Under the pieces are notes generated by a model. That model made no database searches. It was not told the origin of the DNA and saw nothing but the letters and a program-made list of their open reading frames with translations. From a virus, in the IMG/VR virus record IMGVR_UViG_3300027859_000041, positions 1-38,808 of that record: 38,808 bases of DNA; one strand, written 5' to 3'. Made by a program: the position numbers and the translations under genes. The stretch's first letter is position 1, and each line of letters opens with the position of its first letter. Positions 1 through 38,808 of the stretch are shown here, in pieces.

Positions 1-3000
1 AGTAGTAAATGTTCCTGTCATATTTGATAATGTAGGATTTCCATTTACAGTATACGTATTAGTACCTGCTCCACCACCGCTAGCATTAAATGTTAATTGA
101 GTGCTGCCTCTAAATACTCTAAATTCCGTAGCACCTGCACCTAATTCTGAACCCGCTACAGTACCAGTTACTGTGGCTGGGAAAGCATGAGTAGGATTTG
201 TTAAAAATACAGTGTGTCCATCGTTTCCTTCTTGAACTGCAAATACTGATAAACTATCACTAGCCTCTACGGATTCTCCATCTTCTTTAACATTTACTTG
301 ATAAACTTTAGGAGTTGTAAACGATGTTTGTGGTATTGCTACCCCTTCAGTACTTGAAGTAGTAAATGCTTGAATTTGACTTCCATTTTCCAAATACTGG
401 AATCTAGCTGCAGTAAAGTTTTTTGCGTCTGCGGCTAGTGTTAAAGTTTCACTTCCTGAACTTCCTGTTCCCTGGCCTGCTACTAAAGCTCCATCTTTGT
501 CATAATTAATTGCATATTCGTTTGAAGTTAATTGAACTGTTTTTGCATTAGATCCAGCAGCTCCAATATTTCCTGTTTTAGATTTTGATATAGAATATGT
601 TTGGTCAAGAGTAAACTGAGTTCCATCTGGGGATAAGTTAGCTGGTATAGTTGCTCTAAATACTGCAGTGCCTTGATCAGCACTCATGCTAGATACAGTA
701 TATACACCAGTGGTGCTATTTATTGATACATCTACTCCTGTTTCAGAGTTGACTGCATAAGTTACTTGTTGTCCTCCGCTTGTAGCAGTAGTTATGTCTG
801 TTGATCCTACAAATACTTTAAATGTTCCACCAGCATTAGTAAAACTTGCTCCTGTGCCGTCTGAGGCTGTTGCTACAGTATGAGAGTTATTTGTTAAAAA
901 TGCAGTGACACCATCAGAACCATCTTTTACACCAAAGATTGTAACAGAGTCTGTTGCTTCTGGACTTCCACTTGGGGTTCCATCAAATAGTTTTACAACA
1001 ACATTAACACTAGCATTTGCAGCAGGTTCATCAGAGTCAAGTAAAGTGAAGTTTCCAGTAGTATTTGTTTCTTTTAATTGTCCACCAACTAAGAATTGAT
1101 AATTAGGTGTTCCACTAAATGCTCCAGTTCCTTGATCTGCTGTTGTAAATGTTATATCAGTACTTTCTCCACCTGTTGCAGAGTAACTAATGACATGAGT
1201 GCTAGGAGTAAGTTTGATTGCTTTTGCATCTTGTCCTAAACTTCCTGAGCTTCCATCTTTACTTACTGTAACTGGTATAAGTTCTGAAAAACTTTCATTT
1301 GAGTTTGAATCTGTTGTTGTTACTTTTACAAATTTATTTGCTGTATCGTGAGCAAAACTAGAGGCATCAATAGTCGCATTATATGGTGCGCTACTGTCTA
1401 CCACACTTGCATTATTATTTGTAAATGTTACATCACTTGCAGTTGTAGTTGTATCTGAATTAACAAGTGTAAAAGTTACATTAGATGCAGTAATATTTCT
1501 TAATGTTGCTGTAAGTAGAATATCTTGAGAAGCTCCGCCTGGTGTAAGACTATTAGATGCATTGAATCTTAGTTGAGCACTAGAAACATCTACGTCAAGT
1601 TGTGGTGAAGGTACAAGAGCAAGTGCTGTTGTGCCTGCTCCTATTACTGTATTAAACTCACTATGAACAACTCTTACTGCTTGCGAAGAAGTGCTTTTAG
1701 CATCTCTTCTATGTCTTATCCAATAGTAAAAAGTTCCTGCAGTACCTAGTGCATCATTAAATGTTGTAACATTATCTACTACTGCCTGTAGTTGAGCATG
1801 ATTAGGTATTGTACCACTACTGCCCTGAGAACTTGCTCTCCATATTTCTGTAGAATCTGTAGCTTCTTTAAATCCTGTACCATTTGTCCAGTTAAGTGTA
1901 ACTATACCTGGTTTATTATTTGATGTGCTAAGACTTGTTGGTTTTGAAGGAACAGCAAACTCCTGCCCCATTCCTGAAACTGCTCTATGTGCTAGAGTGG
2001 CTCTTTGTTGAGTAATCGCATATATTGAATCATCATACTCTCGTGCTTTTACACTTGTAGTACAATTTGAATTATATGTTAGATTTTCTATTCTGAATAA
2101 CTTACTTTCAAAACCAAAAGGCTCGTAAGTAAAAGAAATAACCTCGCCAGGTTTTAAAAGTAATCCTTTCGGTCCTAAAGTAAAACTTATTTCTTTGCTA
2201 TATCTACTTTGAATTAATTCTTTTTCTACATTAACTCTAGCGTTATAATAACTTGTAATTCCAGTAAAAGGAAAACTTCCTGTTTTCACTATTCCTCTAT
2301 CTGATTTTAAGAAATCTGCATTAAAGAAAGATACACTTCTTGAATTAAAATGATTTTGAGGGTCATTTAAACTTGCTTTAATTGTATTTTTTGATGTTTT
2401 TAAACTATTATCATTTAAAGATATTGTACCTATTATATCAGAGTTATCAATATATTCTGGATTTGTTTGTATTCCGTCTGTTAAAGATAAAGTAGGAGTT
2501 GACTCCTGAGTTTCTACAGACATTACATATTTACCATTTGAATAAGATAATATACCATTATAGTGTGAAAGTATAGCATTTACATTATCAAATAAAGGTT
2601 TTGAAGTATCAATATAAAAATTAGTTTGATGACGTGTAACATTAAATTGTTGTGAGTTTATCCACCCAATATATCTCCAATACTTTACAAAATCACTATC
2701 ATATAAACTATATCCTACTCCATTTCCAGAAACATTCATTGCAAGAGTACTACTTCCGCTTCCAGAAACTTTTGTTAATGATATGCTAGTAATAATTGTC
2801 CAGTTACCACTAACACCACTAGTGTGAGTAGGTTCTGTAGTTTCATACCCACCACTTCCAGTATATTGGTAATAGTAAGGAGTATTTCCTGAGTCTTGAC
2901 GAAGTATAATATCTCCAGGACTATATAGTATGTGCTGTCCAAAAGGTCTTAAGAATTTTCCTGAGACTTTTGTAAAAGTAACACTTGTAGTACTACTCGC

Positions 3001-6000
3001 TGTAGTAAGAACTTCTCCAGAAGCTACATGATTACCGCTATAAGAAAGTTTATAAATATCTCCTGCGGTAACATTACCTGCACTTGCCAAACTAACTGTT
3101 ACATCAGCTCTTGTGTCACAAAGTAAGGCAGCTTCTCGTACTGATGCGATATCAATATCTTCTTCTATATCTAATCCTTTACCATATCTATTATCTATTA
3201 ATAGATCAGTTGTTTGAATAGCTGGATTTATAGAAGATCTTTTATCTAATCCTTTACCTTGTATTACATAAGTATCATTATTATTTGTAGTTGAAGTTAT
3301 TGTAGGGGTAAATATTAAAGGAGCTTCTAGTCTTATTATATTATTTGATGTATCTACAGAAGTAATTTCTCTGATTTCTTCTGTTTCCATCACTTCAAAA
3401 AATGAGCCAATTAGTTCATTAGAGGTAAGTGTAGCATGAGGGCTTGCTCTAAACTCATGAGTTGAGTTTATGAAGAAAGCATCAGAAGGCATTATTGTTA
3501 TATTAGTATGTAAATTAGTTTGATTTGGTGTGAATCTATAGTTAGAGATAGCTAAATTAGTACTAGAACCAGTTAATCCATGTACTCTCATGGTCTTATC
3601 TTTAACAGATTTTAATATATTTGGTAAAGTTCCACCTATTTTTATATGTGCTTCACTACTAGAAGAAGTTCCAGTTGTGTCTGGATAAAGTTGTAAAAAT
3701 TTAGTTTTTGCTGCTGAAGTAAGTGTAAGAGTGAGTATACCATTTGAGTCAGTAACTGCATTAGTAATATCTATTTTATTATTATTAAGTATATTAAGAG
3801 GAGTATCTTGTACATTTGAATTGTACGGAAGCATATGCCAATATTTATTTGAACTCGACTTTAGTCTTACAAATTTTCTTTGAGGCACTCCATAATCACT
3901 GGTTTTTGCTACAGCTGTTGCTCCTGATCCGCCTCCGCCACTAATTGAAATTGTAGGTGCTGAAGTATATCCACTTCCTGGATTTATTATAAATAGTTTT
4001 TTAATCTTTCCATTTTCAATTCCAGTAACAGTTTTTCTTTTTCCAAATAGTCCTGCTAATCCACCACTTTTTTTCTTAAACGCTGCTTGAACAGTTGCTC
4101 CTGATCCACTTCCACCAGAAATAGATATAGTAGGAGCTGAAGTATATCCAGAACCAGAATTTGTAACTTCTATTTCAGTAACTGCATTTAACCCTAAATT
4201 TGGTTGTTTGTCTAGTATGAATCTTACTTGGCTTACTCCTCTAGAATTAACATCTATATATTTATGTAAAATTCTAAATCCTGTTTCAGCTTGCCATGTT
4301 GTACCATTATAAGAAGTTTCTACACTAATGATGTCGCCTTCTTTAAAGTTTACTGCATTATCTGCTTCTCCTCCATATGCGGATTGAGTAGCTGCTTGAT
4401 ATACAGGGTCAGAAACAAAAGTTCCATCATAATTAAAACAATGTAATGCTTTTCCTTTTACTACATACTCTACTTCAGGTAAAGTTGTAGAATCAGCATC
4501 AATCTTAAATTTTGCTACTGCATATGCTGTATCTAATAAAGTATGGTCAGGTGACCAATATCTTTCTAAACCAGTATAGTAACTATCTTGTCTTTTAAAG
4601 TTATCTCCTGCTGCAATAGTTGCTAATACATTGCTTGTTTTTTGAAAGGGTCTTCCAGCATGAAATGTAAAATCTATATCGTGTGGAGAAGATATACTTG
4701 CAGATTCTTCATGTCCTAAACCTTGCAAATCATCAGTGACACTAGCTTCAGGTATATTGTTTTCATTTATAGCAACATAATCGTCATACAGATTTTCATA
4801 GTCTTCTTCTGCCGCATCCGAATACGCATTATTGTACTCGTCAGTTAAGCCTTCTTCATCTAGCCACGCTTCGAAAGATACTGTTCCACTACTATTTATA
4901 TTTGTTCCACTTAGTGTTCCGCCTCTATCCATTCTACCATAACAAGTAAGAGCTGTAGCATCAGAGCCTGTTCTTGCAGTAGCATCTTGAGCATCTACAC
5001 AAAGAAGAGAGTTACTATCTATATATAAATTGTATATACCTTGAATCTCTCCTTCTGACAATCCGTAAGCTACATAAATAGAATTTGGGTCATTTTTTAA
5101 AGTATCAGCAAAAATAGGTATGCCAGGTACTCTCATAACACCGTATACTACTGGTAAGTATTTACCTTGTAAATAAACACTTAAATCTACATCATGATCG
5201 ACTTCTTCCTGGTATTCTTCTACATAAGTTTTTGTGCCTCCAAGAAGTCCTGCTAATCCACCTCTTCTTTTCTTTTTATTTCTATATCTTGTTTCTGAAG
5301 TTTGGTAAGTTGCTATTGTATTTAATGACATCTCAGAATGTAAGAAACCTAAGTCTGAGGCATATTGAGGTTTAATAGCTAGTAACTTTTGAGGTTTACC
5401 ATTAGAGTCTAAAGCTCTATGAATTTCATCTGAACTTATTCTACCTGCTACTTGACTAAAATCTCCCCAATGACTAGTCATGTTCCATTGAACTTTGGTA
5501 GACTTAGGAGTTTCTTGTATATTAGTTGAAGTTATAAATCCTCTAAAGGTTAGTACAGCATCTCCTATTATTGCTCCTGTATCAGGATTTAAAAATACTT
5601 TAAAAACATCTACTTTTCTGTTTACAAAAGAAGGATTTGTAAATACTAATTTTGTTCCATCTGAAATACTAGCTTGTGTTTTGCTTAATTTTAAAGTTGT
5701 TCCTGTTATAGAAGTTACTACTGAATCTATTTCTACTCCTGCTCCTGAAACCAACTGTCCAAGTTTTATCTTTGTATTAGCTGATTGAAGAGTGATTTGA
5801 TTGGTGTTTGTTACTGCACTATTTACAAAAGACTCTGTGCCTTTATCAAGAGTTGCTCCAAAAATCTCTTCATTTAATAATCCTACTGTAAAAGGAGATG
5901 ATAAAGCTGAAACTAAAAATGAGGAATCATCAGGGTCTATACCAGTTTGTTTTAATGTTAGGACAGTATCATTTAGACCAGATATGATAAATATTTTTTC

Positions 6001-6507
6001 ACTGACTGCGTCTCTTGAAATACTTCCTGCATCTGTACCTCCAGAAAATAAAGTTCCGTTTTGTTTCTTAATTGATATTTTATCTCCAATTTTAAAGCCG
6101 CTTTCTGCCCAGCTAAAAGGGAGTCCGTCTATTACTGTAGAAGTTGAAGTAAGAGTACAAGTATCATCTAAATCTCTTGTTGAGTTGTTTGCTGATAAAG
6201 TTCCATTTAAATTAACTTTTAGTCCCAAGTACTCGCCCGGAACTGTAATGTTCATATTTGTTGCTTTTGCTTTTGTAGTTTCTGAGTAGCTTCCTATAGT
6301 TAGTAATTGATGTGCATTATAGGTATCGCCTTTATACTCGATATCTCTAGCTCCGTCTGTAAGATATACGAATCTGTTTTCATTTTCACGAAACTCTCCT
6401 TGAAAAGGATTAAAAGGTCTTTCAAATTTTATTAAATGCGCATACTCAAACGGCTCATTATTTATGAGAGCAGTTTCTAGTGCTGATGGTAATATTCTTT
6501 TTGCCAT
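1..6507 (-). CDS. Giant tail hub / tip attachment protein, gpJ-like (C-terminus cut by window edge)
   Basis: The frame stays open for 2169 codons from ATG (MAKRILPSALE...) to base 1, so the C-terminus is missing. A protein of this size after a tape measure gene is expected to be the central tail hub and receptor-binding protein (lambda gpJ class). Visible parts are: an N-terminal tail-hub region; a stretch at about residues 1270-1490 resembling the phage-tail_3/gpJ core; a fibronectin-III-like module at about 1510-1600 (PSKPTSL...VTLNWT); then repeated Ig-like modules to the edge, with related units near 1860 and 2095 (DGVTAFLTN / NDGHTVFLTN). Two GSGYTSAPTISISGG repeats lie near 785 and 850, and two glycine-rich hydrophobic loops (GGLAGLLG, GGLAGLFG), each preceded by Lys/Arg, near 415 and 815. 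The ATG abuts the stop of the previous gene. The gpJ role is inferred from size, order and modules. Confidence 0.85.
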   Translation of the reverse strand, partial: MAKRILPSALETALINNEPFEYAHLIKFERPFNPFQGEFRENENRFVYLTDGARDIEYKGDTYNAHQLLTIGSYSETTKAKATNMNITVPGEYLGLKVNLNGTLSANNSTRDLDDTCTLTSTSTVIDGLPFSWAESGFKIGDKISIKKQNGTLFSGGTDAGSISRDAVSEKIFIISGLNDTVLTLKQTGIDPDDSSFLVSALSSPFTVGLLNEEIFGATLDKGTESFVNSAVTNTNQITLQSANTKIKLGQLVSGAGVEIDSVVTSITGTTLKLSKTQASISDGTKLVFTNPSFVNRKVDVFKVFLNPDTGAIIGDAVLTFRGFITSTNIQETPKSTKVQWNMTSHWGDFSQVAGRISSDEIHRALDSNGKPQKLLAIKPQYASDLGFLHSEMSLNTIATYQTSETRYRNKKKRRGGLAGLLGGTKTYVEEYQEEVDHDVDLSVYLQGKYLPVVYGVMRVPGIPIFADTLKNDPNSIYVAYGLSEGEIQGIYNLYIDSNSLLCVDAQDATARTGSDATALTCYGRMDRGGTLSGTNINSSGTVSFEAWLDEEGLTDEYNNAYSDAAEEDYENLYDDYVAINENNIPEASVTDDLQGLGHEESASISSPHDIDFTFHAGRPFQKTSNVLATIAAGDNFKRQDSYYTGLERYWSPDHTLLDTAYAVAKFKIDADSTTLPEVEYVVKGKALHCFNYDGTFVSDPVYQAATQSAYGGEADNAVNFKEGDIISVETSYNGTTWQAETGFRILHKYIDVNSRGVSQVRFILDKQPNLGLNAVTEIEVTNSGSGYTSAPTISISGGSGSGATVQAAFKKKSGGLAGLFGKRKTVTGIENGKIKKLFIINPGSGYTSAPTISISGGGGSGATAVAKTSDYGVPQRKFVRLKSSSNKYWHMLPYNSNVQDTPLNILNNNKIDITNAVTDSNGILTLTLTSAAKTKFLQLYPDTTGTSSSSEAHIKIGGTLPNILKSVKDKTMRVHGLTGSSTNLAISNYRFTPNQTNLHTNITIMPSDAFFINSTHEFRASPHATLTSNELIGSFFEVMETEEIREITSVDTSNNIIRLEAPLIFTPTITSTTNNNDTYVIQGKGLDKRSSINPAIQTTDLLIDNRYGKGLDIEEDIDIASVREAALLCDTRADVTVSLASAGNVTAGDIYKLSYSGNHVASGEVLTTASSTTSVTFTKVSGKFLRPFGQHILYSPGDIILRQDSGNTPYYYQYTGSGGYETTEPTHTSGVSGNWTIITSISLTKVSGSGSSTLAMNVSGNGVGYSLYDSDFVKYWRYIGWINSQQFNVTRHQTNFYIDTSKPLFDNVNAILSHYNGILSYSNGKYVMSVETQESTPTLSLTDGIQTNPEYIDNSDIIGTISLNDNSLKTSKNTIKASLNDPQNHFNSRSVSFFNADFLKSDRGIVKTGSFPFTGITSYYNARVNVEKELIQSRYSKEISFTLGPKGLLLKPGEVISFTYEPFGFESKLFRIENLTYNSNCTTSVKAREYDDSIYAITQQRATLAHRAVSGMGQEFAVPSKPTSLSTSNNKPGIVTLNWTNGTGFKEATDSTEIWRASSQGSSGTIPNHAQLQAVVDNVTTFNDALGTAGTFYYWIRHRRDAKSTSSQAVRVVHSEFNTVIGAGTTALALVPSPQLDVDVSSAQLRFNASNSLTPGGASQDILLTATLRNITASNVTFTLVNSDTTTTASDVTFTNNNASVVDSSAPYNATIDASSFAHDTANKFVKVTTTDSNSNESFSELIPVTVSKDGSSGSLGQDAKAIKLTPSTHVISYSATGGESTDITFTTADQGTGAFSGTPNYQFLVGGQLKETNTTGNFTLLDSDEPAANASVNVVVKLFDGTPSGSPEATDSVTIFGVKDGSDGVTAFLTNNSHTVATASDGTGASFTNAGGTFKVFVGSTDITTATSGGQQVTYAVNSETGVDVSINSTTGVYTVSSMSADQGTAVFRATIPANLSPDGTQFTLDQTYSISKSKTGNIGAAGSNAKTVQLTSNEYAINYDKDGALVAGQGTGSSGSETLTLAADAKNFTAARFQYLENGSQIQAFTTSSTEGVAIPQTSFTTPKVYQVNVKEDGESVEASDSLSVFAVQEGNDGHTVFLTNPTHAFPATVTGTVAGSELGAGATEFRVFRGSTQLTFNASGGGAGTNTYTVNGNPTLSNMTGTFTT

Positions 6508-7224
6508 TTATACTTGTGCCTCCTCCAATGAAAGAGAGAACTGATATAAGTTATTAGTACCTAAGTCGTATTCTCTCACATCTGAAGTTTGTATAACTCT
6601 AAATTTAGTGTTAGTATATACTACACCTTGTCCTGAAGCTACTGCTTTTTCAATGTGTGGACTTACATAGTACAATCGCTGACTACTAGAAGGTTGAGTA
6701 CCTCCTGTTAGATAATCTGAATTTGTTAGTACTCGAGTTATTTGGTATGCTTTTTTATGTGTGCTATTATTACTGTCGTTAAAATTAATCATATCGCCTA
6801 TTTTTAACTCACCATTACCTGAGCCAAAACCTGCAGCAACAAAATGATTAGCACCAACGGATACAGCAGTATTTGTTGTAATTGTTCGATTAAGTGTAGA
6901 ATCTCTTGAAGTAGAATATTGTGGTAATATAACGAAGAATGGCTGTAGTTTACCGCGCTTCTCTTGTAAAAATGCGTAAATGGGTTCGAACTGTTCTCGA
7001 GTCATTGGATTATATGAAATTTGAATTTTCCACCTTTGCCCAACTATAGCTCGAGATATCACTCTTCCACTATTTGTGCGTGAAATTGAGGAAGGTTGTT
7101 CGCTAGTAAATTTTACTGAGGCAAAGCCAGGCCCAGCACTTCCACTGCTGTCTGCTTGTCCTGCATCTCCTATCTTATTACTAGGGTCAGGTAGTATATT
7201 TAAAAAATCACTAAATGCTGCCAT
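6508..7224 (-). CDS. Tail-tip / minor tail protein (distal-tail or gpM-like)
   Basis: This 238 aa protein sits between the tape measure and the gpJ-like hub, where siphoviruses encode distal-tail and tip-assembly proteins. The segment at residues 63-100 (RWKIQISYNPMTREQFEPIY, then FLQEKRGKLQPFFVILP) has the pattern of tail-tip proteins that build a small beta domain on the tube end: W.I...Y.PMT...FE.I..FL...RG....FF. The start overlaps the tape measure stop by one base (TAATG), giving coupled translation, and its stop directly precedes the hub ATG. Position and the W..I..FF pattern support a tip role. Whether it is the Dit, gpM or gpL equivalent cannot be decided by reading. Confidence 0.65.
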   Translation of the reverse strand: MAAFSDFLNILPDPSNKIGDAGQADSSGSAGPGFASVKFTSEQPSSISRTNSGRVISRAIVGQRWKIQISYNPMTREQFEPIYAFLQEKRGKLQPFFVILPQYSTSRDSTLNRTITTNTAVSVGANHFVAAGFGSGNGELKIGDMINFNDSNNSTHKKAYQITRVLTNSDYLTGGTQPSSSQRLYYVSPHIEKAVASGQGVVYTNTKFRVIQTSDVREYDLGTNNLYQFSLSLEEAQV

Positions 7225-10200
7225 TATGTGTTACTCCCATATGTTTGTGTGTCTACTGTTTCTAAAAATCTTTCGCCGTTTTCGTTTGCTGCTTCTCTAA
7301 GCATTCTAATAATGTTTCCTTTCTGATTCATGAGTACATCTTCTACTCCAGAAGCATCTATAGCATTAATTGAGAAGTTAATATTTTGTGCTCCTCCGCC
7401 TAATGCAAAGTTTGGTGTTATGTCTACTGGAATTGATGGAGTTACTACTTCTGGTCCTCTTTCTCCAACTACTATGCCTCCATCTGCATATCCTCTTCTT
7501 CCCATTGCACCACCAGCTCCACCTAAATCTTGTCCGGTTGTTCTTCCGCCTCTTAAGTAATTAAGTTCCCCTCCTGTTGCTTGTCGAGAAACATCAACAG
7601 CATTACTTCTTTGTCCTATTTGTAAATTCGATGTACTTGCAGTTGGTGTTTCACCAACTCCTCCAGTAAATTTTAGTTTTGATATAAGACCAATCTGTGC
7701 AGCACCCATTGCTGCAATCATTCCTGCGATTACACTCGCAAAAGGAAACTCATAAGGAGTTGAGATATTGAGAGCACCTGCAATACCAGCTGCTGTAGAA
7801 GCTATTGCTTGTGCTAACATTAGCTTTTTATTAATTTCAAATTGTTTTTTCTGCATTTGAACTTTTTTCTTTTCAAGTGCTGCAAGTTTTGCCACTGATT
7901 CTTTTGATTTTCCATCTCTTTTCTTTTCTGCTTCTATTTCTGCGTCAATTTGTTTAATTCTGTTTTGAGAAAATGCAGAAAAAACACTTTGTAATTGACC
8001 TATAGAGCTACTAATTGCAGTAGCCATTGCTTGGAATCTTTCTCCTTGTGTGGCTTCTTGATCACTAAGAACTTTGTCTAAATTTGTAAAAATATCTAAA
8101 ATGCCCATAGAAGCTCTACCTAAAGAAGCTGGAAAAGCTCCATTCTCGCCAAAAGTACTTTCTAAAATAGCTGCAAAATTTAATACATGAGTTTGAAGAA
8201 TTGCCATATCAATAACTGCTTTTTCAACCCCAGCACCTAATAATTTTGTAACTAATCCTTCTGTTTTCTCGCCTGTTTTTTCATCAATTACATCGTTTAA
8301 AGCCCTGGCATCTGTTATTGCTTGACTAATAGAATCTCCTACAGTGCTTCCAGCAAATTCTTTTTCAAATAGTTGTACTATCTTTTCACCAAACTTTTCT
8401 GTTTCTCCAGCATAAGTACTTATTATTGTGTTGGCTGTATCTGTGGCTGCTTGATCTAAAGCGTTTTGAGTTAAGCTTATATCAATATTTGTTTCTCTTA
8501 CTTTATTTCTTTCAGCTATAAGTTTTTTTAACTCTGCTTTTTCTGCCGCATTCATTGTTCCTGAAAGATGTTTGCCCGTTAACTCTAATTGTCTCGCATT
8601 CATTTCATTTACTACAACTTTATTTCTTTGTTTAATTACATCTAACTCTAGCTTGGCTAGTTTAAATTGAAATTGAGCTACTTCTATTTCAGCATCTATT
8701 CTTTCTTGTAAGTTTCTATTTCTTATTTCTTCTTCTTCAATAACAGTTGCTATTTTTGTTGCAAAGGTATCGTCGATTCCTCCACCTGTTTGTGCTTGTG
8801 CCAGTCTATTCTGTATAGCAACTCGAGCTTTTAAAGAATCATTTAATTTTTTCTCAACGTTCATAAATAATAACGCAGCTTTTACTTTATCATTTTCTAT
8901 TCTTAATTGTTGAGTAGCAAGTCTCATTTCTTCCTTGCTTTCTTCTGTCTGTAATTGTCTTATTGCAAGAATTGCTGAATGAACTTGTTGCATAGTTTCT
9001 GCTTGTAAACCAAGTTCTTTTTCTCTACCTACTAATGAACCTACAGTAGATAGTTCTTTTAGTCTTTCTTCAGTAATTCCTGTTGCTGCTATTTTTCTAT
9101 TTACTTCTTTTTGTAAAAGTTCAAGCTCTATACTTCTTCTTGCATTGAGAAGTTTATTTTCCATTTCTATTGCAGTAACAGAAAACTTTAATAATCCTTT
9201 TATTTGCGAACGAAGTCCTTTAATTTCATTTAATAAACCTTTTTGTTGAATAAGTAATTCTTGTTGTCTTTCAAACTCAAGTTGAACATCTCTTAATACT
9301 TGTAGTCTCTCTTCTTCTGTGTTGTTAATATCAGTAAGTGCATTTCTTTGATCTTCAGTTAGCAATGCTAGTACAGCATTATCAGCAACAATTTCATTTA
9401 ACAAATCTGTTCTTTCTTGATCTCTTAGCGTTGCTATCATAATATTTTCATTAATTTGTTTAAAGCTTCCTAAAGGTTTATCTACTTGAGTTTTTGTTAT
9501 CAAAGAATCAGAAAATTCTCTTGCAGAATCTCTTGCACCATCTATAGCTGATTTAATACTTTTAAAGTTTTCAGCTTCTAATCTTGATCTAGCTAATATG
9601 TCATCTCTAACTCCTTCTGCGCCTATACCAAAAAAGAACTCTCTTCTGCCAAGTTTTCTAACAAGACGATCCATTTCCTCGGTAAGCTCTCCACCACTGT
9701 TTCTAAGTTGCTTTATAAAGTCATCAATATTCTGTTGAATTTGTTGTTGTGCAGTATCTCCGAAAAAATCAGAAACAAATGCATTTATTTGCCTAACTAT
9801 AAATCTAGTATCTTTCACGTAAACATCAAAAGCCTCGATTTGTTTTTCTAATGATTCAATCGTTGAAAGAGTAGCTTCTTTAAGAGCCAAAGTTGAATCA
9901 GTAATTCCTTTAAAATTTTTCTCTCCTCTAAATTTTCCCAATTGTTCATTAGCATGGTCTAATTTTCTGGTGAACATATCTAAAGTTTCTTCAGCTTCTT
10001 TATTTGCTTCACTAAGTTTTCCTTGAGCTTCTCCAAAAAATCCTATTTTTTTAGCAATAAAGGTTAATACAGGTATGGCAAGCATTATAATAGAAATAAA
10101 TGGCATAATTGTCATCATAACTTTTTGTATTTTTACTGCTGCAACGCCTAATGTTCCTTGAAGCCTAAGTGTAATTTTATCTAAGAAACCAAATTTTATT

Positions 10201-11762
10201 CCTGCTTGCTCTGCTTTCAGTCCTGCTAACTCAATTGCGGGTCCAATTGATTTAAACCCTGCTCCTAAACCTTCTAGTTCTGCTGTAGCTACTACTCCCG
10301 CTACAGCGTCAGCTTTTATTATAGATTTTTCTGCAGCTAGTCTGGTCATATCAGCAAGCTCGTTCTTTTTGGCACCGGGCATTGGGCCTTCAAAGTTAAT
10401 CAGTTGTTCTTCTTGACGAATTTTCTTTATTATTGCTAATTCTGCTTTTAGTAATCTTAATTCTTCATTAGCAGCTGCATTTTTCTTTCTTTGTTCAAGT
10501 CCTCGTTTAGTTTTTAAATCTCCTAATCTTTTTTCTATAAGTACTTCTCTTTCTTTTAGTCCTATTTGTTTTTTTAAATCTAGTTCAATTTGTTTAGAAG
10601 CAGCTCTTCCCCCAACTTTTAATTGTGCTTGTGGGCCTTTTTGACTAGCTGCTGTAGCTGCAGCTCTTTGATCATCTAATTTAGCTTTTCTTAACTTTGC
10701 AAATTGAACTTGTTCCTCTCTTAACTGCGCAATTTTTGCTTGACTTTGTTCAGCACTTTCTGCGGCAGATTTTTTGGCTTCTTGTGCATTCATTGCTATG
10801 CCTAAAGTGAATTGACCAATTGCAGGAATAACTAATCTTAAAAGAGTTATTCCAATAATCGCAAAGGCCTGTCCAAAAAGTATCTTGTTTTCTGAGAATA
10901 TATTTACTAAAGGCCCAATTCCTTTGTTAAGAACTGTAAGAATATTTTGTGTTATATCAGAAAAAGTTGTAGCTAGTTTAGCAAAGGGATCGATAGGCAC
11001 ATCTGCAAATGCTTGGAATTTTTGTTGTCCTTGAGCTATTGCTTCGTTAGCAAATGCTTGTCTTCTTTGAAATTCTGTTAAACTTCCTACACTTACACCT
11101 AACTTAGAAGCATATTTTGAAGCGGCTTCATTAACACGAACAAATAAACCAATTTCATCTAAGAGTTCAGGCTCTACTTTAATAACCCCTCTAAATATTC
11201 TATCTAAAGCGTCAGGCAGGTTTCTACCAAGAGACACAGCAGCATTTCTTGCTACTTCTCCTAGTTCCATTATTTGTTTTGATTCGAAACCCGCACTAAG
11301 AGCTAGTGAGGTTGCACGAAGTGAATTTGCAAAATCCATACCAAAGCCAGAAGCTTCTTGTAAGTCTCTTGCTACTCCTCGTATAGATTTTCCTGAAACA
11401 ACTTCTAATTGAGTCATAGATTCAACTAAAGTATCTATCTGAGCCGATCTAGAAAGAATACCAAAAGCAGCACTTAAGGCAAATACGTTTGCAGCTAATA
11501 AAGCGTAAGCACGAACAAGGCCTCCAGAGCCTCCTCCTTCCATACCTTGTTGCATTTTAGAGAACTCTTTAGTTGAGTTCGAGGTCATATTTGCCGCTGC
11601 ACGTGTTCTTCTACTGTACTTATCAACGGATTTACTAGCTTTATCAGAGGAGCTTGAAACTTTTTTCTGAGCTTGGTCTACTTTATTTAACTTAAGTAAA
11701 ACTTTATCAAAGCCTTGCTCTATAGCTTTTACTATAAAAGTTGTTTGTTCTTGTTGTGCCAT
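7224..11762 (-). CDS. Tail tape measure protein
   Basis: A 1512 aa protein of mostly long charged helices, fitting the tape measure that fills the tail tube and sets its length. It opens with a helical segment rich in Lys, Ser and Gln. Hydrophobic helices lie at about residues 82-104, 295-325, 550-577 and 1310-1357, as expected for a protein that can insert in the host membrane during DNA injection. Near residue 1430 it carries the DGGIV.GERGPE.V motif typical of tape measure C-termini. Using the rule of about 0.15 nm per residue, the tail would be near 225 nm (inference). It starts at an ATG overlapping the chaperone stop by one base (TAATG) and overlaps the next gene in the same way. Confidence 0.93.
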   Translation of the reverse strand: MAQQEQTTFIVKAIEQGFDKVLLKLNKVDQAQKKVSSSSDKASKSVDKYSRRTRAAANMTSNSTKEFSKMQQGMEGGGSGGLVRAYALLAANVFALSAAFGILSRSAQIDTLVESMTQLEVVSGKSIRGVARDLQEASGFGMDFANSLRATSLALSAGFESKQIMELGEVARNAAVSLGRNLPDALDRIFRGVIKVEPELLDEIGLFVRVNEAASKYASKLGVSVGSLTEFQRRQAFANEAIAQGQQKFQAFADVPIDPFAKLATTFSDITQNILTVLNKGIGPLVNIFSENKILFGQAFAIIGITLLRLVIPAIGQFTLGIAMNAQEAKKSAAESAEQSQAKIAQLREEQVQFAKLRKAKLDDQRAAATAASQKGPQAQLKVGGRAASKQIELDLKKQIGLKEREVLIEKRLGDLKTKRGLEQRKKNAAANEELRLLKAELAIIKKIRQEEQLINFEGPMPGAKKNELADMTRLAAEKSIIKADAVAGVVATAELEGLGAGFKSIGPAIELAGLKAEQAGIKFGFLDKITLRLQGTLGVAAVKIQKVMMTIMPFISIIMLAIPVLTFIAKKIGFFGEAQGKLSEANKEAEETLDMFTRKLDHANEQLGKFRGEKNFKGITDSTLALKEATLSTIESLEKQIEAFDVYVKDTRFIVRQINAFVSDFFGDTAQQQIQQNIDDFIKQLRNSGGELTEEMDRLVRKLGRREFFFGIGAEGVRDDILARSRLEAENFKSIKSAIDGARDSAREFSDSLITKTQVDKPLGSFKQINENIMIATLRDQERTDLLNEIVADNAVLALLTEDQRNALTDINNTEEERLQVLRDVQLEFERQQELLIQQKGLLNEIKGLRSQIKGLLKFSVTAIEMENKLLNARRSIELELLQKEVNRKIAATGITEERLKELSTVGSLVGREKELGLQAETMQQVHSAILAIRQLQTEESKEEMRLATQQLRIENDKVKAALLFMNVEKKLNDSLKARVAIQNRLAQAQTGGGIDDTFATKIATVIEEEEIRNRNLQERIDAEIEVAQFQFKLAKLELDVIKQRNKVVVNEMNARQLELTGKHLSGTMNAAEKAELKKLIAERNKVRETNIDISLTQNALDQAATDTANTIISTYAGETEKFGEKIVQLFEKEFAGSTVGDSISQAITDARALNDVIDEKTGEKTEGLVTKLLGAGVEKAVIDMAILQTHVLNFAAILESTFGENGAFPASLGRASMGILDIFTNLDKVLSDQEATQGERFQAMATAISSSIGQLQSVFSAFSQNRIKQIDAEIEAEKKRDGKSKESVAKLAALEKKKVQMQKKQFEINKKLMLAQAIASTAAGIAGALNISTPYEFPFASVIAGMIAAMGAAQIGLISKLKFTGGVGETPTASTSNLQIGQRSNAVDVSRQATGGELNYLRGGRTTGQDLGGAGGAMGRRGYADGGIVVGERGPEVVTPSIPVDITPNFALGGGAQNINFSINAIDASGVEDVLMNQKGNIIRMLREAANENGERFLETVDTQTYGSNT

Positions 11763-12148
11763 TATTTCTTTATTTTATCTAACTCTGATTTGAGTTTTCT
11801 TTGAGACAGTTCTATTTGTCTCGATTCCATAAACGTTATTACTTCAAATGTAAAATCTTTTAAATGTCTTTTTACATTAAACTCTTTTAGTAAGAATTTA
11901 AAATTTGTAAAATCTTTTCCTATATATCCAACATCTGGGTATATTCTATTGCCTAGCAAATTGTATATACTAACTGCTGTTAAAACAGGAGAAGGAAAAT
12001 CTTCCCATTCAACTGGACACTTGTCCCAATCTATTTCTTGTCCTGTTTCTTCGCACATCATAAGGTATTGCTCCTTAGTCATGCCTATATCAGCATTATC
12101 CAGTTGGTTTTTGAGCTTTTTTAACAGTATTTGTTTGTTTTGTTCCAC
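11762..12148 (-). CDS. Tail assembly chaperone, T-type frame, expected as G-T frameshift fusion
   Basis: This reading frame overlaps the end of the G-type gene by 53 nt and lies directly before the tape measure, exactly where phages place the T half of the G/G-T chaperone. The only plausible start inside it is a GTG with no Shine-Dalgarno sequence, and the frame is closed by TAG ten bases further upstream. A free-standing product is therefore unlikely. Entering by frameshift at the A6 run in the overlap would give a fusion of about 259 residues (142 from G plus about 117). The protein is acidic and helical with a basic C-terminus. Known role of the family: G and G-T coat the tape measure and recruit tail-tube subunits. 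The frame relation is discussed at the slip site. Confidence 0.75.
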   Translation of the reverse strand: MEQNKQILLKKLKNQLDNADIGMTKEQYLMMCEETGQEIDWDKCPVEWEDFPSPVLTAVSIYNLLGNRIYPDVGYIGKDFTNFKFLLKEFNVKRHLKDFTFEVITFMESRQIELSQRKLKSELDKIKK

Positions 12149-12542
12149 GAAAGTTTTCTAAATCAAAGACTACCTCGTTGAGCCAGTTATCAAATTCACT
12201 AGAATTCTCAACTAAAAGTATGGAATTATCTTGTGTAAAATCTAATTCTGTCTCTACATCTTGTCCCTGTAAATCAACTAAAATTAAATCTTCTAAATAC
12301 TTAAGTTTTAGTCCTTTCCAATTTTTTACTGTTTTTTCTGCAAACTCTTTGACAAATTTTTCATCATCTAGATTTTCTTCAAATTGTCTAGTTTTTCTAT
12401 TAAATTTATTTTGAATACAGTTTTTTCTAATATTCTGCAATTCTTTTCTTGATAGATTTGCAAGTTCTACTTCAAATCCTTCTAATCCTGGGAATTCTAC
12501 CCAAGAGGTTTTACTATCCACTAGTAATGATTTTAATTCCAT
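12096..12542 (-). CDS. Tail assembly chaperone, G-type
   Basis: This 148 aa protein (MELKSLLVDSKTSWVEFPGLEG...) lies between the tail-tube genes and the tape measure. The opening has the small N-terminal beta strands followed by helices seen in phage tail chaperones of the gpG/gp13-14 type (FPGLEGFEVELANLSRKEL.. then charged helices). It has a good Shine-Dalgarno sequence (AAGGAG) before the ATG. Its last six residues after the A6 run would be replaced by the T domain in frameshifted molecules. The call rests on gene order and on the overlapping second frame more than on residue-level similarity. Confidence 0.75.
   Translation of the reverse strand: MELKSLLVDSKTSWVEFPGLEGFEVELANLSRKELQNIRKNCIQNKFNRKTRQFEENLDDEKFVKEFAEKTVKNWKGLKLKYLEDLILVDLQGQDVETELDFTQDNSILLVENSSEFDNWLNEVVFDLENFRGTKQTNTVKKAQKPTG
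12115..12125 (-). promoter_or_regulatory. Candidate programmed frameshift site between tail chaperone frames
   Basis: On the coding strand the overlap contains GTTAAAAAAGC, read in the G frame as GTT AAA AAA GCT. The downstream frame starts one base later than the G frame, so the ribosome must move +1 (or -2), not the usual -1. Moving +1, a tRNA-Lys on AAA re-pairs with AAA or AAG, and a single tRNA moving -2 also re-pairs on AAA. It is the only homopolymer run of this length between the TAG that closes the T frame and the TAA that ends the G frame. The site is seen directly; slippage is inferred. Confidence 0.6.
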
Positions 12543-12552
12543 ATATTTCTCC

Positions 12553-13461
12553 TTAATATGTTATTTGGTTTCCTAAATCAGTAGGAGTTCCTACTAATCT
12601 AAAATCGTAAGTTTGTGTAAACACTTCTTCTACACTAGAACGTTTAGTATACATACAGTCTGCTAAATTTGCATTAAAAAATATACTATTATTTACTTTA
12701 GTTCTTATCTGTACTGAAGTGCTTGTATTAAATGTTTGATACTCAGAAGCATTAGCATCACTATGAAATTGAGTGATGTTTCCACTAACATTTCTGTCTG
12801 TCAAACTATAGTCTGAAGGATACATTGCATTTGTTGCATTTGTAACACTTAGACTATTTTGTAGTGTCTCATAAGGAGTCCATTCTATATTATTTTGTAT
12901 TTGTAAAGTTGTTGTTACTAAATTAGAAACAGTACTATTACTTACTAGTACATCTAATAAAGGTTTAGTGGGAGTTCTTGTGGCACTTGCAGATTGCAAA
13001 TTGCCAGGAAGTGAATAATTTTCATCTCCTACCCTACTTAGTTTTTTACCTTGTCCGCTTACATTTAATATTAAATGAGACCCTTTTGCAAACTGAAACT
13101 CTCCTTGAGTAATGACACAACCTTCTATTTTAAAAGTGCCATTTGTAGATACTACATAAATATCAAAAGACTTTAATTGTTGGTCTCCTGATGTAGTAAC
13201 TATATCTGTCAAAAGTTCAAGTATAATTTGCTCATCTTTCTCTGTTGTTAAATGAGTGCTAAAACTAAAATCGGCAGGATTAGCTTTTGTTATACTCGTT
13301 CCTCTAAACATCTTTGTTTGATCGTGTAAAGTCTTTACTGAATACGCATCTTCCGCAAATGTTTGAGTTAGAGTAAGATTAGGAGTAATCTTTACATTGT
13401 ATCGATTACTCCCAAAATGTATGTGGAGCTCGCTCTCTCTAAGAAAGTTAAACCCCGACAT
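12553..13461 (-). CDS. Tail tube-like protein (second / minor)
   Basis: A 302 aa protein rich in beta-prone and polar residues, between the larger tail-tube candidate and the chaperones. Segments such as residues 50-130 (TSITKANPADFSFSTHLTTEKDEQIILELL.., then SFDIYVVSTNGTFKIEGCVITQGEFQF) follow the pattern of tail-tube subunits: an early F.F.T statement, a helix, then a strand pair ending in G. It follows its upstream neighbour by two bases, so the two are co-translated. It may be the tube protein itself with the 527 aa neighbour as a decorated version, or a specialised subunit at one end of the tube. Confidence 0.55.
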   Translation of the reverse strand: MSGFNFLRESELHIHFGSNRYNVKITPNLTLTQTFAEDAYSVKTLHDQTKMFRGTSITKANPADFSFSTHLTTEKDEQIILELLTDIVTTSGDQQLKSFDIYVVSTNGTFKIEGCVITQGEFQFAKGSHLILNVSGQGKKLSRVGDENYSLPGNLQSASATRTPTKPLLDVLVSNSTVSNLVTTTLQIQNNIEWTPYETLQNSLSVTNATNAMYPSDYSLTDRNVSGNITQFHSDANASEYQTFNTSTSVQIRTKVNNSIFFNANLADCMYTKRSSVEEVFTQTYDFRLVGTPTDLGNQITY

Positions 13462-13463
13462 GG

Positions 13464-15047
13464 TTAGACCGCTGTACTAGACGCTTTGTCGTAACCTGTT
13501 TCGGTAAAGGTAGTTGAACCTTTAGCCTTAATTGTCATTTCATCAGTTGATGAAATAGTTGTACCTAATGCCATAAATTCAATATTTGTTGAAATAACAT
13601 CTGCTACTTCAAGGACAGGTATTTGTATATGTGCTCTTGGTACATCAAACTCAATCACAGGAGTAGCAGAACTTCCGCCGCCCATGAATAAACTCATGTT
13701 AAATGAGTTAGTAACTAAGTTTGTAGCTCCTTGTAAATTCTTCAATAATTCGTTAGAACCATTTGATTTTGTATCAAGGTAGCAATTTAGTGTTCCAGAG
13801 ATTTGTCTTGTTCCTGTAAACGAACCAATTGGTTGGTCAACGATTCCAAGAGTTTCTGGAGTTAGGTAAGTAATATTGTTAGCTATAGTAATAGAGCCTC
13901 CAATAATATTGATGTCATAATCTGTAACTGCATCTAAACCTCCTGCAGAAGATCCTCCACCTTGTACTAAGTTAGAAAGAGTTAATGCTGATAATTTATT
14001 TCTAAGATAATCTGCATCATTTGTTCCACTAACATCAACAAAGTTGAATTTTTCTACATCAGTTTTAACAATTGTTTGTGTGCCGCTACCTGAACCAGAC
14101 ACATTGTTGCCTTTAGAAGGATCTTCTATAGCTCCTGCGGCTGAGGCTGTTAGCTGGTCAATACTTGTAGCATTACCAGACCAACTTAAGGTTGCGATTC
14201 CATCAATAGAGAAATCAATCTCTACTTGGTTAACTTGACATTCATTAAGTCTGTAAGTTGTATTTTCTAGTGCAAAATAGATTTGTAGTTTTAGCAATTC
14301 GTGAGAATTAGATGCTGAAAAATCAACATCTGCTGTACTAGCAGTATATGAGATACCTGAATTAGTAGTATTACCACTATTAGTATCTTTATCTGCAGTT
14401 GTCATTGTCTGACCAGATAGTGCTGCCCAAAGAATGTTCTCTGCATAATCATGTGTACCACTTGCTCTAAAGCTGTTTGTTCCATGTTTGAAAGGTCTTG
14501 CATAAGTTTGGAAAGACCATTCTGCAGGTGCTAAAGAGTCATTAAATCTCTTTGAACCCCTGTTTGGAGTAGAACCAGCTTCACTGATTGTTACATCAGT
14601 ACTCTCGTTTGCTTGGGAAAAACTATAACCATCTAATACACCAATTTTAAAAGTATTTGCGTCTCTTTCATTTCCTTTGAAAAGACCAAGCGCAGTTCTA
14701 TTACCGTCAAAAGTAGTAGTAGTTGCAGTGTTTGCACCATCAATTTTCATAGCAAATCCTGTGCCAGTTCCTGAAGTTGCAGATTGTGTTAAATCAGCGT
14801 TGTCAGTCTTTGCTCCAGAACCCCTACCATTATTAGTCAATGTTACAGCAGTTACTGCACCACTATTTACTGCGGTTACAACAACATTCACAGCAGTTGC
14901 GCCAGTACCAATAGTAATTACATCACCAATAACGTGACCTGAGCCACCTGTTATGTTATCTAATTCTATTACTCCACCGCCACTAGTATGAACACCGTTT
15001 ACTGTGCTTATAAATACTTGGGTATTTCTCGATAGATTTAAAGCCAT
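13464..15047 (-). CDS. Major tail (tube) protein candidate
   Basis: A 527 aa, Gly/Ser/Thr-rich beta protein placed directly after the tail terminator, the usual site of the major tail protein. Residues 150-220 contain the tube-type run TFKIGVLDGYSFSQ...SLAPAEWSFQTYARPFK..HDYAENILWAALSG, and the C-terminal half is again strand rich. An N-terminal insert at about residues 25-85 (GSGHVIGDVITIGTGATAV...VTLTNNGRGSG) resembles small repeated surface modules seen in marine phage structural proteins. A clear Shine-Dalgarno sequence (TAGGAG) and a 63 nt spacer suggest separate strong translation. The spacer can form a bulged hairpin (CGCTGATT / AATCAAGCG). The length is above that of simple tube proteins, consistent with the insert. 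Confidence 0.65.
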   Translation of the reverse strand: MALNLSRNTQVFISTVNGVHTSGGGVIELDNITGGSGHVIGDVITIGTGATAVNVVVTAVNSGAVTAVTLTNNGRGSGAKTDNADLTQSATSGTGTGFAMKIDGANTATTTTFDGNRTALGLFKGNERDANTFKIGVLDGYSFSQANESTDVTISEAGSTPNRGSKRFNDSLAPAEWSFQTYARPFKHGTNSFRASGTHDYAENILWAALSGQTMTTADKDTNSGNTTNSGISYTASTADVDFSASNSHELLKLQIYFALENTTYRLNECQVNQVEIDFSIDGIATLSWSGNATSIDQLTASAAGAIEDPSKGNNVSGSGSGTQTIVKTDVEKFNFVDVSGTNDADYLRNKLSALTLSNLVQGGGSSAGGLDAVTDYDINIIGGSITIANNITYLTPETLGIVDQPIGSFTGTRQISGTLNCYLDTKSNGSNELLKNLQGATNLVTNSFNMSLFMGGGSSATPVIEFDVPRAHIQIPVLEVADVISTNIEFMALGTTISSTDEMTIKAKGSTTFTETGYDKASSTAV

Positions 15048-15110
15048 TGCTTTCTCCTATTATTTTCTTTGGAAAGGATTTCGCTTGATTTTAATCAGCG
15101 TCTTCGTTTC

Positions 15111-15560
15111 CTAATATCGTACTTCAACAGTTATTTCCCCAACGCCCAGAGGGGCTATCGCGCCTTCATCAGTTGTAATACTTTGTATTGTCACTGATGT
15201 TGTAGCTTCATTAGGTTGAACGCTGTCATCGTACACTAATACATCATTATCGTCAATAATCTTTTCGATATCTTCGATCAATAATGCTAATTCTTCTTGG
15301 GAGTCGTCATTACTATGTACATAAAGTCGTATCGATAGTAATAAAAATCTCCATTTAAATCCTCCTGGTTGGTATTGTCTGCTTTCATCTCCAGCAACAA
15401 CACATACCTTAGGGAATTGTTCAATTTCATCTATAAAAGTAAGAGAGCTATCTGCATTTTCAAAGATATTAGTATTAAAGAGATGGCTACCATCTATTCC
15501 TTTAATCTTTTCGGCTAAAGCCACTGCTATCTTTTTTCTTTGTGTTCTATAAATAGCCAT
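15111..15560 (-). CDS. Tail terminator / tail completion protein
   Basis: This 149 aa protein has the alpha/beta pattern of tail terminators (lambda gpU and related). An N-terminal helix (RTQRKKIAVALAEKI) is followed by strands with a PKVCVV segment, then a conserved run ending in SIRLYVHS, a helix (QEELALLIEDIEKIID), and C-terminal strands (TSVTIQSITTDEGAIAPLGVGEITVEVRY) with the late G.G...I...Y ending typical of the family. It lies between the neck protein and the tail-tube genes, the standard place. The start overlaps the upstream stop by one base (TAATG). In the family this protein caps the tube when the tape measure length is reached and docks to the head. Confidence 0.7.
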   Translation of the reverse strand: MAIYRTQRKKIAVALAEKIKGIDGSHLFNTNIFENADSSLTFIDEIEQFPKVCVVAGDESRQYQPGGFKWRFLLLSIRLYVHSNDDSQEELALLIEDIEKIIDDNDVLVYDDSVQPNEATTSVTIQSITTDEGAIAPLGVGEITVEVRY

Positions 15561-16981
15561 TATACTCTCCTTAGGTAGAATGTAAACTTTTGCTCAGATA
15601 GTTCTAATGCTAAGTTTCTTATACTTTTCTTTATTAGAGGTCGAGGGTCATAGTTTGGATCCCACTTGTCACTCCTTTCAAAAGTTGCATAAGGAAATAA
15701 TAAATATGAAAAATCTCCTTGTATCTGAGTTTCTCCTCTAGGCTGTAAACTTAATAATACAGCACTATTTGAAAATCTTCCTGTTCTGTTAATTAGTGCA
15801 GGTCTACCCATATTTCTTCTTATCTCTGCACCCAATCTTCTGTTAATTCTTGTTCTTAATTTGTTTAACTCTCTTTGAGTTTCTCCGCCTTCTCTACTTT
15901 TCTTTCTGCTCTTTGCTACCTTTGTACCTAGTATAGAGGCTGCGGCTCTTATTTCTTCGTTGGCTTCGTCAATTAAATGATTTGTTAATTTTTTAGGAAG
16001 ATATTTTATTCCATAATTAACTTTTCTTTTAGGAGAGACTGATTTTGTCTTTCCTTTGTTTTGTTTCTTGCCTTTTGCTAATTTACTTAGCGCTTCCTGT
16101 CTTGACTTACCTCTAGCTTTTGAACCTGTTATATTATCTATACCCACTTTTCTTATGGAGTTTACTAATCCTGCTCCAAAACTTTGCATTGCTTCAGGTA
16201 TATCACTAGCTTTACTTGCGCCGAGAGCCTTTGCTCTGGCTGAAGCTATTGCTCCTTGCCTGTTACTTTTTGGTTTATGGTCACTTGCTAGTGTAGTATT
16301 TATTTGTACTTTTTTACCATCACCAAAACTTAAATCTTTTTCTTTTAAGGCAGATATATCTATTCTACCTTGAGCTTTTATTTCTTCTGCTATTGCTTTT
16401 GGATTTCTACCACCTTTCCAAAATTTTTCTAGGTTTTCTGATAAAAATCTGAGTGCTCTTAACTCATTTACTAACTTTTGTAATCCTGCTACATTTTTAA
16501 CTGGTATTCCAGTATTAGCACCAACTTGAGTATCTTTAAAAGTACTTCCATTCTCCATAGATACTATTGCTTCTGTTAGTAGTACAATAGTTAAAGAGAG
16601 TGATACATTAATAGGTATAAAACTAGTATGATCATGTTCCCAGCCTTTGGGAGCTTGACTTTTTGCTTTATTAAGTGCATTAGATAATTTATCTAAAGCC
16701 CCTCTTAATTCTCCAAAAGTTTCTGCTGCAGCATATTCTTTTATAACTTCAATATCTCTAGGATTAAGTAATTTAAATGCTTTTCTTAATCTTCTAAAAA
16801 ACTCGTTATTAGTATTAACTTGAACTTCTAATTCTTTATTTAAAGTCTTTCTAATATTAGCAGTAGTAGTATATAACTTACCTGCATTCTCTTGAATAAG
16901 TTTATCTAGTAATACTCCTCTTCTTGTACTCTTAGATATGGTTTTATAAGAAAACTTAGAATTATAATTAATTCTTGCCAT
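15560..16981 (-). CDS. Neck / head-tail joining protein (HK97 gp10 or gpZ-like position)
   Basis: A 473 aa protein between the head-tail adaptor and the tail terminator. Its C-terminal 80 residues (NRTGRFSNSAVLL..., FSYLLFPYATFERSDKWDPNYDPRPLIKKSIRNLALEL) follow the HK97 gp10/gpZ pattern: TGRLA.S, a strand block, then RP.I..AI. The long N-terminal and middle part is helical and basic (Lys/Arg/Ser-rich between about residues 240 and 330), making it about three times the size of simple gp10 proteins. It may therefore also touch DNA at the connector. Both ends overlap neighbours by one base (TAATG). The fold call is moderate and rests on the C-terminus and order. Confidence 0.6.
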   Translation of the reverse strand: MARINYNSKFSYKTISKSTRRGVLLDKLIQENAGKLYTTTANIRKTLNKELEVQVNTNNEFFRRLRKAFKLLNPRDIEVIKEYAAAETFGELRGALDKLSNALNKAKSQAPKGWEHDHTSFIPINVSLSLTIVLLTEAIVSMENGSTFKDTQVGANTGIPVKNVAGLQKLVNELRALRFLSENLEKFWKGGRNPKAIAEEIKAQGRIDISALKEKDLSFGDGKKVQINTTLASDHKPKSNRQGAIASARAKALGASKASDIPEAMQSFGAGLVNSIRKVGIDNITGSKARGKSRQEALSKLAKGKKQNKGKTKSVSPKRKVNYGIKYLPKKLTNHLIDEANEEIRAAASILGTKVAKSRKKSREGGETQRELNKLRTRINRRLGAEIRRNMGRPALINRTGRFSNSAVLLSLQPRGETQIQGDFSYLLFPYATFERSDKWDPNYDPRPLIKKSIRNLALELSEQKFTFYLRRV

Positions 16982-17592
16982 TACTTATATACCTTATAAG
17001 TATCAAGTATTCTTTTTATATGGTCTGGAAAATCTATATTATCCCTTAGACTTGTTGATACTGGATTCTGCAATGAAGCTCCAGCTATACTTAGTCTTTC
17101 CTTTCTTTCATCTTTTAAATAGTACTTAATTAAATCAAAACAAGCAAGTTTTAAATCACTAGGTGTACTACTAAACCCTGACCTATAAACAACTTTTACT
17201 GCTTTTCTGCCTCTAGGAAATGCTTTATCTCCTGAAGCTGTAGTTCTTCTTACTAAATCCATTTCAGTGTCTATAATATACTCATACTTTCCACTCGAAT
17301 CTGAATTTTCTGTAATTAAAGTAACATAACTACCAGATTGGCTTTGTCTTTCTTGTACCTGACTAACGCTAACAAGAGGGCTTTCATCTACCATCACTGC
17401 AAAAGTTGAATCGTCAGTTATATCAAAAAACTCAGTTTTATCCGTACTATAGTAGTCAACAAATGATGTACCACAGTAAGTTTTAACTGCCTGACTTATG
17501 GAAGGAATAATTACATTAAGTTTTGCGTCTTCGTTCAAGCCCTTTATGCCTGCGAAGTCTTTATATTGCTGTAATGTTACTAAGTTTGCCAT
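16981..17592 (-). CDS. Head-tail connector / DNA packaging adaptor (gp6-like)
   Basis: A 203 aa protein directly downstream of the capsid gene. The N-terminus (VTLQQYKDFAGI...NEDAKLNVIIPSISQAVKTYCG) is the signature of HK97 gp6-type adaptors: a short helix, then D..L...I..AS..I..YCG. The C-terminal half (PSDLKLACFDLIKYYLKDERKERLSI) matches the second family helix pair. These proteins form the ring below the portal. No Shine-Dalgarno sequence is visible before the ATG. A hairpin lies between it and the capsid gene, so it is expected to be made at a lower level than capsid. Confidence 0.8.
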   Translation of the reverse strand: MANLVTLQQYKDFAGIKGLNEDAKLNVIIPSISQAVKTYCGTSFVDYYSTDKTEFFDITDDSTFAVMVDESPLVSVSQVQERQSQSGSYVTLITENSDSSGKYEYIIDTEMDLVRRTTASGDKAFPRGRKAVKVVYRSGFSSTPSDLKLACFDLIKYYLKDERKERLSIAGASLQNPVSTSLRDNIDFPDHIKRILDTYKVYK

Positions 17593-17599
17593 AATTCAT

Positions 17600-17625
17600 A
17601 AAAGTGTGGGGATAGGCTCCCCACA
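17600..17625 (-). terminator. Leaky terminator after the capsid gene
   Basis: Leftward RNA folds into a perfect 8 bp stem TGTGGGGA / TCCCCACA with a 5 nt loop, followed by CTTTTA. The U-run is short, so it probably terminates only partly and lowers transcription of downstream neck and tail genes relative to capsid. Confidence 0.55.
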
Positions 17626-17642
17626 AGCCATAACGTTAGCTA

Positions 17643-19706
17643 TTAACTAGCTTTGTAGTTTCTGATGTGAACTGATGTTGCACCATTAATCATATCAGTG
17701 AAACCAAGTCTTTGTGAAGCCACAAGGACTCTTCTTTGGTTTTCTACGTCATAATCAGACTCGACGGTTACGCCTCTGAGTCTTGGCATTACATAGTTTC
17801 TTGCATATACTGCACAAGCCATTGTTTTGTTAACAGCTGGTGTAGCAAACTCGTCGACTAGTAATATTCTTGAACCGAATACTTGGCCGATCTCTCCAGA
17901 TAGCTTAGTTGCCATGTCGCCAACTAGGTTAGCATCTTGGAACTCTGCATCTTCGAGTAGTTCGAAATATGCTCTTTGTGAAACAAGGTATAATACCTCT
18001 GATGGATTTACACCATATTTACCCATGTTTTTTCTCATATCAAGTAACTGAGCAGCTGTTAGTTTATCACTAGCAAAAGCTGTTCCAGATACAGTAACGT
18101 GAGATCCACTTGAGTTATCAGCTGTAGCTAATTGAATTAAACCATCAAATGCACCTGATGAATAAACGCCGTTTGCATTGTTACCTGCTAAGATGGCATT
18201 TTCGATACCTCTAGCATGTGCTCTTACCATTGACTCTCTAATTAAAGGTAGTATTGGCATGATAGCGTCTTCTTCAGTTTCATTACCAATGAATGATTTT
18301 GAAATTAGTTTAACTGTTGAAAGAGTTTTCTCTGTTAAGTCAACACCACCTGCTGAACCAGGGTTATATGCGTCGCCTCTTTCCTGTAAATTACCATGTG
18401 GTGAAGAACCACTAGCTGCTTGGTTAGCTGTAAATTCAGCATACCCTGCATCTGGTAAGATTGGGATAATCATATTAGCAGAAGTCATTGGAATCTCTCT
18501 AAATAGAGGTGCTAATACCAATTCGTTCTGAATGTCTCTTTCAATATTTGTTGAAACAACTTGCTCAAAGTCCGCTGAGGAAACAGCAACACCTGAATGT
18601 GCGTTTACTTTTTCCATTAAGCTCTTAGCGTAATCAGTATTGTTTCCTTTACCTGTTGATAACCCTAAGAATTTAGCGTCCATGATGTCTGCTTCAAATT
18701 CTTTTTTCCAGTCGCCTGTACCAGTTCTGTCTGAGAAAATTCTTTTTGACTCTCTGATATTCATGATTTCTTCTGATTTCTCAGATAATTTAGCTTCAAG
18801 TTCTTTTACAACTTTACCTAAATCTTCATGCTTTTCATTGACTCTTTTCTCAACATCAGACATTAACCTTTCAGCTCCTGTTAAACCTGCTTGAATTACA
18901 GATTTGTGTTCTTCCTGTTTTGCTTCTTGAACAGCCTTTTCATTAGCTTCAACTTCTGCAGCTTTTTCAGCGGCTTCGGTTGCAGCTTTTTCTTCTGCTG
19001 CCTTAAGTTCTGCTTGTTTCATTGCATAAGAAGCAACTGCTTTTTCAGCAGCGTCTTTTGCAAATTTGTCCAAGTCGAACTCTGGAGAAGTTTCAGGATT
19101 CATTTTTTCTTCTGACATATCAGTCTCCATTTTTTGGGATTTCTCCCCACTTGGCTGCTCAACTTTCACAGCGTCTGCTGTTGCATCTGAGTTAGCCTGT
19201 ATAAATTGCTTTTTGAATTTATCATAATCTTCCATATTATCAAAGGACTTTGCTAAAGAGAACGTTGCTCCCTGATTGCAAGGTACTGATACTACGGAAA
19301 CTTCAAATAATTCCGCGTCTTTTATTTTATATCCGTCAGTTTCGGTCATATAATCTGCATCCTTGACTCTGAAGCCGACAGAAAACGCTCCAAGGACACC
19401 ATCTTTAACTAAATCTTTTACATCACCAGCAGCTTTAGAAATCCTTGCAGAAATCTCAAGCCCCTTGTCAGTGACCTCTAACCCAGTTGCTCTACCGATA
19501 GGTCTATTGTAGTCATGGTTAAAAAGTAGAACAGGATTACCTTTATAGTTTTCCAATCCACCTTTAGTCCATGCATCTGGCTCGATAATATCACCAGCTC
19601 TATCTAGTGCATTTGTACTTGCAGAACCTTTGATGTCGATACCGCCATCATCAGTTTCGCCTAGGGCTTTAAAAGTATTAGTCCAGTGAAAGATTTTATT
19701 TGACAT
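17643..19706 (-). CDS. Fused prohead protease (S78) and major capsid protein
   Basis: A single 687 aa frame joins two head proteins. Residues about 1-160 are an HK97-type prohead protease: H64 in LFNHDYNRPIG, S109 in GAFSVGFRV, and the acidic strand AELFEVSVVSVPC. Residues about 205-320 are a coiled coil rich in Ala, Glu and Lys, matching the delta (scaffold) domain. Residues about 330-687 are an HK97-fold capsid subunit (e.g. VVSTNIERDIQNELVLAPLF, IPILPDAGYAEFT, late SQRLGF and MINGATSVHI). I chose ATG MSNKIFHW: GGAG lies 7 nt upstream, whereas a more upstream ATG lacks support and lies deep in the previous gene. The start overlaps the previous gene by 11 nt. A second, internal start may make capsid without protease. 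Confidence 0.9.
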   Translation of the reverse strand: MSNKIFHWTNTFKALGETDDGGIDIKGSASTNALDRAGDIIEPDAWTKGGLENYKGNPVLLFNHDYNRPIGRATGLEVTDKGLEISARISKAAGDVKDLVKDGVLGAFSVGFRVKDADYMTETDGYKIKDAELFEVSVVSVPCNQGATFSLAKSFDNMEDYDKFKKQFIQANSDATADAVKVEQPSGEKSQKMETDMSEEKMNPETSPEFDLDKFAKDAAEKAVASYAMKQAELKAAEEKAATEAAEKAAEVEANEKAVQEAKQEEHKSVIQAGLTGAERLMSDVEKRVNEKHEDLGKVVKELEAKLSEKSEEIMNIRESKRIFSDRTGTGDWKKEFEADIMDAKFLGLSTGKGNNTDYAKSLMEKVNAHSGVAVSSADFEQVVSTNIERDIQNELVLAPLFREIPMTSANMIIPILPDAGYAEFTANQAASGSSPHGNLQERGDAYNPGSAGGVDLTEKTLSTVKLISKSFIGNETEEDAIMPILPLIRESMVRAHARGIENAILAGNNANGVYSSGAFDGLIQLATADNSSGSHVTVSGTAFASDKLTAAQLLDMRKNMGKYGVNPSEVLYLVSQRAYFELLEDAEFQDANLVGDMATKLSGEIGQVFGSRILLVDEFATPAVNKTMACAVYARNYVMPRLRGVTVESDYDVENQRRVLVASQRLGFTDMINGATSVHIRNYKAS
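19116..19128 (-). promoter_or_regulatory. Candidate internal ribosome binding site and start for protease-free capsid
   Basis: Within the fusion gene the coding strand reads GGAG, six bases, then ATG (MSEEKMNPE). This falls at residue 197, after the protease domain and just before the delta/coiled-coil domain. Starting here would give a 491 aa scaffold-capsid precursor, removing the 1:1 protease-to-capsid ratio forced by the fusion. Seen: the ATG and well-spaced SD. Inferred: its use. Confidence 0.45.
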
Positions 19707-19956
19707 CTTTTTTCTCCACCTTCTCCTTAACAGGAGCTGCTTTTGGTTTTTCAACCTCTACAGGAGTGATAGAAACAGGATATCTTACTTTCACTACATT
19801 TAAAATTCTATTCCATGAACCAAAGTTTCTCTTTAGTAGATAATCTTTGACAGGAACATCATTTCCATGTGATTTATAAGTAGCTAATTCCATAGTTTCA
19901 ACGCCATGTTTGGCGAAGAACTCAGAAACAGCTTTTATCATCATATCTTTTGTCAT
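19696..19956 (-). CDS. Small protein with FGSWN motif (homing-endonuclease-associated-repeat-like)
   Basis: An 86 aa protein between portal and capsid. Residues 35-60 (PVKDYLLKRNFGSWNRILNVV) match the pattern of the small DNA-binding repeat found beside homing nucleases (..Y....FGSWN.AL..), usually a winged or helix-turn-helix unit. The C-terminus is a Pro/Lys/Glu/Val linker (about residues 66-86). It has a good SD (GAGGAAT), starts three bases after the portal stop and overlaps the capsid start by 11 nt. The DNA-binding role is inferred from the motif only. Alternatively it is a minor head protein. Confidence 0.5.
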   Translation of the reverse strand: MTKDMMIKAVSEFFAKHGVETMELATYKSHGNDVPVKDYLLKRNFGSWNRILNVVKVRYPVSITPVEVEKPKAAPVKEKVEKKDVK

Positions 19957-19959
19957 AAT

Positions 19960-21171
19960 TTATTCCTCTTCAGAAGGAGTCTCTGTTGGTCGTCCTCCTT
20001 GCTCTGGATTTGTTGCTGAACCTGCTAAATTTACAGGTATACGAGGTTCGTCAAATCCTTCAATTGGTTCTTTTCCAATAGCTTCTCTAGCTTCATTAGT
20101 ACTTATGATTCCTGTATTCACAAGTGTTGCATAGTAAGCTGCTTGGTCTCTTAACTCGGGTTGTAGAGCAGGAATTCCTGTCACATCTTCATTAAGTTCG
20201 AATCCAAAATATCTTTCCATAGCATAACCTATCTTCTTAACTATAGGTAATATAGTTTCTAAATAATATAGTCTATGATTTGGTCTTATGTTTGCATTAT
20301 TACCACCATCTAATAAGATAGGTGGTATTCCCATGCTTTCGAGAATTATCTTCTCGGTAGCTTTTATTGAATCTTGAAAGTCTAACTCTTTAAAGTTTAC
20401 TTTAGAAAGAGAATCTACTTCAAGGCCTCCATCAAGTATTAGGGGTCTTCGACCACCAGTATTTGGATTATATCTCATACTCCAAGCTGTTAACATTCTT
20501 TCTTTAATTTTCTCAGAAAGAGTATTAGGGCTTTTAAGTACTAATCCTGGAACTGCTCCATTTTTAAAAAAGTTATCTTGAAACTTTCTCATACTTCCAA
20601 GTATCTGCATAGTTCTATATGCAGGTTTTAATCTTGGAACTCCACGATATATGGAGTTAAAACTGTTTTCTTTAATATGTATAATTTCATTAACACTATA
20701 ATCAATACTGTTATCAAATACATATTTGTCAATGTATGTTTCATCATCTGAATATATAGTTACCTTTTCTGCAGGTAAATGATACATATGAGCACCATCA
20801 AAATATATAAATATATTACCATCAATTAGTAAGTCAATTATCAGATTTCTTTTAAATGTACTTACGTCTTGAAATGGATTTGGTTCTTTATTCAGTAATG
20901 TGTCTACTTTTACCCTACGAATATTCTTTACTATGTTGTTAACGCCTTGTCTTTGTTCTCCAACGACAAAAGGAATTTCTGCAACATCATCTACTATCAT
21001 GTTGACTGCTCTGTTAACAACTTCTAAATCTTCGTAGGCATTTTTATAATTTGTAACTATTTCACGTGAGTCAATAGTCATACCCTCATTTCTGGATATA
21101 ACGTATTGCGAAGGATTTAATTTTTCCTCCGTTTCAGTATTTCTGCCTATAAATCTATCGTACCATGCCAT
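19960..21171 (-). CDS. Portal protein, HK97 family
   Basis: A 403 aa portal from ATG MAWYDRFIGRN. The earlier in-frame ATG would overlap the HNH gene by a further 69 nt, and MAWYDRF is the usual portal opening. Family segments are in order: MIVDDVAEIPF near residue 60; a clip/wing region with strands; RGVPRLKPAYRTMQILGSM; FKNGAVPGLVLKSPNTLSE; then the stem/crown block NFKELDFQDSIKATEKIILE, SMGIPPILL and NHRLYYLETILPIVKKI, which matches HK97 gp3-type portals. Twelve copies form the DNA entry ring and bind terminase. It is somewhat shorter than the HK97 portal. It overlaps the HNH gene by 17 nt. Confidence 0.93.
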   Translation of the reverse strand: MAWYDRFIGRNTETEEKLNPSQYVISRNEGMTIDSREIVTNYKNAYEDLEVVNRAVNMIVDDVAEIPFVVGEQRQGVNNIVKNIRRVKVDTLLNKEPNPFQDVSTFKRNLIIDLLIDGNIFIYFDGAHMYHLPAEKVTIYSDDETYIDKYVFDNSIDYSVNEIIHIKENSFNSIYRGVPRLKPAYRTMQILGSMRKFQDNFFKNGAVPGLVLKSPNTLSEKIKERMLTAWSMRYNPNTGGRRPLILDGGLEVDSLSKVNFKELDFQDSIKATEKIILESMGIPPILLDGGNNANIRPNHRLYYLETILPIVKKIGYAMERYFGFELNEDVTGIPALQPELRDQAAYYATLVNTGIISTNEAREAIGKEPIEGFDEPRIPVNLAGSATNPEQGGRPTETPSEEE

Positions 21172-21529
21172 GTTTTTCTCTTTGTAACTCGACCCATCTT
21201 TCTTGTTTCTCTGCTGTGAATAGTTTGGGTCGCTGTCCATAAATTGAGTGTAATCTCAGATGGTGCTGATGGCAGAGAGTAACTGTTTTATCAAAAACTT
21301 TTTCATGATTCTCACCAATAAAATGTTCCCGAACATCTAGGATATCTTGCTCAATCTCTATGGTTATGTTCTTATCACGTAACCAAGTTTCTAGCAGTTC
21401 GGTTAATCCGTAAAAATGGTGAAAATCTAATTTGTCTGTGCTTCCACAAATGTAACACTCGTTTTCTTTTATATATCCTGATTTAGCTTTGTCTCTCACA
21501 TATTTAACTAAATCTCTCTTAAATTTCAT
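21155..21529 (-). CDS. HNH endonuclease (packaging-associated type)
   Basis: A 124 aa protein with a complete HNH site: C25/C28 (CYICG), DFHH (H37, H38), and the second half TVTLCHQHHLRLH with C86, H89/H90 and H94. The four cysteine/histidine ligands would hold a structural zinc and the histidines the catalytic metal. HNH genes next to terminase and portal are known in HK97-like phages, where they assist terminase cutting of DNA concatemers. Position between terminase and portal fits that rather than a free homing nuclease. It is the first gene after a strong promoter with a leader of about 12 nt containing AAGAG. Confidence 0.9.
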   Translation of the reverse strand: MKFKRDLVKYVRDKAKSGYIKENECYICGSTDKLDFHHFYGLTELLETWLRDKNITIEIEQDILDVREHFIGENHEKVFDKTVTLCHQHHLRLHSIYGQRPKLFTAEKQERWVELQREKHGMVR

Positions 21530-21547
21530 ATCTTACTCTTAAAAACA

Positions 21548-21576
21548 ATTATACCAATATATACACCAAAAGTCAA
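21548..21576 (-). promoter_or_regulatory. Promoter P1, sigma70-type, leftward
   Basis: TTGACT, 17 nt, TATAAT in the 69 nt gap between terminase and HNH genes. It shares the flanks of P2-P4 (A-rich block before -35, TTGG before -10). The predicted start near 21541 would transcribe HNH, portal, capsid and the tail genes. Confidence 0.85.
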
Positions 21577-21598
21577 GAAGTATTTTTCCCAACTGTTA

Positions 21599-22897
21599 CT
21601 AAAACGAGGTGGCTGTAGTTTCAAATGTATACAACGCATATCGCATAGCATCAGCCATATGCGATGCTCCGTCATGTTTGGGTCTTTCTTTCATCAGATT
21701 AGGGTTTGGATCCCATTGATATTGATCAAGACATGTTATTGCTTCTCTACAACTCTGATTTACAAATAGATCATCATTATCAACTATTCCTGCTACATGT
21801 CCAATTCCATCTAGTACTGATTTTTTAGCGTTTACAGTACTAATGCCATAGTTTTGTGCAAAGTCGAATCTAGTCTGCTGAGCAGCTGAGTCAATATAAA
21901 TCCAATCTATTCCCCATTTATCTATAAGTTTTTGTATTTGCTTTGCATGCTGTTCTGTTGTTCTTTCTGAATCTAGATACTCATCTAGTAAGTAGTACTT
22001 TTTCTCGTCCCAATCATATGCTATAACGCACAAAGCTGTAGGATCTTTATACCCAACATCAAGTCCTGCAAATACGTCCATTTTACTAGTGTCAAAATTA
22101 TTTAGTTCTGCAATCTGAGTTTCATGATTAAATGACCATATCTGACCTTCATAAACATTAAAGTCAGCCATATACTCTTGTGCAAATTCATTAGCAGACA
22201 TTGTTTTCTTTGCTTCAATAATATCTGATTCAGATACTCTTGGATTCTCATGGTAAGTAGCTTTTACACTAGCCCACTCAGGAAACTCGTCGCTAAATCC
22301 TCTGTAATAAAACTCTGCAAAATAATTATTTCTACCCCTTGGAGTAGATATAAAGATTGCTTTTGAATTTTCTTTATCGAGTGTAGGTCTTAGTGCAACA
22401 TTGAAAGCATCTCTACCATCAACAAGTGCTGCCTCATCAAATATAATTAAATCATAACTTCTACCAACAACTGAGTCAACCTGATTAATCGAACCCATAC
22501 GAATAGTAGAATTATTACTTAGTTCTATAACTTTATCTTTTGCATTATCACGAATCACTTCTAAGTCGAAATGCTTAATTAAGCTTCTCTGTAGATCAAA
22601 TGATATTTGTGATAGTGAATAGTTTGGTGACATGAGTAATACATGACAATTTGGAACAAGACAAATAAGTTGTCCTATGATATTTGATATATAAGTTTTG
22701 CCCTGCCTACGAGAAATCGCAGCACAGATAAAACGATATTTTGGATTGTTTATTGCGTTAATAATAGCATGTTGAGAAGTATTAGGAGTAATACCTAATA
22801 AATCCATATAACCTTCAATAGGTAATTTGATGAATCGATCTTCATCAAACTCCATCAAGTACTTAGTCTCTACGTCGGCTCTGCTTGCTTCAATCAA
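21599..22897 (-). CDS. terL: Terminase large subunit
   Basis: A 432 aa DNA packaging motor. ATPase: Walker A variant SRRQGKT (residues 62-68), Walker B LIIFDEA with D154/E155, and coupling motif FISTPRG near 183. RNase H-like nuclease: D280 in GLDVGYKDPTAL, D336 in YIDSAAQ, and D416 in HMADAMRYA. All expected motifs are present, so it should be active. The start is TTG, overlapping the previous stop as TTGA. An ATG at residue 15 (MEFDEDRF) is an alternative. The enzyme cuts and pumps DNA into proheads through the portal. Confidence 0.95.
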   Translation of the reverse strand: MIEASRADVETKYLMEFDEDRFIKLPIEGYMDLLGITPNTSQHAIINAINNPKYRFICAAISRRQGKTYISNIIGQLICLVPNCHVLLMSPNYSLSQISFDLQRSLIKHFDLEVIRDNAKDKVIELSNNSTIRMGSINQVDSVVGRSYDLIIFDEAALVDGRDAFNVALRPTLDKENSKAIFISTPRGRNNYFAEFYYRGFSDEFPEWASVKATYHENPRVSESDIIEAKKTMSANEFAQEYMADFNVYEGQIWSFNHETQIAELNNFDTSKMDVFAGLDVGYKDPTALCVIAYDWDEKKYYLLDEYLDSERTTEQHAKQIQKLIDKWGIDWIYIDSAAQQTRFDFAQNYGISTVNAKKSVLDGIGHVAGIVDNDDLFVNQSCREAITCLDQYQWDPNPNLMKERPKHDGASHMADAMRYALYTFETTATSF

Positions 22898-23127
22898 TGT
22901 AAAATCTCAGGGGTAAATGGGTTTTCTTCTTCGTCGAGTAGTTGATTTTTCTCAACGACTTTAAGGAGATATAAATAAGCACTACATAGCTTAGAGTAGT
23001 TTAACTCTGCTCTTGTAAGTTTCTGCCCTTCAAGTTCTTTTTCTGTGAACTTCATAAGTGCTTTTGTTACTTGGAGTGTAGTTTCATCTAACCACACCTT
23101 TCTTGTATCGACTGTCGGTACTGCCAT
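22894..23127 (-). CDS. Hypothetical helical protein before terminase
   Basis: A 77 aa soluble, helical, slightly acidic protein (MAVPTVDTRKVWLDETTLQVTKAL...). It has a clear AAAGGAAAT ribosome site and ends in an overlap with the terminase start, so the two are translationally coupled. Coupling could suggest a partner of TerL. It has no visible helix-turn-helix, and a better small-terminase candidate lies near 33.8 kb. No family was recognised. Confidence 0.6.
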   Translation of the reverse strand: MAVPTVDTRKVWLDETTLQVTKALMKFTEKELEGQKLTRAELNYSKLCSAYLYLLKVVEKNQLLDEEENPFTPEILH

Positions 23128-23129
23128 TA

Positions 23130-23474
23130 TTATTTCCTTTTTCTTCTAATTCCTTTAACATGCTTTTGAGACTTAGGGGGACGTTTCTTAGAACCTCCTT
23201 TACCTGCCCAAAAGACTTTATTTGCCCAGTAAGCTGCGGAAGATTTACCCTTACGGATATTTTTTCCATGTCTAGCTTTGAAGCTTTTTCTAGCTTCTGG
23301 ACTATAATTATGACCCATGCCTTGCGCTCCGAATCTAATTATCTTTACTTTTCCACCTACTCTTACAGCAACAACTGCTTTTTTGGTACGGTGTTTTGGT
23401 GTTCTCTTTGGCTTATTTAAACCACTAAGACCCGCTTTCTTTAACCTAGCTTTTTCTGCTGCTGTAAGTGCCAT
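23130..23474 (-). CDS. Basic phage protein, SPEARKSFKARHG family
   Basis: A 114 aa, strongly basic protein. The central block (GAQGMGHNYSPEARKSFKAR followed by HGKNI.KGKSSAAYWANKV) is a pattern I recognise from many marine phages, where its function is unknown. The N-terminus AEKARLKKAGLSGLNKPKRTPKH is Lys/Arg-rich and the C-terminus ends KGIRRKRK. The charge suggests contact with DNA or RNA. It lies in a run of similar hyperbasic genes read with terminase, which makes a head-interior or DNA-condensing role possible, but this is inference. Confidence 0.75.
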   Translation of the reverse strand: MALTAAEKARLKKAGLSGLNKPKRTPKHRTKKAVVAVRVGGKVKIIRFGAQGMGHNYSPEARKSFKARHGKNIRKGKSSAAYWANKVFWAGKGGSKKRPPKSQKHVKGIRRKRK

Positions 23475-23707
23475 TATCTTCTTTTTTTGAATCGTGGCTT
23501 AGGTGGATTTTTAGTCTTTCCGAACCTAGGGCCGATTCCTTTGGCTGAAGTGCCATATCTAAATGCCTCCATGCTATTAGGATTTTTAGTGTTAACTAAG
23601 GCTCCTGCAGCTGCATTCATGTCTCTAGTAATTCCTCTTTTGAGAACATGTTTTCTTATTTTTTGAGTACCATGTTTCCCAGTAGGACCGCTTAAAAATT
23701 TAGCCAT
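23474..23707 (-). CDS. Small hyperbasic protein
   Basis: A 77 aa Lys/Arg/Gly-rich protein (MAKFLSGPTGKHGTQKIRKHV...) ending PKPRFKKRR. No hydrophobic segment and very few acids. The start directly follows the previous gene's stop, and its end overlaps the next start by one base. No known fold. Its likely nucleic-acid contact comes only from composition and from the company of other basic genes. Confidence 0.65.
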   Translation of the reverse strand: MAKFLSGPTGKHGTQKIRKHVLKRGITRDMNAAAGALVNTKNPNSMEAFRYGTSAKGIGPRFGKTKNPPKPRFKKRR

Positions 23708-23908
23708 TTACTTTCTCCTTTTCTTTCTCAATGCATTAGTATATGCTTTATGAGAACTTCCTGGCATGAATCTCTTGGTTTTACCTCTACCATGAGAGTG
23801 TATGCCCTTTAATCCCAGTCTTGTTGCTGCTTTCTTAGCAGGACCTGGTGATTTATAAACATGTTTGTTTTTTAAAAATGCTGTATGTTTTTTCTTATTT
23901 AGTGCCAT
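23708..23908 (-). CDS. Small hyperbasic protein
   Basis: A 66 aa protein with about one third Lys/Arg and almost no Asp/Glu (MALNKKKHTAFLKNKHVYKSPGPAKKAATRLG...RKKRRK). The KSPGPAKKAATRLGLKG segment resembles the Ser-Pro/Ala-Lys composition of histone-H1-like tails. This is a similarity of composition, not proof of homology. It abuts the next basic gene and overlaps the gene before it by 14 nt. Confidence 0.6.
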   Translation of the reverse strand: MALNKKKHTAFLKNKHVYKSPGPAKKAATRLGLKGIHSHGRGKTKRFMPGSSHKAYTNALRKKRRK

Positions 23909-24074
23909 TTCTTAAATAATTTGTCAGTCTAGCTTTATTGTGGACTGTCTTTGGTAGTTTTGATAGCTCTCTAATCTTCTTAATTTGTTTTTGTTGGTTT
24001 TTCGTTCTTCCAACTAATTCTTTTAGTAGAATATCTATAATTTGCAAGTCTTTGATTAGTTCTTTTCTATTCAT
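23895..24074 (-). CDS. Short helical protein, 59 aa
   Basis: A short gene in the gap between two basic genes: ATG, then MNRKELIKDLQIIDILLKEL...RNGTK. The ribosome site AAGGGAG is well spaced and the stop overlaps the next gene by 14 nt, as elsewhere in this operon. The first 40 residues form one amphipathic, probably coiled-coil helix (leucine/isoleucine every 3-4 residues). Function unknown. Reality is supported by the SD, the tiling and the absence of any other frame in the gap. Confidence 0.6.
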   Translation of the reverse strand: MNRKELIKDLQIIDILLKELVGRTKNQQKQIKKIRELSKLPKTVHNKARLTNYLRNGTK

Positions 24075-24089
24075 GGTCTCCCTTTTGGA

Positions 24090-24392
24090 TTACCTTCTAC
24101 GCCTCCTGGTAGTAGTCTTTCTTTTTCTACCCTTTTTAGCAAAAGTAGCAACGTTTCTAGGTTTGCCACCTGGGTTGCCTGCTGCTCTCTTTCTTCTAAC
24201 TGCTGACGCTTTTTGTTTTTTGGTCATTCTCGCAGCTTTACTAGCAGGAACACATTTAGGATATCCTCCTTTGCCTTTACCTTTGGCAGACTTTCTTCCG
24301 CAGGGTTTATAACCACCGCCTTTTCTTGGTCGAGATATATCTACCCAACCTTCTTTAAACCATTTTGTAAGTCCGCCTGTATATTTAGCCAT
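24090..24392 (-). CDS. Hyperbasic protein, DUF5872-like
   Basis: A 100 aa protein with about 35 Lys/Arg and only two acids. The first half (WFKEGWVDISRPRKGGGYKP, then CGRK...YPKCVPASKAARMTKKQKASAVRRKRA) is a pattern I recall from marine phages and large algal viruses (DUF5872). The two cysteines (CGR, KCVP) are a conserved pair. The tail ends in TTTRRRRR, like a protamine. Likely nucleic-acid binding by composition. Function is not established. It overlaps the upstream 43 aa gene by 8 nt. Confidence 0.75.
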   Translation of the reverse strand: MAKYTGGLTKWFKEGWVDISRPRKGGGYKPCGRKSAKGKGKGGYPKCVPASKAARMTKKQKASAVRRKRAAGNPGGKPRNVATFAKKGRKRKTTTRRRRR

Positions 24393-24516
24393 TTTTTGAT
24401 TTGCTTTCAGCTGCCATCATTTTATCTTTGATGTCTACTGAGCCGTCCCAGTTCTTGTCTTTGCCTGTTACAATATTACAAAACTGAGTCCATTTATGTT
24501 TGATATAATCAATCAT
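24385..24516 (-). CDS. 43 aa protein with EF-hand-like loop
   Basis: A short gene tiling the gap between the 61 aa and 100 aa basic genes: its ATG overlaps the upstream stop as ATGA and its stop overlaps the next start by 8 nt. Residues about 21-32 read DKNWDGSVDIKD, which fits the calcium-loop pattern D.N.DG.....D seen in EF-hand and dockerin modules. Only one loop is present, so calcium binding would be weak or need dimers. Function unknown. Confidence 0.55.
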   Translation of the reverse strand: MIDYIKHKWTQFCNIVTGKDKNWDGSVDIKDKMMAAESKSKNG

Positions 24517-24698
24517 CTTTTTTTAACTCCCATTCTAAAACGTCCGCCTCGTTTTTTATAAGTTTTAACTAACCACCCATTTGCATATGCGGAGGGGTAT
24601 ACTTTAAATTTTCTTTTTGCCTGCGCTTTAACTCTAGCGTATAGAGCTGGATTGGTAGGCACGGGCCGTTTTTTAGCCGCCTTTCTTTTTCTTGCCAT
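24513..24698 (-). CDS. Hyperbasic 61 aa protein
   Basis: 22 of 61 residues are Lys or Arg and there is no Asp or Glu at all. The block NPALYARVKAQAKRKFKVYP followed by SAYANGWLVKTYKKRGG is a conserved pattern in marine phage and environmental virus proteins, function unknown. The compact aromatic core (Y, F, Y, Y, W, Y) suggests a folded basic mini-domain rather than a random tail. It overlaps the upstream 129 aa gene by 26 nt and the downstream 43 aa gene by 4 nt. Confidence 0.7.
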   Translation of the reverse strand: MARKRKAAKKRPVPTNPALYARVKAQAKRKFKVYPSAYANGWLVKTYKKRGGRFRMGVKKR

Positions 24699-25062
24699 GT
24701 CTAAGTTCCATTAGCTTTGCTCTGTCTTGCTGTATAATACAGGCATGAGGAGCTTGATTATTTCCTCCCTTGGAAAATGTAGGGTGAGACCATAAATATT
24801 CACATTTCTCTTGGCAATCATTTTGTTGTGCCACTATGTCATCAATCGCGTTTAGCGTTAGGTCATCTACTACATAAACTAGAGCGTCATAGGGTTGGTG
24901 TTCCCAGTTTGCTTCCGTTAGTTCTAAGAGTTCTCTATCAAAAGGAATTATCTTTATCTTACCTTCAAGATAGCTCTTATAACTCCACGGACAAACATGA
25001 CGAATACTGTGAAAGTATTGAAGCCAAATAAAGTTATCCTCTACTTCTTCTCTTCTTTCCAC
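24673..25062 (-). CDS. Hypothetical soluble protein, 129 aa
   Basis: An acidic, aromatic-rich protein (FIWLQYFHSIRHVCPWSYKSYL...) with a Lys-rich C-terminus, quite unlike its basic neighbours. Cysteines at CPW, DCQEKC and HACII could bind metal, but no standard motif is visible. The only start is GTG, inside the end of the upstream 40 aa gene (29 nt overlap). A VVDDLTLNAIDDI segment resembles a small alpha/beta fold. No family was recognised. The aromatic motif recalls uncharacterised marine phage proteins. Confidence 0.6.
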   Translation of the reverse strand: MERREEVEDNFIWLQYFHSIRHVCPWSYKSYLEGKIKIIPFDRELLELTEANWEHQPYDALVYVVDDLTLNAIDDIVAQQNDCQEKCEYLWSHPTFSKGGNNQAPHACIIQQDRAKLMELRHGKKKKGG

Positions 25063-25156
25063 CTTTCTTCTTTTTACCTTTCTTCTTTTTCATCTTTTTT
25101 AAGATTGATTGCTGAAGTGCTTTTGGTAATTTCTTTTGTTTAGCTGTTAAAGCCAT
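25034..25156 (-). CDS. Hyperbasic 40 aa protein
   Basis: A short gene: MALTAKQKKLPKALQQSILK followed by a Lys/Gly/Arg tail. The N-terminal helix (LTAKQKKLPKALQQSILKK) is a pattern seen in marine phage small proteins. The rest is almost pure lysine with glycine. A good SD precedes the ATG (AGGAGAAAGTAA). It overlaps the GTG start of the next gene. It belongs with the other basic products of this operon. Function unknown. Confidence 0.6.
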   Translation of the reverse strand: MALTAKQKKLPKALQQSILKKMKKKKGKKKKGGKKRRSRG

Positions 25157-25166
25157 TTACTTTCTC

Positions 25167-25331
25167 CTATGTCCAACGAGGGGGTTCCTCCGGACACTCT
25201 ACCCATCTTATCTTAGTCTTGAGGGGCATAAAACACCCACATAATTTGCAGGTCTTCCAGAACTTGTTAAACTGTGGACACTTTTTACAAATATCATATC
25301 TTTCTTGATATGATAATTTCTTTTGCTTCAT
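25167..25331 (-). CDS. Small cysteine-rich zinc-finger-like phage protein
   Basis: A 54 aa protein starting MKQKKLSYQERYDICKKCPQ. Cysteines follow the pattern C..CP...K.WKTC.LCGCFM.LKTK....ECP, a compact zinc-binding signature common in tailed phages (DUF6171-like in my memory). I chose this ATG because it overlaps the previous short gene as ATGA. The longer frame upstream is low-complexity and in the wrong frame for that gene. Role unknown. Such proteins are often encoded near structural or packaging genes. Confidence 0.65.
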   Translation of the reverse strand: MKQKKLSYQERYDICKKCPQFNKFWKTCKLCGCFMPLKTKIRWVECPEEPPRWT

Positions 25332-25447
25332 CTTAATTGAGATGGCAGTTTTTGTCTCTTTTTTCTTTGTAAGTTTTTCTTTCTTGCAAGGAGCATTTTC
25401 TCTCTTGGAGTAAGTTCTTTTTCTTCTTGTACTTTTTCTTCTTTCAT
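25328..25447 (-). CDS. Short charged helical protein, 39 aa
   Basis: A short gene (MKEEKVQEEKELTPREKMLL...) with SD AGGAAA seven to eight bases before ATG. Its stop overlaps the next start as ATGA. It is an amphipathic helix, acidic at the N-terminus and basic at the C-terminus (ARKKNLQRKKRQK). TPREKMLLARKKNLQRKK has the look of a short DNA- or partner-binding helix. Unknown function. Confidence 0.55.
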   Translation of the reverse strand: MKEEKVQEEKELTPREKMLLARKKNLQRKKRQKLPSQLR

Positions 25448-25456
25448 TTTTATTTC

Positions 25457-25678
25457 CTAGTGTAATTGCCACATAGTAAATATAAGTGTAGCTGCTCCTA
25501 TTATTATAGCGCCTGCACAACTTATAAGTATTGTCTCTATGCGACCTATTGATGAGTCCATGTCATCAAAGCGATTAAAACAAGTCTTCCATCTTTCTTC
25601 ACACATTGCTTCATGACTAGACATTCTACCATCTAATTTAGCTATGTCTGCTGTATTCTTTTGAATTTCTGAATCCAT
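25457..25678 (-). CDS. Small membrane protein, XhlA/holin-like
   Basis: A 73 aa protein with an N-terminal coiled coil (about residues 1-48, heptad-like, containing CEERWKTC) and one C-terminal membrane span (about 50-70, ISCAGAIIIGAATLIFTMW). This layout is that of XhlA-type haemolysin/holin accessory proteins and of phage membrane anchors. It is the first gene after promoter P2, with SD AAGGAAT. No endolysin is seen nearby, so a lysis role is only a possibility. Confidence 0.55.
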   Translation of the reverse strand: MDSEIQKNTADIAKLDGRMSSHEAMCEERWKTCFNRFDDMDSSIGRIETILISCAGAIIIGAATLIFTMWQLH

Positions 25679-25703
25679 TTGCTTATTCCTTGTTTGCTCC
25701 CGT

Positions 25704-25720
25704 TAGTTGATTATCAACTA
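25704..25720. promoter_or_regulatory. Perfect dyad at the P2 start point (operator candidate)
   Basis: TAGTTGATTATCAACTA is a perfect inverted repeat with 8 bp arms around one base. It lies at about +1 to +17 of P2, an ideal place for a repressor to block promoter clearance. No U-run follows, so it is not a terminator. Confidence 0.5.
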
Positions 25721-25726
25721 TGATTA

Positions 25727-25755
25727 ATTATACCAAAAATCGTACCTGAAGTCAA
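25727..25755 (-). promoter_or_regulatory. Promoter P2, sigma70-type, leftward
   Basis: TTGACT, 17 nt, TATAAT between the cyclase gene and the small membrane protein gene. TTTGG precedes -10 and an A-rich block precedes -35, as in P1 and P3. Drives the basic-protein and terminase operon with a leader of about 42 nt. Confidence 0.85.
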
Positions 25756-25758
25756 GTA

Positions 25759-27540
25759 CTATTTTTCGATGGTGTAGATTTTAACTGGTTCGGACTTTCC
25801 TTTGACCGTAACTTCGTCTAAAAATTTGTAGTCATATCCATCAACCATACTGTGCTCAGATATGATAAGACTAGTGTCATAATTTTTGCAACTAGACTCT
25901 AGACGAGCTGCAAGATTAACAGAATCCCCAAGCACACTGTAATCGAAGCGACTGCTACTCCCAAAGTTTCCGACCACGCATAAACCTGTGTTGATTCCCG
26001 CTCCTGTATTAATTTCATCCAAGCCTTCCTCTCTGAGTCTTTCATTGAGTTCTCCTAATGATTCTCGCATTTCGAGAACCGCTTTGGTTGCATTTTCTAC
26101 TTGATTGTCATCATCAAGTGGTGCACCCCAAAATGCCATGATACAATCTCCCATATATTTATCGATTGTGCCACCATGTTTAAGTATGATTTGTGTTTGA
26201 TTATCAAGAAATCTATTTATAAGTTCAGTGAGCCCTTGTGGATTTTTCTGATATTTTTCTGAGATTGGAGTAAATCCTCTGATGTCAGAAAAAAGAAAAG
26301 TCAGTCGTTTGGTCTCCCCACCCAATCTCAGTAATGTTGGGTCTTTTTGTAATTTTTTAACTAAGTCAGGACTAACGTATGTCCCAAATTGTTGTTTGAT
26401 TCGAAGTTTCTGTTGATACTCCGATAGGAAACTTAGGAAAGTATGATAAGACCAAAATAAGAACCCGAGTACGATTGTAGCGGAAACGTCATACAAGTAA
26501 GAAGATTTAAGTAAATAAGTTGCTAAATATCCTTGACCTACTAATAAAGCAACCAATATGGGCACGCTAAAATATACGCTTCGACTTGCAAAAAGTATTA
26601 ATAACATTGATGCAAGTAATATTCCTAGCTCTGCAGACAAAGCCCATGCTGGTTGACTGAATGACTTTCCTTCAATTAAATTGTGTAGTACATTTGCTTG
26701 TATTTCGTGTGGATATACAGAACCTCCTGCAGTAGGTACTGGATTTACCACGCCTTCTGCTGTAACTCCGAATATAACAAAAGGAGCTGGTATTGGATCT
26801 TCCATATACTGAGATGCTGTTTGTCTGTAGAAAGATACATTAGAATTTATCCATATTCTTCCGTTTGGGTCTGTGTTTATAGGATTGTAATTAGGTATAC
26901 GTATCCACTCTACTCCTTGACTAGTCTTAATTTGGTAACTTGGGTCACCGACAGCAACTCTTAACATCTCTAATCCAAATGAAGGATATATTTTATTTCC
27001 TGAACCTACGACTACTGGCAAACGCCTTACGACGCCGTCTAACTCCGGACTTGCATTTATCAATCCTACGCCTTCTGCGTTTTCCTGTAAGATGGGTAGT
27101 TGTCTTAAAATTCCTGGGTACTGTAATAGCCATGGTAGTGGGTCCTCTCCTAATTGAGCAGTACCTACATGTGGTCCTGACTCAGATGCTTGTGTTGAAG
27201 CTGCATAAGCTAACACGGTTGGTTTATTTGTCATAGCTGCTGATAATCTATAATCGTTATTTTTGCTACGTAAATCTGCATCTGGCATAAGTATAGTAAA
27301 CCCCGGGACTCCTGCGGTTCTTTCTATCATGCTAGCAAATAAACTTCTTGGTAGAGGATATCCTCCATAAGCTTCTACTATTTCTTCATCTAGGTCGACA
27401 AGAAGTATATTCTCATTTTGAACTGGTTCTTGAGTTGACATTAAGTAGTCAAAACTTTTTAGTTCTGCAATTTGTAAAGGATAAGGATTCCAAATTAGTA
27501 ATCCTAATATTACAAATATAGATATTATTTTATTTAACAT
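25759..27540 (-). CDS. CHASE2-sensor class III adenylate cyclase
   Basis: A 593 aa membrane enzyme predicted to make cAMP. One N-terminal membrane span is followed by a large periplasmic CHASE2-like sensor (about residues 25-290: ENILLVDLDEE.., YPLPRSLFASMI, GVGLINASPELDGVVRRLP, YPSFGLEMLRV), three spans at about 300-318, 324-344 and 350-372, then the cyclase domain. Catalytic residues are intact: metal Asp D419 (FSDIRGFT) and D465 (KYMGDCIMAF), Lys461 for adenine, S535 in YSVLGDSVN, and N542 and R546. The Lys plus Ser/Thr pair points to ATP rather than GTP. Last gene of the curli-like operon, overlapping the previous gene by 7 nt. In bacteria CHASE2 cyclases are often found with FecR proteins, as here. 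Such an enzyme in a phage is unusual. Confidence 0.9.
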   Translation of the reverse strand: MLNKIISIFVILGLLIWNPYPLQIAELKSFDYLMSTQEPVQNENILLVDLDEEIVEAYGGYPLPRSLFASMIERTAGVPGFTILMPDADLRSKNNDYRLSAAMTNKPTVLAYAASTQASESGPHVGTAQLGEDPLPWLLQYPGILRQLPILQENAEGVGLINASPELDGVVRRLPVVVGSGNKIYPSFGLEMLRVAVGDPSYQIKTSQGVEWIRIPNYNPINTDPNGRIWINSNVSFYRQTASQYMEDPIPAPFVIFGVTAEGVVNPVPTAGGSVYPHEIQANVLHNLIEGKSFSQPAWALSAELGILLASMLLILFASRSVYFSVPILVALLVGQGYLATYLLKSSYLYDVSATIVLGFLFWSYHTFLSFLSEYQQKLRIKQQFGTYVSPDLVKKLQKDPTLLRLGGETKRLTFLFSDIRGFTPISEKYQKNPQGLTELINRFLDNQTQIILKHGGTIDKYMGDCIMAFWGAPLDDDNQVENATKAVLEMRESLGELNERLREEGLDEINTGAGINTGLCVVGNFGSSSRFDYSVLGDSVNLAARLESSCKNYDTSLIISEHSMVDGYDYKFLDEVTVKGKSEPVKIYTIEK

Positions 27541-28097
27541 GGATTTATATTTTGTCCTGTTATATGATGATAATTAGCTCCTGTTCTGCAAGCCGTTTCA
27601 TAGTGATAAATATTCTTTATTATTATGGCTGCAATTATCCAATTTACCACTACAAGTTGACCCTCTTCTAAATTAGCTGCAGCAACCGGTACGGTAGCAA
27701 GTTTTTGTACTAAAAATTGCGCAGCAGATGGCTTTCCCGGCAATAAAATATTAGCCTCGTATAAATTAGGGTGATTTCTAGTCATATGATATGAGGTTGT
27801 CATATCTATTGCATTAAGAATATAAAAAGTTTTTAATTGCCTTTTAGTTGGTTCATTTTTTACATCTATAAATCTAAGACGTTTATTTATTGCTTCTTGT
27901 ATTAAAAATGAGTCTTCTTCTATTTGTCTAAAATCAAAATCTGTTTCTGGTAAAGTTAAATCTAATTCTTGAGCATGTAGAGGATTTGCAAAATATAATA
28001 ATGCTCCTCCTACTAGTAGTAGAGCTAGTAATCCTCTCATAACTTTTTCCTTCATACTTGTTCTTTTTGGTCTCATGACCTTATATTTATATTCCAT
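27534..28097 (-). CDS. Exported or membrane protein of the curli-like operon, unidentified
   Basis: A 187 aa protein with a basic N-terminus and a signal/anchor span (LLALLLVGGALLYFANPLHA, cleavage possible after PLHA, near residue 42). Residues about 90-140 (LKTFYILNAIDMTTSYHMTR, NHPNLYEANILLPGKPS) resemble a small membrane family with an N..D...T.......P...E.N.LL pattern (DUF5658-like). A second hydrophobic stretch lies at about 148-162 (VVVNWIIAAIIIKNI). SD AAGGA supports the ATG. Two late cysteines (ACRT, INPC). Placement between curlin-like and cyclase genes suggests a membrane partner of one of them. Function unknown. Confidence 0.6.
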   Translation of the reverse strand: MEYKYKVMRPKRTSMKEKVMRGLLALLLVGGALLYFANPLHAQELDLTLPETDFDFRQIEEDSFLIQEAINKRLRFIDVKNEPTKRQLKTFYILNAIDMTTSYHMTRNHPNLYEANILLPGKPSAAQFLVQKLATVPVAAANLEEGQLVVVNWIIAAIIIKNIYHYETACRTGANYHHITGQNINPC

Positions 28098-28107
28098 ATT
28101 GTGTTCC

Positions 28108-28902
28108 TTATTGTTGTGTTATGCTTATAGTCTTTGTACAATTTTGAGTACAGTTAAAAGTAGCTGTATATGTTTGATTAGTTGCTCCTAATTGAGTTAC
28201 ATCTACATTATATCCAGTTGTATAAAATTTCATATTTGCTACATGAGCTCCTGTTCCATATTGTGTTAAGTCTACTTCATTATCAGAGTTGTAAAAGAAT
28301 ATATCTGCATCCTTATTACCACTACCATATTGAATTACAGTAGCCGAGTTATTATGTGCGCCTCCATTTCCATAGATGTAAGAATTGTGTTGTCCAGTAC
28401 CATATTGATTTACAGTAATGTCAGAGTCATCTCCAAAAAAGAATATCTTAGCATATTTATTGTTTCCTGTTTGAGTTGTTGAATAAACGTTATCATCTCC
28501 TGAGCCTAAGGATTCTGCATGATTACTATTTCCTGTTTGAGTAATAGTTACTGTATTATCATCTTCGTCTTGATCAATGTATGCATAGTTATCATTTCCA
28601 TCTATAGTTACAGTGGATGAATTTCCTATATTGTTTGACCATACAGTAAACATTTTAACAGTATTACTGTTACCTTCTACAGTACTACTCCATACAGCAT
28701 TTGTACAACTATGACCGCTGTAGTTAGCTCCTAGCACAGTACCGCTTGAGTTTGCCCCACAAAGAATAGTAGTAGTATTACCATTTCCTACCTGCTTGGT
28801 AGTGATTTGATTATTAGTACCTTTAGTAATAATTGTAGTAGAATTATCTCCTGCAAAACTAAGGGGACTGATTAATAATAATAACGTTATCGCCCGCACC
28901 AT
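28108..28902 (-). CDS. Curlin-repeat exported protein 2 (CsgA/CsgB-like)
   Basis: A 264 aa protein with a cleavable signal peptide (MVRAITLLLLISPLSFA, cut before GDNS) and then roughly ten repeats of 20-28 residues rich in Asn, Gln, Gly, Thr and Tyr. Examples are NQITTKQVGNGN, VTITQTGNSN, ITVNQYGTGQHN, ATVIQYGSGN and VDVTQLGATN. The Q.G..N steps are the curlin signature that stacks as a beta-solenoid amyloid. Cysteine pairs (LCGAN..HSC and NCTQNC) are unlike enterobacterial curlin. GGAGG nine bases before ATG. It overlaps the FecR gene by 44 nt. Predicted to be carried out by the neighbouring CsgG pore. Confidence 0.85.
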   Translation of the reverse strand: MVRAITLLLLISPLSFAGDNSTTIITKGTNNQITTKQVGNGNTTTILCGANSSGTVLGANYSGHSCTNAVWSSTVEGNSNTVKMFTVWSNNIGNSSTVTIDGNDNYAYIDQDEDDNTVTITQTGNSNHAESLGSGDDNVYSTTQTGNNKYAKIFFFGDDSDITVNQYGTGQHNSYIYGNGGAHNNSATVIQYGSGNKDADIFFYNSDNEVDLTQYGTGAHVANMKFYTTGYNVDVTQLGATNQTYTATFNCTQNCTKTISITQQ

Positions 28903-29959
28903 TTATATTTACCTCCAATATTACTCCTGCGTTGTTTATATATAAATAAGTACCTGCATTTATATCGATACCTATATCGTAATTGTTTTGTCCTTCGTGT
29001 ACAAAGTAAATCATTCCTTCTTCCACAAAAGTGTAAGTTTGGTATATTGGGTCAAAACCTGCAATAATACCTTCGAGTTCTACTCCATTTAATTCTGAAG
29101 TTTGGTTTCTTTTTCTACTAGTAGTCTCCACTAATGCTAATAAATCTACAAGAAACTCTACGCTTAATAAGTCAATGTCTATTCTTGTAACTTCTTTGTT
29201 CTCTTCGTCACATTCCTCTACTAGAGCATCGCAATTTAAGTCTGGTGCATCTTCAAAGAAATCTTTATCTAAATCTGCAGTAGGTGATACACTGGCTTGT
29301 TGTTGTTCTACTGCTTGTTCGACTTCTTCAGGTCTTTGAACTATTAACATATTATCAATTAGTCCAAGTGTCATATTTGCTAAAGTAACAGCTTGTGTGG
29401 GTGGTTGTTCCCATGCTGAAACCATGGTCGCTTGAAAAGGTTCATTAAGAACTTCTACTCCAGATGCTGTTGTAACAGTTATCTCACCTGAAGAAGAGCC
29501 GTCTTTATTTGGTAGTAGTATAACTAAACTTCTGCCTAATTCATCTACAGTAGTTGTAAAGTCTGTACCACGAATACCAATAGTTGCTGTTGGAGTATTA
29601 ATAGTTATATTTTCTTTATTAATTTTTCCAAAAGCTCCTGAAATAAATCGAGCTGTCCCAGATGCCATTTGAAGAGACATTTTACTCTTACTTGGATCTG
29701 GGTCAAAAATATATTCGTCTATAATTAGTTTTGAGTGTTCTGTTAGTCTAACTATAGAGTCATCTAAAAATTCAATTGCAAGTCTACCGTTTCCAGTTCT
29801 TACATCATCGAATGAAAAGATATCTGAGTCTAGTTCTGCGGTTAAAGCTTCACTAGAGTTTACTCTAGTAATCTCCCCGTTTCCTTTGAGCTCAGATATC
29901 TCTCCTATTTCTGTTGAAAAGGCTGGTATACTGAAAAGTATTAACAGCCAGATGCGCAT
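28859..29959 (-). CDS. FecR-domain exported protein
   Basis: A 366 aa protein with a signal peptide (MRIWLLILFSIPAFS, cut before TEIG). Residues about 45-145 form a FecR domain: DDVRTGNGRLAIEFLDDS, the LTEHSKLIIDEY strand, GTARFISGAFGK, and the hallmark TPTATIGIRGTDF at 122-134. The middle is acidic with a Cys pair (LNCDALVEEC), and the C-terminus is strand rich (NYDIGIDINAGTYLYINNAG...). FecR domains are periplasmic and, in bacteria, often accompany CHASE2 cyclases. Here one lies between two curlin genes. It overlaps the upstream curlin gene by 19 nt with only a weak SD, so it depends on coupled translation. It may sense the fibre or the envelope (inference). Confidence 0.85.
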   Translation of the reverse strand: MRIWLLILFSIPAFSTEIGEISELKGNGEITRVNSSEALTAELDSDIFSFDDVRTGNGRLAIEFLDDSIVRLTEHSKLIIDEYIFDPDPSKSKMSLQMASGTARFISGAFGKINKENITINTPTATIGIRGTDFTTTVDELGRSLVILLPNKDGSSSGEITVTTASGVEVLNEPFQATMVSAWEQPPTQAVTLANMTLGLIDNMLIVQRPEEVEQAVEQQQASVSPTADLDKDFFEDAPDLNCDALVEECDEENKEVTRIDIDLLSVEFLVDLLALVETTSRKRNQTSELNGVELEGIIAGFDPIYQTYTFVEEGMIYFVHEGQNNYDIGIDINAGTYLYINNAGVILEVNINGAGDNVIIINQSP

Positions 29960-30618
29960 TGATCTACATCAATAGTACCATTTGAAGTGGTAGATATTAT
30001 GTTTGCAACGTTCGTACTTGCAGTATCAGTTTGGTCAATAGTTACAGTATTAGAACTTCCAGTTAAAGATGCTGTGATTTGATGGTCAGCAGAACCTGTC
30101 TGAGTAGTAGTAATACTATTACTGTTCCCACTAATAGTCCAATTATTTATACAACCCACAACTTCACAAGTACCTGTTACAGCATTTGAAGTTCCTGTTA
30201 TACTAAAGTCAGTGTTGGCTCCAGTAGCTGTCGAAGCAGCACCCTGAGTCCATGAAAGAGTATTACTGTCACCAATCGTGATATAATCAAAATCAGAACT
30301 AGCAATATCTCCTGAAGCTCCACCTGCTAAAGTAGCAGTGTTACTATCACCAGTGACTCTGTAAGTCCAACTAGATGAGTTGCCTTGAAGTAGTGAAGCC
30401 AAGAAGGAGTTAGTATCTCCAATCTGGTCTATGTCTACTGTCATTGAAGTACCTGACAAAGTTGCTCTATTTTGAGATGTACCAACATTGTTAGTAGCAC
30501 CTATTTGGTCAATAGTCAAAGTAAGTCCTGTACCTGTTTGAGTAATATATAAATCATTATTACCCGCGAACGCTGTAAAAGATAGAACAATCGCGAATAG
30601 TCCAATTATCTTTTTCAT
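29941..30618 (-). CDS. Curlin-repeat exported protein 1 (CsgA/CsgB-like)
   Basis: A 225 aa protein. I chose ATG MKKIIGLFAIVLSFTAFAG: SD AGGAGA precedes it, it overlaps the csgG stop as ATGA, and it yields a classic signal peptide. The mature part has repeats with Q.G..N or G.SN steps (YITQTGTG, IDQIGATNN, VDIDQIGDTNS, RVTGDSNTA, TIGDSNTL, SITGTSNAV, TISGNSNSI, SLTGSSNTVTIDQ). This is curlin-like and likely an amyloid or fibre subunit. It ends DVDQCASGC, with paired cysteines. Which of the two curlin genes is the nucleator (CsgB role) cannot be told by reading. Confidence 0.85.
   Translation of the reverse strand: MKKIIGLFAIVLSFTAFAGNNDLYITQTGTGLTLTIDQIGATNNVGTSQNRATLSGTSMTVDIDQIGDTNSFLASLLQGNSSSWTYRVTGDSNTATLAGGASGDIASSDFDYITIGDSNTLSWTQGAASTATGANTDFSITGTSNAVTGTCEVVGCINNWTISGNSNSITTTQTGSADHQITASLTGSSNTVTIDQTDTASTNVANIISTTSNGTIDVDQCASGC
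29946..29958. repeat. 13 bp repeat encoding C-terminal CASG (copy 1; copy 2 at 31491-31503)
   Basis: AGCCAGATGCGCA (plus strand) is identical at the 3' end of curlin 1 and of csgF. It encodes Cys-Ala-Ser-Gly near both C-termini and lies within the start region of the next gene in each case (FecR and csgG). It may reflect a shared C-terminal motif or a duplicated junction. Confidence 0.5.
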
Positions 30619-31508
30619 TCTTTTTCTCCTAGGCTTGAGTAGTCGAAGTCCCAAACCTCTTTTTCGAGTCCCTGTATAACTAAGCCATATACTGCTGCTT
30701 CTATAGCAGCTCTTACAGCTTGCCCTACAGGCTCGTTCTCTGTACTACCACTTTCAATCTCAACAAGTTCTGTACCAAGTTCTATAAACCTGAATACATC
30801 TCCTCCGCCTCCAGTAGATAGTATAGTTTTTGTGGTTGTAACATTTAACAGAACTTCGCCTGTTTGAACTAATACAGCTCTTAATGTTACCGTAACGATG
30901 TCCTCACGATATTGATTCTTCATACCTATTCCTAGATATCGAGCACCGTTACCCCCAGTTCTTATGTTAGTATCGTAACTAACAATACCACCTTCTATAA
31001 TCATTCCTGCATATAGTAGTGGTTTCAAAATTGTTTTTCCATCTGCCCCTTTATTATAGGACTCAAAAGTACTTCTTACAAGTTGTCTTTCTTTTGTTAA
31101 AGCATCAAGTCCAGTTCTCTCTACAACTACAAACCAGTTTCCTCTGCCTGCATCTCTTAAAGCTTCAATCAGAATATGATGTGCCCCCTGAGTTACAGCA
31201 GTACTAAAACTTGCTATATTGTCTCCGCCTTTTCTTTGGCCAGAGTTATCCCCAAAGTTGTATACTGCCACAACAGTTTTTTGATTAGGGTATGGTAAAT
31301 TAAGTAATTGCTGAGTAGCACTTGGTTGTATGACAGGGCCTGTCTTACATATCATTTTATCAGTACCTGCTTTTGCAAGTCCTGTTACAACATCTTTATT
31401 AAATCCTTCTTCAAACCTATAACAGTTATCAAAGCTTTGTGGTGCTCCAAATGAAGCACAGCCAACAAGTAATAAGGGAGCTAATACTTTAGCCAGATGC
31501 GCAGTCAC
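30615..31508 (-). CDS. csgG: CsgG curli secretion channel lipoprotein
   Basis: A 297 aa outer-membrane export pore. The GTG start (MTAHLAKVLAPLLLVGC) has GGAGG eight bases upstream and gives a lipoprotein signal with lipobox LLVG and Cys17. CsgG landmarks are in order: VAVYNFGDNSGQ, the NIASFSTAVTQGAHHILIEAL helix, WFVVVERTGLDALTKERQLVR, AGMIIEGGIVSYDTN, TGGNGARYLGIG, YREDIVTVTLRAVLVQTGEVL, TTKTILS (beta-barrel hairpin region), FRFIELGTELVEIESG, NEPVGQAVRAAIEAAV, and the late DF. It is close in length to E. coli CsgG (277 aa). Nine copies form the pore that exports curlin. It overlaps csgF by 20 nt. Confidence 0.96.
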   Translation of the reverse strand: MTAHLAKVLAPLLLVGCASFGAPQSFDNCYRFEEGFNKDVVTGLAKAGTDKMICKTGPVIQPSATQQLLNLPYPNQKTVVAVYNFGDNSGQRKGGDNIASFSTAVTQGAHHILIEALRDAGRGNWFVVVERTGLDALTKERQLVRSTFESYNKGADGKTILKPLLYAGMIIEGGIVSYDTNIRTGGNGARYLGIGMKNQYREDIVTVTLRAVLVQTGEVLLNVTTTKTILSTGGGGDVFRFIELGTELVEIESGSTENEPVGQAVRAAIEAAVYGLVIQGLEKEVWDFDYSSLGEKE

Positions 31509-32025
31509 TAAAACATCCTCCGAAGCTTCCAACTGGTATTTCGATAGTTGTTGTTGATATCAACACTCCATCTAACCATTCTTCAACTACTAGAGTGATT
31601 GTGACTCCATTGTTTGTCCAAATTATTCTGTTACCTTCTAACCAGATTTCTCCAGTTACAGGATTTTCTAGGGTACCAGGATTGTTATAATCAAAAAGAG
31701 ATTCTGATATATCCTTTGCAAGTGTGCTATAGATTCTGCTTTCTAGATTTCTTAAGAATTTTGCAAGAGTTGTATTGTCTGCCTCTCTTTGAGCTTCATC
31801 TAGTGCATCTTGAGCTTTTTGATATAAAGCTTCTTTTCTTGTTCTTTCTTGTTCATCAATAGTTAAATAGTGTGCGGATTGATTAATCCCACTAAAACTA
31901 GGTGAACCAAATTTATGTACCAATTCTGTAGCATTTAAGTCTACTGCGATTACTACAAACGTTAATACTAGTAGTGCTCCTATTACGGCATTTGATACTC
32001 TATTATTTAATTTTCTTTCGTTCAT
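31489..32025 (-). CDS. csgF: CsgF-like curli assembly factor
   Basis: A 178 aa exported protein with a signal/anchor span (about residues 12-30), then the mature start TELVHKFGSPSFSG. F39-x-x-P-x-F-x-G46 matches the CsgF segment (FRNPNFGG in E. coli) that plugs the CsgG constriction. The middle helix (TLAKFLRNLESRIYSTLAKDIS) and C-terminal strand pair (GNRIIWTNNGVTITLVVEEW, STTTIEIPVG) follow the CsgF plan. It is the gene directly before csgG, as expected. In E. coli CsgF links the pore to nucleation at the surface. It ends GGCFSDCASG, an added cysteine tail. It overlaps the upstream membrane-protein gene by 23 nt. Confidence 0.85.
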   Translation of the reverse strand: MNERKLNNRVSNAVIGALLVLTFVVIAVDLNATELVHKFGSPSFSGINQSAHYLTIDEQERTRKEALYQKAQDALDEAQREADNTTLAKFLRNLESRIYSTLAKDISESLFDYNNPGTLENPVTGEIWLEGNRIIWTNNGVTITLVVEEWLDGVLISTTTIEIPVGSFGGCFSDCASG

Positions 32026-32254
32026 TTTCTTTAAGTTGTAAAACTGTGTCCAGTTTCTTTTGCAGACGAATCATATCATTATCTAACATTCTTATTTGAT
32101 CGATAAGTTGTAAAATAGTAATTTTCATTTCTTCGATTGCAGGGTCTATTTTTTCTGTTACTGTAGTCCACACAAAGTATACAAAATATCCTAATCCCAC
32201 CATTGCAACAACTGGGAATCCAAATTGTTGGATAGCATCAATCACGTCTTGCAT
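32003..32254 (-). CDS. Small membrane protein with coiled coil (paralogue B)
   Basis: An 83 aa protein: membrane span near residues 10-30 (FGFPVVAMVGLGYFVYFVW), then a coiled coil (IEEMKITILQLIDQIRMLDNDMIRLQKKL). It matches its upstream neighbour in layout and in the NNDMI/DNDMI coiled-coil motif, so the two look like tandem copies. Layout resembles phage holin-like or membrane-anchor proteins. Function unknown. It overlaps csgF by 23 nt and its neighbour by 17 nt. Confidence 0.65.
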   Translation of the reverse strand: MQDVIDAIQQFGFPVVAMVGLGYFVYFVWTTVTEKIDPAIEEMKITILQLIDQIRMLDNDMIRLQKKLDTVLQLKENERKKIK

Positions 32255-32531
32255 CTATACTTCCTGATTCTACAAAATTTTCTGCTCTTGCTATTTTGTC
32301 TAAGTCTGGCGTAAGTCCAAGAGCTGAACTTACACTCATATCTATTTTAATCATATCATTGTTCATTGCTTTGATACGAGTAATTAACATCTTAGAGATT
32401 CCTCGAACTTCTTCTGTATCTCCAACAACGTCATCCATAATTTTTCTTATAATTAAAAAGATAAAACCACCCATAAATATTGCTGCCGCAATGGGTGCTC
32501 CAACTTGTCCTATAATATCAAATACTTCCAT
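32238..32531 (-). CDS. Small membrane protein with coiled coil (paralogue A)
   Basis: A 97 aa protein: N-terminal span (residues about 8-28, QVGAPIAAAIFMGGFIFLIIR), then a charged helix and coiled coil containing IKAMNNDMIKIDMSV. It starts by TAATG overlap with the IscA-like gene. It pairs with the downstream gene of the same build. Both are candidates for holin-type pores or for anchoring the curli assembly in the inner membrane. Neither role is shown by sequence. Confidence 0.65.
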   Translation of the reverse strand: MEVFDIIGQVGAPIAAAIFMGGFIFLIIRKIMDDVVGDTEEVRGISKMLITRIKAMNNDMIKIDMSVSSALGLTPDLDKIARAENFVESGSIDARRD

Positions 32532-32896
32532 TATACCTCTATTGCGAATATTTTATCTTCGTTTACTTTTTCTATGTCAAAATTTATTGAAACCCCACAA
32601 CCGCATGATGATTGCTCTTTAGGGTTGATAAATTTAAATAGTTCATTTAGTCCTTCTCTCTGAAAGTCTAACGTCATGCCTACTAAGTAAGGGACTGATA
32701 GTTTATCTATCAAAACCCTAAATTTTCCGAAATCCAGTTCCACATCTTCTTTGCTTGGTGTACTATTAGTCCTATCAAAGACATACTCAAAACCAGCACA
32801 CCCCCCACCAGTAATACCCAGGCGGATGCCAGAAAATTGCTCTGCTTTCTGTTTCTCCAGAATCTTGGTGATTGCTTCATTAGTAATCTCTATCAT
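32531..32896 (-). CDS. iscA: A-type iron-sulfur carrier (IscA/ErpA/HesB family)
   Basis: A 121 aa protein from ATG MIEITNEAITKILEKQ. The start overlaps the previous stop as ATGA, and GGAG lies about ten bases upstream. The three cluster-binding cysteines are in place: C33 in GITGGGCAGFEY, and C98 and C100 in SSCGCG. Length and spacing fit E. coli IscA (C35, C99, C101). The family passes Fe-S clusters to target proteins. It lies two genes after an IscU homologue but with no cysteine desulfurase in view, so sulfur must come from the host or a gene outside the window. Confidence 0.93.
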   Translation of the reverse strand: MIEITNEAITKILEKQKAEQFSGIRLGITGGGCAGFEYVFDRTNSTPSKEDVELDFGKFRVLIDKLSVPYLVGMTLDFQREGLNELFKFINPKEQSSCGCGVSINFDIEKVNEDKIFAIEV

Positions 32897-33087
32897 GGCA
32901 TATTGTCTCCGTAAAACTCTCTGCACTGCTCCTCAAAGTCAGAATCCCAATATTCATCAGTTTTCTTTTTATTCTTGTGAACTTGCGTTCTACCATGCTT
33001 TGGTGTCTTTTTCCGACCAAATATTTTATCCCAATTGTCTCTAAATTGTTGCTCGTTTGTTGGTCTTCTTTTGCTTCCTTTTCCCAT
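32893..33087 (-). CDS. Small charged phage protein, MGKGSKRRP family
   Basis: A 64 aa protein with the opening MGKGSKRRPTNEQQFRDNWDKIF, a small-protein pattern I recognise from many phages, and a C-terminus rich in acids with one cysteine (EEQCREFYGD). No metal motif is complete. It lies between iscU and iscA and is coupled to iscA by an ATGA overlap, so it might assist those proteins. It could equally be a passenger. Function unknown. Confidence 0.65.
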   Translation of the reverse strand: MGKGSKRRPTNEQQFRDNWDKIFGRKKTPKHGRTQVHKNKKKTDEYWDSDFEEQCREFYGDNMP

Positions 33088-33107
33088 CTTCTATTAGTTT
33101 CACGACT

Positions 33108-33560
33108 TTATGTATTCTGCCGCTCTTCATCATCTTGTGAAATTTTTTGGTTATGTTTTCTATATCCAGTTTTCTTCTCCCAGTTTAAGATAGCTTGTTT
33201 TATACTATCTTGTGCTAAGACTGAACAGTGTAATTTTATGGGCGGCAAATCTAATGCCTTTGCGATGTCCCTATCTTTTATTTGTTTTGCTTCTTCTATA
33301 GTTATTCCTTTTAACATATCAACGAATAAAGTAGAAGATGCTATTGCACTTCCACAACCATAGGTTTTAAACTTGACATCTATGATTCTATCATCGTGGT
33401 CTAGTTTGAGTTGTAGCTTCATGACGTCTCCACATGCAGGAGCTCCTGTCATACCTGTTGCTACATTTGGGTCTTTTGGGTCGAATCTTCCAACACTAAA
33501 TTGTTTTGGACTATTCAGTACTCCATAAAATCTTTCGTTTACTTCTTTACTATACGGCAT
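33108..33560 (-). CDS. iscU: Iron-sulfur cluster scaffold (IscU family)
   Basis: A 150 aa protein that matches bacterial IscU almost end to end: TGMTGAPACGDVMKLQLK with C43 and D45, KTYGCGSAIASSTL with C69, and LPPIKLHCSVLAQDSIKQAI with H111 and C112. All ligands for cluster assembly and the HscA-binding LPPxK motif are present, so it should work with a host IscS. The C-terminal 20 residues are an extra polar tail relative to E. coli IscU (128 aa). The start overlaps the previous gene as TAATG. Confidence 0.95.
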   Translation of the reverse strand: MPYSKEVNERFYGVLNSPKQFSVGRFDPKDPNVATGMTGAPACGDVMKLQLKLDHDDRIIDVKFKTYGCGSAIASSTLFVDMLKGITIEEAKQIKDRDIAKALDLPPIKLHCSVLAQDSIKQAILNWEKKTGYRKHNQKISQDDEERQNT

Positions 33561-34021
33561 TACTTTTCCTTAAGTAACTTTTTCATGAGCTCACCATAGT
33601 TTCCTTGACCAAATGGAACTTCCCCATTGATCTGAACATTGGTTTGATTTTTGACATTTTGTGCTTTTGCTTTTTCTAAATCGGCCTGTGCTTTAATCTC
33701 GTCCATTCTCATTTTATGTGCCATTTGAAGTAAGTCTGCTAAGTCTTTATTAGTATATATTTCTGATTCTTCAGCCTCTTCCATTTTTCTGTCAATGAGG
33801 TCATCTAGTGCCTCTGCGAGTTTAAAGCGATTTCTATATCCAGTATCTAAGTACACTTGGTCAATATATCCTTTGACCTCTCTTTTAGCAAGTACTTCTG
33901 AGACTTCACTCTCCTGTACTTTCAATCGTGCACATACTGCTGGGATGTTTCCCAGTTCAAGGTACGCGTTAGCTACTTCAAGTCCTTCTGGACTTATTCT
34001 TGTTGATATTTCATTCTTCAT
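33560..34021 (-). CDS. Putative terminase small subunit (HTH plus coiled coil)
   Basis: A 153 aa protein. Residues about 12-50 (GLEVANAYLELGNIPAVCAR then LKVQESEVSEVL) have a helix-turn-helix look like the DNA-binding domain of small terminases. The rest is a long charged helix (about 70-125) and a basic tail (GELMKKLLKEK), the usual oligomerisation and TerL-binding parts. It lies about 11 kb from terL, whereas small and large subunits are normally adjacent, so a transcription regulator is the alternative. First gene after P3. The ATG sits about where transcription should begin, with no SD. Confidence 0.5.
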   Translation of the reverse strand: MKNEISTRISPEGLEVANAYLELGNIPAVCARLKVQESEVSEVLAKREVKGYIDQVYLDTGYRNRFKLAEALDDLIDRKMEEAEESEIYTNKDLADLLQMAHKMRMDEIKAQADLEKAKAQNVKNQTNVQINGEVPFGQGNYGELMKKLLKEK

Positions 34022-34027
34022 AATGCA

Positions 34028-34056
34028 ATTATACCAAATTTTTTATCTAATGTCAA
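34028..34056 (-). promoter_or_regulatory. Promoter P3, perfect sigma70 consensus, leftward
   Basis: TTGACA, 17 nt, TATAAT, with TTTGG before -10. The -10 ends six bases before the ATG of the small-terminase candidate, so the transcript should begin at or next to the A of ATG. It would drive the isc, curli and cyclase genes. Confidence 0.9.
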
Positions 34057-34072
34057 GAACTGTTTTTGTATG

Positions 34073-35131
34073 CTAATCATGACAAAAGCAGGTGTACGTT
34101 GTATCTTCCATTAGGGGTTTATGTGGTTTTTTAGATAAATCAAGTAATTGTATGTAACTACCTCTATTGTATCTAAAGTTTTGTCCTGAGTTCTTTTCTG
34201 CTTCTATCCACCAGTCTGCAAGTTCAGGTTTTTCTGCAAGTAGGTTTACTATAGTATTAGTTCCTTTTAGAAAACATAGGTCACAGTTGCCTGCCACTGT
34301 TTTTCCATTTATACTTGGTATATTTAAATCAAAGTAATTTTTTGACCAGAAATTAAGAACGTCTTCATTTGTTACTTTACTTTCATACAAGGGTGCAATA
34401 TTTATATTTCTATCTCCACCCTTTCGAGCATCAGTAACTCTTTTAGGTTCGTCATATCTTAGTCCTAGAGCAGCGTACCACTCTGCATGGCCTTTGCTTC
34501 TCATAAATCTATTAATTACCTCTACTTTAAGAGTCTGAGTACAAGTTCTTTGAAATACGCTAGGTAGCTTTGATCTTTTATTAAGCATTTGAGTAAAAGG
34601 TTCTCCTTTTCTTGAAGCTGTTTTATAACTAACTTCATTAGTTCTCCATATAGGTCTTGTCTCTGAAATTTCTAATTCCAACCAGTTTACCTTCACTTTC
34701 CACTCTGTTTCACATTTATGTACAAAGTCTAAAGTCTCAGGTAATTCTTTTCCTGTATTTGCAAAGCATACAAATATATCTTTAGGTAGTTTTCCTTTAT
34801 ATGCATTAAGTATCTTTCTTAACATATAAGCAGAGGTTCTTCCGCCTGAAAAAGAAATACATGCAGGAGTAGGAATTTTAAAAGACTTATCATAATTTTC
34901 ATCTAAGTGAGAAACTGCTCTTGCACGAATAGGCCAATAGTCAGGCATACCTGTGTTTATTCTATCATACCTATAGGTTTGGAATATTCTTCCAGTAAGT
35001 TTTGGATCGTTTGTTATAATTTCTTTTTTCTTATAAGGTTGGTTTGTGTCTGGATTAAGGAGTAGTTTCTTGGCTTCGCCAGCATTATTTTCATGCCACC
35101 AAACTCCATCATCATCTATCCATTTACTCAT
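34073..35131 (-). CDS. PAPS-reductase-like PP-loop enzyme
   Basis: A 352 aa protein of the adenosine phosphosulfate reductase / ATP pyrophosphatase group. The PP-loop ISFSGGRTSAYML has SGGRTS at 95-100, followed by the VCFANTGKE strand near 121-129. Cysteines C197 (QRTCTQ), C283/C286 (NCDLC) and C348/C350 (CFC) could hold an Fe-S cluster, as in several PP-loop enzymes such as DndC. An extra N-terminal 75 residues is Trp-rich. True sulfate reductases carry a C-terminal ECG.H motif, which I do not see. A nucleic-acid or base-modifying role, or sulfur transfer, is as likely as sulfate reduction. It overlaps the DNA methyltransferase gene as ATGA. Confidence 0.8.
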   Translation of the reverse strand: MSKWIDDDGVWWHENNAGEAKKLLLNPDTNQPYKKKEIITNDPKLTGRIFQTYRYDRINTGMPDYWPIRARAVSHLDENYDKSFKIPTPACISFSGGRTSAYMLRKILNAYKGKLPKDIFVCFANTGKELPETLDFVHKCETEWKVKVNWLELEISETRPIWRTNEVSYKTASRKGEPFTQMLNKRSKLPSVFQRTCTQTLKVEVINRFMRSKGHAEWYAALGLRYDEPKRVTDARKGGDRNINIAPLYESKVTNEDVLNFWSKNYFDLNIPSINGKTVAGNCDLCFLKGTNTIVNLLAEKPELADWWIEAEKNSGQNFRYNRGSYIQLLDLSKKPHKPLMEDTTYTCFCHD

Positions 35132-35985
35132 TGTTGAAAGTAGCTAAGTGGTTTAAATATATGAGTTACAGTATTTATGTTCCAACCATTGCCACAAGCT
35201 TTATATCTTTGTGTGTCTGATACTCCCTCTGTAAAATTGTCGGGCAGTCCTTGTAATCTTTCAAATTCAATCGGAGTTAATCTTCGTACTCTATTTCCTT
35301 GTTTGATATAACCATAGTTATATCCATGAGAACCTGCACAAAGTGTTGGAGCTTTAGAATCTAAGCTGTGTATTCTATTTGCTTGACTTTTATAATTTGG
35401 ATTCAAAATATCTCCGCCTTGATAATTGTCAAGTAACTTCTGGCCTGGATTATAATTATCCGCAACATCAGTCTCTACTATATCTCCTAAAGTAGTTTTG
35501 TCTAAACTGGGCGGGTGTCCTACATTGGGTATATTTGTCCAATAGTAGCGTTGTCGATTCTGGGCAGATACTGCATTAGAGTTTATGAGTACTGGCTCTA
35601 CTTTCATATAAGAAGTAATTATATCTAACCATTCTTTTTTCATACGAACATTTTCTAATAAGAAGAACTTTGGTTTGCACTCTTCAAGTATACGAACGAA
35701 CTCAAAGAAAAGTGCACTTCGTGGGTCATCGAAAGCTAACTTCTTTCCCGCTAGAGAGAAGCCCTGACATGGAGATCCTCCTATCAGTAAATCAATCTTG
35801 GGTAAGTAGTCAGTCTGTATATTCTTAACATTCCCGATTTGTTGATTATCAGGATAATTGTTAGAATCTATCTGTAAACAGAATTGATCTACTTCGGAGC
35901 TAAAATAATTATCGATAGTTACCCCTGCACGCTCCAGTGCAAGTCTTCCGCAACTAATACCATTAAATAAACTTAATACATTCAT
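35128..35985 (-). CDS. DNA C5-cytosine methyltransferase
   Basis: A 285 aa enzyme with motifs in order: I LFNGISCGRLALERAG; IV GGSPCQGFS with catalytic C73; VI ENV (111-113); VIII QNRQR (142-146); IX RRLTPIEFERLQGLP; X GNGWNI. Short variable region, so a short recognition site is likely; the site cannot be read from sequence. Motif I reads NGISCG rather than the common SGIGG. I chose ATG MNVLSLF because a start further upstream would lie before the -10 of its own promoter. No partner restriction enzyme is in view, so protection of phage DNA or gene control are likely roles. Confidence 0.94.
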   Translation of the reverse strand: MNVLSLFNGISCGRLALERAGVTIDNYFSSEVDQFCLQIDSNNYPDNQQIGNVKNIQTDYLPKIDLLIGGSPCQGFSLAGKKLAFDDPRSALFFEFVRILEECKPKFFLLENVRMKKEWLDIITSYMKVEPVLINSNAVSAQNRQRYYWTNIPNVGHPPSLDKTTLGDIVETDVADNYNPGQKLLDNYQGGDILNPNYKSQANRIHSLDSKAPTLCAGSHGYNYGYIKQGNRVRRLTPIEFERLQGLPDNFTEGVSDTQRYKACGNGWNINTVTHIFKPLSYFQQ

Positions 35986-35992
35986 AATATAA

Positions 35993-36021
35993 ATTATATC
36001 AAAGTATAGGGAAAATGTCAA
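35993..36021 (-). promoter_or_regulatory. Promoter P4, perfect sigma70 consensus, leftward
   Basis: TTGACA, 17 nt, TATAAT. The -10 ends seven bases before the methyltransferase ATG, so the message would be leaderless or nearly so. Confidence 0.9.
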
Positions 36022-36037
36022 GTATTATTTTCTGGGG

Positions 36038-36052
36038 GTATCATAATGATAC
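36038..36052. promoter_or_regulatory. Perfect dyad upstream of P4 (operator candidate)
   Basis: GTATCATAATGATAC: 7 bp arms around one base, 16 bp upstream of the P4 -35 box, a typical place for an activator or repressor site. Confidence 0.45.
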
Positions 36053-36248
36053 GCTCTGGGCGGTCAATTGGTTTTTGAAAATTTCCCAAAGTTGTACATG
36101 AGTAGGGGCGACACATTTTGCTAGAAAACAGGTCTCATAACCGCTACCCCTCCGAGTAACCACACCAGGAATTAAAAGTCAACTTTTGTTACAGACTTAT
36201 TCAATGGGATTTGACATTTAGAAAAATCTATGATCCTGGATTTTTGTT

Positions 36249-36269
36249 TGGGCTATTCCCGGAGTCGAA
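36249..36269 (-). other. tRNA 3'-end-like segment (possible attachment-site core)
   Basis: On the minus strand TTCGACT is followed by CCGGG and then AATAGCCCA. This is the order of a tRNA T-loop, T-stem 3' half and acceptor 3' half. The five bases before the T-loop do not pair with CCGGG, so no complete tRNA is present. Many phage attachment sites are exactly such tRNA 3' ends. No integrase is in the window. Confidence 0.4.
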
Positions 36270-36279
36270 GCAGCTGTTT

Positions 36280-36298
36280 CAATTCGCCAAATGAATTG
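36280..36298. promoter_or_regulatory. Inverted repeat overlapping rightward promoter
   Basis: CAATTC, 7 nt, GAATTG. It covers the spacer and the TG of the extended -10 of the rightward promoter, so a bound protein would block it. Confidence 0.4.
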
Positions 36299-36305
36299 CT
36301 ATAAT
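36297..36305 (+). promoter_or_regulatory. Rightward extended -10 promoter
   Basis: TGCTATAAT is a perfect extended -10 (TGnTATAAT). The -35 (TTTCAA at 17 nt) is poor, as allowed for this class. It would start the rightward operon about 40 nt before its first gene. Confidence 0.6.
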
Positions 36306-36353
36306 GGGTTATCCCAATCAATAAAGAGAGGGTGTTTTTTAGGAGAAAATATT

Positions 36354-36629
36354 ATGGCTATTAAGAAAAATTTACTAGCTAAGAAAATTTATGAAAGCTA
36401 CCTTGAAAAAGGTTATTATTTGGAAAAGGATAAAACAGGAAAAGAGGTTAAAATCTCAACTCCTGTAATTAATCCCAATCTGAATATAACTTTTTCTGTT
36501 GCTGAATTATTAGAGATAATGAACTCAAACAGTAGAAACAGAGGATTTACTGCTGGACTATATGACAGAATGATAAGAGGTCTTATTATCGATTGCGATA
36601 ATGCACACGAGGAGACAAAGGGGAGTTAA
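36354..36629 (+). CDS. Hypothetical protein, first rightward gene
   Basis: A 91 aa protein from ATG MAIKKNLLAKKIYESYLEKG, with AGGAGA about eight bases upstream. An earlier in-frame ATG lies inside the promoter and was rejected. It begins basic and helical, then has strands (EVKISTPVINPNLNITFSVAELLEIM) and a final acidic tail. Its stop lies in the loop of a terminator hairpin, so a share of transcripts should end here and this product would be made in excess. No family was recognised. A small regulator is possible from position only. Confidence 0.7.
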   Translation: MAIKKNLLAKKIYESYLEKGYYLEKDKTGKEVKISTPVINPNLNITFSVAELLEIMNSNSRNRGFTAGLYDRMIRGLIIDCDNAHEETKGS

Positions 36630-36645
36630 TCCCCTTTGCTTTTTA
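36617..36645 (+). terminator. Rho-independent terminator after first rightward gene
   Basis: Stem AAAGGGG / CCCCTTT with a 7 nt loop (AGTTAAT, containing the stop TAA of the gene), followed by GCTTTTTATT. Its overlap with the stop codon means translating ribosomes could melt it, so partial read-through to the next genes is expected. Confidence 0.75.
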
Positions 36646-36647
36646 TT

Positions 36648-37034
36648 ATGGCAAATTTTGATAATCAGAAACTTTATGTTTTATCTATCCCAAAAAAGAA
36701 AACTGTTATTTCTAAAATTGGAGAAACTCAGGTGGACATGAAAAAAAGGATTACTGCTTTTGGTATGGGTGGCAAATGGAAAGGCTTGGAAAGTTCTGTA
36801 AAAATAGAACTAGAAATGCCAACACTTTTAGCCCCTACGATTGAAAGATTGGTAAAGAAAACTCTACAAGGTAAATGGAAAGATAAACAAATCAAAGATA
36901 AGAATATGGGGAGAGGTTATACAGAATGGTATGACATTGCCCCATCATCTATGAAAGGAATTGTTTTTAAATCTATTCAGACCTTATATAGAGAAGATAG
37001 ACTATTAAAGAAAAAACTACAGGAGAAATCATAA
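36648..37034 (+). CDS. T5orf172 / GIY-YIG-like small protein
   Basis: A 128 aa protein from ATG MANFDNQKLYVLSIP. The pattern LYVLSIP...VISKIGETQVDMKKRITAF, later ESSVKIELEMP..L...E...KKTLQGKW and YTEWYDI, follows the T5orf172 group (related to GIY-YIG nucleases): YV.S, KIG.T, R, E, then EW/EFF. Tyr10, Lys23 and the late Glu fit. Several phage members are inactive or of unknown role, so nuclease activity is not assured. No SD precedes the ATG, which directly follows a terminator. It overlaps the next gene as TAATG. Confidence 0.55.
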   Translation: MANFDNQKLYVLSIPKKKTVISKIGETQVDMKKRITAFGMGGKWKGLESSVKIELEMPTLLAPTIERLVKKTLQGKWKDKQIKDKNMGRGYTEWYDIAPSSMKGIVFKSIQTLYREDRLLKKKLQEKS

Positions 37035-37237
37035 TGGATAATTTAGAAACAAATTGCCCTGTCGAATTAATGACAGCTATAGCAGTTAGATTGGGAGAAA
37101 TAAACAATGCTTTATATCCCAAATTAGATTGTATGCCCTTTTCAAATGATACTGAAATGGGAACATTAAAAGCAACATATCATTCGTTAGCTAATACACA
37201 AGCTGAACTAATGGAATATCTAAGGGGGCAACAATGA
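37034..37237 (+). CDS. Hypothetical small soluble protein
   Basis: A 67 aa helical, acidic protein (MDNLETNCPVELMTAIAVRL...). SD AGGAGAAATC is present and both ends overlap neighbours (TAATG, ATGA). It is a likely two- or three-helix bundle. No family was recognised. Confidence 0.65.
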   Translation: MDNLETNCPVELMTAIAVRLGEINNALYPKLDCMPFSNDTEMGTLKATYHSLANTQAELMEYLRGQQ

Positions 37238-37785
37238 CACCTAGAACAGCAAAAAATATAATCACAATGAGAGAATGGAGAAAAAAGACTTTTACAGACC
37301 TCTATGTTTTTGACATTGATAATACTATTTTTAAAGCCGTTGGTAGTTATGAAAAAGATTATGATTTACAAAAATTTATTAAAGATAATACATTTTTTAA
37401 AAATCTATTCTTAAAAAAACTCCCTGTGTTTTATGCCATTGCAAAATTTTTTGGGAAACCAAATACCCTTGTTGTCATTCAGACAGCAAGGGCTAGAAAA
37501 TGGTGGCTACCTTTTGTCCTTTGGTTAAAGGGTGTTAAATATGATGTTCTTATGCAAAGACCTATTAGCAATAATCAATCTTCATCTTCATTAAAAAAGA
37601 CTCAGCTAATAAATTTAATACTTTGGAGAAATATTAAAATAGGTAATGTTTTCTTTATTGATGACAACAAAGAAAATAGAGATGTTATTCAATCTTTATC
37701 TTATGCTATAACTTTTAACGCTGAAGAATTAAATAAATCAGCTATTGAAAAAGAAATAGCACAACAAATAAAAGGGAGAAAATAA
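37234..37785 (+). CDS. HAD-superfamily phosphatase
   Basis: A 183 aa protein with all four HAD motifs: I VFDIDNTIF with D27 nucleophile and D29; II VIQTAR (T84); III Lys near 121-122; IV FFIDDNKENRD with D143/D144. The sequence between motifs I and II is long and basic (KNLFLKKLPVFYAIAKFFGK) and may form a cap or membrane-facing helix. It is close in plan to small phage 5'(3')-nucleotidases and polynucleotide 3'-phosphatases, but the substrate cannot be fixed. The start overlaps the previous stop as ATGA and the end overlaps a 27 aa gene as TAATG. Confidence 0.8.
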   Translation: MTPRTAKNIITMREWRKKTFTDLYVFDIDNTIFKAVGSYEKDYDLQKFIKDNTFFKNLFLKKLPVFYAIAKFFGKPNTLVVIQTARARKWWLPFVLWLKGVKYDVLMQRPISNNQSSSSLKKTQLINLILWRNIKIGNVFFIDDNKENRDVIQSLSYAITFNAEELNKSAIEKEIAQQIKGRK

Positions 37786-37868
37786 TGGAATTTATATTTA
37801 ATCCAATAATGGCTATATTGTCATTATTTGCAATGGTTATGGTAATTGCGTATTTAGGGGCTAGATAA
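37785..37868 (+). CDS. 27 aa single-span membrane peptide
   Basis: A tiny gene (MEFIFNPIMAILSLFAMVMV...) with SD AAGGGAG and TAATG overlaps at both ends. The peptide is almost one membrane span (residues about 5-24) with a basic end (GAR). Overlaps on both sides and a good SD argue that it is translated. Function unknown. Confidence 0.6.
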   Translation: MEFIFNPIMAILSLFAMVMVIAYLGAR

Positions 37869-38101
37869 TGGATATTACATTACTAATAATTCTTTCTGTT
37901 TTTCTTTTCTCTATTGCCCTTTTGGGAATGGAGGAAAGGAAACCAACAAAAAGACAAAAAATAAACATAAAGAAATGGAATGACTTTAAAAGAAATCTAT
38001 TTAAGGGAGATGTATTTATGGAGATACAGTTCTTTTTTATAGGTTTATTTATATTAATCGCTATAACTTTTATAGCATTTAAAATGGGAGGTGTCTTATG
38101 A
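37868..38101 (+). CDS. Small two-span membrane protein
   Basis: A 77 aa protein: span 1 at about residues 3-20 (ITLLIILSVFLFSIALLG), a strongly basic loop (ERKPTKRQKINIKKW), span 2 at about 54-72 (FFFIGLFILIAITFIAF). An internal ATG before span 2 has its own SD (AGGGAG), so a second short product of about 27 aa may also be made. It overlaps the next gene as ATGA. Resembles small phage envelope proteins such as holins in layout only. Confidence 0.6.
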   Translation: MDITLLIILSVFLFSIALLGMEERKPTKRQKINIKKWNDFKRNLFKGDVFMEIQFFFIGLFILIAITFIAFKMGGVL

Positions 38102-38298
38102 CATATAATCAAATAGAACTCTGTATAAAAAGAGGGCATTTATTAACAACAACTGAAATCTATCAAGATTTAGAGCAGTTAGATGTTATGCTATCTTTTA
38201 GCTACAGAAATCTGACTAACCAAGAACACAATTTAGTAATCGCAACTAAATTGTTTTTAGAATATCAATTAACTTTAAGAGGAGAGCAAAATGGTTAA
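38098..38298 (+). CDS. Hypothetical helical protein, 66 aa
   Basis: A soluble helical protein (MTYNQIELCIKRGHLLTTTE...) with no visible motif. ATGA overlap with the previous gene and an 8 nt overlap with the next show it belongs to the operon. No family was recognised. Confidence 0.6.
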   Translation: MTYNQIELCIKRGHLLTTTEIYQDLEQLDVMLSFSYRNLTNQEHNLVIATKLFLEYQLTLRGEQNG

Positions 38299-38515
38299 GC
38301 AATTAAAACTAGAATTATCTTATAAAGATAAACTTCATAATTTAAAAGCTAAAGATAGAGGTAGATTAATTTCATATCTTTATCATAACTTTTCAGAAGT
38401 TAATCATGAAAGAAGTTTAAATGGGGAGAAATGGCTACATAATAAATTATGGAAATATTTAAAAGCTAATCCCTATTCTTACAGAAATTGGGTAAAACAA
38501 TTTTTAAATCAATGA
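38291..38515 (+). CDS. Hypothetical basic protein, 74 aa
   Basis: A basic, aromatic-rich protein (SYKDKLHNLKAKDRGRLISY..., then KWLHNKLWKYLKANPYSYRNWVKQFL). SD GGAGAG precedes ATG. The C-terminal half with repeated W/Y plus Lys resembles a small nucleic-acid-binding helix bundle, but no motif is diagnostic. Confidence 0.6.
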   Translation: MVKQLKLELSYKDKLHNLKAKDRGRLISYLYHNFSEVNHERSLNGEKWLHNKLWKYLKANPYSYRNWVKQFLNQ

Positions 38516-38643
38516 AAAATAAAATACAAAAGATTGAAAAAAGTTTAGATAACTATAATCATATAATGGAATTGATAAGAACTATCATTCCATTATTGGT
38601 TTTAATTTTACAGGTTATTGTTTTATTTAAACTTACAAATTAA
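38512..38643 (+). CDS. 43 aa single-span membrane protein
   Basis: A short last gene (MKNKIQKIEKSLDNYNHIME...) overlapping the previous stop as ATGA. N-terminal charged helix, then one span at about residues 20-40 (IRTIIPLLVLILQVIVLF). It stops just before the terminator. Function unknown. Confidence 0.6.
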   Translation: MKNKIQKIEKSLDNYNHIMELIRTIIPLLVLILQVIVLFKLTN

Positions 38644-38661
38644 GATCTTCAAAATAAATGT

Positions 38662-38690
38662 AAAGGGAGGTTTAAACCTCCCTTTTTTTA
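38662..38690 (+). terminator. Strong rho-independent terminator
   Basis: A 24 bp perfect palindrome (AAAGGGAGGTTT and its mirror) followed by a T run. GGGAGG / CCTCCC forms the core stem. It ends the rightward operon, and, being symmetric with an A-run at its left end, could also stop leftward transcription. The 118 nt beyond it hold no gene that I can support. Confidence 0.9.
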
Positions 38691-38808
38691 TTTCTAAAAT
38701 TTGGGCTAGATCTGGGAAATGATCCTTAGAAATCTCTGGTATAAAAAATCCTATTTTTGCAGCTACTTTTATAAAATGGATAACTTTAAATTTTTTTATG
38801 CAGGAGCT

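Follow-up and report, generated by a model that had tools for sequence, protein, structure and literature searches.

A predicted CHASE2-linked adenylate cyclase within the curli module of a T5-like siphovirus

Adhesive-fibre machinery in marine phages is a known puzzle, for which sibling capture, an uptake pore, and a lysis pore have all been proposed. Wittmers and colleagues described a curli (type VIII secretion system, T8SS) module with an adenylate cyclase (AC), a FecR protein, and a histidine kinase (HK) in pelagiphage podo- and myoviruses, with viral curli proteins found at 65 of 65 GOV2.0 ocean stations and expression detected (PMC9599517); the phage module also appears in earlier reports (PMC7029224, PMC9004378). 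The same authors described one or two HK genes ahead of the module, called their HK short and diverged, and stated that FecR and the cyclase do not occur within bacterial curli operons (PMC9599517). Two bacterial systems are also pertinent. The CHASE2 class III adenylate cyclase CyaD1 of S. meliloti turns constitutive when its CHASE2 domain is removed (PMC5498481), and in Burkholderia contaminans, a periplasmic FecR-domain protein and a CHASE2 histidine kinase are encoded in an operon that controls biofilm (PMC5192318).

The DNA analyzed here (hereafter, the window) is a stretch of 38,808 nucleotides, positions 1 to 38,808 of IMG/VR record IMGVR_UViG_3300027859_000041. It belongs to a genuine phage of a T5-like siphovirus lineage: the large subunit of the terminase (TerL; 21599..22897, minus strand) is 48% identical to those of T5-like phages and is accompanied by genes for a portal, a protease-capsid protein closest to T5-like Vibrio phages, a tail terminator, a major tail/tail tube protein, a tape measure protein, Dit, and a J-like fibre. 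These T5-like head, tail, and packaging genes rule out a cellular contaminant, as does the TerL gene found downstream of the cyclase in 75 of 75 related loci (those with more than 2.5 kb of downstream sequence among the best 80 IMG/VR loci, defined below). The T5-like relatives listed have genomes larger than 100 kb, and the contig is therefore most likely a fragment. Elsewhere on the contig, the prohead protease and major capsid protein, two separate genes in T5-like Vibrio phages, are seemingly fused in a single 703-residue ORF (17643-19754, minus strand). A PAPS-reductase-like protein (34073-35131, minus) and a C5 cytosine DNA methylase (35128-36021, minus) adjoin the curli module, and genes for IscA-like and IscU/NifU-N Fe–S cluster assembly proteins (32531-32926 and 33108-33560, both minus) lie directly upstream of it; the IscA/IscU pair recurs in about 20 related phage loci.

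The module itself is arranged on one strand, the minus strand, in the order two small membrane proteins, CsgF, CsgG, curlin 1, a FecR-domain protein, curlin 2, a 187-residue protein, and the cyclase. The two small proteins, of 97 residues (32238..32531) and 83 residues (32003..32254), each have a predicted coiled-coil tail; the first is a paralogue-like neighbour of the second, which is conserved in the cultured phages HTVC008M and Melnitz. They are followed by CsgF (31489..32025; Pfam CsgF, E 5e-8) and the outer-membrane curli pore CsgG (30615..31532; Pfam CsgG, E 7e-56), whose in-frame start may fall downstream of the listed TTG. Curlin-repeat protein 1 (29941..30654) is assigned by synteny together with a Pfam Curlin_rpt match just below the cut-off (E 5e-4). 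Next come the 366-residue FecR-domain protein (28859..29959), recognized by Pfam and by its model and bearing an apparent N-terminal signal peptide, and the fibre subunit curlin-repeat protein 2 (28108..28902; Curlin_rpt, E 1.6e-15), which ends in TKTISITQQ. The 187-residue protein (27534..28097), with a predicted N-terminal membrane or signal segment and homologues in 22 loci, shares its last 7 bases with the start of the cyclase gene. CsgE, a sigma factor, and a TonB receptor were not seen among the genes of the module.

Compared with the pelagiphage module (HTVC008M AGE60353.1, Melnitz QZI95054.1, PHROG 35576), the gene set is the same and the order nearly identical, with CsgF, CsgG, curlin, FecR, and adenylate cyclase co-located in sequence. 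The cyclase is 39% identical to that of HTVC008M and 36% identical to that of Melnitz over the full length, and matches PHROG 35576 with an E-value of 1e-171. Unlike the pelagiphage modules, which are carried by myo- or podoviruses, this one resides in a T5-like siphovirus, lies between Fe–S genes and TerL, and has the additional 187-residue gene before the cyclase. The position of the published histidine kinase is occupied by the 97- and 83-residue membrane proteins, in neither of which a kinase domain was found; judged by gene position, these proteins are most likely what has been called HK.

The cyclase has relatives in at least 596 IMG/VR stretches, of which we read the best 80 (49–84% identical); these were chosen by closeness to the query and are a sample of this phage lineage rather than of all carriers. 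Both small membrane proteins, CsgF, CsgG, curlin, and FecR were present in 27 of 27 of these loci with more than 5.5 kb of upstream sequence, and the linkage of the cyclase to the curli/FecR module is thus invariable in the T5-like phages sampled. A first-pass annotation of the window had considered the cyclase by itself and held phage-borne CHASE2 cyclases to be rare; the number of related stretches, the named gene in HTVC008M and Melnitz, and the published module (PMC9599517) show the claim of rarity to be wrong, and the surrounding curli/type VIII secretion operon with FecR provides the main functional clue. What is new is the carrier lineage for an already published marine phage module: we found no report of the module in T5-like siphoviruses in the literature searched, which is not proof of absence.

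The cyclase ORF starts at 27540 and stops at 25759 on the minus strand, encoding 593 residues, and the coordinates and catalytic residues given in the first-pass annotation are confirmed. A CHASE2 domain (residues 11–314, E 9e-31) precedes a Guanylate_cyc domain (residues 411–592, E 1e-18). The AlphaFold2 model (mean pLDDT 88) places a periplasm-sized domain (about residues 40–290) between an N-terminal helix (2–17) and three further membrane helices (300–318, 322–344, and 353–385) that lead to the catalytic domain, an architecture that together with the Pfam assignment corresponds to a CHASE2 sensor. The domain order and catalytic residues are those of bacterial CHASE2 class III adenylate cyclases such as CyaD1, and the catalytic part is related to P. 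aeruginosa CyaB and Spirulina CyaC, with Foldseek matches to CyaB, CyaC, and Cya2 at a TMt of about 0.8.

The residues expected of a class III cyclase of adenylate type are all present at the numbers predicted: two metal-binding aspartates (D419 and D465), the purine-binding lysine and serine (K461 and S535), and the transition-state asparagine and arginine (N542 and R546). Among 30 cyclase homologues, D419, K461, D465, N542, and R546 are invariant, and position 535 is Ser in 28 and Thr in 2; the place of Ser535 is taken by Thr in solved relatives such as CyaB. At the position equivalent to Lys461, CyaB (3r5g) has Lys and Cya2 (2w01 chain) has Glu. Lys is the ATP-specifying residue, and guanylyl cyclases have Glu at that site (PMC4215837), from which we infer that ATP is the substrate. 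In the Melnitz cyclase (L003, 10001-11785), the transition-state Asn is replaced by Ser and Ser535 by Asp, and that enzyme may be weak or inactive; with this loss of residues, activity is therefore not essential in every carrier.

To assess constraint, we calculated pairwise dN/dS (Nei–Gojobori) across the T5-like phages, where pairs are not independent. The median for the catalytic domain of the cyclase is 0.09, compared with 0.23 for CHASE2 and 0.37 for the cyclase membrane helices; CsgG gives 0.25 and the FecR domain 0.16. Purifying selection on the catalytic domain is thus strong, and enzyme function is being maintained. A chance or miscalled ORF is ruled out by the profile E-values, synteny, and selection. 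Domains, residues, selection, and model thus give good support to the first-pass description of a class III cyclase that is membrane-bound, of ATP type, and equipped with a periplasmic CHASE2 sensor, and on the strength of its sequence, the protein is likely an active adenylate cyclase.

The FecR-domain protein is not a canonical FecR. Following the apparent signal peptide, it consists of a FecR domain and an all-β C-terminal domain, and Pfam finds the FecR domain alone, at odds with an anti-sigma regulator of the ferric-citrate type, in which a cytosolic anti-sigma domain and a membrane helix come before the periplasmic FecR domain. Fold matches of the FecR domain are to the periplasmic domains of PupR and of a putative anti-sigma factor, and part of the model also pairs with 5ix9, described as a cell surface anchoring domain (Foldseek; TMt 0.75, 28% identity, 63 columns). 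The C-terminal domain evolves fast (dN/dS 0.66), and its terminus is fixed as [IVL]x[IVL]xQ in 54 of 54 phage proteins. The same strand-Gln ending occurs in 21 of 21 curlin 2 subunits, in 0 of 603 proteins of other families at these loci, and in 12 of 916 of all other ORFs; the terminal Gln is also retained in the Caulobacteraceae copies described below. Beyond this motif, neither a profile comparison (hhalign probability 0.3%) nor a fold comparison detected homology between the C-terminal domain and curlin, and we claim the shared terminal motif alone.

The closest bacterial cyclase (43% identical) is found in a Caulobacteraceae genome (G001/L084), where it belongs to an intact csgF-csgG-curlin-curlin-FecR-cyclase operon with cellular genes around it. 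A second Caulobacteraceae genome (G041/L194) holds the same operon with different flanks; both assemblies look like drafts, and L084 is titled a MAG. The operon has all parts of the phage module except the two small membrane proteins, and its CsgG is nearest to the phage versions, but it differs in being chromosomal with cellular flanks, in having the second curlin before FecR, and in having Thr at position 535. Such operons are rare: a full-length FecR of the phage-module type was found in 2 of 390 Caulobacteraceae genomes and 1 of 385 genomes sampled in the class, and FecR and cyclase were absent from all five other alphaproteobacterial curli operons examined. They nevertheless contradict the published exclusion of FecR and cyclase from bacterial curli operons. 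Neither CHASE2 nor the C-terminal motif of FecR nor any such bacterial operon is named in the earlier study, which lists AC, HK, and FecR (PMC9599517); this intact operon in two Caulobacteraceae genomes and the curlin-like terminal motif of FecR are likewise new.

The first-pass annotation had proposed a tree with bacterial CHASE2 cyclases to find the donor lineage. In our cyclase tree, the phage proteins group with the two Caulobacteraceae copies in a single clade (SH-aLRT 100), to which none of the 29 other bacterial CHASE2 cyclases belongs. In the CsgG tree, the two Caulobacteraceae proteins are nested inside the phages (94/87), but an all-phage CsgG clade is not rejected (AU p 0.18), which is consistent with transfer between phage and bacterium in either direction. 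The different chromosomal neighbourhoods of the operon in the two Caulobacteraceae genomes suggest movement.

With moderate confidence, we propose that the cyclase is a homodimeric inner-membrane enzyme converting ATP to cAMP and that it serves as the signalling output of the phage curli module, its CHASE2 domain most likely reading the FecR-domain protein. CsgG/CsgF pores, curlin subunits, and the exported FecR-domain protein would be produced from the phage genes upon infection; CHASE2 would most likely sense the last of these and, through it, how curli export or assembly stands, and would set cAMP synthesis in the infected cell accordingly. By the precedent of CyaD1, CHASE2 would restrain the enzyme until signalled. 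The choice of FecR as the partner of CHASE2 is suggested by their association and by the bacterial FecR–CHASE2 precedent: like the module here, the B. contaminans operon sets an exported FecR-domain protein beside a CHASE2 membrane sensor and is tied to surface attachment, although it lacks curli genes and signals through a histidine kinase and a response regulator. Counting against the proposal are the low number of other close bacterial CHASE2 cyclases with a FecR gene detectable near them (8 of 79), the failure to detect homology between the FecR C terminus and curlin, the lack of a cAMP receptor in the phage records searched, and the altered catalytic residues of Melnitz. A further-reaching version is possible, if somewhat unlikely: FecR would physically link the fibre or export channel to the CHASE2 cyclase by means of the curlin-like strand at its C terminus, and the resulting circuit would be a mobile one, shared by three phage types and settled in some bacteria, perhaps by passage from phage to bacterium.

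The alternative that survives best, though we consider it unlikely, is that the curli genes are mere operon neighbours of the cyclase, which would work on its own and flood the host with cAMP, thereby reprogramming metabolism or catabolite control. Such a role is consistent with the conserved catalytic residues, with purifying selection, and with the presence of a cNMP-binding domain in 285 of 385 Alphaproteobacteria genomes; that domain is, however, missing in many of the smallest alphaproteobacterial genomes of the sample. The cyclase is also inseparable from the curli/FecR module in the 27 informative T5-like loci and accompanies it in HTVC008M, Melnitz, and the two bacterial genomes, and CHASE2 faces the periplasm, through which FecR and the curlins pass. 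The first-pass annotation had envisaged cAMP redirecting either catabolite control or motility/adhesion. The curli/FecR operon lends support to adhesion, but catabolite control is unsupported, as a search of 10 phage records (two complete genomes and eight contigs) turned up neither a cAMP-binding protein nor a phage-borne cAMP receptor.

Two further proposals from the literature appear quite improbable for this locus. The first is an iron-responsive curli switch that would include the cyclase and have FecR as its iron-dependent regulator (PMC9599517). The FecR domain, its fold matches to PupR and the putative anti-sigma factor, and the IscA and IscU genes that many of these phages have immediately upstream would fit such a switch, but the apparent signal peptide, the Pfam assignment of a FecR domain alone without an N-terminal cytosolic anti-sigma part, and the lack of a sigma factor or TonB receptor among the module's genes argue against it. 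The second, put forward for Melnitz, takes CsgG/CsgF as repurposed into a lysis-timing pore (PMC9004378); the cyclase would then report the envelope state so that lysis is timed. No clumping of infected cells is reported (PMC9004378), and the module adjoins structural genes and TerL rather than known host-takeover genes, both compatible with a lysis pore; the proposal rests on absent curlins, however, and curlin-repeat subunits are present in the window, Melnitz, and HTVC008M.

Production of cGMP, or a relaxed specificity, is very unlikely: Ser at the second purine-binding position also occurs in guanylyl cyclases (PMC4215837), but Lys461, where those enzymes have Glu, is invariant in all homologues. 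A decaying, functionless passenger gene, which the loss of the catalytic Asn in Melnitz might suggest, is extremely improbable given the full-length ORFs and the selection on the catalytic domain across the T5-like phages.

The linkage described here makes the cyclase integral to the curli machinery in yet another phage lineage. The FecR C terminus, CHASE2, and cAMP together offer a concrete, testable coupling, in genes that lend themselves to transfer into laboratory E. coli. If the further-reaching version of our proposal is correct, the phage would carry a self-contained circuit that senses the fibre and signals through cAMP.
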